From contig NZ_JAEQMU010000003.1 of NCBI RefSeq assembly GCF_017908035.1, positions 62,001-126,000 on the forward strand: DNA of 64,000 bases, given 5' to 3'. This stretch comes from Sphingobacterium tabacisoli (GTDB lineage: Bacteria > Bacteroidota > Bacteroidia > Sphingobacteriales > Sphingobacteriaceae). A program made the translations under genes and the position numbers. Shown here piece after piece: positions 1 through 64,000 of this stretch (its first letter is position 1; each line of letters begins with the position of its first letter). The notes under the pieces are model-generated. The model ran no database searches and had not been told where the DNA came from. It saw only the letters and a program-made list of their open reading frames with translations.

Positions 1-965
1 TTTACATTTAAATCCGAATAATTGACCATCCCTGTCAACACCAATGTAATCAGTACATACAACACCGCACATATAATCAAACAGTAGATCATTGCTTTTG
101 GTAGATCCCGTTGTGGATCTTTACACTCTTCGGCCGTAGTAGATATCGAATCAAAACCAATAAATGCAAAGAAAACCGCGGCTATACCGCTCAAAACCCC
201 TCCCATCCCATTCGGAGCGAATGGTGTCCAGTTCTCCGGTTTGATAAAAAATGCTCCACCTATGATGACAGCTATGATTATCCCTATTTTAATCATGACC
301 ATAATATTACTGGCGCGTTGCGATTCTTTTATCCCAATGTAGACCAGCCATGTCACCAATACGGTAATTAAACCCGCTGGCAGATCAAAAACAATCGGCA
401 GATCACCAATCTTTGGAGCAGTGTTATAAGCTTCAAGTGCAATTTTATCTATTCCAGACAGTTTATCTGCACCAACGAGTAGCATCTTTTCGTGCGCTTC
501 GAGTGCATATCCAGGTGCCATCGTCAACCATTTGGGGATATAGATACCGAAGCCTTCACACATTGAAACAAAATACTGTGACCAAGAAATGGCAACTACC
601 ATATTCGACACTGCATACTCCAAGACCAATGCCCAACCGATGATCCAAGCGAACAACTCCCCAAAAGCGACATAAGCATAGGTATATGCCGAACCTGAAA
701 CCGGAACTGTACTCGCAAACTGGGCATAGGACAGCGCAGTAAACACACAGGCAAAAGCAACAAAGACAAATAAAAGAGATACTGCAGGGCCGCCATTATA
801 AGCTGCCAGTCCAATGGTACTAAAAATACCAGCACCTACTATCGCTGCAATACCTAGAGAGACTAAATCCCGAACACCCAAAATTTTTGCTAGACCGGAG
901 CCATGGGTCTGAGAGTCGATTAGTATTTGGTCAACACTTTTCTTCCTGAAAAGTTGATTTTTCAT
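1..965 (-). CDS. APC-family amino acid permease, C-terminus cut off by window edge
   Basis: This is an integral inner-membrane amino acid transporter of the APC superfamily, closest to the cationic amino acid (CAT/YfnA) type. The translation starts MKNQLFRKKSVDQIL at 965 and runs off the left edge after about 321 residues. A short cytoplasmic N-terminus is followed by the first helix with the family motif GIAAIVGAGIF, then a series of hydrophobic helices. The visible end has the helix with FFAFIGFDSISTTAEE, typical of CAT transporters, followed by the conserved KDPQRDLPKAM loop. The start follows an AT-rich leader with no clear ribosome binding site. The substrate cannot be told from the sequence. 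The last few helices lie outside the window. Confidence 0.9.
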   Translation of the reverse strand, partial: MKNQLFRKKSVDQILIDSQTHGSGLAKILGVRDLVSLGIAAIVGAGIFSTIGLAAYNGGPAVSLLFVFVAFACVFTALSYAQFASTVPVSGSAYTYAYVAFGELFAWIIGWALVLEYAVSNMVVAISWSQYFVSMCEGFGIYIPKWLTMAPGYALEAHEKMLLVGADKLSGIDKIALEAYNTAPKIGDLPIVFDLPAGLITVLVTWLVYIGIKESQRASNIMVMIKIGIIIAVIIGGAFFIKPENWTPFAPNGMGGVLSGIAAVFFAFIGFDSISTTAEECKDPQRDLPKAMIYCLIICAVLYVLITLVLTGMVNYSDLNV

Positions 966-1138
966 ATGTATATAATTTGATTTAAAATGGTCATGAACTA
1001 GTTCCTATCGTCTTCGACGAGCTCCTTGTATCGGTTTAATCGGACGGGAATATCCAATTTACGTTTATTCACTCCAAAAGGATATATCATATTTTAAAGT
1101 TTAAATAAGCTAAAAGAAGTGGCTCACTGTACCGTACC

Positions 1139-1813
1139 TCATTCTAGCTTTTGACTTAAGTCGCTATAGATTTCAAAAAAGTCCTGCAACTGCGTCTGTT
1201 TATATTCATCGAGCCTATCCCCCAGTACTTGGATATGCGTCTTAGTAGCCTCAAAATTCCATACTCGCTTACATATGTTAAACAGCGCATGCGGCAGGTT
1301 CTCTATCTTGGCATAATCAAAGATATACCTGGAACTGACAAATCGGTCATAAAAAATAAAAAAACGGTCTATATCAATACCTCCCAAATTTTGGAGGTAG
1401 GTTGTTAGCGCCTTTTTATCTACCTGAGCCAGGTGTTCATAGAGTCTCCCCACATTCAGTAGTTCATGCACGATCAGCTCATGATCCAATAACAACTCGA
1501 GTCCAATATGTGCCAGAAACGAGGCTCTAACCGGTAAATCTGTGATATCAGCTTCAATAGCGAGCCGCAATTGATGTGTATGCTTATAAAAAAAATCCGA
1601 GTTATGGAATAAGCGATCGATTTCCACATGACGCAACCAGCCCTCCGTTATGGCCTGTGCCTTAGGAGTACTCCTTAAAATATCATCATACTTATGGATT
1701 TGAAAAGCATATTTCTTATCTACATTTTTCAGAAGATCTGGCAAAAGCCCTCCTAAAACCTGCTCGGGCTCCACAGCATAACGCTCAAAATAGTAGTGCG
1801 ATAAAAAATTCAC
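1139..1813 (-). CDS. AcpH-like (acyl carrier protein phosphodiesterase family) protein
   Basis: A 224-residue protein whose N-terminus, MNFLSHYYFERY followed by VLGGLLPDLLK, resembles the MNFLAH...GNLLAD start of the AcpH/DUF479 family. That family removes the phosphopantetheine arm from acyl carrier protein. Several His and Asp residues that could bind metal are visible, for example HVEIDRLFH near residue 82 and HIGLELLLDHELI near residue 130. It has no signal peptide and should be cytoplasmic. It is transcribed divergently from tyrS, with 82 bp between the two starts. The family assignment rests on N-terminal similarity and length. Activity on ACP is inferred, and Bacteroidota members are often annotated only as hypothetical. 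Confidence 0.65.
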   Translation of the reverse strand: MNFLSHYYFERYAVEPEQVLGGLLPDLLKNVDKKYAFQIHKYDDILRSTPKAQAITEGWLRHVEIDRLFHNSDFFYKHTHQLRLAIEADITDLPVRASFLAHIGLELLLDHELIVHELLNVGRLYEHLAQVDKKALTTYLQNLGGIDIDRFFIFYDRFVSSRYIFDYAKIENLPHALFNICKRVWNFEATKTHIQVLGDRLDEYKQTQLQDFFEIYSDLSQKLE

Positions 1814-1858
1814 AACAGGAGTATCTCTTAAATTATCGTAATATACAGCTTAATATCT

Positions 1859-1866
1859 TATCTTTG
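1859..1866 (+). promoter_or_regulatory. Probable -7 promoter element for tyrS
   Basis: TATCTTTG is a perfect match to the TAnnTTTG -7 element used by the primary sigma factor of Bacteroidota, placed 30 bp before the tyrS start codon. No clear -33 TTG was found upstream, so this is a motif match only. Confidence 0.45.
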
Positions 1867-1895
1867 CAATCTTATAATAAAAAATTTAAATACAT

Positions 1896-3179
1896 ATGAA
1901 TTTTGTAGAAGAATTACGTTGGAGAGGCATGCTTCAAGATATCATGCCCGGTACCGAAGACTTACTTAACAAAGAGAAAGTATCTGGGTATATCGGTTTT
2001 GACCCGACTGGCGATTCTTTACATGTCGGTCATTTGACGCAGATCATGACATTAATCCATTTTCAGAATGCTGGCCATAAACCCGTAGCCCTAGTTGGTG
2101 GTGCTACCGGGATGATTGGAGATCCTTCTTTCAAGTCGGCAGAACGAAATCTATTAGATGAAGCTACATTAAACCACAATGTTGCTTCCCTAAAGAATCA
2201 GTTATCAAAGTTTTTAAATTTTGGCGACGGCGACAACGATGCTAAAATGGTAAACAACTACGATTGGTTCAAAGATTTCAACTTCTTGGATTTCATCCGT
2301 GATGTGGGTAAGTTGATTACGGTCAACTACATGATGTCCAAAGATTCGGTAAAGAAACGCTTAGAAGGTGATAACGGTCTATCATTTACAGAGTTTACTT
2401 ATCAATTGATTCAAGGATATGACTTCTATTATCTTTGGAAACATCACAACTGCAAAGTACAAATGGGCGGTTCGGATCAATGGGGCAATATCGTCACAGG
2501 ATCAGAAATGATCAGACGTCAAGACCAAGGAACCGCATTTGCTGTAACCACACAGTTGATCAAAAAAGCAGATGGACAGAAGTTTGGTAAAACGGAATCC
2601 GGAGCAGTATGGTTGGATCCGAAGAAAACATCACCGTTCAAATATTATCAGTTCTGGTTGAATGCGACAGACGACGATGCAAAAAGCTGGATCAAGATCT
2701 TTACCCTTAAAGGTAAGGAAGAATTGGATGCTATCATTGCAGAACATGATGCTGCTCCACACCTACGTACTGTACAGAAAGCTTTAGCAAAAGATATTAC
2801 AATCCGTACGCACTCTCTTGAGGCTTACGAGACAGCAGTAAAAACTTCGGACTTCTTATTTGGCAATGGTTCATTAGAATTTTTAGCCAATCTAGACCAT
2901 GATGCTGTATTAGATGTATTCGATGGAGTACCACAATTCACCATTAGCAAAGCTGAACTTGCAGAAGGAGTTAATATTTTAGATCTTCTAGCAGTTAAAG
3001 CTTCGGTATTCGCTTCCAAAGGCGAGGCCAAAAAGATGTTGACTGGTGGTGGTGTATCCTTAAATAAGGAAAAGCTTAGTGATATCGAACAAACGATAAC
3101 CGCAGAACAGTTAATAAATGGCAAATACCTGGTAGTCCAGAAAGGTAAAAAGAACTACTTTTTGATTACTGCCGAGTAA
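1896..3179 (+). CDS. tyrS: Tyrosyl-tRNA synthetase
   Basis: A class I aminoacyl-tRNA synthetase that charges tRNA-Tyr with tyrosine in the cytoplasm. The 427-residue length fits the bacterial TyrRS family. The HIGH-type signature is HVGH at about residues 43-46. GGSDQWGNI, which helps bind tyrosine, is in the middle of the catalytic domain, and the KMSKS-type loop is KFGKT near residue 229. The C-terminal region (about 355-420) with [14 protein letters not shown] is an S4-like RNA-binding domain. The ATG at 1896 gives the expected N-terminus and has a TAnnTTTG promoter element 30 bp upstream. A strong terminator follows, so the gene is probably monocistronic. Confidence 0.98.
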
Positions 3180-3202
3180 TACCATAAGTAATAAAAGTAC
3201 CC

Positions 3203-3239
3203 CAGAAGCCACTTCTCACAAGAGTGGCTTCTGTTTTTA
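3203..3239 (+). terminator. Rho-independent terminator after tyrS
   Basis: A perfect 11-bp stem (CAGAAGCCACT paired with AGTGGCTTCTG, 9-base loop) is followed by a T run. It starts 23 bp after the tyrS stop codon and ends its transcript. Confidence 0.85.
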
Positions 3240-3327
3240 TTGTTCCCTTTGTCTTATCGCTTTATCAAGCTTCGAGTTTCTTACCACAATTTTTTTACTT
3301 TTTAGTTTTTACTTTTTAATTTCGTGT

Positions 3328-4515
3328 ATGATCAGTAATAGAGAGTTATTCTTAAAAAATACGGCTCAAACATCAGAAAGTCCCCGTTTGATAGAAGTCG
3401 AAAGAGCTGAAGGCTCTTATCTATACGGCCCACAAGGGCAAAAATACCTAGACCTGGTTTCAGGATTTAACGTAAGCAATATTGGGCACCGCCATCCTAG
3501 GGTTATCGCTGCCATCAAAGAGCAATTGGACAAATACATGCACGTGACAGTATACGGCGAGTTTGTACAGGCACCACAGGTCCAATTTGCGACCAAACTA
3601 CTAGAACAGCTTCCTCCTTTCTTTCAGTCCGTCTACCTGACCAATTCGGGGGCCGAAGCAGTAGAAGGATCTATGAAGGTCGCTAAAAAATTTACAGGCC
3701 GTAGGCAGATCATTGCCGCAAAAAAAGCCTACCACGGTAGTACCCAGGGTGCGTTAAGCTTGATTGGCAATCCCGCCTATCAGGAAGCATACGCTCCATT
3801 ATTGCCCGAGATTGATTTCATTACGTTCAATGATCACGATGATCTATCTCATATCACAACAGCTACAGCAGCCGTAATTGTCGAAGCCATACAAGGTGAA
3901 GCAGGCGTACGTGTTCCTGATGTAGCTTACATGCAGGCCTTACGCCAAAAATGTACAGATACAGGAACCTTATTGATCTTTGACGAAATACAAACAGGGT
4001 TTGGACGCACAGGTTCACTATTTGCTTTCGAACATTTCGGCATCATCCCTGATATATTGATGCTTGCCAAAGGTATAGGCGGCGGCATGCCGTTAGGTGC
4101 ATTTGTCGCTTCTAAAGAAATAATGGATGTCATCAAAGCCAATCCTATGCTCGGTCATATCACCACTTTTGGAGGCCATCCCGTAAGCTGTGCTGCGGCC
4201 TTAGCATCCCTAGAGACGATCTTAGAAGAAAAACTAATCGACGGAGTCGCCGAAAAAGCGGCCCTATTCCGAAAAGAACTGAACCATCCGCAGGTTAAGG
4301 AAATCCGGGGCCTTGGCCTTATGATGTGTCTACAGGTTGATAATTTTGATCAGGTCTACAATATCAGTAAATACTGTGCTGAAAACGGTGTCATGATCGA
4401 CTGGTACCTTCATTGTGAAACAGCATTGCGGATAGCACCTCCATTGACTATTTCGACTACCGAAATTATGGAAGCCTGCCAAGTGATCAGGACTGCGCTG
4501 GACAAATATTGTTAA
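3328..4515 (+). CDS. Class III pyridoxal-phosphate aminotransferase
   Basis: A 395-residue cytoplasmic enzyme of the ornithine/acetylornithine/GABA aminotransferase family. Visible signatures are TNSGAEAVEGSMKVAKK (phosphate binding), AYHGSTQGALS, the EAIQGEAGV segment, FDEIQTGFGRTG with the cofactor-contacting Asp, and LAKGIGGGMPLGAF holding the Schiff-base Lys at about residue 248. It is not next to other amino acid biosynthesis genes, so its substrate is open. Acetylornithine aminotransferase of arginine synthesis is possible, since argH is elsewhere in the window. The start lies just after an AT-rich tract (3291-3324) of repeated TTTTTACTTTTTA blocks that also occurs before folA. Confidence 0.9.
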   Translation: MISNRELFLKNTAQTSESPRLIEVERAEGSYLYGPQGQKYLDLVSGFNVSNIGHRHPRVIAAIKEQLDKYMHVTVYGEFVQAPQVQFATKLLEQLPPFFQSVYLTNSGAEAVEGSMKVAKKFTGRRQIIAAKKAYHGSTQGALSLIGNPAYQEAYAPLLPEIDFITFNDHDDLSHITTATAAVIVEAIQGEAGVRVPDVAYMQALRQKCTDTGTLLIFDEIQTGFGRTGSLFAFEHFGIIPDILMLAKGIGGGMPLGAFVASKEIMDVIKANPMLGHITTFGGHPVSCAAALASLETILEEKLIDGVAEKAALFRKELNHPQVKEIRGLGLMMCLQVDNFDQVYNISKYCAENGVMIDWYLHCETALRIAPPLTISTTEIMEACQVIRTALDKYC

Positions 4516-4609
4516 TGACTGATTTCTCATAGGTAGAGCGTGAATTTGATGGAAGATTGTGAAAAGTTGCTCTATTTTTTGTAGTGTTAGGATACTAAAC
4601 CTATTATAC

Positions 4610-5356
4610 ATGAACAACAGAAGAACATTTATCAAAAGTTCAGTACTGGCATTAGGAGCTACCGTACTGGCAAATCAAGTCTCAAAAGCCGCACCGCTCG
4701 TCACCAAGAATAAATTGGAGATTAAGCAAAATGACATTATTTTATTTCAAGGCGACTCCATTACAGACAATGGCAGAGCCAAGGACAACCTCTTGCCCAA
4801 TGACATTCAAGCATTAGGCAGAGGTTATGCCATGCTTGCGGCGAGCGCCATGCTGAACAAATATGCCGAAAAGAACCTTAAAATATACAATAGAGGTATC
4901 AGTGGACATAAAGTCCCCCAACTACAAGACCGTTGGCAAGCCGATTGCATCCACCTCGCTCCGTCCGTATTAAGTATTCTTGTTGGAGTAAATGATTATT
5001 GGCACAAAAGAAGTGGAAAATACTCCGGTACAGCCCAACTCTATAAAGAACAGTACCAAAAATTACTGGATACAACACTAGAGCGCTTTCCGCAACTGCG
5101 GTTAATTATCGCCGAACCCTTTGCCGTTAAAAACGTGAAGCATGTCGATGACAGCTGGTTTCCTGAATTCGCACACTATCAAGAAGTAGCATCTGATATT
5201 GCAAAAGAGTATAAAGCAGTATTTCTTCCTTATCAAAATATCTTCGATACCGCCTGCAAACGTGCTCCTGGAGATTATTGGACGACCGATGGGGTACATA
5301 CTTCGGCCGCTGGAGCAGATCTTATGGCAAAAAACTGGTTAAATTGCTTTAAATAA
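4610..5356 (+). CDS. Secreted SGNH/GDSL-family hydrolase
   Basis: A 248-residue exported esterase-type hydrolase. The start at 4610 is preferred over an in-frame ATG at 4559 because it puts a Tat-like signal (NRRTFIKSS followed by a hydrophobic stretch and an Ala-rich cleavage region) at the N-terminus. Block I, with the nucleophilic Ser, is FQGDSITDNG. The Asn block is LVGVNDYW, and the catalytic Asp/His pair is in DGVHTSAAG near the C-terminus. These are the four-block signatures of SGNH hydrolases, which remove acyl groups from carbohydrates or lipids. The natural substrate is unknown. It lies 94 bp after the aminotransferase gene, so co-transcription is possible. Confidence 0.88.
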   Translation: MNNRRTFIKSSVLALGATVLANQVSKAAPLVTKNKLEIKQNDIILFQGDSITDNGRAKDNLLPNDIQALGRGYAMLAASAMLNKYAEKNLKIYNRGISGHKVPQLQDRWQADCIHLAPSVLSILVGVNDYWHKRSGKYSGTAQLYKEQYQKLLDTTLERFPQLRLIIAEPFAVKNVKHVDDSWFPEFAHYQEVASDIAKEYKAVFLPYQNIFDTACKRAPGDYWTTDGVHTSAAGADLMAKNWLNCFK

Positions 5357-5417
5357 ACAAATAACAAAAAAAAGCAGCTCTTAACATTAACTTAATATAT
5401 ACTTCATTTTTTGTTCA

Positions 5418-5425
5418 TAGTTTTG
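5418..5425 (+). promoter_or_regulatory. Probable -7 promoter element for the PiT gene
   Basis: TAGTTTTG matches the TAnnTTTG consensus and ends 13 bp before the start codon at 5439. A transcript from it would have a very short leader. The -33 region is not clear. Confidence 0.35.
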
Positions 5426-5438
5426 CAAAAATAAAACT

Positions 5439-7700
5439 ATGGACAATTATTTATATTTAGTTATCGTCACCCTTATCACCTTAGGTGTGATCGACCTGAT
5501 GGTCGGTGTAAGTAATGACGCTGTTAACTTCTTAAACTCAGCTATCGGATCTAAAGCAATTCCCTTTCGCTTGATCATGATCCTGGCAAGTGCGGGGATA
5601 CTGTGCGGAGCCGTTTTCTCAAGTGGTATGATGGAGATTGCACGAAGTGGAATATACATACCCAGTATGTTTAGTTTCAATGATGTGCTGATTATATTCC
5701 TCGCGGTAATGATCACCGACATTATTCTACTGGATATCTTCAACTACTTCGGGCTACCAACTTCCACTACCGTATCCATCGTATTTGAGCTCTTGGGAGG
5801 TGCGGTCTGTTTAGGTCTATATAAAATTGCCACAACAACTGGAGATTGGTCCACCCTTTCTCAGTATATCAATACAGAGAAAGCTTCAGAGATTGTAGTA
5901 AGCATACTTCTATCCGTGATTCTATCCTTTACTGTTGGCATGGCTGTACAATACGTATCCCGCTTGATCTTTACTTTCCAATTTGAGAAAAAGATGAAAT
6001 CCTTTGGGGTATTCTTTGGAGGTATAGCGCTTGCGGCGATTAGTTATTTCATCATTATTAAAGGTTTAAAAACAGTTACTTTTATTGATAAGTCGGTAAA
6101 AGATTGGATCAACACCCATGAATTACTACTGATTGCCGGGAGTTTTGTTTTATTCACAGTATTCAGTTTCATTCTGACCCGTTTAAAAATCAATATTCTT
6201 AAAGTTATTATCGGAATAGGCACATTCGCTTTAGCACTATCGTTTGCTGGAAACGATTTGGTCAACTTCATTGGTGTCCCTGTTGCAGCTATACAGGCAA
6301 TTGGCTTCTTCCAAGCGTCTGGTGGCAATCCTGACACCTATATGATGGGTGAACTTGGCTCTGCCGATATCGTAGCGCCTGTATGGATTCTATTTATTTC
6401 TGGAGCTATTATGATTCTCACGCTATGGACTTCTAAGAAAGCGAAAACAGTTATTGAGACCGAAATGAGCCTAACTAGCCAAGACGCTAGCACCGAAAAA
6501 TTTCAGCCCAATACCTTATCCAGGTGGATTGTCCGCAGCTTTATGAATATAGGCAATGCAATAGGCTATTTGATGCCTCGCGCTCTTCAAGCCCGTCTAG
6601 ACCGTTCCTTTGAAAACGAACGTTCTACAAAAAAGAAATCACAGGACGAGCCGATGTTTGATATGGTACGTGCCTCAGTAAATCTAATGGTTGCCAGTAG
6701 TCTAATTGCATTAGGTACATCCATGAAACTCCCACTATCGACTACATATGTGACCTTTATGGTGGCTATGGGTACCGCTTTTGCGGATAGAGCATGGGAT
6801 CGTGAGAGTGCTGTATACCGCGTATCTGGTGTTTTCCACGTTATCGGCGGTTGGTTCTTTACCGCTGCTTGCGCTTTTACGGGTGCCTTCATCATCGCTT
6901 ATTTATTGAAGATAGGTGGTATTATGACCTTTGTAGGTGCTCTTGTACTATTAGCCATACTTTTAGTTTTCAATGCGAAAAGCCACAAGAAAAAAGTTGC
7001 TGAACAGGCAAAACGGAAATTAAAACTAGGCAAGGAAGACATACATACCTTACAACAGGTAACAGAGGCCAGTTCTAATCAAATCAGTGAAGTATTTGCA
7101 AAATCCAATATTTTCTACAAAGAAATCGTAGATGGATTGATCAAAAATGATCTGACGTCGCTATCGATGAATAAGAAACTTATCAAGAAGTTCTTAAGGG
7201 ATCTGGACTCTACCAACGAAAATCTATACAGCTTTATCCGTAACCTCGACGATTCATCAGCAAAAGGTAGCCGATTCTACATTATGTCTTTAGGTTATTT
7301 ACAAGATATTGTAGAAAACCTGTACGTCATTGCGACCAATGCGCACAACCATGTAGACAATAACCATAAATCATTAAAGGATTATCAAGGCAATGACCTC
7401 CGCTTAGTAGGTGATGAACTAGGCAATTGGTACGCTGAGGTCTATAATATGTATAAGCGCCGTGAATTCTTAAAGATCGACAATACGATGAAACAACGGG
7501 ATCAGCTTCAAAAAGTCATCAATAATCTTGTGGATAAACAGATTGACCACATACGTACAACAGAAAATAGCCCTAAAAACACGAAGCTATACTTCTCCAT
7601 ACTGTTAGAAACAAATGAGCTTATCAGTTCGACGTTTAAACTTCTAAGATTGAACAAAGAATTTGAAGAGTTCAAAATAGACAACAAGAAAATTAAATAA
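5439..7700 (+). CDS. PiT-family inorganic phosphate transporter with PhoU-like C-terminal domain
   Basis: A 753-residue inner-membrane phosphate permease, longer than classical PitA because of an added cytoplasmic tail. The duplicated PiT signature is visible twice: GVSNDAVNFLNSAIGSKA near residue 23 and FAGNDLVNFIGVPVAA near residue 268. About ten or more hydrophobic helices fill residues 1-520. Residues 530-753 are hydrophilic and helical, and resemble a PhoU-type domain, which in related Bacteroidota proteins is fused to PiT permeases and probably controls transport. The gene has its own leader and a strong bidirectional terminator behind it, so it is probably a single-gene unit. Confidence 0.93.
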   Translation: MDNYLYLVIVTLITLGVIDLMVGVSNDAVNFLNSAIGSKAIPFRLIMILASAGILCGAVFSSGMMEIARSGIYIPSMFSFNDVLIIFLAVMITDIILLDIFNYFGLPTSTTVSIVFELLGGAVCLGLYKIATTTGDWSTLSQYINTEKASEIVVSILLSVILSFTVGMAVQYVSRLIFTFQFEKKMKSFGVFFGGIALAAISYFIIIKGLKTVTFIDKSVKDWINTHELLLIAGSFVLFTVFSFILTRLKINILKVIIGIGTFALALSFAGNDLVNFIGVPVAAIQAIGFFQASGGNPDTYMMGELGSADIVAPVWILFISGAIMILTLWTSKKAKTVIETEMSLTSQDASTEKFQPNTLSRWIVRSFMNIGNAIGYLMPRALQARLDRSFENERSTKKKSQDEPMFDMVRASVNLMVASSLIALGTSMKLPLSTTYVTFMVAMGTAFADRAWDRESAVYRVSGVFHVIGGWFFTAACAFTGAFIIAYLLKIGGIMTFVGALVLLAILLVFNAKSHKKKVAEQAKRKLKLGKEDIHTLQQVTEASSNQISEVFAKSNIFYKEIVDGLIKNDLTSLSMNKKLIKKFLRDLDSTNENLYSFIRNLDDSSAKGSRFYIMSLGYLQDIVENLYVIATNAHNHVDNNHKSLKDYQGNDLRLVGDELGNWYAEVYNMYKRREFLKIDNTMKQRDQLQKVINNLVDKQIDHIRTTENSPKNTKLYFSILLETNELISSTFKLLRLNKEFEEFKIDNKKIK

Positions 7701-7729
7701 AAAAAGCCCGCTGATGCGGGCTTTTTTTA
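7701..7729. terminator. Bidirectional terminator between the PiT gene and mtaB
   Basis: A GC-rich hairpin (GCCCGC, loop TGAT, GCGGGC) has an A run before it and a T run after it. It can stop transcription from both convergent neighbours. Confidence 0.88.
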
Positions 7730-7735
7730 TTTAAT

Positions 7736-9055
7736 TTAATGTGCCAATACTTCGGGCAGTTCTTCCACATCCACCTCTCCATTCTCCGAAATAGAGATGA
7801 AACGTACCGGAACAATTTCATTCACCAAAAGTGGATCATATAGTGTACGCACTTTGACATAGTTTTTGGAGAAGCCATGCATATATCCGTCTTTGATATC
7901 CGACTCGAACAGTACCTCGCCAACCGCATTAAGATTTTCTTCGTAAAAAGCACGACGTTTTTTCTCAGACAGAATATGTAGCATTTTACTACGGTCTGAG
8001 CGTTGCGCTCCAGGTACCGCACCTTCCATCTGTGCTGCAATCGTATTCTCTCGCTCCGAATAGGTAAAGACGTGTAGATAGGAGATATCCATTTCATTCA
8101 AGAAATTGTACGTATCTATAAAATCCTCACGACTCTCTCCTGGGAAACCTACAATCACATCTACACCGATACAACTATTAGGCATCAATGTTTTAATCTT
8201 TGCTACCCTTTCAGCGTACAGCTCACGCTTATAGCGCCTGCGCATCTGGGCCAATATCTTATTGCTTCCCGATTGCAACGGCATATGGAAATGAGGTACA
8301 AATCGTTTAGATTGTGCGACAAATTCGATTACCTCATTGGCCAATAGATTCGGCTCTATAGAAGAAATACGGATACGGTCTATCCCTTCGACTTCGTCCA
8401 AAGCCTTAACCAAATCGAGGAACTTATCCTGCCGCTTACCGTCACGGATTCCAAAATCTCCGATATTCACCCCCGTCAATACGATCTCCTTCACTCCTGA
8501 AGCAGCTATTTCCTCTGCTTGCTTCACTATATCTTCTATCTTACCGGAACGGGATGCACCACGCGCCAATGGTATCGTACAGAATGTACACGAATAGTCA
8601 CATCCATCCTGCACCTTCAGAAACGTACGCGTACGATCCCCGATAGAAAACGCAGATACAAACTGATTGGTCTCATCAATAGGTCCATTATGAATAATGG
8701 CCTTTTCCTGTTTGGTCAGATCATTGATATGTTCAATAATATTAAACTTTTCAGCTGCTCCAAGGACCATATCTACACCAGGGATTTCCGAGATTTCCTT
8801 TGGCTTCAACTGTGCATAGCATCCTACAATAGTAATATAAGCATTTGGCGAATGTTTAAGCGCTTCCTTCACCACCTTACGACACTTCTTATCTGCATGA
8901 TCCGTTACAGAACAGGTGTTAATAACATAAACATCTGCCTGCGAATTAAAAGGAGTGGTCTCGTAACCCGCATCCTTAAAAATACGACCAATAGAAGATG
9001 TCTCTGAAAAATTCAGCTTACATCCCAACGTGTAAAAAGCAACTTTTTTATTCAT
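7736..9055 (-). CDS. mtaB: MiaB-family tRNA methylthiotransferase, MtaB type
   Basis: A radical-SAM enzyme that adds a methylthio group to N6-threonylcarbamoyladenosine at position 37 of tRNAs. From the ATG at 9055 it is 439 residues and begins MNKKVAFYTLGCKLNFSET, the family N-terminus. An upstream in-frame ATG at 9106 gives an unlikely extension. Cluster-binding Cys residues of the N-terminal domain are in TLGCKLN, NTCSVT and VGCYAQ. The radical-SAM CxxxCxxC motif is DGCDYSCTFC. A TRAM-like RNA-binding region forms the C-terminal 60 residues. The GCKLN start and the overall pattern fit MtaB better than MiaB or RimO. Confidence 0.92.
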   Translation of the reverse strand: MNKKVAFYTLGCKLNFSETSSIGRIFKDAGYETTPFNSQADVYVINTCSVTDHADKKCRKVVKEALKHSPNAYITIVGCYAQLKPKEISEIPGVDMVLGAAEKFNIIEHINDLTKQEKAIIHNGPIDETNQFVSAFSIGDRTRTFLKVQDGCDYSCTFCTIPLARGASRSGKIEDIVKQAEEIAASGVKEIVLTGVNIGDFGIRDGKRQDKFLDLVKALDEVEGIDRIRISSIEPNLLANEVIEFVAQSKRFVPHFHMPLQSGSNKILAQMRRRYKRELYAERVAKIKTLMPNSCIGVDVIVGFPGESREDFIDTYNFLNEMDISYLHVFTYSERENTIAAQMEGAVPGAQRSDRSKMLHILSEKKRRAFYEENLNAVGEVLFESDIKDGYMHGFSKNYVKVRTLYDPLLVNEIVPVRFISISENGEVDVEELPEVLAH

Positions 9056-9214
9056 ATCCATATAACTCGACCATTTTGTAGGCCATTTGGAAAACCCAAT
9101 CCGCAAAAATACACATTTTTATAGACATGAGATTTCAGATTTTATATTTCATTATTTGAGGCAAAGATGTGATATGTTCATGACACAAAATTTCAGCTTT
9201 CACAGTAATTTTCT

Positions 9215-9222
9215 TAGCTTTG
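9215..9222 (+). promoter_or_regulatory. Probable -7 promoter element for thyA-folA
   Basis: TAGCTTTG matches TAnnTTTG and lies 54 bp upstream of the thyA start codon. It is the only good match in the 170-bp leader. No -33 element is convincing. Confidence 0.4.
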
Positions 9223-9276
9223 AATACCTCAAAACAATCGTTAGACAGATAGCAATAAGACATTTATTTATAGGGT

Positions 9277-10098
9277 ATGAAACAGTATTTAGATTTACTT
9301 AAACACGTATACACAGAAGGGGTCGAAAAGACAGACAGAACAGGAACAGGGACACGTAGTGTGTTTGGTCATCAGATGCGTTTCAACTTAAAAGAGGGTT
9401 TTCCTTTGGTTACAACCAAGAAATTGCACCTTCGCTCCATTATCCACGAATTGATCTGGTTCTTGAAAGGCGAGACCAACATCCAGTACCTCAAAGAGAA
9501 TGGGGTGAGCATCTGGGATGAGTGGGCAGACGAAAACGGAAACTTAGGTCCAGTCTATGGATCACAATGGCGGTCTTGGCCTACGCCCGACGGTGGTCAT
9601 ATCGATCAGATAGCGCAAATTATCCATCAACTGAAAAACAGTCCGGATTCTCGCCGCATCATCGTATCAGCATGGAACGTTGCAGAAATCAATAACATGG
9701 CTCTTCCGCCATGTCATGCCTTTTTCCAGTTCTATGTCGCTCCGGCTCAACCGGAAAAAGGCCTCTTAAAGCCACAGTTGTCCTGTCAGCTATACCAACG
9801 AAGCGCCGATATCTTCTTAGGTGTTCCGTTCAACATCGCTTCCTACGCTCTTTTGACCATGATGGTCGCGCAGGTATGTGATATGGAAGTCGCAGATTTT
9901 GTACATACACTAGGCGATGCACATATCTATAGCAACCACTTCGAGCAAACGGAACTACAGCTGTCGCGAGAGCCAAAGGCCCTACCGCAAATAAAAATCA
10001 ATCCCGAAGTGAAGGATATATTCGATTTCAAATTCGAGGACTTCGAATTAGTGAACTATGAGTTCCATCCACATATCAAAGCTCCAGTAGCGGTATAG
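9277..10098 (+). CDS. thyA: Thymidylate synthase
   Basis: Makes dTMP from dUMP using methylenetetrahydrofolate, which leaves dihydrofolate for the next gene. The 273-residue length is close to the bacterial ThyA norm. The N-terminus [26 protein letters not shown] has the phosphate-binding Arg. The catalytic Cys is in [11 protein letters not shown], and the [21 protein letters not shown] block binds dUMP and folate. The C-terminal [11 protein letters not shown] is the conserved tail. The start codon at 9277 fits the family exactly. It forms a probable operon with folA, whose start is 53 bp downstream. Confidence 0.98.
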
Positions 10099-10151
10099 TG
10101 AATATTTCGAAGTGCTGACTTTTTTAATTTTTACTTTTTAATTTTTACTTC

Positions 10152-10643
10152 GTGAGTACCAAAATAACATTGATCGTAGCAGCTGCAGAAAATAATGCAA
10201 TAGGTAAAGACAATCAAATGCCCTGGCATCTGCCCAACGATTTTAAATATTTCAAAAAATCGACCATAGACCATTCTATAGTGATGGGTCGCAAGACCTT
10301 CGAGTCTATCGGGAAACCTCTTCCGGAACGCCGGAATATCGTATTGACCAGAGATCAGCAATACAATAACCCAGAGATAGACGTTGCCAATAGCCTACAA
10401 GATGTCCTCACCTACTGCCGTGACGAACGGGAAATATTCATTATCGGTGGAGCAAACATCTATCAGCAGGCGCTTCCACTCGCACAGTGCGTGTTATTGA
10501 CCCGGGTTCATGCGACTATTGATGGAGATGCATTCTTCCCGGAGCTACCTTCTACGGAATGGGAACTCGTGAGTCAGGAAAAACACAATAAAGACGACAA
10601 GCATGTTTACGACTATACTTTTGAGGTATGGGAAAGAAAATAA
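10152..10643 (+). CDS. folA: Dihydrofolate reductase
   Basis: A 163-residue cytoplasmic enzyme that uses NADPH to reduce the dihydrofolate produced by ThyA. Family signatures are ITLIVAAAENNAIGKDNQMPWHLPNDFKYFKK (substrate Trp and acidic residue region) and MGRKTFESIGKPLP for NADPH binding, followed by VLTRD and IIGGANIY. The start is a GTG at 10152. No in-frame ATG lies upstream, and the resulting N-terminus (MSTKITLIVAA) fits the family. The leader is an AT-rich tract with TTTTTACTTTTTA blocks. The gene has no ordinary terminator: 23 bp after its stop codon the 21-bp periodic array begins. Confidence 0.97.
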   Translation: MSTKITLIVAAAENNAIGKDNQMPWHLPNDFKYFKKSTIDHSIVMGRKTFESIGKPLPERRNIVLTRDQQYNNPEIDVANSLQDVLTYCRDEREIFIIGGANIYQQALPLAQCVLLTRVHATIDGDAFFPELPSTEWELVSQEKHNKDDKHVYDYTFEVWERK

Positions 10644-10666
10644 AACGATAAATATCTGTCGAAAAA

Positions 10667-11254
10667 AGTGAACAGTCCTTCACTTTCAGTGATCACTTCC
10701 CGCCGATTGGTGATTACTCTTAAGTGACTGGTGATTACTTTTCAGCGACGAGTGAACACTTATTTACTGTAGGTGAACACAATTGCGCACGATCTGTCTG
10801 TATTTTTATAAAAAGTAACCAGCATTAGCTAACATGTGATCATATTTTTCTAAAAAGTGAACACTTTTTAACACACAGTGACCACTTCTTATAGAATAGT
10901 AGTCACTTGATAACAATAGATGAACACTTTTTAGAAAAATGTAGTCACTTCCTAGTGATAAGGACCTGCATTACAGCAACAAGTGATCACCATTCTGCTA
11001 TAAGTAACTAGTCTTTAGCAAAAAGAAATCAATTAATAACAAACATAAACCCCTTTCCCCAAAATAGTGATAGCTTTATCAGACTCTGTGTTCACTTTTC
11101 ACCAAAGAGTAGATACAAGTCATCAACATGTGATCAATCGATGCAATAAAGTGAACACTCTTCATCAGCAACAAACCACTAAGTGCTACACAGTAATCAC
11201 ATTGTTAGAAGAAGGGATCACTGATTCCGAAGAACCAATCACTTTTTAGCACTT
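10667..11254. repeat. Array of 28 exactly phased 21-bp units with a degenerate palindromic core
   Basis: Reading from 10667 in steps of 21, every unit begins with a variant of AGTGAWCACT, and the register holds for 28 units with no insertion or deletion. By my count the first ten positions show A in 19 units, G in 23, T in 22, G in 17 (A in the other 11), A in 22, then a mixed position, C in 21 and A in 24, with CT mostly closing the core. The next 11 bases differ from unit to unit but tend to start T-rich and end A-rich, so each unit approaches AAAAGTGAWCACTTTT. Units 2, 5, 10, 16 and 24 are clear examples; 7, 15, 18, 19 and 22 are worn. All six frames contain stops. The array fills almost the whole gap between folA and the terminator of the convergent downstream gene. 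It is not a CRISPR: the unit is too short and no cas gene is near. Function unknown. Confidence 0.9.
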
Positions 11255-11264
11255 TTTAGCCAAT

Positions 11265-11294
11265 AAAAAAACCTAACTGAGTAAATCAGTTAGG
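11265..11294 (-). terminator. Terminator of the Lys-rich secreted protein gene
   Basis: A 9-bp perfect stem (CCTAACTGA with TCAGTTAGG, 5-base loop) is followed on the minus strand by seven T residues. It starts 11 bp beyond the last unit of the 21-bp array. Confidence 0.8.
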
Positions 11295-11370
11295 CTTCGA
11301 AATTATCTTAGATAGTCAAAGCAAGAATATAGCAACTATCGACAGGCCCTAAGTATTGTTTTAATCACGC

Positions 11371-11832
11371 CTATTTGATATAAGTTTTATTTCCGTTTTC
11401 GTTGATATAATATTTACCTCCCTTAGGTCCTTCATAGACAGGATGGCCATTGTGTTTTTCCCCAGTCAGCTTATCTTGTCCCGTAGCCTTTACGCTAGGA
11501 TTTGTTGTTTTGTTAACTTTCTTTTCGGTCTTTGTCTTTTGATCGGCTTTAACTGCCTCTTCTTTTTTAACGTCCTTTACTGCTTTAGTACCCGTACTTT
11601 TTGCAGTCTCTTTTGGTTGACTTTCTTTTTTGGTCACTGAAGCATTTGCTTCTTTCGCCTTGTTTTCTGTTTTCTTAGTCTGTTGTTCGCCAGGAGCTTT
11701 TACTTCCGTTTTGCGAGCTGGTTTTTCAACAGTTTTTGCTGTTTGAGCTTGAGCACTACCTAGTCCTAAAGTAGCCACGACAGCAGCCAATGCTGCTAAT
11801 TTTTGGATTGAATTTAAGGTTTTCATAACCAA
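11371..11832 (-). CDS. Small exported Lys/Glu/Thr-rich protein with a PBCV basic-adaptor-like C-terminus
   Basis: A 153-residue protein with three parts. Residues 1-29 form a signal peptide (MVMKTLNSIQKL, hydrophobic core, AQA cleavage site). Residues 30-120 are low-complexity and highly charged, rich in Lys, Glu, Thr and Ala, and probably disordered. The last 30 residues contain GHPVYEGPKGGKYYINENG and end in KTYIK. That tail resembles the PBCV-specific basic adaptor domain, a short Gly/Tyr/Lys module found at the ends of unrelated proteins. A role in binding an anionic polymer in the periplasm or at the surface is conceivable but only inferred. The 21-bp array lies directly downstream beyond its terminator. 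Confidence 0.75.
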   Translation of the reverse strand: MVMKTLNSIQKLAALAAVVATLGLGSAQAQTAKTVEKPARKTEVKAPGEQQTKKTENKAKEANASVTKKESQPKETAKSTGTKAVKDVKKEEAVKADQKTKTEKKVNKTTNPSVKATGQDKLTGEKHNGHPVYEGPKGGKYYINENGNKTYIK

Positions 11833-11950
11833 TAAAATTAATTAAATACATTACTGATTATATCGCAACGCAAATGCCAAAAACAACCACAAAACACTGA
11901 ACATAAAACATTTAACACACTTTTAACTAAAAAAAATCTGTTGGAACACA

Positions 11951-11983
11951 AAAAATCCCCATCCGATTGCTCAGACAGGGATT
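11951..11983 (-). terminator. Possible terminator of argH
   Basis: On the minus strand AATCCC pairs with GGGATT around an 18-base loop and is followed by a short T run, about 20 bp after the argH stop codon. The stem is short, so confidence is moderate. Confidence 0.5.
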
Positions 11984-12003
11984 CCTATGTTTAGTTCAAA
12001 ATT

Positions 12004-13335
12004 CTATTTCAATAAATCATTCAGTGCCTTTTCGACCTTTTCAAAACCAAACGCCGCTTTTACCGATTCAAACATACGCTCGACTTGATCATTGCACAGA
12101 TTACCTATACTGCCTTCGTGCGTATGCTGTACTTCCTTTTCTGGCTTAAATGTTCCCTCCTCAATAGCGAGACCAATATTTTTGTACGCTTCGCGGAATG
12201 GTACACCTTCCAGCACTTCATTATTAACAACTTCTACACTGAATAGGTAGTCATATTTCGGATCATCCAGTATATTTTCCTTTATCGAGATATGTTCCAA
12301 CATAAAGGTTGCTATTTCCAAGCAATCGCTCAAGGATTGAAAAGCCGGAAACAAATTTTCCTTTAACAGCTGCAGATCCCGATGGTATCCCATAGGCAGA
12401 TTGGTCGTCATCATCGCTATCTCGTTGGGCAAAGCCTGTATCTTATTACAGCGCGAACGGATGAGTTCGAATACATCGGGGTTTTTCTTGTGTGGCATAA
12501 TACTCGAACCTGTCGTCAAATGCGCAGGAAATGAGATAAAGCCAAAGTTCTGATTGATGTACAACGTCACATCCATGGCAAATTTGGCCAACGTAGCTGC
12601 TATTGAACTCATCGCCTGTGCTACGATGCGTTCGGTCTTGCCCCTTCCCATCTGTGCGTATACGACATTGTAATTAAGGTCTTCAAAACCTAGTAACTCG
12701 GTGGTCATAGTCCGGTTCAACGGAAAAGAAGAGCCATAACCCGCGGCAGAACCTAAAGGGTTCTTATTACTCACCGTCCAGGCGGCTTTCAACAAATGTA
12801 GATCGTCGACCAAACTCTCAGCATATGCTCCAAACCAAAGACCAAAAGAAGATGGCATAGCGATCTGCAGATGTGTATACCCTGGCATCAACACGCTTTT
12901 ATACCGCTCGCTACAGGAAATCAATTGCTTGAACAGTACTTCTGTACCATCAAATAACGTTTTAATCTCGGATCTAAAATAGAGCTTCAGATCGACGAGC
13001 ACCTGATCATTGCGGGAACGTCCAGAATGTATCTTCTTTCCGGCTTCGCCTATACGCTGTGTAAGCATCATCTCCACCTGAGAATGCACATCTTCGACGC
13101 TGTCTTCAATTATAAATGAACCGTCCTGTATCTCTTGGTAAATTTTCTTCAGTTCCTGCTGAACAGCCTGAAGGTCCTCCACAGTCATCAGCCCGATGCT
13201 ATGCAACATACGTGTGTGTGCCAAAGAGCCTAACACATCAGCCTCGGCCAACTGTAGATCCATCTCCCGGTCGTTACCTACCGTAAATGACTCTACAAAC
13301 GAATCAACATCTATATTTTTTTGCCAAATTTTCAT
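12004..13335 (-). CDS. argH: Argininosuccinate lyase
   Basis: Catalyses the last step of arginine biosynthesis, splitting argininosuccinate into arginine and fumarate. The 443-residue protein belongs to the fumarase/aspartase superfamily. It shows the three conserved regions: SGRSRNDQVLVDLKLYFR near residue 104, MPGYTHLQIAMPSSFG with the catalytic-region His, and the mobile loop signature TTGSSIMPHKKNPD near residue 278. It starts MKIWQKN. No other arginine gene flanks it, apart from the distant class III aminotransferase that could be ArgD-like. In many relatives argH sits with other arg genes, so it stands apart here. Confidence 0.95.
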   Translation of the reverse strand: MKIWQKNIDVDSFVESFTVGNDREMDLQLAEADVLGSLAHTRMLHSIGLMTVEDLQAVQQELKKIYQEIQDGSFIIEDSVEDVHSQVEMMLTQRIGEAGKKIHSGRSRNDQVLVDLKLYFRSEIKTLFDGTEVLFKQLISCSERYKSVLMPGYTHLQIAMPSSFGLWFGAYAESLVDDLHLLKAAWTVSNKNPLGSAAGYGSSFPLNRTMTTELLGFEDLNYNVVYAQMGRGKTERIVAQAMSSIAATLAKFAMDVTLYINQNFGFISFPAHLTTGSSIMPHKKNPDVFELIRSRCNKIQALPNEIAMMTTNLPMGYHRDLQLLKENLFPAFQSLSDCLEIATFMLEHISIKENILDDPKYDYLFSVEVVNNEVLEGVPFREAYKNIGLAIEEGTFKPEKEVQHTHEGSIGNLCNDQVERMFESVKAAFGFEKVEKALNDLLK

Positions 13336-13581
13336 CTATTCACTTATTTATTTTGTGATAAACTTACTCTATAGTGATTAATTCTATTACCAGCTTATGA
13401 CCGTTTTATTAATCCTAATTAACATACCGCAAAAATAGCATTATTTTAACAAAACGCTTACACACTTATCAATAGCCTAAAAAGAAACCGCAAACAAGAC
13501 AGAAATAATTTACAAAGATCTCTGAAATAAGATAATCCATTACTTTTTTGTACCTTCGGAGATTTTTAATTCAAAATTCAT

Positions 13582-14508
13582 ATGAACAAATATTTACTTA
13601 CAATCTTTACACTACTTTTAGCTGTATGTGTATCTGCAGAATCACCTGATTCTACAGAAATTGCTATCAAAGAAATAGAGCAGTCTCTAAAATATCAAAC
13701 TGGCACTATAAAACTTAAAGAAGGCCACGGCACCCTAATCGTTCCTAAGGGGTTTCATTTTTTAGACAAAGAACAAAGCAGCTATGTACTCAGCGATCTA
13801 TGGGGCAATCCAGAAGACAACAGCATTATAGGCATGCTATTTCCTACAAATATCGGCGTACTGGACGATCACTCTTGGGGTTTTACGATAAGCTATGACC
13901 CTATGGGATATGTTAACGATAATGATGCTAACACCATCAACTACGACGATCTCCTCGCTTCCAACAAAAAAGATATATTAGCTGAGAACCAAGAAAGATT
14001 AGGTGCTGGATACGGTTCGATTGAATTGGTTGGCTGGGCTTCGACACCATATTATGACAACAACCAAAAAGTACTACATTGGGCAAAAGAGATAAAATTT
14101 GATGGAGACAGCGCCAACACACTCAATTATAACTTGCGCATTTTAGGTAGAGAAGGAATATACCTCATTAACGCCGTCGCTTCGATGGACGAACTTCCAG
14201 AGGTTAATAAAAATGTAGATCAATTGCTTGCTAGCGTCAAATTTGACGAGGGCTATAGATATGAGGATTACACAGATGGCGACCAGATTGCATCTTGGAC
14301 AGTTGGTGGCTTAGTAGCAGGAAAAATTTTAGCAAAAACAGGTTTTTTCGCCGCAATACTAAAATTTTGGAAAGTGATAGCTATCGGTGTGGTCGGTGGT
14401 TTTAGCTTCTTATGGAAAAAGATAAGCGGAAGAAAAGAGGACGTGATCCTTGAAAACGAAACGGAAAAACTAACCGATGACAACGAGGAAGAATCCACAA
14501 AACTCTAG
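13582..14508 (+). CDS. DUF2167-like membrane-anchored protein of unknown function
   Basis: A 308-residue exported protein. Residues 1-19 form a signal peptide. Residues 40-225 resemble the DUF2167 family (GTIKLKEGHGTLIVPKGFHFLDKEQSSYVLSDLWGNP followed by GMLFP). One transmembrane stretch with a Gly-rich neighbour (IAIGVVGGFSFLWKKIS) lies near residue 275, and an acidic tail follows. DUF2167 proteins are widespread in Gram-negative bacteria and have no established function. A TACCTTCG element at 13551-13558 is one base off the Bacteroidota -7 consensus, so the gene probably has its own promoter. A strong terminator follows. Confidence 0.75.
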   Translation: MNKYLLTIFTLLLAVCVSAESPDSTEIAIKEIEQSLKYQTGTIKLKEGHGTLIVPKGFHFLDKEQSSYVLSDLWGNPEDNSIIGMLFPTNIGVLDDHSWGFTISYDPMGYVNDNDANTINYDDLLASNKKDILAENQERLGAGYGSIELVGWASTPYYDNNQKVLHWAKEIKFDGDSANTLNYNLRILGREGIYLINAVASMDELPEVNKNVDQLLASVKFDEGYRYEDYTDGDQIASWTVGGLVAGKILAKTGFFAAILKFWKVIAIGVVGGFSFLWKKISGRKEDVILENETEKLTDDNEEESTKL

Positions 14509-14537
14509 TCTCCTCCCTGTCGAAAATAAGATGCTAG

Positions 14538-14568
14538 CCGGGGTATACCAACTTATACCCCGGTTTTT
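14538..14568 (+). terminator. Terminator after the DUF2167-like gene
   Basis: A 10-bp perfect stem (CCGGGGTATA with TATACCCCGG) is followed by TTTTT. Confidence 0.88.
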
Positions 14569-14613
14569 CTTTACAGTATCTCTCTACTACCCCAATAAAT
14601 ATCCTTCTAGCAC

Positions 14614-15897
14614 TTAAACTTGAGCAATCAGTTTATCTACTGCAATCCGTGTAATCTCAACGTCTTCTTTATTTGTAGCATAGGCGACATACAAATAGCC
14701 TTTCCAGACAAAGCTTCCTGGATAGCTATAGCCCTCAGTTTTACTTATTCCATCATAGCGTCTTGGTTGCGGAACATCGCGTAGCAAAAATGACTTGTTA
14801 AATAGCTTACCGTTTTTACTTAATGTAACCGTCAAGGGAACACGTCTTCTCGTAGGGACTGGATTATTGACAAAATAGGAGACAGAACCACTGAGATTTC
14901 CAGCACATTGCATGGAATCTGAATCAGGGATATTAGTCAACGTCGGTTTCGACCATGTCGCCCCATTATCCTGACTTACCGCGGCCAACAATTTCCATGT
15001 ACGTGGTGCCGCATCAAAATACAAATCCCGAAAAAGTATAACCAGCTCTCCTTCCAATCGTCCAAAAAAACTAGCCTCGACAGCGCGTGCAACTTTTTCA
15101 TTGCTATTGACATTATAATCAGGCAAGTCTGGTAATAGAGCTTGCTTCCAATCAGAAAGTCCATCCTTCGAATCAGAATACATAATCCGCGTTCCCCGAA
15201 CCTCTTTAAAAGCACCTGTACCCAAACCATGGCATATCATAATATAACGCCCATTAGGCAGTCTTCTCGCGCTCTCACTAGGGGCAGCGTTCCGGATCAA
15301 TACTTTTGGCTCTGTCCAAGCTATCCCGTCAGTAGAAGAACAATACTCTGTAATTGATGTTTTATTAGCTTTATCTCCAGCAATCAATAGACAGTGCAAT
15401 TGATTCCCGTCTGTAAGCCAGCCTCCACTTGCTCTATTCGCAGGTCCAACCTGTATCGGTTTTTCCCAGGTCGTCCCGTTGGACGAGTAACTGTAGTACA
15501 CATAAGAGATTTCGCTCGTTTCATGTAAGGGATGCCCCACCCATGTCGCGTACAACTTACCCTTGAACTCCACAAGCTGCGGATGGTTATTAAACTTCAT
15601 ATCCAACGGCTGATCAGGACGGAACACCATAATCTGCTCTGTGCCATCCAAATACTGCAACCCTAAATCATCCTTTTTACTTTGGTTAAATAACCCATTG
15701 CTGATACTCACCTGAGGATCCGTTTCAACAGGTGTTGGTTCAGGTATAAAGGTCTCTTCTTCCTCACTGCCTCCTTTAGTACAGGACATTAAGGCACGAC
15801 TAGATGTCAGTGCAAATGAGGAAAGAACAATCTGCCGGATAAATTTCCGCCTTCCTTCTCTATGTTTACCGTCTATTAAGCTTTTTAGTATATTCAT
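14614..15897 (-). CDS. Sialidase-like (Asp-box beta-propeller) lipoprotein
   Basis: A 427-residue exported protein at the distal end of the glycan locus. The N-terminus has a Tat-like RRKFIRQ motif, a hydrophobic stretch and then a lipobox-like Cys in ALMSCTKGG, so it is probably a lipoprotein. The rest is a beta-propeller with Asp-boxes SSNGTTW, STDGIAW and SQDNGATW, as in BNR/sialidase-fold enzymes. I do not see the FRIP motif that normally carries a catalytic Arg in exo-sialidases, so activity on sialic acid is uncertain. It starts 14 bp after the SGNH gene in the same direction. It may bind or cleave a terminal sugar of the target glycan. Confidence 0.8.
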   Translation of the reverse strand: MNILKSLIDGKHREGRRKFIRQIVLSSFALTSSRALMSCTKGGSEEEETFIPEPTPVETDPQVSISNGLFNQSKKDDLGLQYLDGTEQIMVFRPDQPLDMKFNNHPQLVEFKGKLYATWVGHPLHETSEISYVYYSYSSNGTTWEKPIQVGPANRASGGWLTDGNQLHCLLIAGDKANKTSITEYCSSTDGIAWTEPKVLIRNAAPSESARRLPNGRYIMICHGLGTGAFKEVRGTRIMYSDSKDGLSDWKQALLPDLPDYNVNSNEKVARAVEASFFGRLEGELVILFRDLYFDAAPRTWKLLAAVSQDNGATWSKPTLTNIPDSDSMQCAGNLSGSVSYFVNNPVPTRRRVPLTVTLSKNGKLFNKSFLLRDVPQPRRYDGISKTEGYSYPGSFVWKGYLYVAYATNKEDVEITRIAVDKLIAQV

Positions 15898-15910
15898 ATT
15901 TATAGGTTGG

Positions 15911-17026
15911 TTATTTTTTTAGTGCAGTAATCCTGTTTATTAATCGCAGATAGGAGGCCTCTGCATATTGTGTCATACCTAGATCGGAAGGATGAACTCC
16001 ATCGATAGTACTATTAACGCCTAAATTAATCTCTTCTGCTTTCAAAACGTAGACATTACTATCTTTACCTTCTACCTGGTCCTTTATAAATCTGTTAAAA
16101 TTACGGTTTACCCGCTCATAATCTTTTTGCGATGCATCATTGACTAATTCAATTGTTGCGATAGCATGCTCGGTAAAGATTATTGGAGTGGTGGGATTTT
16201 CCATTCTTAGCCTGTTCAATGCATATACCAGTCGTTGATAAACATCTTCATCTTTAAATGCGACAAGATTTGGTAAACAATCAATAATATAGATTGAAGC
16301 TTTCTTTTTCGCAATCAGATCGACCAGTTCTTTCTCCAGCCTTCCATTTCCGGAGAATCCAAGATTAATAATGGGACTACGAGTCTCTCGGCCCAGAATA
16401 GCGCTCCACGACAGTCCAGCCCGGGATGCAGAGGCCCCTTGGGCGATTGAAGTTCCATAAATAATAATCGGCGCTTCGGGATTAGACTTCCATATGATAT
16501 TCGCGTTATGCCTAATTCCAAATTGAAAATCAGAGATATTATTGTACAAAGGAAAGTACAAACGATAAAACAATACCTTATCATTACCTAAACCATCAAA
16601 TAGCAACTGCATCTTATCCTTTTCAAAGGAAACATATTTTCCTTTCACCCAAATCCATTTACCCGAGGCCATCTTGGCATACATATCCATTCCTGACACG
16701 CCTATCGAAGACATATTCTTCAAGGATTCTTTGCCTCCGTATTTATACTCCAGCACAAGGCTATCACTGTTGGTTGTAAAATCAACATAAATCCCGGAAG
16801 AGTTTCTGGAAAGTCGCCATACATCCTGCCTTACGGAATCCTTATAAATTCCGGGAAGCCGATCGAACCTATTTACTACGTCATTTCCCCACCCCTGCCC
16901 TTGTACAACGACAGTTTTGTCAGCCTGAAAATCAATCCATCGAAAGTTTGGATATTCCTGCCCATTTAGTAGGGAAACCCAACAAGAAAAACTATAAAGT
17001 AAAATAAAAAACCGTTTATTCATCAT
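15911..17026 (-). CDS. Secreted SGNH/GDSL esterase with N-terminal beta-rich domain
   Basis: A 371-residue exported hydrolase. A signal peptide (residues 1-22) precedes an N-terminal domain of about 150 residues (WIDFQADKTVVVQGQGWGND onward) of the kind that precedes SGNH domains in glycan loci. Block I of the hydrolase domain is IIYGTSIAQGASASRAG near residue 190. The Gly/Asn block is NLGFSGNGRLEKE, and the catalytic Asp/His pair is DGVHPSDLG near the C-terminus. In this locus it probably removes acetyl or other acyl groups from the substrate, alongside the sialate O-acetylesterase-like protein. It is co-oriented with the rest of the locus. Confidence 0.85.
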   Translation of the reverse strand: MMNKRFFILLYSFSCWVSLLNGQEYPNFRWIDFQADKTVVVQGQGWGNDVVNRFDRLPGIYKDSVRQDVWRLSRNSSGIYVDFTTNSDSLVLEYKYGGKESLKNMSSIGVSGMDMYAKMASGKWIWVKGKYVSFEKDKMQLLFDGLGNDKVLFYRLYFPLYNNISDFQFGIRHNANIIWKSNPEAPIIIYGTSIAQGASASRAGLSWSAILGRETRSPIINLGFSGNGRLEKELVDLIAKKKASIYIIDCLPNLVAFKDEDVYQRLVYALNRLRMENPTTPIIFTEHAIATIELVNDASQKDYERVNRNFNRFIKDQVEGKDSNVYVLKAEEINLGVNSTIDGVHPSDLGMTQYAEASYLRLINRITALKK

Positions 17027-17086
17027 ATTCTATGTTTTGCTATCCCTATACTACATCATAAATAGTATAGGGATAAAATGACTTAT

Positions 17087-18475
17087 CTACTTCGAAGAAT
17101 CCCTAACGCAACGACACGAATACCCTGTCGATTTAGAAGCTCCCTGTAAATAATTAGTAGTACCTGAATGGTAGGAATAATGCAGGATAAAAACCCGGGC
17201 ATTATTAGCAGAACTAGATGTTGCTGTCCATAGACCTGCATATTGACCGCTACCGGAAAATGCACCGTCACCTCCGCCTGCGGTACCTGCATTACGATGC
17301 CGTACTGCTGCCATACTAAACCCACTCGCATTATTTGTTGCAACGGCGTTATTACCGATAGCACCAACAGTACTACTGCCCGTCCAATTATCTGCGATTC
17401 CACTGTTATTATCAGCCAGTTCTTTTAGAAAGCTCGTACCACCTCCATACGTAGTCTTCACATAGTCGAACAGCTCTATTAAATCACTTTCTGTTGGAAC
17501 ACGCCACCCTTCAGGACATAACCTCCCTGTATTGACCACACCAAATGTGTAGTATATAAACGGTGTGTTGATCCGTGTGCTATATCCACCAATAGCATCA
17601 AAGGTGATGGCATTCCATCCCGCATTAGTACTTGCATTCGCAATAGCGATATTATCTTTATATCTGGTCGTCTGTAAGTTTTTTAACATCCACCATCGAT
17701 TCCCAAAACGCTTAGTTGGATAGCTATTCCCTTCCACGTCGGTGACGGTACCTGTTGTTGGTTCTGCTCCTTTCTGTGTAATCACAATCCGAATTTCAGA
17801 ATCACCACTCTGTATAGTCACTAATGCCAAACGTTCTTCCTCAGAAATATTTTGCTGCAACATAAACTGCAAGGTATGCGTTCCCTTCCCTGCCTCGTAA
17901 CGAGAAAGACGGATCCAACTCGGAACACCTGTCAAATCAGCATCCTCCACTCTAGCATTCCACGGACCGCTCGTGGTAAAAGTAACAGGAAGGGCATTTT
18001 CTATATTACCTTCAATGGTTTGACTCAGTAATGTTTCATCATCCACAACGATATCAGGCCCATCCTGCGGAAATTCTCCATTTTCCAAAGTCGCTTCTTG
18101 AGTGATACGCACAAGCAACTTAGAATTACCACTCGAGAATGTAATGACTGCGGACCGACGTTGCCCGGTACGATTGCGTTTCAAATCTATCCGCACGATA
18201 TGGCTTCCTTCAATACCATGGTCTGAAGAGGTGGAAATCCAATTTGGCTCATTCGAATCAGAAGTCTGCGCAATACTAGAGGTCCATTCCCCCGTTGTTG
18301 CAAAGAACACTTCATCTGTCCCTTGTATATCATCAGCATAGACTATTTGTTCTAGCGATTGTCCTTCTTTAGCGACTAAATCGACATCCTTGTCTTTTTT
18401 ACACGCATAAAAAAAGCAGAGCAGTACACTTAAAATAGCATAACTACATATTCCTGTTTTTACTCTCATATTCAT
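17087..18475 (-). CDS. Surface lipoprotein with BACON domains and a FISUMP domain
   Basis: A 462-residue protein with a lipoprotein signal (Cys in FFYACKKDKD). Two BACON-type immunoglobulin-like domains follow, at about residues 45-130 and 145-235, each ending in a VRITQE/RIVITQKG strand and with the conserved Trp segments FATTGEWTSS and FTTSGPWNAR. The C-terminal half is a Fibrobacter succinogenes major paralogous (FISUMP) domain: VTDVEGNSYPTKRFGNRWWMLKNL, then GRLCPEGWRVPTESDL and GYSCRCVRD at the end. Such proteins are thought to bind glycans or mucin-like surfaces. Four 90-bp tandem repeats end exactly at its start codon, so its leader is unusual. Confidence 0.88.
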   Translation of the reverse strand: MNMRVKTGICSYAILSVLLCFFYACKKDKDVDLVAKEGQSLEQIVYADDIQGTDEVFFATTGEWTSSIAQTSDSNEPNWISTSSDHGIEGSHIVRIDLKRNRTGQRRSAVITFSSGNSKLLVRITQEATLENGEFPQDGPDIVVDDETLLSQTIEGNIENALPVTFTTSGPWNARVEDADLTGVPSWIRLSRYEAGKGTHTLQFMLQQNISEEERLALVTIQSGDSEIRIVITQKGAEPTTGTVTDVEGNSYPTKRFGNRWWMLKNLQTTRYKDNIAIANASTNAGWNAITFDAIGGYSTRINTPFIYYTFGVVNTGRLCPEGWRVPTESDLIELFDYVKTTYGGGTSFLKELADNNSGIADNWTGSSTVGAIGNNAVATNNASGFSMAAVRHRNAGTAGGGDGAFSGSGQYAGLWTATSSSANNARVFILHYSYHSGTTNYLQGASKSTGYSCRCVRDSSK

Positions 18476-18480
18476 ATGTA

Positions 18481-18840
18481 AATAATTTGTCTTTTAACGG
18501 TCATATGGAATATCCAAAGTATTTTCACTCGTCTTTGTGCAGCCTGTACTACATGGATATTTCATATGTAAATAATTTGTCTTTTAACGGTCATATGGAA
18601 TATCCAAAGTATTTTCACTCGTCTTTGTGCAGCCTGTACTACATGGATATTTCATATGTAAATAAGTTGTCTTTTAACGGCCATATGGAATATCCAAAGT
18701 ATTTTCACTCGTCTTTGTGCAGCCTGTACTACATGGATATTTCATATGTAAATAATTTGTCTTTTAACGGCCATATGGAATATCCAAAGTATTTTCATTC
18801 GTCTTTGTGCAGCCTGTACTACATGGATATTTCATATGTA
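18481..18840. repeat. Four near-identical 90-bp tandem repeats inside the glycan operon
   Basis: Copies occupy 18481-18570, 18571-18660, 18661-18750 and 18751-18840, with the last 10 bases of another unit just before (18471-18480) and the first 7 or so just after. Only a few substitutions separate the copies: T/C at the GGTCATATGG site, one T-to-G in copy 3 and one C-to-T in copy 4. This points to recent amplification. The unit edge coincides with the start region of the BACON/FISUMP gene, so that gene's own leader matches the end of the unit. As 90 is a multiple of 3, the plus strand stays open through the array, but that frame has no support as a gene. Confidence 0.95.
18494..18835 (-). other. 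Four tandem 23-codon mini-ORFs, one per 90-bp repeat
   Basis: On the transcribed minus strand each repeat unit holds one complete small ORF: 18764-18835, 18674-18745, 18584-18655 and 18494-18565. Each starts with ATG inside CATATGAAAT, begins MKYPCSTGC, ends IPYDR or IPYGR, and stops at TAA. An 18-base AT-rich spacer separates each stop from the next ATG. That spacer has the same CAAATTATTTACAT leader as the real gene that follows. The copies differ at the protein level by Asp/Gly and Ser/Asn. They could act as upstream ORFs affecting translation of the BACON/FISUMP gene, or be by-products of a duplicated leader. Translation is unproven. Confidence 0.4.
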
Positions 18841-18923
18841 AATAATTACTTGGTGATCCGCCAGCCGGCGAATCGGTTACTATTTCATGGATACGCTATT
18901 TGTGAGTTTATCTTATTTCATAC

Positions 18924-21296
18924 TTATAGTACTGTATCCTTTTTTTTCAGAATCCAAACTTCGGCTATCTGAGATATCGTCTGTCCTTCCTCTGCTTTCC
19001 ATGTGAGGTTGATCCCCCCATCTAATGTTAGCTTTTTCGGAATTTCAAACTCGTATATACGTGATTTGTCTGGGACCTGGTAGTCGTGCAACGTGTGTCC
19101 ATCCACTACCAATTGGATTTTCTGGTTCTTGAACACACCTCCATAAGCTATACGAATAATATAGGAACTACCTTTGTCCAGGTTATCGTACCTAACAGTG
19201 ACCGGTGTGTCGTATAAACCCGAAATTTGGCGTCTTTGGGCCAATGGTATTTTAGCTTCCGTACTTCCAAAGTAAACACGCGGCGTTTTAAGAGTGCCCG
19301 GATCGGTAGCCCAATTTTCTAAACCCTGAATTCGCATTAATGATTCCGGAGAGCCTAGATTATCATAATACTCCTGACTGCCGACGGAGGTACGGTTTAC
19401 AATTTTACCCAATGCCTCCCTTTGCTCTATTTCGGACGACATACTTTCAATTTTACTGAATTGATCCAGTAGCCATTCCTTATTATTTAATGGAAAATCA
19501 ATATTTCGAGAACTCGACATGGGCTGAATTTCCATAAGCCACCGATAATTATCTCCAATATTCAACGTTCCTGTTTTAGCATTGGCGCTATAGATTTGAT
19601 GACACTTATTTTTATAACTGTTAAATAATTCATCCACATTACGTCTATGGAGAAAACGCTTTGCATTACTGATTACGGTCTCGATTCCAAGCGCTTTATT
19701 TTTAGTTAGTTCGTCCAGCGCCAGGGCTTCCGACTCTGTTTCATAGACCAGCCTTACACTCTGATACATATCATAATATGCCTTGAACAAGAGCATTTGA
19801 AATCTTGGATTATCCAACGTTCCTTTACCTACTGTTTTCTCCAGATCCTGCCAAAGCTTCAGGGTCTGACTAATAGTCGACGAATTAGTTATAAGTGGAC
19901 CATCAAAGTTCTTTTCTAAGCCTTCTACCCCCCTTACAAATAGATCTACATCTTGTATACCTAGGAATAACCGTGCGTAATCTTGTAATGTCACCCGTAC
20001 ATCTGTAGAGGCATCCCATTCCTGGTCGCTCCAAATAAACTTATTCAAATCATCATAATTTGCTTCGGAATAAGTGATACTTCCTGCGTTTAAATCGCTG
20101 TACAGATTATGGATGTGCTTTTGCATGGCGGGCAACGGATTAATACTGGATCTTCCATAAGTCATAGCAAAAGCCATATCCAGATTAAGAACTGGATACT
20201 GTGAGTTCATCGGATGACAAATATCCGGTAGAGTTACCATCTGGACTGAAGGATGCAGATATGAACGCATTTCGAACATCGGTACCTTGCCCCAAGGCGC
20301 AAAAATAAAACCACCCAGCCATTCCTTTCTCTCATTGGTTTTATGGACAAAAGTATCTACCCATTCCTGTGTCATATGAAAAGATTGCATCGACACCCAG
20401 ATTTTTGCTTTAGGCTGTATTTCATTCAACAATCCTTTCAGAACGTCAAGGTAGCCAAAATACTCCGCTGGCTTCAGGGTCCCGGGATCTCCCCCAGGAA
20501 CAAATATCGCATCAACATGAGGCAGTTTACCCAAACGTTCTCTTCTACGTTCCAGTTGCAATTTCAATCCCTCCTCTGTCGTATAGTAACCATTTGCTTT
20601 GTTGTTGTTATCGCATGGATCATACAGCCAGACTTCCATACCGTATTTTTTGCTTGCCGCTATCTGTGATGCTGTGATATCTGTAGAAAGCTGCACGACA
20701 TTCATACCAAATAAAGCCAGATCACGAACATACTGCTCAAAGTAAGCTATCCCCCAAGGTTCGTTTACTCCTTTTTTATGGATATGCAGCCCTTGAGAAC
20801 GTATCGTTTTGCTGGGAGTAGACGAAATCGCCTTTAACAAAGCTAAATCGACATTCTTATCCTTCATCTGTATCTTACGAAGTACATGCCCCACACCATA
20901 TAGACAGCCTCTACTATCATGTCCGATAATAAGTAATGTATTTCGCTTGTCGTTTTTTTTTACCTTAAAGCCGTCTTTACCGATCTTTGGTAAAGCATCT
21001 AATTCGTGGTTGCTTCCTTCTACTCTTGCTTTTGCCGATTTTTCTGTACCGACAAAAATCGTTAGCACTCCCTTCTTGAATGACTCAGGCTTCGACACCA
21101 TCCGAATAGCTACAGTGGACCTTTTTGCAATCTCTTCAGAAAGTACTGTTGCACTTTGCTGAATTAAGGCATCCTGATTATCAAGAACAACAATGTCTAT
21201 TCCCGTATAGGAGGGCTCTTGTCCATGGCTACGAACAATTGTGCCTAAAATTCCTAGAAAGAGCACAACTATCTTTCTCCAATTTTTCATATGCAC
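18924..21296 (-). CDS. Large secreted glycoside-hydrolase-like enzyme with zincin-like N-terminal domain
   Basis: A 790-residue exported protein with a signal peptide (residues 1-25). Residues 30-150 look like the small alpha/beta zincin-like domain that precedes the catalytic barrel in GH20, GH67 and related hydrolases (IVVLDNQDALIQQSATVLSEEIAKR and LLIIGHDSRGCLYGVGHVLRKI). Residues 165-480 fit a TIM barrel (RSQGLHIHKKGVNEPWGIAYFEQYVRDLALFGMNVVQL, then IFVPGGDPGTL and GGFIFAPWGKVP). A helical region and a C-terminal beta-rich domain that may bind carbohydrate follow. I cannot assign a GH family or the catalytic acids. N-acetylhexosaminidase-like or glucuronidase-like activity is possible in this locus. 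Confidence 0.7.
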   Translation of the reverse strand: MHMKNWRKIVVLFLGILGTIVRSHGQEPSYTGIDIVVLDNQDALIQQSATVLSEEIAKRSTVAIRMVSKPESFKKGVLTIFVGTEKSAKARVEGSNHELDALPKIGKDGFKVKKNDKRNTLLIIGHDSRGCLYGVGHVLRKIQMKDKNVDLALLKAISSTPSKTIRSQGLHIHKKGVNEPWGIAYFEQYVRDLALFGMNVVQLSTDITASQIAASKKYGMEVWLYDPCDNNNKANGYYTTEEGLKLQLERRRERLGKLPHVDAIFVPGGDPGTLKPAEYFGYLDVLKGLLNEIQPKAKIWVSMQSFHMTQEWVDTFVHKTNERKEWLGGFIFAPWGKVPMFEMRSYLHPSVQMVTLPDICHPMNSQYPVLNLDMAFAMTYGRSSINPLPAMQKHIHNLYSDLNAGSITYSEANYDDLNKFIWSDQEWDASTDVRVTLQDYARLFLGIQDVDLFVRGVEGLEKNFDGPLITNSSTISQTLKLWQDLEKTVGKGTLDNPRFQMLLFKAYYDMYQSVRLVYETESEALALDELTKNKALGIETVISNAKRFLHRRNVDELFNSYKNKCHQIYSANAKTGTLNIGDNYRWLMEIQPMSSSRNIDFPLNNKEWLLDQFSKIESMSSEIEQREALGKIVNRTSVGSQEYYDNLGSPESLMRIQGLENWATDPGTLKTPRVYFGSTEAKIPLAQRRQISGLYDTPVTVRYDNLDKGSSYIIRIAYGGVFKNQKIQLVVDGHTLHDYQVPDKSRIYEFEIPKKLTLDGGINLTWKAEEGQTISQIAEVWILKKKDTVL

Positions 21297-21302
21297 CTTT
21301 GG

Positions 21303-22391
21303 TTAATTACTAGGTGCCCATACGAGACTTCTAAACGTCTGTCCTGTATTGGACTTTGCCAACACCTTGGATGCTCCCATATTAATATCTTCATTATGAC
21401 CAGACATGTCCGCTATCTCATACAAAACACCATCTCCACCTCGCGTATTGGCGCTTGAGATTATATATAGCTTAGCTTTGCCATTTTCTTCTTTAGCCTC
21501 GACACCGGTCAGATCTTTCAAGTCAGTATACTCACCATTGAAAACCCACTTATTACCTACCTGCGAATACTTAAATATCCCTTCCTGAAATGTCATTACA
21601 TAAGCGACATTCTTTGCCGGCTGGTCTTTCCCGGCCAGGTTAACGATTATGAAACCCGTCCCATTTTTAAAGCGGGGATCTCCTGTTATATTCGCAAACT
21701 TAGTTCCCGGAGTTGTACTATTTTTCGCACTGACACGGTAGAGACGTGCCCCGTCCCCCATGAATAAATCGCCTGCATAAAATCGAATCTGCCGAATACT
21801 CATTCCTCCTATGTGTGTACCTTGATTAGTTCCCTTAGTCAAATGGAAAAGGCCTCCATTTCCTGCGACACCTCCCCCGGACATCCATACATCTGTCCCA
21901 TCTATAGAAGCCGCGCTACGGTATGCATTTTCGCTAAATGGATTGTTTGCCGTAGTTTCAGAATTCACTTTGCCATCAATATCGACAAGAGCAACAACTC
22001 TATTCACTACTGCCGATGACTTATTGACAACAGTCTCCCCTAGTGGGGCATCATAACCCGGCACCACGATATACTTTCCGTTATCAGAAAGACTGATCCA
22101 TCCCGAAAGGATGTCTCTTCCGATAGCTGTAATTCGTCTATTTGCACCGCTTTTGTCTGAAGGTAATGCGATAGATTGTACCAGATCAGCTTTATCAACT
22201 GAAAGCTTATATTCGTCCAGGTAAATCGGACAGGCTTTATCACTATTGATATCACCACTGGAATTGGCATCTCCAATCCTATATATTACCAAGTTGCCCT
22301 GGGTGATTTTCTTTGCTTGTGCTAAAACTATATTAGTTGAAATAAGTATCGCTGAAGCGATTCCTAGAGTCGTTAAAAAACATTTTTTCAT
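21303..22391 (-). CDS. Secreted protein of unknown function, probably a beta-propeller
   Basis: A 362-residue protein with a signal peptide ending near ALA/QAKK. The mature part begins ITQGNLVIYRIGD and is made of short beta-strand segments with repeated hydrophobic-Gly patterns such as GWISLSDNGKYIVVPGYD, GTDVWMSGGGVAGNGGLFHLTKG and LFMGDGARLYRV. These suggest a propeller fold. I recognise no catalytic motif and no named family. The gene sits within the glycan operon, 7 bp from the start region of the hydrolase gene and 26 bp after the SUMF1/sialidase gene. Because of that it is probably exported together with its neighbours and acts on or binds the same substrate. Confidence 0.6.
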   Translation of the reverse strand: MKKCFLTTLGIASAILISTNIVLAQAKKITQGNLVIYRIGDANSSGDINSDKACPIYLDEYKLSVDKADLVQSIALPSDKSGANRRITAIGRDILSGWISLSDNGKYIVVPGYDAPLGETVVNKSSAVVNRVVALVDIDGKVNSETTANNPFSENAYRSAASIDGTDVWMSGGGVAGNGGLFHLTKGTNQGTHIGGMSIRQIRFYAGDLFMGDGARLYRVSAKNSTTPGTKFANITGDPRFKNGTGFIIVNLAGKDQPAKNVAYVMTFQEGIFKYSQVGNKWVFNGEYTDLKDLTGVEAKEENGKAKLYIISSANTRGGDGVLYEIADMSGHNEDINMGASKVLAKSNTGQTFRSLVWAPSN

Positions 22392-22416
22392 GATAATTTG
22401 GGTTTATTAGATTTAA

Positions 22417-24417
22417 TTATTGTGTTAGCCATTGTAAGTTAAAACGGTAGTGCAACGCACTACTAAAGAGATGGATAATATTATCCGGTGTCTGTGTCAA
22501 CGCGAGGTAGCCCTTAGGTTCTGCATGATATTGATCCATCTTAAAATGTCCCGTAAATGCTCCACCATAGAGGTAACGTTCTTTACCATCGGTTATGAGC
22601 TTCTTGATAGGCCATGTCTTCCCTTCATCGTAGGATACTGCCGCATACATTCCGTAACCGATATAGCTTCCTTCCGGCCCCATAAACGGCATTCCCTGTC
22701 GATGTTTTACGTCAATTCTGCCATCTGTAAATGAAATCAGCAATAGTGCTCCTTCATTCAACCTTTTAAGAATTAAGCGTTGTCCGCTTGATATAGGAGG
22801 AAACTCGCTCGCGGCATATCTCCAAGTCCCGCCAAGATCATCCGAGATACTCATCGGCATATAGTTCTTACCGTCCTTCTTGATATTGTCATCGCGTCCT
22901 AATGCCAGTAGTCTTCCATCTTTCAACTCAACAACTCCTGCATGGATACCAGCGATTTTATTCCCTGTTCCATGCTCGCTGTATTGAGGAATTAGATCTC
23001 GATTTTTATCCGATGAAGACCAGGTCTTGCCCTTGTCTTTGGAGATATGTAAAATAGACCCTCCCCGTACCGTTGGCGTCGCGTCACAGACCTGTACTAG
23101 ATAACCTTTGGCTGTCTTAAACATTCCAGCGATAACCTGATTACCGACCTCATGCTCAGGATTTACAAAAACGGGACTTGTCCATGTAAAACCGTTATCC
23201 CTGCTCTCCCGAAGTACAAGAGCTAAATTCTTCCATGTTCCTGCGGCTTCGACACCATTCGTATGATAAATCACGTCTGCTTCCTGGTCATAAAAAAGGG
23301 AAGAGCCTGTCATGTTCCTATCTGGCACATTAAAAAATAGAGACGGTGAGGTCCAACTAGTAGCACCCTCCTTCAATCTGCTTGACAGGACTGTCATTTC
23401 GCGTCCCTTTTCATCTTCTGTAGAAAACCAAACAGCTAATAGATCACCATTTGGTGTCCAGGTGACCGCTGGGCAGTGGTTATGATAAAACAGTCCTTTT
23501 TGTATACCTAATGAATCTGTTTTCACAAAAGAGATAGGTTCCTCAAAGACCGGCTTCTGCATTATACTCCAATTCTTCTTTGGAGCATTGCTCCGCGTAT
23601 TCACGCTCTGACTTTCTTGAAAGGTAAGCTTAGTATCTGTCCTCACTTCTACCACTCGGAATCCCGTAAACATCGTTCTATCTTCAGGTATAAGTGCACT
23701 CCTATTTGCTGAACGAAGAAATTCAACAGGTGTATTATGACTTCCCCCCCGTGTGACACGATATACGCCCTCTTTATAGCCCCCGGGATCTAATGCCACA
23801 TTATCACTATAAGCGCCATAATAATCTAGACACCATTCTTCTACATTGCCATGCATATCGTATATCCCCCACTGATTGGGTGCAGATTGCTTAACATGGA
23901 GAGAAACAACCTTCGGGTCCCAACTTACCACTTGATTTTTTTCCATTGCTTTCGGCAGTACCCGATCGCCTATTGCATAAGGGCTCATGGTACCAGCTCT
24001 GCATACATACTCCCATTCCGCCTCTGTCGGAAGGCGGTAGTTCTTACCTTCTTTCTTAGACAGCCACTCGCAAAAAGCAACCGCATCGTGGTAACTCACA
24101 TAGATAACAGCTTCATCATCCTCATTAGAAAAGCCATTTTTACCCCGTAAAGCCCGATGCGAAGCTTGAAAGGTCTCGTACTGCTTGTTCGTGATTTCGG
24201 TAGCTGCTATACGAAACGCCCCCGTCAGTTGTACCTTATGGGCAGGCGATTCGTCATAGTCCTTACCGTAACCGGCACTCCCCATCAAAAAATATCCTGG
24301 GCTGATATCGACCATTTCCAAACCAATGGAATTGACATGCTGTGCATATACAAATTGCCCCGAATGGAAAACTAAAACAATACCAAATAACAGCTTCATT
24401 AATTTATTCTTTCCCAT
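22417..24417 (-). CDS. SUMF1-like domain fused to a sialidase-like Asp-box domain
   Basis: A 666-residue exported protein with two halves. After the signal peptide, residues 30-255 are a SUMF1/FGE-type domain: MVDISPGYFLMGS, ATEITNKQYE, RLPTEAEWEYVCRAG, MHGNVEEWCLDYYG and RVTRGGSHNTP ... GFRVVEV. The two active-site cysteines of true formylglycine-generating enzymes, expected just after RGGS, are absent (HNTPVEFLRSANRS instead). It is therefore unlikely to activate sulfatases, and no sulfatase gene lies nearby. Residues 290-660 form a BNR/sialidase-fold propeller with Asp-boxes SRDNGFTW, SKDKGKTW, SDDLGGTW and SYDEGKTW. The SUMF1-like part may act as a lectin-like binding module for the propeller enzyme. 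Confidence 0.85.
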   Translation of the reverse strand: MGKNKLMKLLFGIVLVFHSGQFVYAQHVNSIGLEMVDISPGYFLMGSAGYGKDYDESPAHKVQLTGAFRIAATEITNKQYETFQASHRALRGKNGFSNEDDEAVIYVSYHDAVAFCEWLSKKEGKNYRLPTEAEWEYVCRAGTMSPYAIGDRVLPKAMEKNQVVSWDPKVVSLHVKQSAPNQWGIYDMHGNVEEWCLDYYGAYSDNVALDPGGYKEGVYRVTRGGSHNTPVEFLRSANRSALIPEDRTMFTGFRVVEVRTDTKLTFQESQSVNTRSNAPKKNWSIMQKPVFEEPISFVKTDSLGIQKGLFYHNHCPAVTWTPNGDLLAVWFSTEDEKGREMTVLSSRLKEGATSWTSPSLFFNVPDRNMTGSSLFYDQEADVIYHTNGVEAAGTWKNLALVLRESRDNGFTWTSPVFVNPEHEVGNQVIAGMFKTAKGYLVQVCDATPTVRGGSILHISKDKGKTWSSSDKNRDLIPQYSEHGTGNKIAGIHAGVVELKDGRLLALGRDDNIKKDGKNYMPMSISDDLGGTWRYAASEFPPISSGQRLILKRLNEGALLLISFTDGRIDVKHRQGMPFMGPEGSYIGYGMYAAVSYDEGKTWPIKKLITDGKERYLYGGAFTGHFKMDQYHAEPKGYLALTQTPDNIIHLFSSALHYRFNLQWLTQ

Positions 24418-24419
24418 AA

Positions 24420-25862
24420 CTAACGATCTGTTTTAAACGGTGAAGCCGGTAGTCCCTCCTTATTAATAAGATTACTCGTTTCCGGATTGTCCTGCCAAGC
24501 ATATCTTACGCTAACAGGACTTGAGACCTCTGTGCTTGAGACTTCTACTTTATCCTTTACAATTACGGCAGTCGCTGGTACAAAGTTGCCATCGGCTCCA
24601 GCGATATAAAATCCAGATAAAGCCTCATTATTACGCGTCGAAAGGCCTGATCCTAAATGATCAAAAGATAATCTAGCCTTATTTCCAACAATTTTTAGCT
24701 CCTTATAAATCGGCCCTGAGTAAACTACTTGCTTATTGCCGTAGGCGATATATTGTGCTAATAATGCTAACCTTTGTCCCACAGTCCATTTGTTTTTGGG
24801 ATGTATATCTTTAGCTTCACCAACATCTATAGCAACGGCCATTCCTGAGTTGGGAATAGTCTTCCAATTGTTCAATTGTGCATCTCTCAATTCGGCCCAC
24901 TCACTTTTTACCATTTTTGGATTGTATGCCTTATAATTGGCCAATTGGACAAACAAAAAGGGGATATTTCCCTGTCCGATTTTTTTGCGCCAATTTTCTA
25001 CCAATGCAGGCATAAGGTGTTTATATTCTTCTGCTTTACTGACATTTGACTCACCTTGGTACCAGATTACGCCCTTCATCCCATAATTGACAACGGGAGC
25101 TATCATTCCATTATATAACATAATGGGTTCATGGTGTACCTGGAGTTCTTTCTTCGCTGTAAGCACTTTTACTTTCTCCGGATCCTGTATACTATCAAAG
25201 CGCGCTAAATAATGGGGAAATTCGGTTAATGCCTCCTGACTCGCCCAGGACTCTGCTGTGGCACCTCCCCAACTAGCTGAGATCAAACCGATGGGAACAT
25301 TGAGCTTTTGGTGCAGTTCCTTTGCGAAAAAATAAGCTACAGCCGAATAAGCGGGCAACTGTTCGGGCGTTGCTTTACGCCAGCCTATAGATAAGATGTC
25401 GTCTTCAGGGGTATTAGTTCCTTTACGCCCTACTTCTATATGTCTGATCGCAGTAAAGTTATCTTCTGGTTGCAGAGAATATGCTGGCTCGATTTGCTTC
25501 ATCCTCCAATTCATATTAGACTGTCCTGAGCACAACCAAACGTCACCGATGTAGATCTCGCTAATAGTATGCTCAATGTCAATCCCCTTTACAGTCATCT
25601 GATAAGGGCCTCCTGCTTCTGCAGACTCCAATTGAATCGACCAACGTTTGCTCTGATCAGCCTGGGTTTTATACTTTTTACCCTTAAAACTCACTTCAAC
25701 AATCTCCAGGGGATCAGCCCATCCCCATATAGGAATCTTAACATTACGCTGCAACACCATTCCATCTCCCACTAGGCGGGGGAGCTTGACTTTAGAATAA
25801 CCAATAGAAATATTTGCTGTTACTATAACCAACAAAAGATTAAATAATAATAGTTTCTTCAT
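24420..25862 (-). CDS. Sialate O-acetylesterase-family protein
   Basis: A 480-residue secreted SGNH-type esterase. A signal peptide (MKKLLLFNLLLVIVTANISIGYS) leads into a beta-rich N-terminal region (KLPRLVGDGMVLQRNVKIPIWGWADPLE), a hallmark of bacterial sialate O-acetylesterases. The nucleophilic Ser is in VWLCSGQSNMNWRM near residue 116. GVIWYQGESN is the second conserved block, and a Asp-x-x-His candidate is KDIHPKNK near residue 360. Family members remove O-acetyl groups from sialic acids, though some act on acetylated xylan or other glycans. It starts 7 bp after the DUF5017-like gene and ends 2 bp before the SUMF1/sialidase gene, which indicates one transcript. Confidence 0.88.
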   Translation of the reverse strand: MKKLLLFNLLLVIVTANISIGYSKVKLPRLVGDGMVLQRNVKIPIWGWADPLEIVEVSFKGKKYKTQADQSKRWSIQLESAEAGGPYQMTVKGIDIEHTISEIYIGDVWLCSGQSNMNWRMKQIEPAYSLQPEDNFTAIRHIEVGRKGTNTPEDDILSIGWRKATPEQLPAYSAVAYFFAKELHQKLNVPIGLISASWGGATAESWASQEALTEFPHYLARFDSIQDPEKVKVLTAKKELQVHHEPIMLYNGMIAPVVNYGMKGVIWYQGESNVSKAEEYKHLMPALVENWRKKIGQGNIPFLFVQLANYKAYNPKMVKSEWAELRDAQLNNWKTIPNSGMAVAIDVGEAKDIHPKNKWTVGQRLALLAQYIAYGNKQVVYSGPIYKELKIVGNKARLSFDHLGSGLSTRNNEALSGFYIAGADGNFVPATAVIVKDKVEVSSTEVSSPVSVRYAWQDNPETSNLINKEGLPASPFKTDR

Positions 25863-25869
25863 ATGTTAT

Positions 25870-26829
25870 CTATTTTACCACAACTTTCAATGTCCGTACA
25901 ATTTCCTGCTTGTTATCCTGGCTTTGGTTGGATGCCACGAAAGTCACATAATATGTTCCTGGATTCTCAAAAGTATAGCTGTATTCTTTTACAGGAGCCG
26001 TTGCATAGTTCTTGATCGATATTGGTTTATCAGGTCCTAATTGAAAAGGTTCTCCTAAAGTAAAGGGCTTGGATACCACCCAATGTTCTGTCTCGATATC
26101 TTCAACCTGTATCACGCCATTATCATCCGGCCCATAGAAATTACCCTGCATAGAAATCTGGCTTTTGGAAACGGTAGTCCGCGAGGGTACATGAGTCAGC
26201 GCAAAGGGGTCTACTAGTCTAAAGCCGGCATTGTTTGTATTGATGATTTCTAAATCACCGGCATCGACACTCTTGTTCTGAACTTTAAAGTTGGAAACAA
26301 CCCACCTGCTAGCATTACCATTGATACTTTGAAATTTTGTAACATAGCGAAAAGCAAAATATAGAGGCCTACCATCCTTCGATAAGGGATATAGGCTCTG
26401 CGTTCCTGAAGAAACAATACTATTTCCAGTTGCTAATGCAAACCAGTTCGTAACGTCAGTCCAAGCTGTACTCTTGATATTATCAAAATTATAATCGCCA
26501 TTAAAATCGCTTGATACGAGGATAGAAAGCTGGTCTTTTTGACTTCCTGCCGTAATCTGACTATCGAAAGACACTATATTTTCCCAGCCAGGTTCGGCAA
26601 CTCTCCCTTCTTTATGTGCATAATCAGAGAATAACTCCCCCGAGTAAAAATTAATATAATCTGCTGTAGAAGCTATTTTAAACAATACTGGTTCACCTGC
26701 ATTATACTCATCCTGACCAACCTCAACTTCAAAAGAAGGTTTTTCAATCTCCATTTCTAATCTCTTACACGAAGAAAACACGCTAAGACACACGCTTAAT
26801 CCGAAAAAGATATATTTATTTATATTCAT
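25870..26829 (-). CDS. DUF5017-like surface lipoprotein of the SusC/D system
   Basis: A 319-residue lipoprotein (Cys in VFSSCKRLEME). The first domain, residues 30-165, has the pattern FEVEVGQDEYNAGEPVLFKIASTADYINFYSGE seen in DUF5017 proteins, which sit next to SusD genes in Bacteroidota. The C-terminal 80 residues form a PKD-like or Ig-like beta domain ending in TFENPGTYYVTFVASNQSQDN. It is placed where SusE/SusF-type surface glycan-binding proteins are usually encoded, directly after susD with 12 bp between them. Binding of the target glycan at the cell surface is inferred from that position and the lipoprotein signal. Confidence 0.78.
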   Translation of the reverse strand: MNINKYIFFGLSVCLSVFSSCKRLEMEIEKPSFEVEVGQDEYNAGEPVLFKIASTADYINFYSGELFSDYAHKEGRVAEPGWENIVSFDSQITAGSQKDQLSILVSSDFNGDYNFDNIKSTAWTDVTNWFALATGNSIVSSGTQSLYPLSKDGRPLYFAFRYVTKFQSINGNASRWVVSNFKVQNKSVDAGDLEIINTNNAGFRLVDPFALTHVPSRTTVSKSQISMQGNFYGPDDNGVIQVEDIETEHWVVSKPFTLGEPFQLGPDKPISIKNYATAPVKEYSYTFENPGTYYVTFVASNQSQDNKQEIVRTLKVVVK

Positions 26830-26841
26830 GTTATCTACGTT

Positions 26842-28683
26842 TTACCAATGTTTGTTTTGAGTTAACTGTGGGTTTCTTGCAATCTCCGAGCTTGGAATAG
26901 GCCATATATCATGCTTTTCATCAACAACATTTCCATAGTTTGGTAAAAACCAAGCTGTAGGTGCATTCTGTAAAAGCAAGTTGTATACGCCATGCATCTT
27001 TTCGTAGAATATTCCCCAACGTAGCAAATCATTGCGCCGAAGCCCCTCGAAGCAAAGCTCACGGGACCGTTCATCCTGAATAAATGCTAAAAATGTTTCT
27101 TTGGACGCGATTGCGGTATTAGGAACATTAGCTTCTGATTTGTTATACAATATGGCCTGCACCTGCGCCCCTGTTCCACCACCACCTTGTATAGAAACCG
27201 CTGGTGCAGAGGTGTATCCTGTGCCATTCGTTAAGCCTAAAACAGGATCTGCAGTAAATGTAAACCCAGTCACAGAACCTCCATTAACCGTCGCCTTGAC
27301 TGACACACCGCTTCCACCTCCACCTGTAAAAGTCACTGTGGGAGCCGAAGTATAACCTGTCCCCGGATTGGTAATCTGAAACGCTTTCACACCTGAACTT
27401 TGTGCCCTTTGTCTAACCTTATTAACTGCTTCCACCGCATCTTCACTTGGTCCATTAATTGCGTTTTCAGCTTCAGCAAACATAAGAAGCACATCAGAGT
27501 AACGAATGAGTGGATAATTTATGGAAGTAGCATTGGATTCAGGGTGCGGCCAATATTCACGTCTATATTTTCCTACATGCCGCTGGAACCAATTTAGATA
27601 ACCTACGCTAGTGAGCATATTTTTGGTTCCATCATTATTATAAGTAAAATTGGCTATGTTCCAAAACTTGCGCGAGTCCTCGGCATCATCTATGGGGTAT
27701 TTATCCCGCAACACACCACTAGTCAATATCAAGCCCTGACATCTTCCAATAGATGATCCTACCGCAGAGTTAGGGCCAATATATCTTCCCAAATATCCAG
27801 TTTCATCAAAGGTTGATGCCGAAGTACCGTAAAATTCGACCTCCCAAATATTCTCCTTAATATCGTATTGGTCTTTTGCCAATTTGATAAATACATCAGA
27901 ATAAGATGGATTCAGCGCATGCCCAGCTTCTGCATCATTAATTACCTTTAATGCCCAATTCCTAGCATCGACATACTTGCTCTCATCTTTCAACGGAAAA
28001 CCCGCCCAATGCAAACACACCCGTGAAGCAAGTGCACGTACAGCGGATTTACTAATACGGCCTCCAAATCCTATATCACGGATATCAAGGACTAAGCTTT
28101 CAGCGGCTGTCAAATCGGCTATAATCTGCTCATATACTTTTCTGGAATCTGTTCTATCAATAGAAGTCATAATGGGGTCCTCTGATGGTTCTGTCATCAA
28201 AGGCACATCGCCAAAGTAGGTTGTCAAAAGGAAGTAATAATAAGCGCGTAAAGTCAAAGCTTCTCCTCTAATGGAGTTTCTAAAAGACTCTTCAATTTCG
28301 GTGTTACTGTCCACGTATTTTAACAATACATTTGCTCTTGTAATTCCTTTATAAAGCCATTCCCAGAAATAAAAAACGTAGGTATCTGTAGCTGAAAAAT
28401 TATAGATATGTGGCCCCGAACGTGTCAATTGAGAAACTTGGGCCTGATGGCCATCATCTGCATCTAATCCAAGGTAAATAATCATATTCATGCCGTACAA
28501 CTTGTCCTGCCCGAGCACAGAATAGACTCCGTTAAGACCTTGCTGTAATGCTTCCTTTGTATTGAAAGCCGTCTCTGGTGCTACAAAATCCTTAGGTTCG
28601 GTACTCAGGAATTTATCGCAACCTGTCAGCGTCGTGAACAACATTAAACTGTATAATACTATCTTTTTTCTCATTTTTTGCAA
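26842..28683 (-). CDS. SusD/RagB-family outer-membrane lipoprotein with a Gly-rich insert
   Basis: The lid and glycan-binding partner of the SusC channel, 613 residues long. The lipoprotein Cys is in LTGCDKFLSTEPKDFV, the typical SusD N-terminus. The helical TPR-like core contains RGEALTLRAYYYFLLTTYFGDVPL. The C-terminal block FIQDERSRELCFEGLRRNDLLRWG and the IWPIPSSEIARNPQLTQN ending are conserved. Inserted before that block, at about residues 435-515, is a roughly 80-residue segment with two related Gly-rich repeats (TGYTSAPTVTFTGGGGSG and TGYTSAPAVSIQGGGGTG). Ordinary SusD proteins lack this. It lies 3 bp after the susC-like gene and is surely translated from the same mRNA. Confidence 0.95.
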   Translation of the reverse strand: MQKMRKKIVLYSLMLFTTLTGCDKFLSTEPKDFVAPETAFNTKEALQQGLNGVYSVLGQDKLYGMNMIIYLGLDADDGHQAQVSQLTRSGPHIYNFSATDTYVFYFWEWLYKGITRANVLLKYVDSNTEIEESFRNSIRGEALTLRAYYYFLLTTYFGDVPLMTEPSEDPIMTSIDRTDSRKVYEQIIADLTAAESLVLDIRDIGFGGRISKSAVRALASRVCLHWAGFPLKDESKYVDARNWALKVINDAEAGHALNPSYSDVFIKLAKDQYDIKENIWEVEFYGTSASTFDETGYLGRYIGPNSAVGSSIGRCQGLILTSGVLRDKYPIDDAEDSRKFWNIANFTYNNDGTKNMLTSVGYLNWFQRHVGKYRREYWPHPESNATSINYPLIRYSDVLLMFAEAENAINGPSEDAVEAVNKVRQRAQSSGVKAFQITNPGTGYTSAPTVTFTGGGGSGVSVKATVNGGSVTGFTFTADPVLGLTNGTGYTSAPAVSIQGGGGTGAQVQAILYNKSEANVPNTAIASKETFLAFIQDERSRELCFEGLRRNDLLRWGIFYEKMHGVYNLLLQNAPTAWFLPNYGNVVDEKHDIWPIPSSEIARNPQLTQNKHW

Positions 28684-28686
28684 CTA

Positions 28687-31600
28687 TTAAAGATTAAGAT
28701 TCAATCCAAAAACAATGGTTCTTGCTATTGGATAAGCTGAATAATCAAAGCCTGGTGTAAGCGGATTCTTCCCTCTTGTTGAAACCTCTGGATCCATCCC
28801 GGAATATTTGGTCCACGTCAGTAGATTCTGGGCAGAAACATTAAGACGTAAACTGCTTATTCCTAACTTATCGGTCAGATTTTTGGACAGATTATACCCC
28901 AATGAAACTGTTTTAAGACGGATATAGGAGCCATCTTCGATGACGCGCGACGAGTGCCGGCCTCCCGGTCCCTGACCTCCTGCCCGATAATAGGTATTGG
29001 AGTTGTTTTCTGGAGTCCATCGTTGGCTATAACTCGCATACTGGTTCAAATCCTTCCCGCCAATCGCGTTGCCATCAAACAAAAGTCTATTTGCGTTATA
29101 CACATCGCCACCATAAGACCATTGCATCAAAAAACTAAGATCAATGTTCTTGTACCTAAAACTATTGTTGATACCGCCCACATGTATAGGGGTACCATTA
29201 CCAATAATTGTTACGTCGTTGTCATTGACAACCCCATCGCCATTTAGGTCTCTATATTTAATGTCTCCTGGTTGAATATTGATCCGGTCCGCCTGTGATG
29301 CGTTACTCGGCACATCTGCCTTTAACACATATACGCCGGGTGCTGTATTTTCGAAATCACTGTATTGGTATACCCCATCGAATACATACCCATAAAATAA
29401 GCCGATCGGTTTACCAATGGTAGCTACGTATAGGTTGGTCGCATTGTAGTCTGCAAAAAAACTAACATTGGTAAACATGTTTTTGGTCCCATCGACTAAT
29501 TCAACAACTTTATTTTTATTGAATGTGATATTAAAGCTGGTATTCCAATCGAAGTCTTTCTTTTTTATATTGATCGTATTAAGCGTGACTTCAATACCAC
29601 TATTTTGCACCCGACCTACGTTTTTCATAATGGACGGGAATCCCATAGTTCTGGGAGCCTCTGCTTGCAATAACAGATCGCGGGTATCTTTTTTGTAATA
29701 ATCTACCGTTAAACCTACTCGGTCATTAAAAGCCGAAATATCAAACCCAATATCTGTCTGCCATGTTGTTTCCCATTTCAAAAAGTTATTACCTAATACT
29801 GTGGACACTAATCCCCGACCAGGTGCACCATTATTAAAGGAATAAGAAGGATTTTCGCGTGGCACGGCAACAGACATCTGAGAATAGGCAGCAAAATCAT
29901 CTACTCTGTTATTACCTGTGGCTCCATAGCTTCCTCTCAATTTGAAAGAAGTAATCGCATCCACATCCTTTAAAAAGTCTTCTTCATGTATATTCCATGC
30001 GAGTGCTGCCGATGGAAAATATCCCCACCTATGGTTGGGAAACTTCGAAGAGCCATCCGCGCGGAAGGTTACAGTGGCAAGATATTTTGATTTGTAACCA
30101 TAGTTGAAACGGCCAAAAAAGGATGCTAAACTATGATCAGTCTGTAATGCTAATGCATTGTTCAAATCGCCTGTATCCAATCCTGACATAACCAATTGTT
30201 CATACAAAAGATTAAAACCAGTATACCCATACTGCTCAAACATACGTTGCTGCAAAGAGCCTCCTCCCATAAATCCTAACTTATGTCCCCCACTTAGATT
30301 ACGGTTATAATTTAACGTTATCTGCCCATCCCATGTAAAAGAGTCTGAATTACGAACAGAACCATTGACTCCATAACTGTTATTTGGATTCAAAGGAGAT
30401 CCCTGTGTTGTCATCGAATTAAAGAAAACATGTTGCTTCTCCTGGGTATATTTTACGGTTCCCATTGCTTTCAATTGTAACCCACGCATGAGGTTATACT
30501 TTAAGCCTAGATTAGTAATCACTGAAGGTGTATTACGGCGCGTATAATCATTCTTACTTGTTATGTATGGATTAAGACGGACATCCGCCCCTGAAATATT
30601 TTCAGGATCGCTCACCTCATCTAACAGATTTAGCCCGTTGCCTGTTATGGGTCTGAAGCCCCAGGTACGGAAGAGAAGAAAGGAAGAGGTAGTACCTCCA
30701 TCGCCTGCTGCTATTAGCGAACCATAATTACGGTTATAAGCCAGGTTACTGTTTAGTGTAAGCTGTATCTTCTTACTTAAATTCTGATCGATATTAACGC
30801 GTAATTGGTATCTATCGGCACCTGTGCTCAGGACTACACCTGGTTGCTTAAAAACAGATCCCGAGATTGCGTATTTTGTATCCTTGTTTCCTCCTCGGAC
30901 AGCAAGGCTATAACTTTGGATAAGAGACCTCTTAAAAATCTGGTCTTGCCAGTCGATGCCTTTGATACTACGATAGTCTTCTAGTGTTTTCTCCCTTAAA
31001 TAGGAACTTGTCGCTGCAGTGGGATTAAGGTCCAACTGATATTTAACAAAGTCATAGGAATCCATCATTTCCATTTTCTTAGTCACATTTGCCATACCTA
31101 TTGAAGTACCAAACTCAATGACAGGTTTCCCTTCCAAGCCTTTCTTTGTCTCTATAACAATAACACCGTTGGCACCTCTTGATCCATAAATGGCTGTTGC
31201 CGACGCATCTTTCAACACGTTGAAGGTTTTGATATCTTCCATGTTAAGGGATGCCGCATTGAAATCTTCAATTGGAAAGCCATCGATAACATACAGTGGA
31301 GCATTACTTTGTGTTATGGAGTTGGTTCCCCTAATGACAATATTAGGATCTCCTCCCGGTTGCCCATCAATAGCTGATACAGAGACACCGGCAACTCGCC
31401 CTGCCAGTGCTTCTGTAAAAGAGATTACAGGAGCTTGCAACATAGCTTCAGGAGGCACTTCGCCTACTGCCCCTGTCAGATCGCGGCGGCTTTGTTCGCC
31501 ATAACCGATGACCACCACCTCGTTGAGCTTAGAAGACTCCTGAACAAGCTGTACGTTGATTATTTTATTGGCTCCCACAGGTTTCTCTTGCAATGTATAG

Positions 31601-32136
31601 CCCAAATAACTAAAGACCAGAACGGCATTCTGTCCTTCCACTTTAACCTCATAAAGCCCTCGACTATTGGTAACCACACTGTTTGATTTCCCCTTTATCT
31701 GAACAGTGACTCCAGTCAACGGCTCGTTTTTCTCATCAGTCACTTTACCGGTTATAGCTATGGTAGACTGCTGAGGCTTCGACTTGATCGATATCGTTTT
31801 TCGATTAATGACGTATGTCAAGGGCTGGTTGGCCATCAACTGGTCCATTATATCAGTGATGCTGGCATTCTTGACAGCGATAGTGACTGGGTTTGCCTTT
31901 TTAAGCAATTGTGCACTATAAAGAAAGTCATAGCCACTACGCTTTTGCAATTGGATGAAGGCTTCTTCTAAGCTCACATTTTTGTATTGAAGATCAATAC
32001 CTTGAGCCATAATGCCTGCATTAACATGCATAACAGCCGCCATCACCATAATGGTCAGTAATCTCATAAAACGAAATATTTTAATATGAAAATGGGTATA
32101 CCTCCTGCAGCGAAATGCAGTACTTTTTTTATACAT
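28687..32136 (-). CDS. SusC/RagA-family TonB-dependent outer-membrane transporter with STN domain
   Basis: A 1149-residue receptor that imports oligosaccharides across the outer membrane using TonB energy. After the signal peptide come an STN signalling domain (GIDLQYKNVSLEEAFIQLQKRSGYDFLYS, about residues 47-118), a carboxypeptidase-like beta domain (ITGKVTDEKNEPLTGVTVQIKG) and the TonB box/plug region (VVVIGYGEQSRRDLTGAVGEV). The plug has the SusC signature NVLKDASATAIYGSRGANGVIVIETKKG, and a 22-strand barrel ends in LNL. The STN domain is what contacts FecR anti-sigma factors, and a FecR gene lies directly upstream, so this protein is probably both transporter and sensor. Confidence 0.97.
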   Translation of the reverse strand: MYKKSTAFRCRRYTHFHIKIFRFMRLLTIMVMAAVMHVNAGIMAQGIDLQYKNVSLEEAFIQLQKRSGYDFLYSAQLLKKANPVTIAVKNASITDIMDQLMANQPLTYVINRKTISIKSKPQQSTIAITGKVTDEKNEPLTGVTVQIKGKSNSVVTNSRGLYEVKVEGQNAVLVFSYLGYTLQEKPVGANKIINVQLVQESSKLNEVVVIGYGEQSRRDLTGAVGEVPPEAMLQAPVISFTEALAGRVAGVSVSAIDGQPGGDPNIVIRGTNSITQSNAPLYVIDGFPIEDFNAASLNMEDIKTFNVLKDASATAIYGSRGANGVIVIETKKGLEGKPVIEFGTSIGMANVTKKMEMMDSYDFVKYQLDLNPTAATSSYLREKTLEDYRSIKGIDWQDQIFKRSLIQSYSLAVRGGNKDTKYAISGSVFKQPGVVLSTGADRYQLRVNIDQNLSKKIQLTLNSNLAYNRNYGSLIAAGDGGTTSSFLLFRTWGFRPITGNGLNLLDEVSDPENISGADVRLNPYITSKNDYTRRNTPSVITNLGLKYNLMRGLQLKAMGTVKYTQEKQHVFFNSMTTQGSPLNPNNSYGVNGSVRNSDSFTWDGQITLNYNRNLSGGHKLGFMGGGSLQQRMFEQYGYTGFNLLYEQLVMSGLDTGDLNNALALQTDHSLASFFGRFNYGYKSKYLATVTFRADGSSKFPNHRWGYFPSAALAWNIHEEDFLKDVDAITSFKLRGSYGATGNNRVDDFAAYSQMSVAVPRENPSYSFNNGAPGRGLVSTVLGNNFLKWETTWQTDIGFDISAFNDRVGLTVDYYKKDTRDLLLQAEAPRTMGFPSIMKNVGRVQNSGIEVTLNTINIKKKDFDWNTSFNITFNKNKVVELVDGTKNMFTNVSFFADYNATNLYVATIGKPIGLFYGYVFDGVYQYSDFENTAPGVYVLKADVPSNASQADRINIQPGDIKYRDLNGDGVVNDNDVTIIGNGTPIHVGGINNSFRYKNIDLSFLMQWSYGGDVYNANRLLFDGNAIGGKDLNQYASYSQRWTPENNSNTYYRAGGQGPGGRHSSRVIEDGSYIRLKTVSLGYNLSKNLTDKLGISSLRLNVSAQNLLTWTKYSGMDPEVSTRGKNPLTPGFDYSAYPIARTIVFGLNLNL

Positions 32137-32201
32137 TTGAATGTTAGGTTTAATTTATAACTGATTATACAAGATGATCTTTAATTAGTCCTGATTTTTA
32201 T

Positions 32202-32230
32202 TCCCGAAGACGGTGCAAACGTTTTCGGGA
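32202..32230 (-). promoter_or_regulatory. Hairpin in the leader between fecR-like and susC-like genes
   Basis: TCCCGAA and TTCGGGA-type arms (with a matching ACG/CGT inner pair and one mismatch) close a short loop in the 124-bp gap. No T run follows on either strand, so it is not a classical terminator. It may protect or attenuate the susC transcript. Confidence 0.4.
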
Positions 32231-32260
32231 CTTCTTTTCAGGAAACTATTATGTCCATAC

Positions 32261-33400
32261 TTAGTCCATAACAATTATCCTCCTTCCCTCTATCTTAAAT
32301 TTATAGACGCCGGTCAGTTCAAGACCTTTTAGCAATTCATCAAGCCCCTTTGATTTTGAATAAAGTCCGCCGATCAGATTCTCTTTTGGGGTTCCCCTAT
32401 ATTCCACCTCCATATCATACCATCGTGCTATCTGCTTCATAACCTCGTCCAATGTATTATCCTTGAAAACAAAAAGACCATCTTTCCAGGCTAAAGCCTG
32501 ACGAATGTCTACCTTTTTGAGGAGAATATCAGATTGCCCATGACGTACGACACTCTGTTCGCCTGGACTTAGTATCAGCTCTTTATCATTACGAAGTACT
32601 TTTACAAGGCCTTCAGTAAGCGTTGTCTTTTCAACATTATCATCACTATAAGCCGAAATATTGAAATGTGTTCCTAACACTTGTACTGTTGCAGATTTCG
32701 TTGTGACCACAAAAGGCATTTTCTCATTTTTAGCTACTTCAAAATAAGCCTCGCCAGAAAGTTCTACAGTTCTATTCAACCCTTTGAATGTTAAGGGATA
32801 GCTAAGTGTTGAATTGGCATTCAGCCACACTTTGGTCCCATCCGCAAGTGTCAGTCTATATTGCCCTCCTTTAGGGACATAAAGCTTATTCGTAGCAGGG
32901 ACCCCAAATGCAATATTTTTAGATTCATCATATTGGATCTCATTCTGATTTAGTTTTTTTATCCCCGTAACCCCATTTGCAGAAAGGAGTCCATTGTCAG
33001 CACCATCCAACGCTACCGCCGCACCATTGGACAACGTGAGGGTCACTGTGCTCGAATCGATTAAACCTGGTGTCATCGATTCGGATTTGCCTTGTAAGAC
33101 AGCTACAGGTTGTCCTTTGTCTGTATCACGTACGTAGAAGTATATTCCTATTGATAGTATTAAAGCTACAGTGGCCGCATATCTACCCCACCAAGGTATC
33201 CGTGTTACTGTCCGTGTACTGGACAGCGTATGAAGGATATTTTTATAAATCTTTCCCCTTAGTTTCTTTTGATCCGCCAACGAGGTAGAATCTTGCATCT
33301 GAAAGCTATCTTTATAGGCAAAGAGCGCGTTCCTTTCATCCTCGGTAGATTCTCCAGCGATATATTTTTGATACAGATCTATGTATTCTTCAGGTGTCAT
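32261..33400 (-). CDS. FecR-family anti-sigma factor
   Basis: A 379-residue inner-membrane regulator. The N-terminal 70 residues are cytoplasmic and hold the sigma-binding region. One transmembrane helix (RYAATVALILSIGIYFYV) spans about residues 70-88. The periplasmic part contains the FecR domain (YVPKGGQYRLTLADGTKVWLNANSTLSYP, then ELSGEAYFEVAKNEKMPFVV and VLGTHFNISAYSD). A C-terminal DUF4974/STN-like domain follows (DNTLDEVMKQIARWYDMEVEYRG). It would hold the divergently encoded ECF sigma factor until the SusC-like STN domain signals substrate binding. In most Bacteroidota loci sigma and FecR genes are co-directional; here they point apart with 170 bp between them. Confidence 0.95.
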   Translation of the reverse strand: MTPEEYIDLYQKYIAGESTEDERNALFAYKDSFQMQDSTSLADQKKLRGKIYKNILHTLSSTRTVTRIPWWGRYAATVALILSIGIYFYVRDTDKGQPVAVLQGKSESMTPGLIDSSTVTLTLSNGAAVALDGADNGLLSANGVTGIKKLNQNEIQYDESKNIAFGVPATNKLYVPKGGQYRLTLADGTKVWLNANSTLSYPLTFKGLNRTVELSGEAYFEVAKNEKMPFVVTTKSATVQVLGTHFNISAYSDDNVEKTTLTEGLVKVLRNDKELILSPGEQSVVRHGQSDILLKKVDIRQALAWKDGLFVFKDNTLDEVMKQIARWYDMEVEYRGTPKENLIGGLYSKSKGLDELLKGLELTGVYKFKIEGRRIIVMD

Positions 33401-33570
33401 TATAATTTAGGTTACGTCTATAATATTAAAGAGGGTATCTCCAGCCGTCAACACACATAGAAATATTATTTTTTTTTAAAAAATCGAAAAATCGTTACCG
33501 TGACTTATTTGAATAGTAAATCGACAGATTTTTATTAATTTAGCAACCGAGCCAATGACACCGTAGCCCC

Positions 33571-34167
33571 ATGTACAAAAGCAAAGTAACCGATCAAGAA
33601 TTATGGCATGCTGTAGAGCAGGATGATTCGAAAGCTTTTGCTGTACTCTACAACCGATACTGGCATAAGCTTTTTAAAACGGCTGAATATTATTTAAAGC
33701 ATGCTGATTCGGCTGAAACAATCGTTCATGATGTTTTTGTCGTATTATGGCGAAGGAGAAAACACCTTAAGATAGAAAGCTTTGCAGATTATATCCACGT
33801 CACTGCGCGATATCATATCTTCAAAGTTCTTAAAGCTCAAAAACTATCGCCCATAGAATATATAGAAAGTTATGAAACTGTCGAAAAGGAAGAAACACTA
33901 AATACCGCAGATGAAAAGCTAAGCTATATTGATTTTGAAATTAACCTCCGCGAGTCTCTAAAACCTTTGCCACAACGGTGCCGTGAGATATTCTGGTTAA
34001 GTCGGATAGACCATCTATCCAATGATGAAATCGCTGCTAAATTTGGAATATCCAAGCGTACTGTAGAAAATCAGATTACCCATGCACTGAAACATCTACG
34101 CACCTTAATAAAAGACAACCCTTCGCACACCCTTTCTTTGCTATGGGTCATTATCGTGATGCTATAG
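33571..34167 (+). CDS. ECF-family RNA polymerase sigma factor of the glycan locus
   Basis: A 198-residue sigma-70 family factor with region 2 (FAVLYNRYWHKLFKTAEYYLKHADSAETIVHDVFVVLWRRR) and region 4 (LPQRCREIFWLSRIDHLSNDEIAAKFGISKRTVENQITHALKHLR), the latter a helix-turn-helix for -35 recognition. The short hydrophobic C-terminal tail (LSLLWVIIVML) is common in Bacteroidota ECF factors paired with FecR proteins. The neighbouring divergent FecR gene and the STN-containing SusC make a complete trans-envelope signalling set. It probably activates the leftward locus from 33.4 kb to 14.6 kb. A start at 33571 gives MYKSKVTDQELW, a usual N-terminus. Confidence 0.95.
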   Translation: MYKSKVTDQELWHAVEQDDSKAFAVLYNRYWHKLFKTAEYYLKHADSAETIVHDVFVVLWRRRKHLKIESFADYIHVTARYHIFKVLKAQKLSPIEYIESYETVEKEETLNTADEKLSYIDFEINLRESLKPLPQRCREIFWLSRIDHLSNDEIAAKFGISKRTVENQITHALKHLRTLIKDNPSHTLSLLWVIIVML

Positions 34168-34333
34168 GTTTGGACGTCTTGGGATTAAATGCCTTTGTAA
34201 GCCCATTATTCTCCTTTGCATCTTACAACTGTCGGATGACAAATCGTAAAATATTCCATACAATCCATATTCCTACCAAAACAACTCTTTAAAATCAATA
34301 ATTTAGAGGCTGATATACTTAACTTATTTTTTA

Positions 34334-37246
34334 ATGAACAAAAGAACTTTATTATTCTTGGCGTGTCAACTGTCGTGGTTTATCCCCCAGGCGCAAGAAG
34401 GTAAAAAGCCATTAACATGGCAAGAGATCCCGTCGTGGCACTATATCCGAATGAACGGAGCACAGCCTTCTGAAGACGGTAAGTGGTTTGCTTATGTAGC
34501 AGGACCTTCTGAGGGAGATCTGACCCTTACGCTGAAAAGCACCAAAGATACCTTAAACTATAACTACAAAATAGGCGGTCAAAGCACGCCTATCGCTTTC
34601 TCTAATAACAGCCAATATATCGGTTTCTTTGAATCACCAAATTTTAAAGAAATAAAAGCGAATGAAAAAGCGAAAAAGCCAAGCAGTAAAAAGCTTAAAA
34701 TCGTTGCTTTAAAAGACACCGCATCGTTGAGTTTTGACAAAGTACAAAGTTTTAACTTTTCTAACGATGACAACAAATGGGTTGCTATCCGCTTTGAAGG
34801 TATGCCTGCTGGCCCCGGCGCCCCGAGAGGTGAAGATGCAGGCCGTGGAGCAGATTTAGTCTTGTACAACCTCTTGACCAAGAAAAGCTTTAACCTGGGT
34901 AATGTCAGCGACTACAAATTCAACAAGTCCGGTCAGTACCTTGCTTATACCATCGATGCCAATAACAAAAATGGTAACGGTATATTCTTGATGGATATGA
35001 CAACAGGACTGACAAGTGCACTACAAAATGATGATGCCAATTTTTCTAAAATCAGTTGGAATAAAGAAGGCACCGCATTTGCGCTCCTGAAATCTAAAAA
35101 AGATAAAAAATACAAAACTCCGGTATATTCGTTGATCGGTGTTAAAAACATAAAAGGGCAGCAAGCGGAGGTATTTACCTATTCGGGCCTAGATGAAAAT
35201 CAAATTATGGCAGGCTACGGTATCAGTCAACATACCGGAGCGTCGTGGAGTAAAGACTTAAGCACGGTATTCTTTGGTATTGCAAAACTTGAAAAAACGG
35301 AAGAGCCTAAGAGTACGGAGAAGAAGATTGATGAGCTGGGTAAAGATTCCACGAACACGAAACTAGCGATAAAAGATAGTGTTTCAACGGATTCCACAAA
35401 AACAAAGCTAGCTAAAGCTGCGCCTACGAAACCTCAAGTCAACAAAAAAGATCTCGAAAAACCAGACATGATTATCTGGAACTGGCAAGACAAGCGTTTG
35501 CAATCGGCACAGCGCACGCAATTGCAAAGAGACAAGAATTTCATGATCATGAGTGCTTGGAATGTCGCTTCCAACAAATTTGTATCTCTAGCGGATAGCG
35601 CTATAAAATCTATCGCTCTAGCGCCAAACCAAACAATCGGATACGGATTGGATTTCAGTCCATATGAATACGAGGCCAACCTGGATGGACAGGGATATGG
35701 TGATCTATATATCGTAGATGTAAAGACTGGTACTAAAAAACTAGCGGTCAAGAAATTGTACATGAATGCATCGCGTGGCTTTTCGTTCTCGCCAAACAGT
35801 GACTTCCTTCTGTACTATAACGACGGAAACTACTACACGCTAAATGTAAATACATTACAACAAAAGAATATAACCGAAAATATTGCGGCTTCTTTTATTG
35901 ACATCTACGATGACCATAATGTTTCTAAAGTCGCAACCGGCAACTTTGGATGGACAGCAGATGGAAAATATGTCTTATTGAAGGACAACTTTGATCTATG
36001 GAAGGTATCTGCTGATGGTAAATCGGCAACTACATTGACAAATGACTGGAAAGGGAAAAAACTAACTACGGTTGGAGCTAGTAGACTCTATGAAGATGAC
36101 GAAAACATCGACTTGAAAAAGGATCAGTACTTTACGGTACTCAGTCAGGAGACTAAGCAAAAGGGAATCGCATATCTACCTGCCGGTCAGAACAAAATGC
36201 AAATCCTAAAGCTCGATGATATGAACATGAGCTCGATCAACAAAGTTAAAAATAGTAATACGTTCTTCTACATCATGGAGAGCAGTAATCAAGCACCAGA
36301 ATACTTTGTAAGTCAAGACAAGTTCCTTAAAACGGAGAACCAACTGACTAAGAACAGAAGTAATAATGATAAATATGCCCTATCGGCAGGTTCTAAACTG
36401 ATTACTTATGTGAGTGACCACGGCGATACGCTACAGGCTACTCTTTATCTTCCTGCAGACTATGTAGAAGGAAAGTCTTATCCGACGATCACCTATATCT
36501 ACGAGCGACTTACAGACGATAAAAACACCTACGCGCAACCGGGATACCCTGGTGGTGGATTCAATAGAGCGATGTACAACAGCAATGGCTACGCGGTACT
36601 AATGCCGGATATCAAATACAAATTGAATGATCCAGGTATGTCTGCTGTGGCATGTGTAATCCCAGCTGTAAAAGCAGCAATCGCTACGGGAATCGTCGAT
36701 GAGAAAAATGTAGCTATACATGGACACTCATGGGGTGGTTACCAAACGGCATTCTTGATCACGCAGACGAATATCTTTAAAGCAGCAGTAGCAGGAGCTC
36801 CATTGACGAATATGATCTCTATGTATTCATTGATCTATTGGAACTCGGGATCTTCGAACCAAGCGATCTTCGAATCGAGCCAGGGTCGTCTTACCAGCGG
36901 ATACTGGGACAATTGGGAAGCCTACACACGTAACTCTCCTATATTCCATATCAAGAAGGTAAATACGCCACTGATCATTATGCACAATGATAAAGATGGT
37001 GCGGTGGACTATACACAAGGAGTCGAGTACTACAACGGTCTAAGACGTCTTAACAAACCAGTCGTAATGCTTACCTACAATGGTGAAAACCATGGATTGG
37101 TGAAAGAGGTCAATAAGAAAGATTACGCAGTGCGTATGATGGAATACTTTGATTACTATTTAAAAGGAAAAGAAGCTCCAAGCTGGTGGTCTAAGGGTGT
37201 TGACTATATGGACTTAGAAAAACACTTAGAAGAAAGAGCGTTTTAA
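34334..37246 (+). CDS. Secreted S9-family (prolyl oligopeptidase-like) serine peptidase
   Basis: A 970-residue exported peptidase. A signal peptide (MNKRTLLFLACQLSWFIPQAQ) is followed by a long N-terminal beta-propeller (about 25-690) that gates access to the active site. Within it is a Lys/Thr/Ser-rich low-complexity stretch near residues 320-375 (EEPKSTEKKIDELGKDSTN). The C-terminal alpha/beta-hydrolase domain has the nucleophile Ser in AIHGHSWGGYQTAF near residue 800, the catalytic Asp in HNDKDGAVDY near 887 and the catalytic His in NGENHGL near 920. Bacteroidota use such enzymes to trim peptides in the periplasm. It is convergent with the ATP synthase operon and they share a palindromic terminator. 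Confidence 0.93.
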   Translation: MNKRTLLFLACQLSWFIPQAQEGKKPLTWQEIPSWHYIRMNGAQPSEDGKWFAYVAGPSEGDLTLTLKSTKDTLNYNYKIGGQSTPIAFSNNSQYIGFFESPNFKEIKANEKAKKPSSKKLKIVALKDTASLSFDKVQSFNFSNDDNKWVAIRFEGMPAGPGAPRGEDAGRGADLVLYNLLTKKSFNLGNVSDYKFNKSGQYLAYTIDANNKNGNGIFLMDMTTGLTSALQNDDANFSKISWNKEGTAFALLKSKKDKKYKTPVYSLIGVKNIKGQQAEVFTYSGLDENQIMAGYGISQHTGASWSKDLSTVFFGIAKLEKTEEPKSTEKKIDELGKDSTNTKLAIKDSVSTDSTKTKLAKAAPTKPQVNKKDLEKPDMIIWNWQDKRLQSAQRTQLQRDKNFMIMSAWNVASNKFVSLADSAIKSIALAPNQTIGYGLDFSPYEYEANLDGQGYGDLYIVDVKTGTKKLAVKKLYMNASRGFSFSPNSDFLLYYNDGNYYTLNVNTLQQKNITENIAASFIDIYDDHNVSKVATGNFGWTADGKYVLLKDNFDLWKVSADGKSATTLTNDWKGKKLTTVGASRLYEDDENIDLKKDQYFTVLSQETKQKGIAYLPAGQNKMQILKLDDMNMSSINKVKNSNTFFYIMESSNQAPEYFVSQDKFLKTENQLTKNRSNNDKYALSAGSKLITYVSDHGDTLQATLYLPADYVEGKSYPTITYIYERLTDDKNTYAQPGYPGGGFNRAMYNSNGYAVLMPDIKYKLNDPGMSAVACVIPAVKAAIATGIVDEKNVAIHGHSWGGYQTAFLITQTNIFKAAVAGAPLTNMISMYSLIYWNSGSSNQAIFESSQGRLTSGYWDNWEAYTRNSPIFHIKKVNTPLIIMHNDKDGAVDYTQGVEYYNGLRRLNKPVVMLTYNGENHGLVKEVNKKDYAVRMMEYFDYYLKGKEAPSWWSKGVDYMDLEKHLEERAF

Positions 37247-37299
37247 TAATAGCCTAATGGCTGATGGCAAATAGCTATCAGCCATCGACTATTAGCTAT

Positions 37300-37357
37300 A
37301 AACTAAGCATAAAAAAAGGCGTTGAAAAATTTCAACGCCTTTTTTTATGCTTAGTTT
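37300..37357. terminator. Perfect 28-bp inverted repeat acting as bidirectional terminator
   Basis: Arms 37300-37327 and 37330-37357 are perfectly complementary over 28 bp around a 2-base centre. The core GGCGTTGAAA/TTTCAACGCC is flanked by seven-base A and T runs, and the pairing continues beyond them into AAACTAAGCAT. It separates the convergent S9 peptidase gene and atpG. Confidence 0.92.
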
Positions 37358-37366
37358 GTTTTCTTA

Positions 37367-38245
37367 TTAACCGTTTGACAATGCTGCTGCACCGGATACA
37401 ATCTCGGTCAACTCTGTCGTAATTGCCGCTTGACGAGCCTGGTTGTAAGACAATTTCAAAGCTTTCAATAAATCTCCAGCATTTTCTGTCGCCTTATCCA
37501 TCGCTGTCATACGTGCTCCGTGTTCTGAAGCGTTAGAATCTAAAACAGCTTTATACATTTGAATTTTGATCGCCTTAGGAATCAATTCTTCAATGATCTT
37601 TTCCTTTGATGGTTCGATGATATAGTCAAGTTCTACTACGTTCTCTCCTTTTTCTTCTGGTACCAAAGGTAAAATCTGCTCCGAAGTCAATACTTGAACC
37701 GCAGCATTTTGGAATTGATTATAAACCACTTCTACACGATCTATATTACCTTCCTTAAACTCGTCCATAATGTACTCCGTAACCTTAGAAACATTTTCAA
37801 AATTAAGATCGTTGAAAAGCTCGTTGTGATTACCAATGACATTAAAACCACGCTTAGTGAAAAAATCGTGCCCACGCTTACCAATAGCAACAATACTCAG
37901 GTTGCCACGGGCATGCTGCTCCGCATATTTACTGAAGATAAGATTATTCGTTGCCTTAATAACATTCGCATTAAAAGCTCCGGCCAAACCTCTATTAGAG
38001 GTAACTACAACAACCAATACCTTAGTAGGAACACGGTCTTGTGTGTACGGAGAATCATTACCTTCTACAGAACTGGATACTTGAGCTAGAATATCTCTTA
38101 ATTTATTGGCATAAGGACGCAACTGCACAATTGCATTTGTCGCACGTTTTAATTTCGCAGCAGATACCATCTTCATCGCTTTGGTAATCTGTTGCGTGGA
38201 TGTAACCGACGTAATCCGGTTTCTTACTTCTTTTAAATTTGCCAT
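37367..38245 (-). CDS. atpG: ATP synthase F1 gamma subunit
   Basis: The central rotor stalk of F1, 292 residues. The conserved N-terminal helix MANLKEVRNRITSVTSTQQITKAMKMVSAAKLKRA and the C-terminal helix with AMDKATENAGDLLKALKLSYNQARQAAITTELTEIVSGAAAL form the antiparallel coiled coil that turns inside the alpha/beta ring. The middle segment VVTSNRGLAGAFNANV is the conserved alpha/beta core. It is the last gene of this ATP synthase cluster. The operon stops here at a strong terminator, with no beta or epsilon subunit gene, as is usual in Bacteroidota, where atpD and atpC lie elsewhere. Confidence 0.97.
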   Translation of the reverse strand: MANLKEVRNRITSVTSTQQITKAMKMVSAAKLKRATNAIVQLRPYANKLRDILAQVSSSVEGNDSPYTQDRVPTKVLVVVVTSNRGLAGAFNANVIKATNNLIFSKYAEQHARGNLSIVAIGKRGHDFFTKRGFNVIGNHNELFNDLNFENVSKVTEYIMDEFKEGNIDRVEVVYNQFQNAAVQVLTSEQILPLVPEEKGENVVELDYIIEPSKEKIIEELIPKAIKIQMYKAVLDSNASEHGARMTAMDKATENAGDLLKALKLSYNQARQAAITTELTEIVSGAAALSNG

Positions 38246-38264
38246 ATTCCAATTTAAGTAGTAA

Positions 38265-38318
38265 GTATTTAGTAATTAGTATTTAGACTTAGAAATCTAA
38301 GTACTAAATACTAAATAC
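38265..38318. repeat. AT-rich imperfect inverted repeat between atpA and atpG
   Basis: GTATTTAGTAATTAGTATT... pairs imperfectly with ...TACTAAATACTAAATAC to form a long hairpin filling most of the 83-bp gap. It is built from repeated TAGTATT/AATACTA words. There is no T run, so it is not an obvious terminator. In the mRNA it could affect stability or the relative amount of atpG. Confidence 0.65.
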
Positions 38319-38328
38319 CTTTTACTTA

Positions 38329-39903
38329 TTAATATTTTGAAGCTAATTCTTTAGCTACTGTTTCTAACACATCTGTCAACTCATCAGAGAATTTACCTGC
38401 TTTTAGTGCAGACAATACTTCTGGATGACGTTGTTCTAATTGTGTTAAGTATTCTTCTTCAAACTGTCTTACTTTATCTACAGGGACGCTACGCAACAAT
38501 CCTTTTGTACCTACATAGATAATAGCAACTTGTTTCTCTACAGAAACTGGAGAGAACTGTCCTTGTTTCAAGATCTGAACGTTACGTACACCTTTGTCCA
38601 ATACGGCTTTAGTCGCTGCATCTAAATCTGAACCAAATTTAGCGAAAGCTTCTAACTCACGGTACTGTGCTTGGTCTAATTTCAAAGTACCTGCAACTTT
38701 CTTCATCGATTTGATCTGCGCGTTACCACCTACACGTGATACCGAGATACCTACGTTGATCGCAGGACGGATACCGGCGTTGAATAAGTTAGACTCCAAG
38801 AAAATCTGACCATCTGTAATTGAAATTACGTTGGTAGGGATATAAGCTGATACGTCTCCTGCTTGTGTCTCAATGATAGGAAGTGCTGTTAATGAACCGC
38901 CACCTTTTACCAAATGTTTGATAGACTCAGGCAAATCGTTCATTTCTCGAGCAATTTCGTCTGAAGAGTTGATTTTAGCGGCACGCTCTAATAAACGAGA
39001 GTGAAGGTAGAATACGTCTCCAGGGTAAGCCTCACGTCCAGGAGGACGCTTTAACAACAATGAAACCTCACGGTAAGCTACCGCTTGTTTTGACAAGTCA
39101 TCATACACGATCAATGCTGGACGACCTGTATCGCGGAAGAACTCTCCGATAGCAGCACCCGCCATTGGCGCGTAGAATTGAAGAGGAGCAGGCTCTGCAG
39201 CAGAAGCTGCAACAACTACAGTGTAAGCCATAGCACCTTTTTCTTCCAATACGCGTACGATATTCGCTACTGTAGAGTTTTTCTGTCCTACAGCAACATA
39301 TATACAGAATACAGGTTGACCTGCATCATAAAATTCCTTTTGGTTGATGATCGTATCGATACAAACCGCAGTCTTACCAGTCTGACGGTCACCGATTACC
39401 AACTCACGCTGGCCACGACCCACTGGAATCATCGCATCGATAGCTTTGATACCTGTTTGTAAAGGCTCAGTAACCGGCTGACGGAAAAGTACCCCTGGAG
39501 CTTTACGCTCGATAGGCATTTCATAAGTCTCGCCTTGAATTGGTCCTTTACCATCGATAGGTTGTCCCAATGTGTTTACGACACGACCCAACATACCTTC
39601 ACCTACTTTAATAGATGCGATACGGTTGGTACGTTTGATTGTATCTCCTTCTTTAATTTCGTCTGATGGGCCTAAAAGTACGACACCCACGTTGTCTTCT
39701 TCTAAGTTCATTACAATACCTTGTAATCCATTAGCAAACTCAACTAACTCTCCGGATTGAACTTTTGTTAAGCCGTAAACACGAGCAATACCGTCACCTA
39801 CTTGTAGTACGGTACCTACTTCTTCTAATTCGGCTTCTGACTTAAAGCCTGACAATTGCTCTCTTAGAATTGCCGAAACTTCATCTGGTCTTACCTCTAT
39901 CAT
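38329..39903 (-). CDS. atpA: ATP synthase F1 alpha subunit
   Basis: The non-catalytic nucleotide-binding subunit of F1, 524 residues, close to the normal length. The N-terminal [20 protein letters not shown] contacts the delta subunit. A beta-barrel domain ([22 protein letters not shown]) precedes the nucleotide domain with the P-loop GDRQTGKTA near residue 172. [47 protein letters not shown] is the highly conserved core, and [14 protein letters not shown] follows in the C-terminal part. It is encoded between atpH and atpG in the usual order. Confidence 0.98.
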
Positions 39904-39959
39904 TTTAACTTCGTATAAGGGGTTTTAGAATCTATTACTTTATCGATTTCGTGCAAGGA

Positions 39960-40505
39960 TTAAACACCTTGCGTTACGAAATGTCTTTCTAGTTTATTTA
40001 ATTTGCCAGCGATGGTCGCATCAACTTGTCTGTCGCCTACCTTAACCACAAATCCACCGATTAATGTAGGATCTACTTTATTGACTAAGATAACCTCCGC
40101 ATTGATCTGTTGACCAATGGCAGTTTTCAACGCTTGGATATTGGCCTCCGACAATGCAGACGCAGAAAGTACTTCTGCTTTAACAATACCATTCAACTCG
40201 TTGTACTCGCGGATGAATTCTAATGCTGTAGCATAAATCAATTCACCACGTCCTTTGCGGATCATAATCCCAAAGAAAGTCATGATCTCAGGTCTTACTT
40301 TACCGTTGAAAAGAGCCACTAAAATTTTCTCTTTCTTATCTGTTTTAATAATAGGATTATTTAAAACAGCCTGCAATTCTGAACTCGATTTTATTACGGC
40401 AACAATCTGCTCTATATCGGCTTTAACCGCCTCTACATGACCTTGCTCTTTTGCCAAATCCAATAAAGATTTAGCATATCTAGAAGCAACTTTGAATACT
40501 GACAT
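39960..40505 (-). CDS. atpH: ATP synthase F1 delta subunit
   Basis: A 181-residue stator subunit that ties the top of F1 to the b-subunit. The N-terminal helical bundle begins MSVFKVASRYAKSLLDLAKEQGHVEAV. The C-terminal DPTLIGGFVVKVGDRQVDATIAGKLNKLERHF is the signature region of OSCP/delta proteins. It lies 46 bp downstream of atpF and 56 bp upstream of the atpA start, in the expected order. Confidence 0.95.
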   Translation of the reverse strand: MSVFKVASRYAKSLLDLAKEQGHVEAVKADIEQIVAVIKSSSELQAVLNNPIIKTDKKEKILVALFNGKVRPEIMTFFGIMIRKGRGELIYATALEFIREYNELNGIVKAEVLSASALSEANIQALKTAIGQQINAEVILVNKVDPTLIGGFVVKVGDRQVDATIAGKLNKLERHFVTQGV

Positions 40506-40551
40506 GTTTAAAAATTTAAAAATTTAAAAATTACAATCAAGCAGAACCCGA

Positions 40552-41052
40552 TTAATTCAATTTAACGTCTTTCAACAAGTCAGAAACTAATGCCTCTTGT
40601 TTACCTTGGTCCTCAAACTCTTTCGCCAATACTTTGCGAGCGATATCTAAAGACAAAGAAGAAACTTGGTTCTTAACCTCTGCCAAAGCTTTTAACTTCT
40701 GATCTTCAATTTCACGCTTCGCGTTTTCAATCAACTTAGCTCCTTCTGTCTGTGCTGACTCTTTTGCTTCAGCAACAATCTTATCTTTCAATGTTTTTGC
40801 TTCCTGAAGAATAGCATCACGCTCCACACGAGCATCTTTTAATAATTGCTCATTCTCATTGGTCAAGCGTGCCATTTCCAATTTAGCCTTTTCTGCAGAA
40901 GCTAAAGCATCGGTGATACCTTGCTCACGCTCATCTAATGCACTGATGATAGGCTTCCAAGCAAATTTACCCAATAAAAATACGACGATTACCAATACAA
41001 TTAGTAACCAGAAAAATAAACCGAAGGAAAAATCGTGAATTAATGCTTCCAT
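40552..41052 (-). CDS. atpF: ATP synthase F0 b subunit
   Basis: A 166-residue peripheral stalk protein. One N-terminal transmembrane helix (FFWLLIVLVIVVFLLGKFAW, about residues 13-32) anchors a long, highly charged alpha-helix (KPIISALDEREQGITDALASAEKAKLEMARL and onward) that forms the right-handed coiled coil of the stator. The KPI after the helix is the conserved junction. Only one b-type gene is present, so the stalk is probably a homodimer. Confidence 0.95.
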   Translation of the reverse strand: MEALIHDFSFGLFFWLLIVLVIVVFLLGKFAWKPIISALDEREQGITDALASAEKAKLEMARLTNENEQLLKDARVERDAILQEAKTLKDKIVAEAKESAQTEGAKLIENAKREIEDQKLKALAEVKNQVSSLSLDIARKVLAKEFEDQGKQEALVSDLLKDVKLN

Positions 41053-41152
41053 TATATATGTTTAATGTTTTGTTGTTCTTGTTTTTTGTTAAGTAACATC
41101 ATTTGCAACCAACCGTTGCAAATGATGTCCTGTACTTTGTGTCAGCTTGGGC

Positions 41153-41341
41153 TTATTTACCTAAGATTAGGGCAGCAAGTGCCAAACCTTCAACTAATGC
41201 ACCAATGATGATCATCGCAGTCTGAATTTTAGAAGCTGCTTCTGGTTGACGAGCGATAGCTTCCATAGCTGAACCACCGATTTTACCTAAGCCTAAACCT
41301 CCACCGATTACGATTAAACCTGCTCCAATTAAGTTGTACAT
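41153..41341 (-). CDS. atpE: ATP synthase F0 c subunit
   Basis: A 62-residue hairpin of two transmembrane helices that forms the rotor ring. Helix 1 is Gly-rich (GAGLIVIGGGLGLGKIGGSAM). The polar loop is ARQPEA, and helix 2 has the ion-binding Glu in IGALVEGLALAALIL. The Gln in helix 1 and the Ser/Thr after the Glu that mark sodium-binding rings are not visible, so proton coupling is expected. It is very short because the N-terminal helix starts almost at the first residue. Confidence 0.95.
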   Translation of the reverse strand: MYNLIGAGLIVIGGGLGLGKIGGSAMEAIARQPEAASKIQTAMIIIGALVEGLALAALILGK

Positions 41342-41377
41342 AATAATTATTTTATAAAATTTAACAAAAAATTCTGA

Positions 41378-42454
41378 TTAATGATGCTCTGGGTGCTCCT
41401 CTACAGCCATACCGATAAACAATGAAGATAACATTGTAAAAATAAAGGCTTGAAGGAATGAAACCAATAGCTTTAAAACAAAGATGATTAGTGTAAGCAA
41501 CATCGAGATACCGATACTACCACCTAATGTCAATTGACTCTGGAACAAATAGATGACGGCGATAAAACCCATGATCACAAAGTGACCCGCTGTCATATTT
41601 GCAAACAAACGAAGCATCAACGAGAAAGGCTTTGTGAAAATACCCAGTAACTCGATAGGCGCTAACAAAATTTTGAATGGAACAGGAACACCCGGCATCC
41701 AAAAAATATGCTTCCAATAAGCTTTATTTGCTTTGATATTTGTAATCAAGAAAGTAACAATAGCTAAACCAAATGTAACGGTGATATTTCCTGTCACGTT
41801 AAAACCAATAGGTGTAAGTCCCATCAAGTTTAACAAGAAAATCAAAAAGAATACCGACAATAAATAAGGCATGAATTCTTTATAACGGTGACCGATATTT
41901 GGACGAGCCATTTCATCACGTACGTAGATAATCAACGGCTCTAATATACGACCGATACCTGTAGGAAGGTTATTGACACCTTTTTTGTACGTTTTAGCTA
42001 AACTCAAAAATGCCCAGAACATTAATATCGTAGCGATAATTAATCCAGCGACATTTTTTGTAATGGAAAAATCCCAAGGCTTAGCATTTGTAGGGTGCTG
42101 TTTCTCATCATAAGTGATGGTACCTGCAGCATCTGTATTATAAATCTTTCCATGGTACAATTTGTAAAATTGACCGTCTTTTTCTACTACCGCATCTCCA
42201 TGATGGAATTCAGCAGAAGAGAATACTTTCAAACCATTATCAATCAAAATAACCGGCAAAGCAAAACCGTAATGTTTGCCTGATGCCTTATGACTGAACA
42301 AGGAGAAGTAATAATCATCTTTGACGTGATGTTGGGAATAAGCCGTTATTTCCTCCGGCGTAGAAATTTCAGAAGACTGAGCTCGAACTGTGAACGGACT
42401 AACTGTAAAGAAGATTACTGTAAAAAGCAAAATTGCTCTCTTAAGACTCACCAT
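41378..42454 (-). CDS. atpB: ATP synthase F0 a subunit with long N-terminal extension
   Basis: The membrane stator subunit that carries protons to the c-ring. At 358 residues it is about 100 longer than the E. coli protein. The extra part is an N-terminal signal-like helix (AILLFTVIFFTVSPFTVRA) and about 100 residues of probably periplasmic sequence (ITAYSQHHVKDDYYFSLFSHKASGKHYGF...). Five or six helices follow. The essential Arg is in PFSLMLRLFANMTAGHFVIMG, and the last helix has LVSFLQAFIFTMLSSLFIGMA. The N-terminal extension is a known trait of Bacteroidota a-subunits. Confidence 0.96.
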   Translation of the reverse strand: MVSLKRAILLFTVIFFTVSPFTVRAQSSEISTPEEITAYSQHHVKDDYYFSLFSHKASGKHYGFALPVILIDNGLKVFSSAEFHHGDAVVEKDGQFYKLYHGKIYNTDAAGTITYDEKQHPTNAKPWDFSITKNVAGLIIATILMFWAFLSLAKTYKKGVNNLPTGIGRILEPLIIYVRDEMARPNIGHRYKEFMPYLLSVFFLIFLLNLMGLTPIGFNVTGNITVTFGLAIVTFLITNIKANKAYWKHIFWMPGVPVPFKILLAPIELLGIFTKPFSLMLRLFANMTAGHFVIMGFIAVIYLFQSQLTLGGSIGISMLLTLIIFVLKLLVSFLQAFIFTMLSSLFIGMAVEEHPEHH

Positions 42455-42540
42455 TTTAGACTACTATATGAATAATGAAAAATTTTGGGCAAAAATACAA
42501 CTTTATTTGTCATATAATGCCATTTGATAGAAACTTTTTG

Positions 42541-42948
42541 TTATTTTTTTTCAACAGTGCTATCTTCCTGATTCAAAGCCTGAAAGGCGACGAAAACATC
42601 GAAAAATAAAAAGAGAAAAAACACAGATAAAAAGTTATACTCTATAAAATCGTTTTCAAAGACACCCAGCCCCTTCCGGACATAGATATATCCTGCAATA
42701 ACTTTGATAGTCATGATACCCAAAAAGACAAAACCTAAGTTTTTAGGCATCGCCCAATTGGTCAACATAATCAATACTAGAGCAAGCAAAGACCCCACCC
42801 CACCAAAGGTATACAGGCCTAACAAACTGTACTCTGAACGGGACCAATAATCTCCCAGATCCATACCCTTCAATATAAGGTAATGTGCAAAAAAAGCCGT
42901 CACTGCAAACACCAGCAACATTAAAATATTCTTGATATAGTTATTCAT
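42541..42948 (-). CDS. Four-helix membrane protein of the ATP synthase operon
   Basis: A 135-residue protein with four predicted transmembrane helices (IKNILMLLVFAVTAFFAHYLIL, LLGLYTFGGVGSLLALVLIML, LGFVFLGIMTIKVIAGYIYV and FLSVFFLFLFFDVFVAFQAL) and a short charged tail. I recognise no characterised family with certainty; it resembles small membrane proteins found before atpB in other Bacteroidota. Its place between the AtpZ/AtpI-like gene and atpB suggests a role in c-ring assembly or membrane insertion, as proposed for AtpI. That role is inferred from position only. Confidence 0.75.
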   Translation of the reverse strand: MNNYIKNILMLLVFAVTAFFAHYLILKGMDLGDYWSRSEYSLLGLYTFGGVGSLLALVLIMLTNWAMPKNLGFVFLGIMTIKVIAGYIYVRKGLGVFENDFIEYNFLSVFFLFLFFDVFVAFQALNQEDSTVEKK

Positions 42949-42974
42949 TCATCATTTGTTTGTATTCAAAGGAA

Positions 42975-43040
42975 TTATTCATTAGCCTTAACTTCATAAT
43001 GCTGCTCATAGACAGCTCTGTGATTAACAGATTGGCTCAT
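42975..43040 (-). CDS. Possible 21-residue mini-protein in the ATP synthase operon
   Basis: A 22-codon ORF including stop, starting MSQSVNHRAVY, lies between the AtpZ-like gene and the four-helix protein. Its ATG is preceded at about 10 bp by GGGAGGTGA, a near-perfect Shine-Dalgarno sequence, which is rare in this phylum and stands out in this window. The peptide is polar with no membrane segment. The purine-rich site also overlaps the end of the upstream gene, so it could serve translational coupling. Expression is unproven. Confidence 0.35.
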   Translation of the reverse strand: MSQSVNHRAVYEQHYEVKANE

Positions 43041-43057
43041 GATTTCACTTCACCTCC

Positions 43058-43285
43058 CTATTCGCCCCTACTAATTCTATTGGCCTGACGAATAAACTGA
43101 TACAAAGACGCCAACACGCCCAACATTGTAAATCCTTTGGCCCACCATCCACCTTCGAAGTCAAATCGTACATCGATCCAATCGCCTACAAAATAACACA
43201 AATAGATCGTCGCCGCCATTTGAAAAGGCATCGAAGTGAATACAATCCACTTATTAATCTTTTTGGGTGCTTTTTCTTCCTTCAA
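43058..43285 (-). CDS. AtpZ/AtpI-like small membrane protein
   Basis: A 75-residue protein with two transmembrane helices (WIVFTSMPFQMAATIYLCYFVGDWID and WWAKGFTMLGVLASLYQFIRQ), matching the AtpZ/AtpI-like family encoded at the head of many ATP synthase operons and implicated in magnesium uptake or c-ring assembly. The only usable start is TTG at 43285. An in-frame stop lies nine codons upstream and no ATG or GTG intervenes. It is the first gene of the operon, with 75 bp separating it from the co-directional helicase gene, which may have a separate promoter. Confidence 0.8.
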   Translation of the reverse strand: MKEEKAPKKINKWIVFTSMPFQMAATIYLCYFVGDWIDVRFDFEGGWWAKGFTMLGVLASLYQFIRQANRISRGE

Positions 43286-43360
43286 ACAACTAGAGATTGG
43301 GATGCAAACTTAGATAAAAAGCTTTGTATTTACGCCATATCTGCCTAAATAATTCATTTA

Positions 43361-45592
43361 TCAGGCTTTAACATCTTGATTCGCGGCTTCCGTTTCCAAA
43401 ACTTTCTGTCCTATTTTAATTTCGGGATAACCGTAAGCATCTCCAAGAATCATTTTGATCTCAGACGAGGACTTCCCTTCATTTTCCTTCAGTACGGTTA
43501 GAATACGATTTAACTTTTCTATGGAAATTAAATCTTCAGCATCAATTTCTACCCCTACATAATGGATCAGATGCCCATAGATTGTTCCTTCAACCATCCC
43601 TCTCTTTTCTGCAATCTGCGCGATATCAAAACCATCTAAATACATTTCTAGTGTAACCTGTTTGGTATCCAACTCTTTTCCATCCCCATCATCCGCTGTT
43701 TTGACAGATTCATCTTTTACCACGCCAGCCCCCAGCACAAGTCCCTCTAAGCCTTCTTCTTTGGTCAGCGCAGTAGCGATCGTAAGACAGTGCTTCAGCA
43801 CCTCATGCTTGCGTTTAAAGTCTAAAAGCAATGCTTTTAGCTCCTCTATATATTTCTTGGTACGCTTCCGCACTTTCCATGCTTCAATATGCTCTGCCGT
43901 AGCCTTCAACAGCTCGGTCTCCATACGAGGCAGAAACCATTGGACAGCAGACTCCGTACGGTCGCATATCTTTTGATAATCCACATCCTCCGGATTAGCA
44001 AGCATACCATAAAGCTGTGTTACAAACTTATGAGCGACAGCTTCTTGCTGCTTTACTGCGGTCATTATCCCTAATACAAAAGCATCGACCCCTGGTTTGT
44101 TATCAATATTACGGCTGACCAAGGAATCCGCTAGCTCCTGAACGGACTCTGAAAGTGTGGTCCACCGAAAACTCTGCAGTAAAATCTGGCCTAAAAATAC
44201 ACGTTGACACTGCACCAGTACCTTATCCATCTCTTCATCTGACAAAAGTTGCTTCATAAAACCGACGACCTGATAATCCGTACGTATCGAATGTGATGCA
44301 ATCTTAGAGCGCAAGACCAACCCCTCCAATCCAGTCAGACGACTCAGCGCAACATAGACCTGTCCGGAAGCAAATGAAGTACCGGCATCAATTATAGCCT
44401 TATCAAAAGTTAATCCCTGGCTCTTGTGTATCGTAATCGCCCAGGCAAGGCGTAAGGGATATTGCGAAAATGTGCCCAGCACCTCTTCCTCAATCTTATC
44501 TTCGCCTTTATTGTATTTGTATTTAATGTTTTCCCAGGTTTCACGTTTCACCTGCACATCTTCACTACCATCTTTAAAGCTGACAACAATCTGATGCTTA
44601 TCCAGCAGTAATTCTTTGACGGTACCGATCTTACCATTAAAATATTTACGATCTTCCCCCACATCATTTTTGATAAACATCACCTGTGCCCCTTCTTTGA
44701 GCGCTAAGGTTTCTTCTGTCGGGTAGGCTCCTTGCTGAAAATCATCCTTCACAATAGCTTTGATATTATGCATACGGCCGGAGAGTTTCATTAACTCCTC
44801 CTGGTTGATCTGCTCCGCAAGCCGGTTGTGTGAGGTCAATGTAATATATTGGTCCTCTCCTTCGGGCACAAATCCCTCCTGATAATGACCATTCAACAGC
44901 GCTAAGTCTTCGGCAGTACATTCATTATTCCGGATGTTATTAAGCACATTGATAAAGCCCGTATCCTGCTGCCGGTATATCTGCTGTAACTCAAGCTTAA
45001 CCAATGCACTGCTGCGTAATACCTTGGCATCGAAAAAAAACATACTGGAATAATGCTCCCGCAACACTTGCCATTCCGCATCTTTCACCACAGGCGGAAG
45101 CTGATAGAGATCCCCTATAAAAAGTACCTGTACCCCTCCAAAAGGACGCATATCGCGACGTACGGATTTCAGGATAACATCGATTGCATCTAATGTATCC
45201 GCACGCACCATGGATACCTCATCAATAACTAATAGCTCCAGTTCCTGCAAAATAGCGCGCCGTTGCTTCGTCAATTTTATCGTGCTAAAGAGACGACTTT
45301 TATTATAGATATTATGGTCCTGCTCATCCCATTTAAGCGCATAATCTTCTATGAAAACGCCAAAAGGAAGCCAAAACAAAGCATGTAACGTCGTTCCTCC
45401 GGCATTCATCGCCGCTACCCCTGTCGGAGCGGTTATAGCCATTTTTTTATAGCAATTGTCCCGAATATAACGGAGAAATGTTGTTTTTCCGGTTCCCGCC
45501 TTGCCTGTAAGGAATAGGTTTTGATTCGTTTGATTAACAAAGGCTACTGCTTTTTTGAAAATTTTGTTTTCGTTATCGTATTGTTGCGTCAT
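43361..45592 (-). CDS. PIF1-like AAA helicase with C-terminal helix-turn-helix domain
   Basis: A 743-residue DNA helicase of superfamily 1. Walker A is FLTGKAGTGKTTFLRY near residue 32. The PIF1-type motif TAPTGVAAMNAGGTTLHALF follows, then LVIDEVSMVRADTLD (Walker B) and GDLYQLPPV. Motifs V/VI at LRLAWAITIHKSQGLTFDKAIID and GQVYVALSRLTGLEGL near residue 400 complete the core. The C-terminal 250 residues contain a helical region and a probable helix-turn-helix domain of the HTH_40 type (LEMYLDGFDIAQIAEKRGMVEGTIYGHLIHYV). PIF1-type helicases unwind G-quadruplexes and stalled forks. Bacterial members with this tail are frequent in Bacteroidota, with roles mostly undefined. Confidence 0.92.
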   Translation of the reverse strand: MTQQYDNENKIFKKAVAFVNQTNQNLFLTGKAGTGKTTFLRYIRDNCYKKMAITAPTGVAAMNAGGTTLHALFWLPFGVFIEDYALKWDEQDHNIYNKSRLFSTIKLTKQRRAILQELELLVIDEVSMVRADTLDAIDVILKSVRRDMRPFGGVQVLFIGDLYQLPPVVKDAEWQVLREHYSSMFFFDAKVLRSSALVKLELQQIYRQQDTGFINVLNNIRNNECTAEDLALLNGHYQEGFVPEGEDQYITLTSHNRLAEQINQEELMKLSGRMHNIKAIVKDDFQQGAYPTEETLALKEGAQVMFIKNDVGEDRKYFNGKIGTVKELLLDKHQIVVSFKDGSEDVQVKRETWENIKYKYNKGEDKIEEEVLGTFSQYPLRLAWAITIHKSQGLTFDKAIIDAGTSFASGQVYVALSRLTGLEGLVLRSKIASHSIRTDYQVVGFMKQLLSDEEMDKVLVQCQRVFLGQILLQSFRWTTLSESVQELADSLVSRNIDNKPGVDAFVLGIMTAVKQQEAVAHKFVTQLYGMLANPEDVDYQKICDRTESAVQWFLPRMETELLKATAEHIEAWKVRKRTKKYIEELKALLLDFKRKHEVLKHCLTIATALTKEEGLEGLVLGAGVVKDESVKTADDGDGKELDTKQVTLEMYLDGFDIAQIAEKRGMVEGTIYGHLIHYVGVEIDAEDLISIEKLNRILTVLKENEGKSSSEIKMILGDAYGYPEIKIGQKVLETEAANQDVKA

Positions 45593-45632
45593 GATATCTT
45601 ACAAAAGTAAGCGTTTTGTAATGAAGTTAGTC

Positions 45633-46094
45633 AAGGAAGGTTTTTTTTGTCCTCGCACGGACAGGGCCTTCATTGTTTTTCATATTTCATCTGTTTTATA
45701 AGGTATTCAAGAGCCACTTCGTGGGTTTGCTTGACCAAAAAAAACGAAGCAAAAAAGTCAAGGCTTGGATACTGTTACGCTAAAAACAGTTCAAAGCCCG
45801 TAAAGGATTTGAGCCGTTCCACTTCGCTATACTTCTTAAATCCTTTCTTATCGGACTTCTCCTATTTTCTTAACGCTACAGTATCCTAGACCGTTTTTCA
45901 TCGCGATCAATAGAACTCGATGCGCTGCTTTTATTGACAATTCCTTACACTTTAGCCAAATGTCGCCTTAGCGGATCGGCAATAGCAGGAACGTTGATCC
46001 GTTGTGCCGATACGGTACAGCGACTAGGCTTGGACACTTGGCCGATACCAAGTGTCATGCCCGTCCGACATAGAGGACAAAAAAAACCTTCCTT
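45633..46094. mobile_element. 462-bp non-coding element bounded by perfect 22-bp terminal inverted repeats
   Basis: The left end (45633-45654), AAGGAAGG then eight T then GTCCTC, is repeated exactly in inverse at the right end (46073-46094). Weaker complementarity continues inwards (CGGACAGGGC against CGGACGGGC). Inside are further hairpins: CTTGAC...GTCAAG around an A-rich stretch with GAAGCAAAAAA near 45730-45770, and ACACTTGG/CCAAGTGT near 46034-46055, plus CGGATC/GATCCG near 45978-46006. No transposase is encoded, and no target-site duplication is evident. The CTTGACC...CGAAGC...GTCAAG core resembles a dispersed intergenic repeat I recall from other Bacteroidota genomes, whose function I do not know. 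It occupies the gap between the helicase and cupin genes, so it is best described as MITE-like. Confidence 0.75.
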
Positions 46095-46186
46095 TTGATA
46101 GAACAATGTTAAAATTTAAAAAAACATTATCTTTATGTAATTTCACTTATAAATATTATCTTAACCCGTAGAAACACATAACGACT

Positions 46187-46687
46187 ATGACGTATATAGA
46201 CAAGACTGAATTATTCAATCAGATTGAAAAAAAGATTACGGATGCAGGTTTTAAAATCGACAACATTGACCAAAACAGACCCTGGGGAGGCTTCTTTGTT
46301 ATTGACGAAGCACAGGCTCAGCAGTTCGCCAATCAATACTTTGAAGGTCTAGACATCAAAGACTTAAAGATTTCAGGCAAATTAAGCCCAAAAATACTAG
46401 TCGTTGCTCCTTCCAAGCGTCTTTCATGGCAGTACCATCACCGTCGGGCAGAGATATGGAGAGTTATTCGTGGCGAAGTCGGTGTAGTCACCAGTCTTGA
46501 TGACAACGAACATGAGCTAAAAATTCTTAAAGAGGGAGAATATATCCGTCTAGCACAAGGCGAACGTCATCGTCTAGTCGGTCTTGGCGAATATGGGGTC
46601 ATAGCTGAAATATGGCAACATACCGATATCGAAAGCCCTTCTGACGAAGATGACATCGTTCGCGTTCAGGATGATTTCGGACGATAA
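46187..46687 (+). CDS. Cupin-fold protein, mannose-6-phosphate isomerase type II-like
   Basis: A 166-residue cytoplasmic protein. NRPWGGFFVIDE near residue 27 and SPKILVVAPSKRLSWQYHHRRAEIWRVIRGEVGVV near residue 65 match the metal-binding cupin of type II phosphomannose isomerases, with the metal ligands in the QYHHRRAE segment and the later His in GERHRLVG. The usual pyrophosphorylase domain is absent. It may catalyse mannose-6-phosphate/fructose-6-phosphate isomerisation, or be a sugar-binding cupin of other function. A TATCTTTA near 46129 could serve as promoter. It is not in an operon with sugar nucleotide genes. Confidence 0.8.
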   Translation: MTYIDKTELFNQIEKKITDAGFKIDNIDQNRPWGGFFVIDEAQAQQFANQYFEGLDIKDLKISGKLSPKILVVAPSKRLSWQYHHRRAEIWRVIRGEVGVVTSLDDNEHELKILKEGEYIRLAQGERHRLVGLGEYGVIAEIWQHTDIESPSDEDDIVRVQDDFGR

Positions 46688-46764
46688 GACATTGTCGCTC
46701 TCAAGTGCATAGCGGTGAAACCACAAAGCCTCAACCCTATTGATATAGATAACGGAATAAACTA

Positions 46765-47550
46765 ATGTTTCGACACTTGCTTTTCAAATCCATCTTTCTA
46801 GGGATATTGGTTATTGGGGTTTCACCAGCTGTAGCACAAAAGTATTGTAAATGGGGGCAAAAAGAAACGGATCATCTCCTGAAGACCAACCTCTTGAATC
46901 TCCCGTTTAAATCGTTCAATCTCGAATATGAACGTCCATTTAGATCCAATATTTCTCTGGGAATAAACATATCCTTTACCCCAAATCGTGATTTACCTTT
47001 TAAAAATTCGCTAACGAAAAGCATAGAGGATGAGGCCCCCAAAAGAAGCCTGGAAGAACTTCGCTTCAGTCAATTCTCCATTGTGCCACAAATGCGATTT
47101 TACTTTGGTGACCGGGATGTCTTCACCCGTTTCTATGCCTCGCCTTACCTCAAGTACACCCGCTATAACACGAATACAACACTGTATTATCAATATGAAT
47201 TCATGGATAGCGGTATTATCGAAAGAGCATCCATTCCAATCTCAGGCAACCTTAATACCCTTAGTGCCGGTGTCGCTGTCGGGTTGCAGTTCCAATTACT
47301 AAAGTCACTGTATATGGATTGGAAAATAATAGGTAGCCATTACGGCATTGTCTTTGGAAAAGGGGGTGGAACATCCGATGTACCACTCACAAAAGAAATC
47401 CAGCAAGACATCAAAAAATCGCTTCAGAAGCTAGATGACATTCCCATCTACTCTTTTGCACATACTGTAGACGAAACCAGTGTCACTATAAAACCCAAGG
47501 GCTTAAACATCGGCATAACCTCCGCTATATCGGTAGGCTATAGATTTTAA
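46765..47550 (+). CDS. DUF3575-like outer-membrane protein
   Basis: A 261-residue exported protein. A signal peptide (residues 1-24, SPAVAQ) precedes beta-strand-rich sequence with [32 protein letters not shown], a pattern of DUF3575 proteins, which are predicted outer-membrane beta-barrels. The last residues, SAISVGYRF, end in an aromatic Phe as in barrel proteins that use the Bam machinery. No function is known for the family. It lies 77 bp after the cupin gene, in the same direction. Confidence 0.75.
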
Positions 47551-47583
47551 CAGCACTAATATTCACGAACATTCAATTATGTA

Positions 47584-47615
47584 TTGGTGAATCCAAAGCA
47601 TTTTATCTAAGTTTG
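47584..47615 (+). promoter_or_regulatory. Promoter of parE with -33 and -7 elements
   Basis: TTG at 47584-47586 and TAAGTTTG at 47608-47615 are separated by 21 bp, matching the Bacteroidota primary-sigma arrangement (TTG...TAnnTTTG). This overlaps an in-frame ATG at 47613 and so supports 47640 as the real start. Confidence 0.6.
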
Positions 47616-47639
47616 TATATACTTCATATTTTACGGTAC

Positions 47640-49493
47640 ATGACTACATATAACGAAGATAGCATACGATCCCTCGACTGGAAAGAACATATCAGACTAC
47701 GTCCTGGTATGTATATTGGTAAGCTTGGGGACGGCTCTGCCTATGACGATGGCATTTATGTTTTATTAAAAGAAGTTGTCGACAACTCGATTGATGAGTT
47801 TGTGATGGGCGCTGGAAAAACGATAGATATCACGGTCAATGAGAACAAAGTGTCTGTACGTGATTACGGTCGCGGAATTCCAATCGGTTCGGTCGTGGAT
47901 GTCGTTTCTAAAATCAATACAGGGGGTAAATACGACAGTAAGGCTTTCCAAAAATCCGTTGGTCTGAATGGTGTAGGTACCAAAGCTGTCAATGCACTTT
48001 CGGCAAACTTTACCGTTCAATCCTATCGCCAAGGCGCAACACGTATCGCACAATTCAGCAAAGGAGAGCTGATTGACGACGAACAAAAAGAAACTACACA
48101 ACGGAACGGAACAGCTGTTACATTCTATCCGGACGACAGCATATTCAAACACTATAAATATAGAGTTGAATTCGTTGAGAATATGATATGGAACTATGTG
48201 TTCCTTAACTCAGGACTTACCATCAACTTCAACGGTCAGAAATTCCTTTCTGAAAATGGATTAAAAGACCTGCTGGAGCGGAATGTTGACATGGAGGGTA
48301 TGCGCTATCCGATCATTCATCTAAAAGGTGAAGATATAGAAATAGCCATGACACATGGACAACAGTATGGTGAGGAATACTACTCCTTCGTCAATGGGCA
48401 GCATACGACCCAAGGAGGTACGCATCAAGCGGCCTTCCGTGAGGCATTGGTAAAGACCATACGTGAGTTTTATAAAAAAGAATTTGACGCTTCAGATATC
48501 CGAGCATCTATAATCGGAGCGATTGCGATAAAAGTACAAGAACCCGTCTTCGAGTCTCAGACCAAGACCAAATTAGGTTCACAAAGTGTAGGCCCGGAAG
48601 GACCGACAGTACGTACGTTCATCAATGATTTCGTGAAGAAAGCTTTGGATGATTACCTCCATAAGGATTCGGCCACTGCAGATGCCCTGTTAAAGCGTAT
48701 CATGCAATCGGAACGGGAGCGTAAAGATATTGCGGGAATCAAGAAACTCGCCAACGAGCGGGCAAAAAAAGCATCGGTACACAACCGGAAGCTACGTGAC
48801 TGTAAATTACACTTCGGCGATAAGAGTGAAAGAAACCTAGAAACGACTCTTTTCATCACGGAGGGGGACTCGGCATCTGGATCGATCACCAAATCAAGAG
48901 ATGTACAGACCCAAGCGGTATTCAGTCTCAAAGGAAAACCTTTGAATAGCTATGGTCTGACTAAGAAGATTGTGTATGAGAATGAAGAATTCAACCTGCT
49001 GCAACACGCCTTGAATATCGAAGACGGTATAGAGGGCCTTCGTTATAACAACATTGTTATCGCAACGGATGCCGATGTCGATGGTATGCACATTCGCCTA
49101 TTGTTAATGACGTTTTTCCTACAGTTTTTCCCAGATTTGGTGAAAGCTGGGCATGTCTCTATTTTACAGACGCCATTATTCCGTGTCCGAAATAAAAAAG
49201 AAACCATCTATTGTTACTCGGACGAAGAGCGTCAACGCGCTATTTCTAAATTAGGAAACAAGCCAGAAATCACACGATTTAAGGGACTTGGTGAGATATC
49301 CCCTTCCGAATTCGGATTATTCATAGGTGAAGATATGCGCTTGGAACCTGTAATCTTATCTAAAGACAATAGGCTACAGCAATTGCTTGAGTACTATATG
49401 GGTAAAAACACACCAGACAGACAACGACATATTGTGGACAACCTCCGTATAGAGGTAGACCTTGAAGCCGAGCTCGCCCAAAAGGCTGGCTAA
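47640..49493 (+). CDS. parE: DNA topoisomerase IV subunit B (ParE)
   Basis: The ATPase subunit of topoisomerase IV, which separates linked daughter chromosomes. From 47640 it is 617 residues and begins [32 protein letters not shown]. The GHKL ATPase site has [21 protein letters not shown] and [27 protein letters not shown]. The TOPRIM domain has [13 protein letters not shown] near residue 400 and the metal-binding [17 protein letters not shown] near 480. The length and N-terminus fit ParE of Bacteroidota better than GyrB. parC, which often follows, is not next to it; purU is. Confidence 0.9.
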
Positions 49494-49563
49494 GCAAAAA
49501 TACCCCTACATACATCGCACGCGCTGTATGTAGGGATTCAATCAAACCTAAACCTAACCTATC

Positions 49564-50409
49564 ATGTACAATCAAACGCTTATACTCATACAGTGTAAAG
49601 ATGCTGTTGGTCTCGTATCAGGTATCTCAAATAGTATCGCTAAACACCAGCTGAATATCATCACGATGCGCGAGTATGTAGACGAAGAGCACAACAAATT
49701 TTTCGTTCGTGTCGTCTGCTCTGGCCAACTTCCATCTACAGCATCCCTACTAGAAGACCTACGACAAGCACTACCAGAGCATGCGGATATACAGATCAAT
49801 CCGACGAATAGGAAAAAGTTAGTGGTTTTAGTCACCAAAGAGCACCATTGTTTGGCGGACATCCTGACACGCCATTACTTCGACACACTACAGGGTGAAG
49901 TGCAGGCCGTCATAGGAAATTACGATACGCTCAAAGAATTTACCGAGAAATTTGACATCCCTTTTCACTATATATCACACGAAAACAAGGACAAAAAAGA
50001 CTTTGAACAAGAAATAACAGATAGCATAGACCACTATGCTCCAGACTATATCATACTCGCAAAATTCATGCGCATCCTATCGCCAAATTTTGTACAGCAT
50101 TTTGAGCGTCGCCTTATCAATATACACCATTCCTTTCTCCCGGCATTCATCGGAGCAAATCCCTACCGGCAGGCACACGACCGTGGCGTAAAAATCATCG
50201 GAGCCACCGCGCATTTTGTCACAGACGACCTGGATGAAGGTCCTATTATTGTACAGAACACCAAATCTGTCGACCATAGCTATGACCTAAACCGCATGAA
50301 AACCGCTGGAAAAGAGATTGAAAAGGCTGTCTTGACACGCGCTATACAGCTCATCATGGAGGACCGGGTAATCTTGAATGGCAATAAAACTATAGTCTTC
50401 AAATCCTAG
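49564..50409 (+). CDS. purU: Formyltetrahydrofolate deformylase
   Basis: Hydrolyses 10-formyltetrahydrofolate to formate and tetrahydrofolate, adjusting one-carbon pools for purine synthesis. The 281-residue protein has an N-terminal ACT domain (LILIQCKDAVGLVSGISNSIAKHQLNIITM). The formyltransferase-like catalytic domain has IILAKFMRILSPNFV, NIHHSFLPAFIGANPYRQAHDRGVKIIGATAHFVTDDLDEGPII with the catalytic Asn, His and Asp, and a C-terminal region ending NGNKTIVF. The start at 49564 follows a 70-bp gap after parE. Confidence 0.95.
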   Translation: MYNQTLILIQCKDAVGLVSGISNSIAKHQLNIITMREYVDEEHNKFFVRVVCSGQLPSTASLLEDLRQALPEHADIQINPTNRKKLVVLVTKEHHCLADILTRHYFDTLQGEVQAVIGNYDTLKEFTEKFDIPFHYISHENKDKKDFEQEITDSIDHYAPDYIILAKFMRILSPNFVQHFERRLINIHHSFLPAFIGANPYRQAHDRGVKIIGATAHFVTDDLDEGPIIVQNTKSVDHSYDLNRMKTAGKEIEKAVLTRAIQLIMEDRVILNGNKTIVFKS

Positions 50410-50517
50410 CAACAAAGACGAAAAAGCGCCAAAAGTGACTAGAAACACCTTTTTAAATGGTGTTCAACATTTTTTATTCCATAAATTTTGTGGCTATTTG
50501 CATATCAAAATTTCGCA

Positions 50518-52296
50518 ATGGAACACACTTTTCATCTCCCTGTACTTGGTCTAGCTTTCTCCATAGATAGCCCGCTCAAAGTCGCTCAGTTTGGTATCGC
50601 ATCGGTCATGTCTATTGTTGATGACGAACTAGTCGAACGTATGCGGGATTACTATTCAAAACAACACAATCTACCCTACATCCCTATCAGTCCGAAAGCG
50701 AAAGACAGCCGTTCAAAAAGAATAACGGCCTACCTTGACCTGGTACAGGACATTGTGAAACAGCAAGTGAATACATTACGCAATTCGGATCTCGACGGAA
50801 GCACTGATTTACAAAAGTATTTCAACCTGCTACCGGAATCCGCTAACCTCAAGAAAACCTACAACACTTATCGGTTGGAAAAAGACGCTGATAAAAAAGC
50901 AAACCTCAAAGCAACATTGATGATGGGTATCAGTCCAGGGGAGATCAATGTCAATATCATGTCCAAAGTCGACAAAATCAACACCGATGCTTCTGGCAAT
51001 AGATTGGACCATATGTATTCGGATGCGAATGCGGCTTTACGAGGCTTTGCACAGAGCAATCTGCAGGGCGGCTTAGTACTATCGGCCGGTATGAATCCCA
51101 GACTATACAGCTACCTTGGTGAGCTCCCCCAATTTATGCCCAATAAGCATGGAGAGTTCCAAAAGCGTGTTATACTAAAAGTATCCGACTATCGCTCAGC
51201 TCTGATACAAGCCAAGTTCCTTGCCAAAAAAGGAATATGGGTCTCTGAGTTCAGAGTAGAGTCTGGTCTCAACTGTGGGGGGCATGCATTTGCTACAGAT
51301 GGTTTCTTATTAGGCCCCATATTAGACGAATTTAAGAAGAACAAAGGCTTCTTACAGCAAGAGCTCTATTCTCTTTACACCGATAGTCTTAACACTAAGG
51401 GCTACAGCATAGACCGCTGTCCAGCATTGTCTATTACCGCCCAAGGTGGGATAGGCACAGCAGCAGAGCATGATTTTTTATTAAATTACTATGGCTTAAA
51501 ATCTACTGGCTGGGGATCTCCTTTTCTATTGGTACCAGAGGCGACTACCGTAGACGAGCAGACATTAAAAGCGCTGGCTTCGGCACAGAAAGAAGACTTC
51601 TATGTCAGTGGTGCCTCCCCTCTAGGAGTACCATTCAATAATTTCAAAAAAAGCAGTGCTGAACTAAACCGACTGCAACGTATACACAAAGGGCGTCCAG
51701 GCGCTCCATGCACAAAAAAATATTTAATATCCAATGCCGAGTACTCTGATGAACCCATCTGTACAGCATCCCGTATCTACCAATATACCAAATTGAAAGA
51801 ACTGGAACTTTTCGACGCTGAGAGTGCCGATTACCAGAAAAAACTAGAAGCAATTACCGAGAAAACATGCCTTTGTGAAGGGCTAGCCACTTCAGCTTAC
51901 CTAAAGTATGATATTTTACAAAGCAGGGAAGACGACGCTGTAGCGATTTGCCCCGGGCCCAATACCGCGTATTTCAATTCGGTATATAGCCTACAGGATA
52001 TGGTAGACCATATTTATGGACGCAAAGACCTACTAATCCATTCTGATAGACCATCCTTATTCATCAACGAACTACATTTGTATATCGAGCATCTGGAACA
52101 ATATCTTCAGGACAACGAACTACAGATGGATGAGAAGAAAGAAAAATTTGTCTACAAATTCAAGGAAGAATTACTACGCGGTATTACTTACTACGAAGGT
52201 ATAGCGCTTCAGCTCTATCCAATAGATAAGGATGTACAACGTCAAGAATTCTTAAACGATCTGAGGGACGGACTGATACGTATTACAGCACTGTAA
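50518..52296 (+). CDS. Large conserved hypothetical protein, possibly TIM-barrel flavoenzyme-like
   Basis: A 592-residue cytoplasmic protein from the ATG at 50518; the in-frame ATG at 50488 is less likely. The N-terminus HTFHLPVLGLAFSIDSPLKVAQFGIASVMSIVDDELV and the segment ITAQGGIGTAAEHDFLLNYYGLKSTGWGSPFLLVPEA resemble the phosphate-binding and substrate loops of nitronate-monooxygenase or FabK-type FMN barrels. A Cys-rich stretch (GAPCTKKYLISNAEYSDEPICTAS, TCLCEGLATS, AICPG) near residues 400-490 could hold a metal or cluster. It matches hypothetical proteins of this length seen in Sphingobacteriaceae. Function unknown. No partner genes are adjacent except the convergent methyltransferase. 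Confidence 0.6.
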   Translation: MEHTFHLPVLGLAFSIDSPLKVAQFGIASVMSIVDDELVERMRDYYSKQHNLPYIPISPKAKDSRSKRITAYLDLVQDIVKQQVNTLRNSDLDGSTDLQKYFNLLPESANLKKTYNTYRLEKDADKKANLKATLMMGISPGEINVNIMSKVDKINTDASGNRLDHMYSDANAALRGFAQSNLQGGLVLSAGMNPRLYSYLGELPQFMPNKHGEFQKRVILKVSDYRSALIQAKFLAKKGIWVSEFRVESGLNCGGHAFATDGFLLGPILDEFKKNKGFLQQELYSLYTDSLNTKGYSIDRCPALSITAQGGIGTAAEHDFLLNYYGLKSTGWGSPFLLVPEATTVDEQTLKALASAQKEDFYVSGASPLGVPFNNFKKSSAELNRLQRIHKGRPGAPCTKKYLISNAEYSDEPICTASRIYQYTKLKELELFDAESADYQKKLEAITEKTCLCEGLATSAYLKYDILQSREDDAVAICPGPNTAYFNSVYSLQDMVDHIYGRKDLLIHSDRPSLFINELHLYIEHLEQYLQDNELQMDEKKEKFVYKFKEELLRGITYYEGIALQLYPIDKDVQRQEFLNDLRDGLIRITAL

Positions 52297-52338
52297 AAAC
52301 AAAAGAGGCCATTTTTTAAAAACGGCCTCTTTTGTTTT
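52296..52338. terminator. Bidirectional terminator with 15-bp perfect stem
   Basis: AAAACAAAAGAGGCC (52296-52310) pairs with GGCCTCTTTTGTTTT (52324-52338) around a 13-base loop. It overlaps the end of the hypothetical gene and the stop of the convergent methyltransferase gene. Confidence 0.85.
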
Positions 52339-53236
52339 ATTTTAGTTTTCTAAATTTACCAAACACACCGAGAGGCAGCTTAGGCCCCGCAGTAGCCTGC
52401 AAATAGAGCTCCCCAATTTCCAAATTCTCAACCTGTGGAAAAGAGGTACGGATTAGGTTTTCTACAATAACGGAAGAAAAACCCAACGAATAGGTATTCA
52501 AAATCAAGAAGTGCTCCTGTGGATCTAAAAGCTTCACCACATCTTGCATCATTTCCATGATATGATCTTCCAACTTCCACTTTTCGCCTTTTGGACCATG
52601 CCCATAAGCTGGTGGATCCAGGATAATACCATTATAGGTATTACCACGTTTTAACTCGCGTTTTACAAATTTCAGCGCATCCTCTACGACCCAACGGATA
52701 TCCGATAGGTTAGAGAGCTCTTGATTTTCATTGGCCCAAGTGACGACCTGTTTGATGGAATCAACGTGGGTGGTATCGGCTCCCGCTGCTTTTGCAATCA
52801 GCGAAGCTCCTCCTGTATAGGCAAAAAGGTTCAACACCTTTGGATTAGCTATCTTAAATGACTTAACACTTTCCGAAATATAATCCCAATTGACTGCTTG
52901 TTCAGGAAATATACCGACATGCTTGAACGAGGTTAGCCCCAACCGGAACTTGATGGCGGCATCCTTATTTTTATAACTGATATGCCACCTGTCTGCAGTT
53001 TTGGCACTTTTCTTCAACCATTCTCCACTGGTAGCCGAGCGCCCCTTAAACTTGATGTGGTACCTTTTCTCCCACTCCGCATCGCCCAAAGCCTTAGGCC
53101 ATACGGCTTGTGGTTCAGGCCGGATTAAAATCAAATCACCAAAACGCTCTAATTTTTCAAAATCACCGCAATCAATCAACTCGTAATCCTTCCAATGCTG
53201 TGGTGTTAATAACTGTATGTGTGTGGTTGTAGACAA
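52337..53236 (-). CDS. RlmI-like class I SAM-dependent methyltransferase
   Basis: A methyltransferase of the RlmI/RlmK class, which in E. coli modifies 23S rRNA. The start chosen is TTG at 53236 (MSTTTHIQLLTPQHW), about 299 residues. An ATG at 53287 adds 17 residues that look non-native, and the probable promoter element CAAAAATA (53259-53266, TATTTTTG on the minus strand) lies inside that extension. Motif I of the SAM fold is NLFAYTGGASLIAKAAGADTTHVD near residue 155, followed by NGIILDPPAYGHGPKGEKWKLEDH with the DPPxxG motif for substrate base flipping. The exact target is unknown. Confidence 0.8.
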   Translation of the reverse strand: MSTTTHIQLLTPQHWKDYELIDCGDFEKLERFGDLILIRPEPQAVWPKALGDAEWEKRYHIKFKGRSATSGEWLKKSAKTADRWHISYKNKDAAIKFRLGLTSFKHVGIFPEQAVNWDYISESVKSFKIANPKVLNLFAYTGGASLIAKAAGADTTHVDSIKQVVTWANENQELSNLSDIRWVVEDALKFVKRELKRGNTYNGIILDPPAYGHGPKGEKWKLEDHIMEMMQDVVKLLDPQEHFLILNTYSLGFSSVIVENLIRTSFPQVENLEIGELYLQATAGPKLPLGVFGKFRKLK

Positions 53237-53327
53237 AATACTAATATTTAAATTTGGGCAAAAATAAACAAAACTTTCATAATCCACTAGCTGACGATCA
53301 ACGACAACTCAGAAATGATAAGTCCAC

Positions 53328-54083
53328 TTATTTTATAACCTGTCTCGCTGCCTTCATCAGTGGACTGGCAAATACAAAATCATTAAGTTCCTTGGTGTCT
53401 GAATTCAACATATCCTGGTTTGAGCCTTCCCAAAACTTCTGTCCTTTATGTAGGAAAAGAATATACTCTCCTATCCCCATCACTGAGTTCATATCATGCG
53501 TAACAATTATCGTTGTACAGGAATATTCTTGGGTAAGGTCTTGAATAAGTTCATCGATCAAAATAGAAGTAGCCGGATCCAATCCCGAGTTAGGCTCGTC
53601 ACAGAACAGGTATTTGGGGCTCATACTGATTGCGCGAGCGATACCGACACGTTTCTTCATCCCTCCAGACAACTCGGCCGGATACAACTTATTCTTTCCA
53701 GCTAAATTGACACGTTCAAGGCAAAAGTTGGCACGATCGACCTTCTCAGACCGGGACATATCCGAAAACATATCCAGTGTAAATATGATATTCTGCTCCA
53801 CAGTCATGGAATCAAAAAGTGCAGAATTCTGGAAAAGCATACCTATCTCCTTACGAATAGGGATCTTCTCTTCAAAGTCCATATGGGTAAACTCTTTCTT
53901 ATCAAAAAAAACTTTACCTTGCTCGGGTTGGTGCAATCCTACGATACATTTCAATAATGTACTCTTACCAGACCCAGAGCCTCCAATGATCAGACTCACC
54001 TTGCCGGGTTCGAAAATAGCATCTATTCCGCTCAACACCACATTGCTACCAAAGGCTTTATGGATATTTTGTATTTCAATCAT
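53328..54083 (-). CDS. mlaF: MlaF-like ABC transporter ATPase
   Basis: The cytoplasmic ATPase of a lipid transporter of the Mla/MCE type, 251 residues. Walker A is IIGGSGSGKSTLLKCIVG near residue 34. The Q-loop and the ABC signature LSGGMKKRVGIARAIS precede Walker B YLFCDEPNSGLDP, and HDMNSVMGIGEYILFL is the H-loop. It starts 11 bp after the mlaE-type permease gene in the same orientation. An MCE-domain substrate-binding protein, which completes the system, is not encoded in the window downstream, where a convergent-facing methyltransferase gene begins. Confidence 0.88.
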   Translation of the reverse strand: MIEIQNIHKAFGSNVVLSGIDAIFEPGKVSLIIGGSGSGKSTLLKCIVGLHQPEQGKVFFDKKEFTHMDFEEKIPIRKEIGMLFQNSALFDSMTVEQNIIFTLDMFSDMSRSEKVDRANFCLERVNLAGKNKLYPAELSGGMKKRVGIARAISMSPKYLFCDEPNSGLDPATSILIDELIQDLTQEYSCTTIIVTHDMNSVMGIGEYILFLHKGQKFWEGSNQDMLNSDTKELNDFVFASPLMKAARQVIK

Positions 54084-54094
54084 ATAAAGTACGC

Positions 54095-54829
54095 TTATAA
54101 CATTAATGCCGTGATGATATAATCACTAGCCAGAATAGATATACAGCCGATTACAACGGCTTTAGTTCCGGCCTGCCCCACCTCGAGCGCTCCACCTCGT
54201 ACATGAAATCCTTTATGTGCAGGTACTGTTGTAATAATAAAGCCGTAGAAAAAAGCCTTCACCATCGCTACCACAATAGTAAAACCTCTAAATTCGCTTT
54301 GAATCCCCATGATATACTCATTCGGAGTAACGGCACCTGTAAGTGCACCACCTAAAAGACCTCCAACTATAGCGCAGAAAATAGCTATGGTCACTAGAAC
54401 AGGAACCATAATAACTCCAGCAATTAATTTAGGCAAGATCAAGTAACCTGCCGCATTAATCCCCATTATCTCTAACGCGTCAATCTGTTCGGTGACCCGC
54501 ATAGAACCTATCTGTGAAGAAATAGAGGAACCGACCTTTCCCATAAGTACTAGGGCAGAAATGGTGGGGCCCAACTCCAAAATATTGGAGTCCCTATTGA
54601 TCTGACCAATGACCGAACTCGGAATCAAATCTGAGACAAGCTGAAACGCAATCTGCATGGTCATTACCGCACCAATGAAAGTAGAGATAATAACGATAAG
54701 CCCAACCGAGCCTACTCCTATCTCATTCATCTCGTGCAAGGTCTCTCGCCAATAAATCTTCCACTTTTCTGGTCGCTTAAAGACCTTCTTCAGTAAAAGA
54801 ACGTATTCTCCAAAATGATAAAAAAACAT
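54095..54829 (-). CDS. mlaE: MlaE-like ABC transporter permease
   Basis: The inner-membrane permease that partners the MlaF-like ATPase, 244 residues. It has five to six hydrophobic helices. The conserved MlaE block EIGVGSVGLIVIISTFIGAVMTMQIAFQL is near residue 35, and ELGPTISALVLMGKVGSSISSQIGSMRVTEQIDALEIMGI is a family signature. It begins MFFYHFGEYVLLLKKVFKRPEKW. The pair would move phospholipids or other hydrophobic molecules between the inner and outer membrane to keep outer-membrane lipid asymmetry. Both genes lie in one operon. Confidence 0.9.
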   Translation of the reverse strand: MFFYHFGEYVLLLKKVFKRPEKWKIYWRETLHEMNEIGVGSVGLIVIISTFIGAVMTMQIAFQLVSDLIPSSVIGQINRDSNILELGPTISALVLMGKVGSSISSQIGSMRVTEQIDALEIMGINAAGYLILPKLIAGVIMVPVLVTIAIFCAIVGGLLGGALTGAVTPNEYIMGIQSEFRGFTIVVAMVKAFFYGFIITTVPAHKGFHVRGGALEVGQAGTKAVVIGCISILASDYIITALML

Positions 54830-55045
54830 ATGTCGCTATCTACTATTTATGCTAAAATACATATTAATAGTAAAAAAGTTCATTTCTTTTTATAGGTTTT
54901 ATGATAGTGTCTCCTCTATTCACCGATGAAACCTTTTAATTCACCGAATTTTCCAATTCGATAACCTTATTATATACGTAAAGTTGGAAATAGCACTGTA
55001 CATTTGTAGCAGATAAGAAAGTTTAGTACTATATTTATTCGCAAT

Positions 55046-55954
55046 ATGAAAGGAAAGATTTCGACAGGCATTTGGTTTATATTTTTTGGCGTTATAGCGT
55101 TGCTCCATAATTTTGATATCATAAATTTCAACTTTTGGGCGCTTATCCCCTACTGGCCGTTGCTTATTATCGCTATTGGAGCGAACCTCATTTTTCAGAA
55201 CCGGGCCCATGGTGTTTTAATATTGAGTGCCATCAATATCTGTCTTTGTATATTTCTAGGTTATAAAGGTATGACCTCTACGGAGCGTTTTAATTTTGGA
55301 GGCCCTATCAACTATAGCACATCGGATGACACTCTGGGCACTGCACCGTTAGTGGAGATTCCTTTTGCCACAGGAACGGAGCAAGCCAGTTTAGAATTTA
55401 ATGTCGGAGCCTCGACGATTACACTAGACAGTGTGCCCTCTACGCAATTACTCAAAGCCTCTACGCCCAATGCGAATGTAGGTCTAAAACTGGAGAATAC
55501 AGGGGATAGTCTATTGCCGCATCTTGATCTGACCTCGGTGATAAAACACAATAATAATCAACAGAACAAAATACAATTGGCCTTACACGCCTCTCCTCTT
55601 TGGAATTTAACCATCAATATGGGGGCATCTAAGTTTGTTGCCGATTTCAGTAAGCACAAAATCGAATACTTGGAAATCAATGCCGGTGCAGCATCTCTGG
55701 ATATGACATTCGGAATGCCACAAACACAGGAATCGACCTTAGAAATAAATACTGCTGCTTCGAACTGTACGATAAATGTTCCAAAAGATGCCGCCTGTAA
55801 ATTAGAAATGGAAAGTATACTTACCTCCAAAAAATTTGACGGTTTTCATAAAAAAGAGGATGCACAGCAGACAGACAATTACGATACCGCAGAAAAAAAA
55901 TATATTATCAAAATCACAGGAGCCGCTAATTCTCTAAAGATAAATAGATATTAA
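55046..55954 (+). CDS. LiaF/LiaI-like membrane protein with DUF5668 region
   Basis: A 302-residue protein with two or three N-terminal transmembrane segments (GIWFIFFGVIALLHNF, FWALIPYWPLLIIAIGANLIF and HGVLILSAINICLCIFLGY), the layout of the LiaI/LiaF-like family. A long C-terminal beta-helix-like domain follows, with alternating hydrophobic strands typical of the cell-wall-active-antibiotic response (LiaF) domain: LTINMGASKFVADFSKHKIEYLEINAGAASLDMTFG. In Firmicutes LiaF controls the LiaRS system; in Bacteroidota the role is unknown. It precedes ispG by 30 bp and shares its direction. Confidence 0.75.
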   Translation: MKGKISTGIWFIFFGVIALLHNFDIINFNFWALIPYWPLLIIAIGANLIFQNRAHGVLILSAINICLCIFLGYKGMTSTERFNFGGPINYSTSDDTLGTAPLVEIPFATGTEQASLEFNVGASTITLDSVPSTQLLKASTPNANVGLKLENTGDSLLPHLDLTSVIKHNNNQQNKIQLALHASPLWNLTINMGASKFVADFSKHKIEYLEINAGAASLDMTFGMPQTQESTLEINTAASNCTINVPKDAACKLEMESILTSKKFDGFHKKEDAQQTDNYDTAEKKYIIKITGAANSLKINRY

Positions 55955-55967
55955 CCCCGCAAATACC

Positions 55968-55975
55968 TAACTTTG
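55968..55975 (+). promoter_or_regulatory. Probable -7 element very close to the ispG start
   Basis: TAACTTTG matches TAnnTTTG but ends only 8 bp before the ispG start codon at 55984. A transcript started here would be leaderless or nearly so. Co-transcription from upstream is also possible. Confidence 0.4.
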
Positions 55976-55983
55976 CAGCTAAG

Positions 55984-57990
55984 ATGGAGGCAAACACGAA
56001 GTTGATATTACCAGGCGGTTATTGTAATTCGAAACTCGAATATTCAAGGTTTAAGACAAGAGAAGTAAAAATAGGCGACATTCCAATGGGTGGGGACAAC
56101 CCCATCCGTATACAGAGTATGACGACCATCGACACGATGGATACGATAGGCTCTGTAGAACAGACCATCCGCATGGTAGATGCAGGCTGTGAATATGTAC
56201 GTATTACAGCTCCTAGTATCAAAGAGGCCGAGAATCTGGCGAATATCAAACGGGAGCTTCGTGCCCGTGGATATCAGGTTCCTTTGGTGGCAGACATACA
56301 CTTTACGCCAAACGCAGCTGAAGTGGCGGCCCGTATCGTCGAAAAGGTAAGGGTAAACCCAGGCAACTACGCTGACAAAAAGAAATTTGATCAAATTGAT
56401 TATACAGACAGCGCCTATCAGGCTGAACTGGAGAGAATACATAAAAAATTCGCCCCGTTGGTCCGTATCTGCAAAGAATACGGCACAGCAATGCGTATAG
56501 GGACCAATCATGGTTCGCTCTCTGACCGTATCATGAGCCGTTATGGCGATACACCTGAAGGAATGGTCGAGTCGGCGATGGAGTTTATCCGTATATGTGA
56601 AGACCTCGATTATTATAATCTGGTCGTATCTATGAAATCCTCCAATCCTCAAGTCATGGTACAAGCCTACCGGATGCTCGTAGAGCGTATGGTCGCTGAA
56701 AACATGAACTATCCGTTGCACCTTGGTGTAACGGAAGCCGGAGACGGTGAAGATGGCCGGATTAAATCTGCCGTAGGTATAGGAACACTACTAGAAGATG
56801 GATTAGGAGATACGGTTCGTGTTTCCTTGACGGAAGAACCAGAGAAGGAAGCTCCAGTGGCTATTGCTTTGGTAAACCGCTATTCAAAAAGGCAATTATT
56901 AACGAAAACCCAAGAAGAACGCGCTATTCTAACATTATCTCCTCCAAAAGAAACAACGGCTTATCATTCTCAAGAAGTGAACACCTTTGTAGGAGGATCG
57001 TTGGTGCCGCGGGTGATCGTTGACATTTCCAACAAAAACTTAAAAGACCCTTTTATCCTGTCGGAAGTAGGTTACCGCTATGACGTACTGAATGACAAGT
57101 ATCATATGGGAGATCAATCGGTAGATTTTGTCTACTTAGCGGATCAGTTGCCGTCATTCAACATGCCGGGCAACCTCAAACAACTGTATAATTATACGAC
57201 TTGGTTAGAGCTATCGAATAGATCCAATATACATCCGTTGTTTACACTCGCGGAGTTTAACCATGCGACGACTAAAGATCCGGTATTAAACCTGGTCCGT
57301 ATATCGAATACGCAACTACAGTCGGAAGAATTTGACAACCTGCAACTGGACAAAAGTATTGTCTTTTTATTGGAGACTGAATTAGTTCATGGAATGGCAG
57401 ATCAACGTCAATTTTTCGCCAATCTACAAGAGATTGGAATAGATGTCCCTGTTATTATACGCCGGAGCTATCCAATCGAGGACTTCTCCGCCCCTATGGG
57501 CAACGATATGGATCCGGAAGAGCCTATCTCCAAATTGCAATTGTACGCAGCGACAGACCTAGGTGCATTGCTCATCGATGGTCTTGGTTCTGGAATATGG
57601 ATTGACTCTCCAGCTACTCCTACCGATAAGCTATCCTCGATTTCCTTTGGTATATTACAAGCCACTCGATCCCGAATCTCTAAAACCGAATACATATCCT
57701 GCCCTAGCTGTGGCCGTACCCTGTTTGATCTACAGGAGACTACGCAAATGATCCGTAGCAGAACAAATCACCTCAAAGGACTCAAAATAGGCATTATGGG
57801 CTGTATCGTAAACGGTCCAGGTGAAATGGCTGATGCCGATTATGGTTATGTAGGTGCTGGACCGGACAAGATTACACTGTACCGGGGTAAAGAGGTCGTC
57901 AAAAAGAATGTTAGCTCAGCAAACGCGCTGGACGAGCTGATTGATATTATCAAGAACGACGGGCTCTGGATAGAGGAAGGGGAAATTTAA
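55984..57990 (+). CDS. ispG: 4-hydroxy-3-methylbut-2-enyl diphosphate synthase, long form
   Basis: A late enzyme of the MEP isoprenoid pathway. At 668 residues it is the three-domain form found in Bacteroidota, Chlamydiae and plants, against about 370 in E. coli. The N-terminal barrel has SRFKTREVKIGDIPMGGDNPIRIQSMTTIDTMDT and LVADIHFTPNAAEVAA. A long insert domain fills roughly residues 280-560. The C-terminal iron-sulfur domain has its cluster cysteines in EYISCPSCGRTLFDL and MGCIVNGPGEMADADYGYVGAG near residue 590-630. The C-terminal 41 bp of its gene overlap the end of the convergent MFS gene. Confidence 0.96.
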   Translation: MEANTKLILPGGYCNSKLEYSRFKTREVKIGDIPMGGDNPIRIQSMTTIDTMDTIGSVEQTIRMVDAGCEYVRITAPSIKEAENLANIKRELRARGYQVPLVADIHFTPNAAEVAARIVEKVRVNPGNYADKKKFDQIDYTDSAYQAELERIHKKFAPLVRICKEYGTAMRIGTNHGSLSDRIMSRYGDTPEGMVESAMEFIRICEDLDYYNLVVSMKSSNPQVMVQAYRMLVERMVAENMNYPLHLGVTEAGDGEDGRIKSAVGIGTLLEDGLGDTVRVSLTEEPEKEAPVAIALVNRYSKRQLLTKTQEERAILTLSPPKETTAYHSQEVNTFVGGSLVPRVIVDISNKNLKDPFILSEVGYRYDVLNDKYHMGDQSVDFVYLADQLPSFNMPGNLKQLYNYTTWLELSNRSNIHPLFTLAEFNHATTKDPVLNLVRISNTQLQSEEFDNLQLDKSIVFLLETELVHGMADQRQFFANLQEIGIDVPVIIRRSYPIEDFSAPMGNDMDPEEPISKLQLYAATDLGALLIDGLGSGIWIDSPATPTDKLSSISFGILQATRSRISKTEYISCPSCGRTLFDLQETTQMIRSRTNHLKGLKIGIMGCIVNGPGEMADADYGYVGAGPDKITLYRGKEVVKKNVSSANALDELIDIIKNDGLWIEEGEI

Positions 57991-59203
57991 ACAGCCGTCG
58001 GTGTATATGCTGTCGTAGATAGGTATAAAAACCTAATGCGATCACTACGCCGATACTTCCCATTACATAGAGGGTGTGTTTAATACCTATTCCTTCAGCT
58101 ACGGCGCCAATAATAAGACTTCCGATTGGAAATATTCCCTGGAATGCCATAACATAGTAAGACATGATCCGAGCTCTATAGGCAGGCATTGCATGGGTCT
58201 GTATATAGGTATTGATACTGGAGTTTTGCATCATCATCGCAAAAGAGACCGCCACTGTAAAGAGCAGTGCGGACAGCAAGTAATGTGCATAGGCCAATAG
58301 CAATAGGGAAATTCCCATTATCAGCGCAGAAAACAGTACACGATAGCGTAGGTTTTCTCCTGACTTTAAACGGGCCATATTAATGGCACCAATCATCGCT
58401 CCCAATCCTGCGGCACTCTCAAACCAAGAAAATGTACGCTCATCCCCATTAAATAAATCTTTGGCCACAGCAGGTAACAACGAAGTATAAGGAATCACAA
58501 AAAGACTGGAACAGGCCATGATAACAATCAAGGAGGCAATATGTGGAGAACGTCTTAGGTAATCAAATCCATCCTTCATCCCCTGCCAATTAGAAAACTG
58601 CTTCGTTTTTGTGACTTGTAGCTCATTCACTTTCATCTGCGACAAGGTAAAGAGTACGGGGATAAAGCTCAAAAAATTAATAAAAAAACAGACTAACTCG
58701 CCGTAGGTGCTTAAAAGAAATCCACCAATAGCAGGACCGACCATCCGTGCAGCGTTAAACACGGATGAATTGAGAGCTATCGCATTGGGCAGATCCTTTT
58801 TATTATCCACCAAGGATACCAATAGGGCCTGGCGGGATACCACATCAAAGGCATTAATGACCCCTTGCGCAAAACCAAGGACACAGAGCCAATATACAGA
58901 TACCCAACCGGAATACACGGCCAAGGTCAATATCGCAGCTTGTATCATCAGGAGTACTTGCGTGATGACAACAAGCTTATATTTAGAACGTCCGTCTACA
59001 AAACTTCCAATAAAAGGAGAAAATAGTAACGAAGGAGACAGGGAAACAAAAGATACAAACCCCAACCAAAAAACAGAATCAGTAAGTTTATAAACCAACC
59101 AGCTAATAGCGATACGCTGCATCCAGGTTCCGAGAAGCGAGATGGACTGTCCAATGGTGTGTAGCCTAAAATTGGGGTAATGAAGCGACCTGAAAATATC
59201 CAT
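57950..59203 (-). CDS. MFS exporter, EntS-like
   Basis: A 417-residue inner-membrane major facilitator of the EntS/DHA3 type. Twelve hydrophobic segments are visible. The N-terminal signature is GQSISLLGTWMQRIAISWLVYKLTDSVFWLGFVSF, followed by the conserved loop VDGRSKYKLVVITQ after helix 2. A charge-rich motif, FDVVSRQALLVSLVD, sits after helix 4, and the tail is short and basic. Members export siderophores or drugs. The last 14 codons overlap the 3' end of ispG on the opposite strand, so the C-terminal tail HRRLFKFPLPLSRARRS is partly antisense to it. Confidence 0.85.
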   Translation of the reverse strand: MDIFRSLHYPNFRLHTIGQSISLLGTWMQRIAISWLVYKLTDSVFWLGFVSFVSLSPSLLFSPFIGSFVDGRSKYKLVVITQVLLMIQAAILTLAVYSGWVSVYWLCVLGFAQGVINAFDVVSRQALLVSLVDNKKDLPNAIALNSSVFNAARMVGPAIGGFLLSTYGELVCFFINFLSFIPVLFTLSQMKVNELQVTKTKQFSNWQGMKDGFDYLRRSPHIASLIVIMACSSLFVIPYTSLLPAVAKDLFNGDERTFSWFESAAGLGAMIGAINMARLKSGENLRYRVLFSALIMGISLLLLAYAHYLLSALLFTVAVSFAMMMQNSSINTYIQTHAMPAYRARIMSYYVMAFQGIFPIGSLIIGAVAEGIGIKHTLYVMGSIGVVIALGFYTYLRQHIHRRLFKFPLPLSRARRS

Positions 59204-59301
59204 ATAGGCAATATACTTAAATAGATGGACCGAAAGCTAATCTGTCTTACATTATGACCTTCAGAAAACGTAGTCTGTTCAAAAAACTCTAAAGAATTAA
59301 C

Positions 59302-59309
59302 TACCTTTG
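59302..59309 (+). promoter_or_regulatory. Probable -7 promoter element for the transaldolase gene
   Basis: TACCTTTG is a perfect TAnnTTTG match, 67 bp upstream of the start codon at 59377. The -33 region is not clear. Confidence 0.5.
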
Positions 59310-59376
59310 TAACAGCTAACACTAGAGATAGTTTTTAGAACCTCGTAATAATTTGTAAACAACAATCAATCAAAAC

Positions 59377-60036
59377 ATGAAATTTTTTATAGACACCGCC
59401 AACTTGGCACAGATTAAAGAAGCACAGGACCTCGGCGTATTAGACGGCGTAACTACCAACCCTAGCCTAATGGCCAAAGAGGGGATCAGCGGCGATGAAA
59501 ACGTTATCAACCACTATAAAGCGATTTGCGAAATCGTAGATGGTGATGTCAGTGCAGAGGTAATCTCGACAGATTACGAGGGAATGATCAAAGAAGGTGA
59601 ATTATTGGCTGCTTTAGACAGTAAAATTGTTGTAAAGGTGCCAATGATTAAAGACGGTGTGAAGGCTATCAAGTATTTCAGTAAAAAAGGAATAAAAACA
59701 AACTGTACACTGGTATTTTCAGCTGGACAAGCCTTACTGGCGGCTAAAGCTGGAGCAACTTATGTATCTCCATTTATTGGACGTCTTGATGATATTTCGG
59801 TAGATGGTTTAAGCTTAATAGAAGAAATCAGATTAATCTATGACAACTACGGATTCGCAACACAGATTCTTGCAGCTTCAGTACGTCATAGTGCACATAT
59901 TTTGGGCTGTGCTAAAATTGGTGCTGATGTAATGACAGGACCTTTGTCCGCTATTACTGCACTTCTAAAGCACCCATTGACTGACAGTGGTCTTGCACAA
60001 TTTTTAGCGGATCACGCTAAAGCGGCAGGTAAATAA
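59377..60036 (+). CDS. fsa: Fructose-6-phosphate aldolase / small transaldolase
   Basis: A 219-residue TIM-barrel enzyme of the pentose phosphate pathway, of the short TalC/MipB type. It starts [36 protein letters not shown], with the conserved Asp and the TTNPS motif. The Schiff-base Lys is in [12 protein letters not shown] near residue 85, followed by [32 protein letters not shown]. It transfers or cleaves dihydroxyacetone units between sugar phosphates. Short members work either as fructose-6-phosphate aldolase or as transaldolase, and the sequence alone does not decide which. Confidence 0.93.
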
Positions 60037-60059
60037 AAAAGAAGAGAGCCTTATATAAA

Positions 60060-60129
60060 TGTCATCTTGAGGAAACGAACCACCTGCCCTCTTTCGAAGC
60101 AGCAGTACGTCCATCCATCAAGATGACAC
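60060..60129. repeat. 70-bp imperfect inverted repeat with GTCATCTT ends
   Basis: TGTCATCTT (60060-60068) and AAGATGACA (60121-60129) pair perfectly at the ends of a 70-bp segment. The interior has GGAAACGAACCACCTGCC and TTTCGAAGCAGC. It resembles the GTCATCTTGAG/CGAAGGATC family of short intergenic repeats frequent in Bacteroidota. It sits between the transaldolase and Fur-type genes and may serve as a mild terminator or be a scattered repeat. Confidence 0.6.
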
Positions 60130-60144
60130 TTTAATTTGACAAGA

Positions 60145-60606
60145 ATGAGTACAGAAAACAAGCAGATAAAAGAGGTAATTATCAATGAAGAATTTTCAGA
60201 CCTTTTAAGGAAGAATAAACTTAAAATAACGCAACCGCGTCTGCGTGTTTTAGAGATTATTTCAGAAAAGACATCGGCTTTGTCTCAACCCGAATTAGAG
60301 AAAATCGTAGGCAAAGATATTGATAGAGTGACGCTCTATAGGATACTCGGAAGCTTTGAAGAAAAGGGTATTCTGCACAAGGTATTTGATCTGAATGGGA
60401 CAGCAACCTATGCCATCTGCTCAACCAAATGTAGTGCCCACCACCACCATGACCAACACATACATTTTATCTGTTCAGTATGTAACAGCGTATACTGTCT
60501 AGATGAGGTCAGCGTACCTAAAATCAATATACCAAACAATTTCTCGCTCCACTCTATTGCGATCAATGCTGTAGGCCTATGCGATCAATGCAACAGTGCA
60601 GAATAA
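60145..60606 (+). CDS. Fur-family metal-responsive transcriptional regulator
   Basis: A 153-residue dimeric repressor. The start at 60145 gives MSTENKQIKEV; a TTG nine bases upstream is in frame but less likely. The N-terminal winged helix-turn-helix contains KLKITQPRLRVLEIISEKTSALSQPELEKIVGKDIDRVTLYRILGSFEEKGILHKV. The His-rich metal-sensing stretch is SAHHHHDQHIHFICSVCNSVYCLDEV near residue 95, with CxxC pairs at ICSVC and LCDQC for structural zinc. It could sense zinc (Zur-like) or iron; the many His/Cys in the middle favour zinc. Its targets cannot be identified here. Confidence 0.9.
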   Translation: MSTENKQIKEVIINEEFSDLLRKNKLKITQPRLRVLEIISEKTSALSQPELEKIVGKDIDRVTLYRILGSFEEKGILHKVFDLNGTATYAICSTKCSAHHHHDQHIHFICSVCNSVYCLDEVSVPKINIPNNFSLHSIAINAVGLCDQCNSAE

Positions 60607-61012
60607 AAATAGGCTAGCTGTACAACCGTTATCTCTCCTTGAACGTACTTCTAGCCATTAAATATAAACTTTTTGCTCGACCAATAAGCCCCCATTTCCT
60701 CCGAGGGCGCTCGACTTTTGTAGCGGACAACTCGTTATCTGCAAAATAAAACGATTAAAAAATATTTATTTTCCCCTTCTACAGCAAGTTCAGCATCATT
60801 TTTGTATATTTCACAATAACAATAGATACCGCACTTTGATTAGTGGTTATAAAAAGACTAAGATAGATACCCTATGTAAGGAGCTTTCAACTCTACAAAC
60901 GGACTATGGGCTGCTTATCAAAAGAATAAAGACAGGTATCAACAAATGAAGAATACAGATGAACCCGACTAAAAGGAAGCTCTATCTGGCAAATGAAGAA
61001 TAAAAAAGACAA
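60607..61012 (+). other. 406-bp intergenic region before rnr, with a weak small ORF
   Basis: AT-rich sequence with no strong structure. A GC-rich patch near 60688-60715 (CCCCCATTTCCTCCGAGGGCGC) could form a small hairpin. A 37-codon ORF starting with TTG at 60836 and stopping at 60949 (beginning LISGYKKTKIDTLCKELSTL) has plausible composition, but no ATG or ribosome binding site. The rnr leader also contains several ATG codons in other frames. I see no riboswitch. Confidence 0.3.
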
Positions 61013-63142
61013 ATGAAGTCAAGAAAAGAAAACCCTTACAAAGAAGTGCTGACACAGCTTATTGTTGATGTCTTTGAGAAATCAGGCAACCCACTTCTAA
61101 ACTATAAACAAGTCGCTGCCAAGCTCAATATCACCGATAGTGATTCCAAAGTAGCCATTGCAGACATACTTAATGATTCGTCAAAAAGCGGCCAGTTTGC
61201 ACAACCTGAAAGGGGCAAATTCAAACTTAGACAACTACAGGTTTATATCATTGGAAAAGTTGATATGACCGCCGATGGTTCGGCCTATATCGTACCCAAT
61301 GATGAATTTGAGAATGACATCTTTGTAGCTCCCCGGAAAGTACGCCAGGCGCTACATGGAGATATCGTAAAGGTGCATGTATACGAGCGGAAAAAGGGAC
61401 GTAAGAGAGAAGGTGAAGTAGTCGAGATATTACAACGTGCTAAGACCGATTTTACAGGTACGATAGATATCTCACAAAGCTATGCATTTTTTCTCCCTGA
61501 TGACCGGAAGATGCAGCACGATATCTTTATCCCCTTAGACAACCTTGACGGTGCCAAAAATGGTGAAAAGGTAGTCGTCACTATTATCGAATGGCCTAAG
61601 AATGCGAAAAACCCAATCGGTAAAGTTAAGTCTGTTCTAGGTAAGAAAGGAGAGAATAATACCGAGATGAACGCGATTCTTGCAGATTATGGGTTCCCAC
61701 TACAGTTTCCTAAAGAAGTGGATGAAGCAGCGAATGCCATACCTGAAGAAATTAGTCGTGAAGAGATTGCTAAACGTAAAGATTTTAGGGATACGTTGAC
61801 TTTTACCATAGACCCTGCTGATGCGAAGGATTTTGACGATGCTATATCTTTCAAGACTTTGGAGAACGGCAACTATGAGATAGGCGTACACATCGCTGAT
61901 GTGTCCCACTACGTTACTCCAGATAGTATCCTGGACAAAGAAGCGTTTGAACGGGCTACATCGGTATATCTGGTGGATCGGGTAATCCCTATGCTACCGG
62001 AACGCCTTTCGAATAACCTATGTTCGTTACGTCCCAATGAGGACAAACTCTGTTTCTCTGCAGTCTTTGAAATGGACGAGAAAGCGAATGTAGTGGAAGA
62101 ATGGTATGGTCGGACGATTATTCACTCGAATCGAAGATTCAGCTACGAAGAGGCACAGGAAATTATTGAGAACAAAAGTGGAGATCACTCTACAGAAATA
62201 CTCAAACTGAATGAACTTGCTTATATCCTTCGTGATCGAAAATTCAAAAATGGCGCCATAAGCTTTGAAAGCGAAGAAGTAAAATTTATATTGGACGAAA
62301 AAGGAAAACCTCTGGGCGTATATACCAAGGTAAGAAAAGACGCTCATAAGCTCATCGAAGACTTTATGCTTCTCGCGAATCGTAAAGTGGCAGAATACAT
62401 CGGGAAACAGGGAAAAGGGAAAAACAAACTTGGTTTTGTATACCGTTTTCACGACACCCCTAACCCAGAGACGTTAACAAGCTTTTCACAGTTTGCCGCC
62501 CGCTTTGGTCACCGCCTAGCGATAAAATCAGACAAAGAAACGGCCAAGTCATTAAATGCATTGATGATGAAAATTGAAGGTAGTAAGGAACAGAATCTAC
62601 TTACTTCGCTCGCTGTACGCTCCATGGCCAAAGCCATATATACGACAAAGGGTACATCACACTATGGTTTAGCATTTGACTACTATACGCACTTCACCTC
62701 CCCTATCCGTCGTTATCCCGACGTCATGGTGCATCGATTACTCCAATTTTATTTAGATGGAGGTACAAAAGTCAATATCGAGCATTACGAAAAAATGGCA
62801 GAACACTCCTCTCAGATGGAGAAAAAAGCGGCCGAAGCGGAGCGTGCTTCCATCAAGTACAAACAGGCCGAGTTCTTGCAGGATCAGGTAGGGGTCGAAT
62901 ATACAGGAATTGTTTCCGGTGTGACTGAATGGGGAATGTATGTGGAAATTCAAGAGAATAAATGTGAAGGTATGGTACGACTACGCGACATAACAGATGA
63001 TTTCTATACCCTTGATGAGAAAAACTTTGCAATTATAGGTCAACGTAAGAAAAAAGTCTACCAATTGGGAGACGAGGTACAGATCAAAGTCAAAAAAGTA
63101 GATCTCGAAAAAAGACAGATAGACTTTACGTTATTAAGTTAA
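61013..63142 (+). CDS. rnr: Ribonuclease R
   Basis: A processive 3'-to-5' exoribonuclease that degrades structured RNA, including rRNA fragments and mRNA, 709 residues. An N-terminal helical region and two cold-shock-like OB domains (residues 70-230; GKVDMTADGSAYIVPNDEFENDIFV) precede the RNB catalytic domain. That domain has its metal-binding Asp cluster in FTIDPADAKDFDDAISF near residue 265. YTHFTSPIRRYPDVMVHRLL near residue 565 is the conserved RNB end, and an S1 domain (VEYTGIVSGVTEWGMYVEIQENKCEGMVRL) ends the protein. There is no Lys-rich tail as in E. coli RNase R. Confidence 0.97.
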   Translation: MKSRKENPYKEVLTQLIVDVFEKSGNPLLNYKQVAAKLNITDSDSKVAIADILNDSSKSGQFAQPERGKFKLRQLQVYIIGKVDMTADGSAYIVPNDEFENDIFVAPRKVRQALHGDIVKVHVYERKKGRKREGEVVEILQRAKTDFTGTIDISQSYAFFLPDDRKMQHDIFIPLDNLDGAKNGEKVVVTIIEWPKNAKNPIGKVKSVLGKKGENNTEMNAILADYGFPLQFPKEVDEAANAIPEEISREEIAKRKDFRDTLTFTIDPADAKDFDDAISFKTLENGNYEIGVHIADVSHYVTPDSILDKEAFERATSVYLVDRVIPMLPERLSNNLCSLRPNEDKLCFSAVFEMDEKANVVEEWYGRTIIHSNRRFSYEEAQEIIENKSGDHSTEILKLNELAYILRDRKFKNGAISFESEEVKFILDEKGKPLGVYTKVRKDAHKLIEDFMLLANRKVAEYIGKQGKGKNKLGFVYRFHDTPNPETLTSFSQFAARFGHRLAIKSDKETAKSLNALMMKIEGSKEQNLLTSLAVRSMAKAIYTTKGTSHYGLAFDYYTHFTSPIRRYPDVMVHRLLQFYLDGGTKVNIEHYEKMAEHSSQMEKKAAEAERASIKYKQAEFLQDQVGVEYTGIVSGVTEWGMYVEIQENKCEGMVRLRDITDDFYTLDEKNFAIIGQRKKKVYQLGDEVQIKVKKVDLEKRQIDFTLLS

Positions 63143-63180
63143 TTAAAAAAGCTCTTTCCAAATGGAAAGAGCTTTTTTAA
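63143..63180. terminator. Perfect 18-bp hairpin terminator after rnr
   Basis: TTAAAAAAGCTCTTTCCA and its exact complement surround a 2-base centre. The A and T runs on both sides allow bidirectional use between rnr and the OmpA-family gene. Confidence 0.9.
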
Positions 63181-63197
63181 TGACTTTTATTACAATC

Positions 63198-64000
63198 TTA
63201 GAGTTCTAATACCTCTACCTCTGTACGTCTATTTGCCTGATGTTCTGCCTTTGTACAGTCCACACCATTACTACATTTATTTAACAATCGTTTCTCTCCG
63301 TATCCCTTAGCCACCAAACGTTCTCGAGCAATACCGCGGGTTACCAAATAGTCAACAGCTGATTGTGCTCTACGCTGTGACAATTTTTCGTTATAGCTAT
63401 CCGAACCGCGACTGTCGGTATGACTCGACAACTCGATTTTCAAGGTAGGGTTATCGCGCATGGTAGCGACGAGACGATCTAATATCTTAGCCGCATCCGG
63501 ACGGATATTGTGCTTATCAAAATCATAGTGGATATTCTCCAGAATAAACTTATCCCCAACCTTCAGCACCGGCGTCAGGTTCATCACATACCGGATTACG
63601 GTGTCTTTGGTCGGCACCACGGCACTAACTAATACCGAATCTGCGTGATATCCTTTGTGCTCTCCCAAAAGACGGAACATCGTATTAGGTGCTACTTCAA
63701 AACTGATCTGTGCGGCATTATTGGTCTGTCCTTTTGAGACAATATCGCCAGCTGCACCAAATAAAGTAACAGTCGAAGCCGGCAACAATTCACCTGTCTT
63801 ACGATCACGTGTCACGCCTTCCAGAACAATCCGGATTTTAGGTTTCTGGAATACAAAAGAATAAATATCATCTGATCCGACACCACCTTTACGGTTTGAA
63901 GATAAATAGCCAACTTTAGTATCTAATGTTTCTCCATACTCTACATAAGCGAAATCATCTGAAGCAGAGTTAATAGGGTATCCTAGATTCTTCACATCAC
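63198..64000 (-). CDS. OmpA-family protein, C-terminal part, N-terminus beyond window edge
   Basis: The visible 267 codons continue past the right edge: the GTG at 63995 is an internal Val of a longer frame (DVKNLGYPINSASDDFAY), and that segment matches the PD40-type repeats that come before OmpA domains in Bacteroidota. A beta-rich linker (residues 45-140 of the visible part) is followed by the OmpA C-terminal peptidoglycan-binding domain: IHYDFDKHNIRPDAAKILDRL, then SSHTDSRGSDSYNEKLSQRRAQSAVDYLV and NRRTEVEVLEL. The Asp and Arg that contact diaminopimelate are in the SHTDSRG and SQRRA segments. It probably anchors the outer membrane to the cell wall. Confidence 0.9.
   Translation of the reverse strand, partial: DVKNLGYPINSASDDFAYVEYGETLDTKVGYLSSNRKGGVGSDDIYSFVFQKPKIRIVLEGVTRDRKTGELLPASTVTLFGAAGDIVSKGQTNNAAQISFEVAPNTMFRLLGEHKGYHADSVLVSAVVPTKDTVIRYVMNLTPVLKVGDKFILENIHYDFDKHNIRPDAAKILDRLVATMRDNPTLKIELSSHTDSRGSDSYNEKLSQRRAQSAVDYLVTRGIARERLVAKGYGEKRLLNKCSNGVDCTKAEHQANRRTEVEVLEL

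Follow-up and report, generated by a model that had tools for sequence, protein, structure and literature searches.

A fourfold 90-bp leader repeat in Sphingobacterium tabacisoli, probably a locally amplified member of a dispersed family of start-codon-targeting mini-elements

BOX repeats of Streptococcus pneumoniae, described together with RUP and SPRITE, are small, modular, structured, and dispersed, with nested insertions and a strain-variable number of units, and in all these respects they resemble the element presented here (PMC3049150, available portion). They differ from it in being over-represented between convergent genes, in lacking a start-codon junction as far as that portion describes them, and in having an unrelated sequence and host phylum. 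The element, which is dispersed, modular, structured, and variable in unit number, is a BOX-like small interspersed repeat, with a resemblance in kind only. REP/BIME sequences with their RAYT (Y1) transposases, including the GTAG and CGTC families, are likewise short palindromic dispersed repeats, the hairpin of which is recognized as a single strand, and our element also has the palindromic hairpin with a conserved mismatch by which they are known. REPs of the surveyed families lie mostly near gene 3′ ends, according to the available part of PMC3733652. Unlike REPs, the element is not accompanied by a Y1 gene in the Sphingobacterium genomes that hold most copies, nor does it show REP-like linkage. 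TAACTGA heptamer repeats, found in Beggiatoaceae, Cyanobacteria, and some Bacteroidetes, are direct repeats that lie in sense orientation just upstream of start codons, but they measure 7 bp and lack both a hairpin and ATG boundaries, and the part of the source available describes neither empty sites nor class-wide covariation (PMC4679880). Within the accessible text of these sources, an ATGAA junction, a start-masking hairpin, and class-wide covariation occur together in none of BOX, REP/RAYT, and TAACTGA repeats (PMC3049150, PMC3733652, PMC4679880). Miniature inverted-repeat elements (MITEs) are short, non-autonomous, and dispersed, with inverted arms, as is our element, which appears to differ in its lack of a classical target duplication and differs in having a start codon as its junction. 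Among the own-genome matches to one unit, no parent insertion sequence with the same ends and no wider-spaced pair of ends was seen. Rickettsia palindromic elements (RPEs) insert inside reading frames and are translated. They are comparable as palindromic insertions tolerated at protein-coding genes (PMC3733652, available portion), and our element would differ from them by restarting translation after itself. The literature we searched, with thin coverage of subscription papers and without preprints, yielded no published family with such start-codon insertion.

The window examined here is the whole stretch of Sphingobacterium tabacisoli DNA that was analyzed (64,000 nucleotides). A preliminary description had noted in it a fourfold 90-bp tandem array in the leader of a surface lipoprotein gene, and TRF bears this out, reporting 4.2 copies of a 90-bp unit at positions 18471-18847 with 98% matches and a score of 726. 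The array consists of four ATG-to-ATG units (18476-18835, minus strand; Table 1). Every unit carries, as described, an ATG-to-TAA mini-ORF of 23 codons, MKYPCSTGCTKT[S/N]ENTLDIPY[G/D]R, and the reported coincidence of the unit edge with the start region of the lipoprotein gene is confirmed, with the start codon directly after the array. Units 3 and 4 share one sequence; the remaining units differ at 2 of 90 positions. A palindrome module of the kind found upstream of unit 1 also stands alone at a different gene start in another locus (L150).

Table 1. Coordinates of the array, its host gene, and related features in the window
Feature	Position	Strand	Evidence
Unit 1, ATG to ACAT, gene-distal	18746..18835	-	TRF; nhmmer; CM hit G000:C10:80741-80835
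Unit 2 of array	18656..18745	-	TRF; nhmmer; covariance model
Unit 3 of array, same sequence as unit 4	18566..18655	-	TRF; nhmmer; unit comparison
Unit 4 of array; ACAT, then gene start ATGAA	18476..18565	-	TRF; nhmmer; flank reading
Host gene, BACON + Fib_succ_major (FISUMP) lipoprotein, 462 aa; start codon abuts array	17087..18475	-	ORF list; Pfam
GATTCGCCGGCTGGCGGATC palindrome module, leader AAGTAATTATTTACAT, just upstream of unit 1	18836..18880	-	Sequence
Degenerate element copy with inserted CGATTAAACCGA...TCG hairpin; ends ACAT/ATGAA, start of 321-codon ORF	about 961..1090	-	Tail-motif search, nhmmer
Weak degenerate element copy; ends ATGGAT/ATGAA, start of 439-codon ORF	9051..9143	-	nhmmer E=0.01

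The orthologous site in S. paucimobilis HER1398 (genome G009), with flanks about 99% identical, carries a single unit against the four found here; a single-copy relative, which the preliminary description had proposed to look for, thus exists, and copy number at this site differs between genomes, in line with the suggestion. Each window unit is one base off the HER1398 unit, and these star-like differences fit the recent expansion already proposed. Local duplication in the recent past is the most likely origin of the array. Neighboring modules at other loci are mostly 20 to 83% alike and are best read as separate insertions that accumulated at the new start codon; S. nematocida has one adjacent pair that is identical (L097).

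The array had also been interpreted as a phase-variation rheostat private to this locus, in which the number of 90-bp units would tune expression of the surface lipoprotein. The four-to-one difference at the orthologous site agrees with this, as does the strong folding of a 511-nt transcript segment (z = -4.5). However, the same unit sits once or twice, mostly singly, at dozens of unrelated genes, and since most adjacent pairs elsewhere are of different modules, stacking is a general property. The copy numbers, moreover, come from a site compared in two genomes only, where short-read assembly could miscount units. We regard a locus-specific rheostat as distinctly unlikely, although an effect of copy number on expression is possible. 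The preliminary observation itself is right; its reading as a local rheostat or a set of peptide genes is mostly replaced by a broader one, in which the unit is a dispersed mini-element.

Within its own genome (G000), one unit gives 48 blast matches on many contigs, a covariance model built from 40 copies gives 49 (E up to 0.01), and the tail motif alone gives 56, with 0 for the reversed control. With a DNA query, the element was found in 20 of 40 sampled relatives, mostly of the same genus, and the exact pattern occurs in 58 stretches of named genomes, nearly all Sphingobacterium and one Albibacterium. Across the class, the covariance model matched 29 of 149 genomes (19 of 99 genera), and two genomes outside Sphingobacterium (G059 and G075) hold at least 28 copies each. 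The 90-bp unit, judged by these matches, is a member of a dispersed family of hairpin elements rather than a private leader repeat. The Rfam covariance models gave no relevant match to it. Carriage by phages or plasmids was considered and rejected, as viral contigs, PLSDB, and INPHARED contained no match. In G059, several arrays are found at the ends of contigs (C42, C59, C94, C98, and C99), so that the repeats are probably broken or collapsed in short-read assemblies and their number is underestimated.

Read with their flanks, nearly all own-genome copies terminate in ...ACAT, directly before the ATG of the adjacent, same-strand gene. We counted positions in 99 distinct complete copies from Sphingobacterium, with one more from Albibacterium. 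In 79 of the 99, the copy ends at the ATG of an ORF with 50 codons or more; 14 run into another module, 2 run into short ORFs, and 4 are exceptions. The gene-start junction reads ATGAA in all 78 cases examined, against 36% (46/129) of other long-ORF gene starts in the same DNA. When gene starts and non-genic sites are pooled as ATGAA candidates, gene starts account for only 34% (85/252), and neither chance nor a bare pentamer target therefore explains the position. Part of the specificity may reflect selection rather than targeting, as ATGAA alone does not account for the preference. Of 51 sites sampled outside the genus, the majority adjoin a gene start, and about five have no clear gene start beside them. 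TAnnTTTG is a promoter motif known from Bacteroidota. It lies 4 to 31 nt upstream of the insertion point in L162, L153, and L152, which places the element within the transcribed leader there; more speculatively, promoter-proximal single-stranded DNA could be the reason for the start-codon preference.

Orthologous start regions were fetched from relatives and compared with filled sites as an empty-site test. The pairs (empty/filled) are L162/L009, L146/L040, L153 and L163/L012, L158/L011, L160 and L181/L042, L152 and L182/L043, L176/L014, and L167/L025. With a slash marking the junction, empty sites have the form native leader/ATGAA and filled sites the form native leader/ATGAA-element-ACAT/ATGAA, and the junction is equally precise across the compared pairs. 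An example is L162, where the relative has ..CATAAATTATA/ATGAAACGC and the own genome has ..CATAAATTATA/ATGAAATAC.., followed by two 90-bp units and ..TTTACAT/ATGAAACGT. Two or more relatives are empty at L012, L011, L042, and L043, while at L015 and L021 the own genome and HER1398 are filled and more distant relatives are empty; for these six loci, the outgroup pattern makes gain more economical than loss. Precise deletion could lie behind some empty sites. The foremost candidate is L040, which lies between copies of a 19-bp direct repeat. Only ATGAA appears to be repeated on insertion; leader similarity between the left and right sides over 10 bp is 6.45 against 6.22 by chance. A target duplication taking in the leader, suggested by L040 and L036, was rejected because the overall signal barely exceeds chance and is explained by nested modules that share ends.

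The element is also modular internally. Modules within modules were seen as 42 additional bp in L151 relative to L010, 27 additional bp in L148 relative to L025, and an extra ATACTC-type module in L145 relative to L015. The 42-bp module (CCGCGAAGCAGCATGCAC...GTGCATAA) occupies one fixed point in the loop, is present or absent between orthologs, and amounts to a mini-element inside a mini-element (L010/L151, L021/L157, L030, L033, L037, L038, and L043). The tail of the element swaps in a 27-bp module (CCGAGCTTGCGAGCTCAT...GATAA) and GATCCGCCAGCTGGCGGATC palindromes at L018, L022, L024, and L148. Between L022 and L144, different subtypes occupy the same start codon with closely similar flanks, a difference due to gene conversion or to independent repeated insertion.

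The hairpin opens with the ATG, which forms the beginning of the 5′ arm (ATGaAATATCC); the partner of this arm is GGATATTcCAT. From one subtype or family to another, the two arms vary in concert (ATATCC, ATACTC, ATGTCC, ATAGCC, ATAACC, ACATCC, and ACCGAC), and when copies from other genera were aligned, 11 of 15 pairs showed double changes. Covariation in this alignment scored 0.310, compared with 0.116 for shuffled and at most 0.081 for slid alignments. The alignment had been fitted to the model, which favors the structure, but both controls score far below it. Of 103 hairpins, 100 have an A.C mismatch at the fourth base. Read on the opposite DNA strand, the mismatch becomes a G.T pair, and the complementary strand accordingly folds somewhat better. 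Single units show only a moderate folding advantage over shuffles (z, -1.3 to -2.4). The hairpin, with its conserved A.C mismatch, is well supported by the covariation.

A conserved, covarying hairpin in the leader, with the start of an upstream ORF inside it and a 3′-arm CAUAUG that can pair alternatively with the CAUAUG of the gene itself, would also suit an ancient cis-regulatory RNA, riboswitch-like or a uORF attenuator, that is occasionally lost and whose array would be a set of tandem sensors. We consider this origin unlikely, given that host genes have no common function, near-identical copies lie at unrelated genes, presence varies among close relatives with gain indicated by outgroups, and Rfam holds no match. 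Regulation as a by-product of the element is possible.

The mini-ORF offers a further reading, in which the units are amplified genes for a small peptide with two cysteines, as the preliminary description had allowed. Although the 23-codon frame is open in most Sphingobacterium copies, entropy in the loop by codon position (0.375, 0.656, and 0.588) lacks a third-position excess, and the synonymous fraction is 0.265, where 0.17 to 0.25 is expected without constraint. Unit lengths of 85, 88, 89, and 91 occur, with indels that are not multiples of three; stops appear in the frame among copies; the second Cys is replaced by Tyr or Phe; and the frame reads ATG-AAA-TAG in the majority of copies sampled from other genera. 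Codon positions, indels, and the ATG-AAA-TAG copies led us to reject a coding role: a peptide product from the mini-ORF appears unlikely, and amplified peptide genes as the basis of the units are extremely improbable. In L017, L019, L020, and L023, the mini-ORF has no stop and runs in frame into the gene, which would add 30 residues if the first ATG were used; the annotated N-termini of these genes may be wrong.

We consider it highly probable that the unit is a mobile mini-element, non-autonomous and built of modules, which targets start codons, supplies a translation-initiation leader of its own, and has been locally amplified here. The compared genomes directly display insertion at a start-codon ATGAA, a constant orientation, the hairpin, stacking, and local duplication. 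The element, about 80 to 95 bp and longer with nested hairpin modules, inserts in sense orientation at the ATGAA of a start codon, and beyond ATGAA no target duplication is apparent. Once in place, it is headed by the leader and ATG native to the gene, with that ATG and the following bases serving as the 5′ hairpin arm and the 3′ arm ending in the complementary CAT. We infer that this hairpin hides the old start codon. The A/T-rich tail (..ACAAATTATATACAT) precedes the second ATGAA, now the start codon of the gene, and would act as a preformed region for initiating translation, of the kind that Bacteroidota use without a Shine-Dalgarno sequence, so that the host gene would stay expressed and the insertion be tolerated. 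Each copy regenerates ATGAA, which lets further modules stack at the same place, and recombination can duplicate or remove adjacent copies; stacking and recombination together would account for four units at the lipoprotein gene and one in the close relative.

A Y1 transposase and a reverse transcriptase were looked for in element-bearing genomes as mobilizing enzymes, and neither was supported. The fixed short target, single orientation, imperfect hairpin, and lack of a long duplication recall IS200/IS605, and a Y1 (HUH) transposase of that type, as in REP/RAYT systems, could carry the hairpin, in single-stranded form, to such a target. Y1 genes are indeed present in all six of the element-bearing genomes tested outside the genus. 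No Y1 (PF01797) gene, however, was found in the element-rich Sphingobacterium genomes G000, G009, G023, G018, and G013, while G002 has 12 Y1 matches and no element. The 24 Y1 loci searched include only one orthologous pair (two genomes) with the element within 300 bp, and this locus carries its own, different palindromes. With Y1 absent, and with the two close pairs being one orthologous locus, we rejected RAYT as the mobilizer for the genus and hold it improbable overall. The Y1 gene flanked by palindromes CCCCGACAGGGG and CCACCGATGCAATCGGTGG (L260, 570-690; L261, 450-670) is a REP/RAYT-like unit in another Bacteroidia genus. An origin as a retroelement-derived repeat was likewise rejected, since reverse transcriptase (RVT_1) is absent from several element-rich genomes (absent from G000, G023, G018, G059, G117, G111, and G121).

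Beyond the genus, we lean, with reserve, toward a class-wide set of Bacteroidota mini-elements that home to start codons, in which an enzyme or process would recognize ATGAA where translation starts, the hairpin would mask the old AUG, and a new initiation leader would be supplied at dozens of genes per genome. If so, the start codons of a large bacterial class would be a landing site for mobile DNA, a new targeting rule that poses the question of what sets a start-codon ATGAA apart from other ATGAA sites. It would also explain odd repeated leaders, miscalled N-termini (some copies being in frame into the gene), and breaks in short-read assemblies, and it would make naturally exchanged leaders available for work on how Bacteroidota initiate translation independently of a Shine-Dalgarno sequence.

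The host gene of the array lies within a minus-strand gene run (window positions 14614-26829) resembling carbohydrate catabolism, with Pfam matches that include BNR sialidase-like proteins, a GDSL esterase, a GH67-N-like protein, an FGE-sulfatase/BNR fusion, a SASA acetylesterase, and DUF5017. Further short tandem repeats, with periods of 14 and 21 bp, were reported by TRF in the window at 10121-10150, 10710-10755, and 10801-10860.
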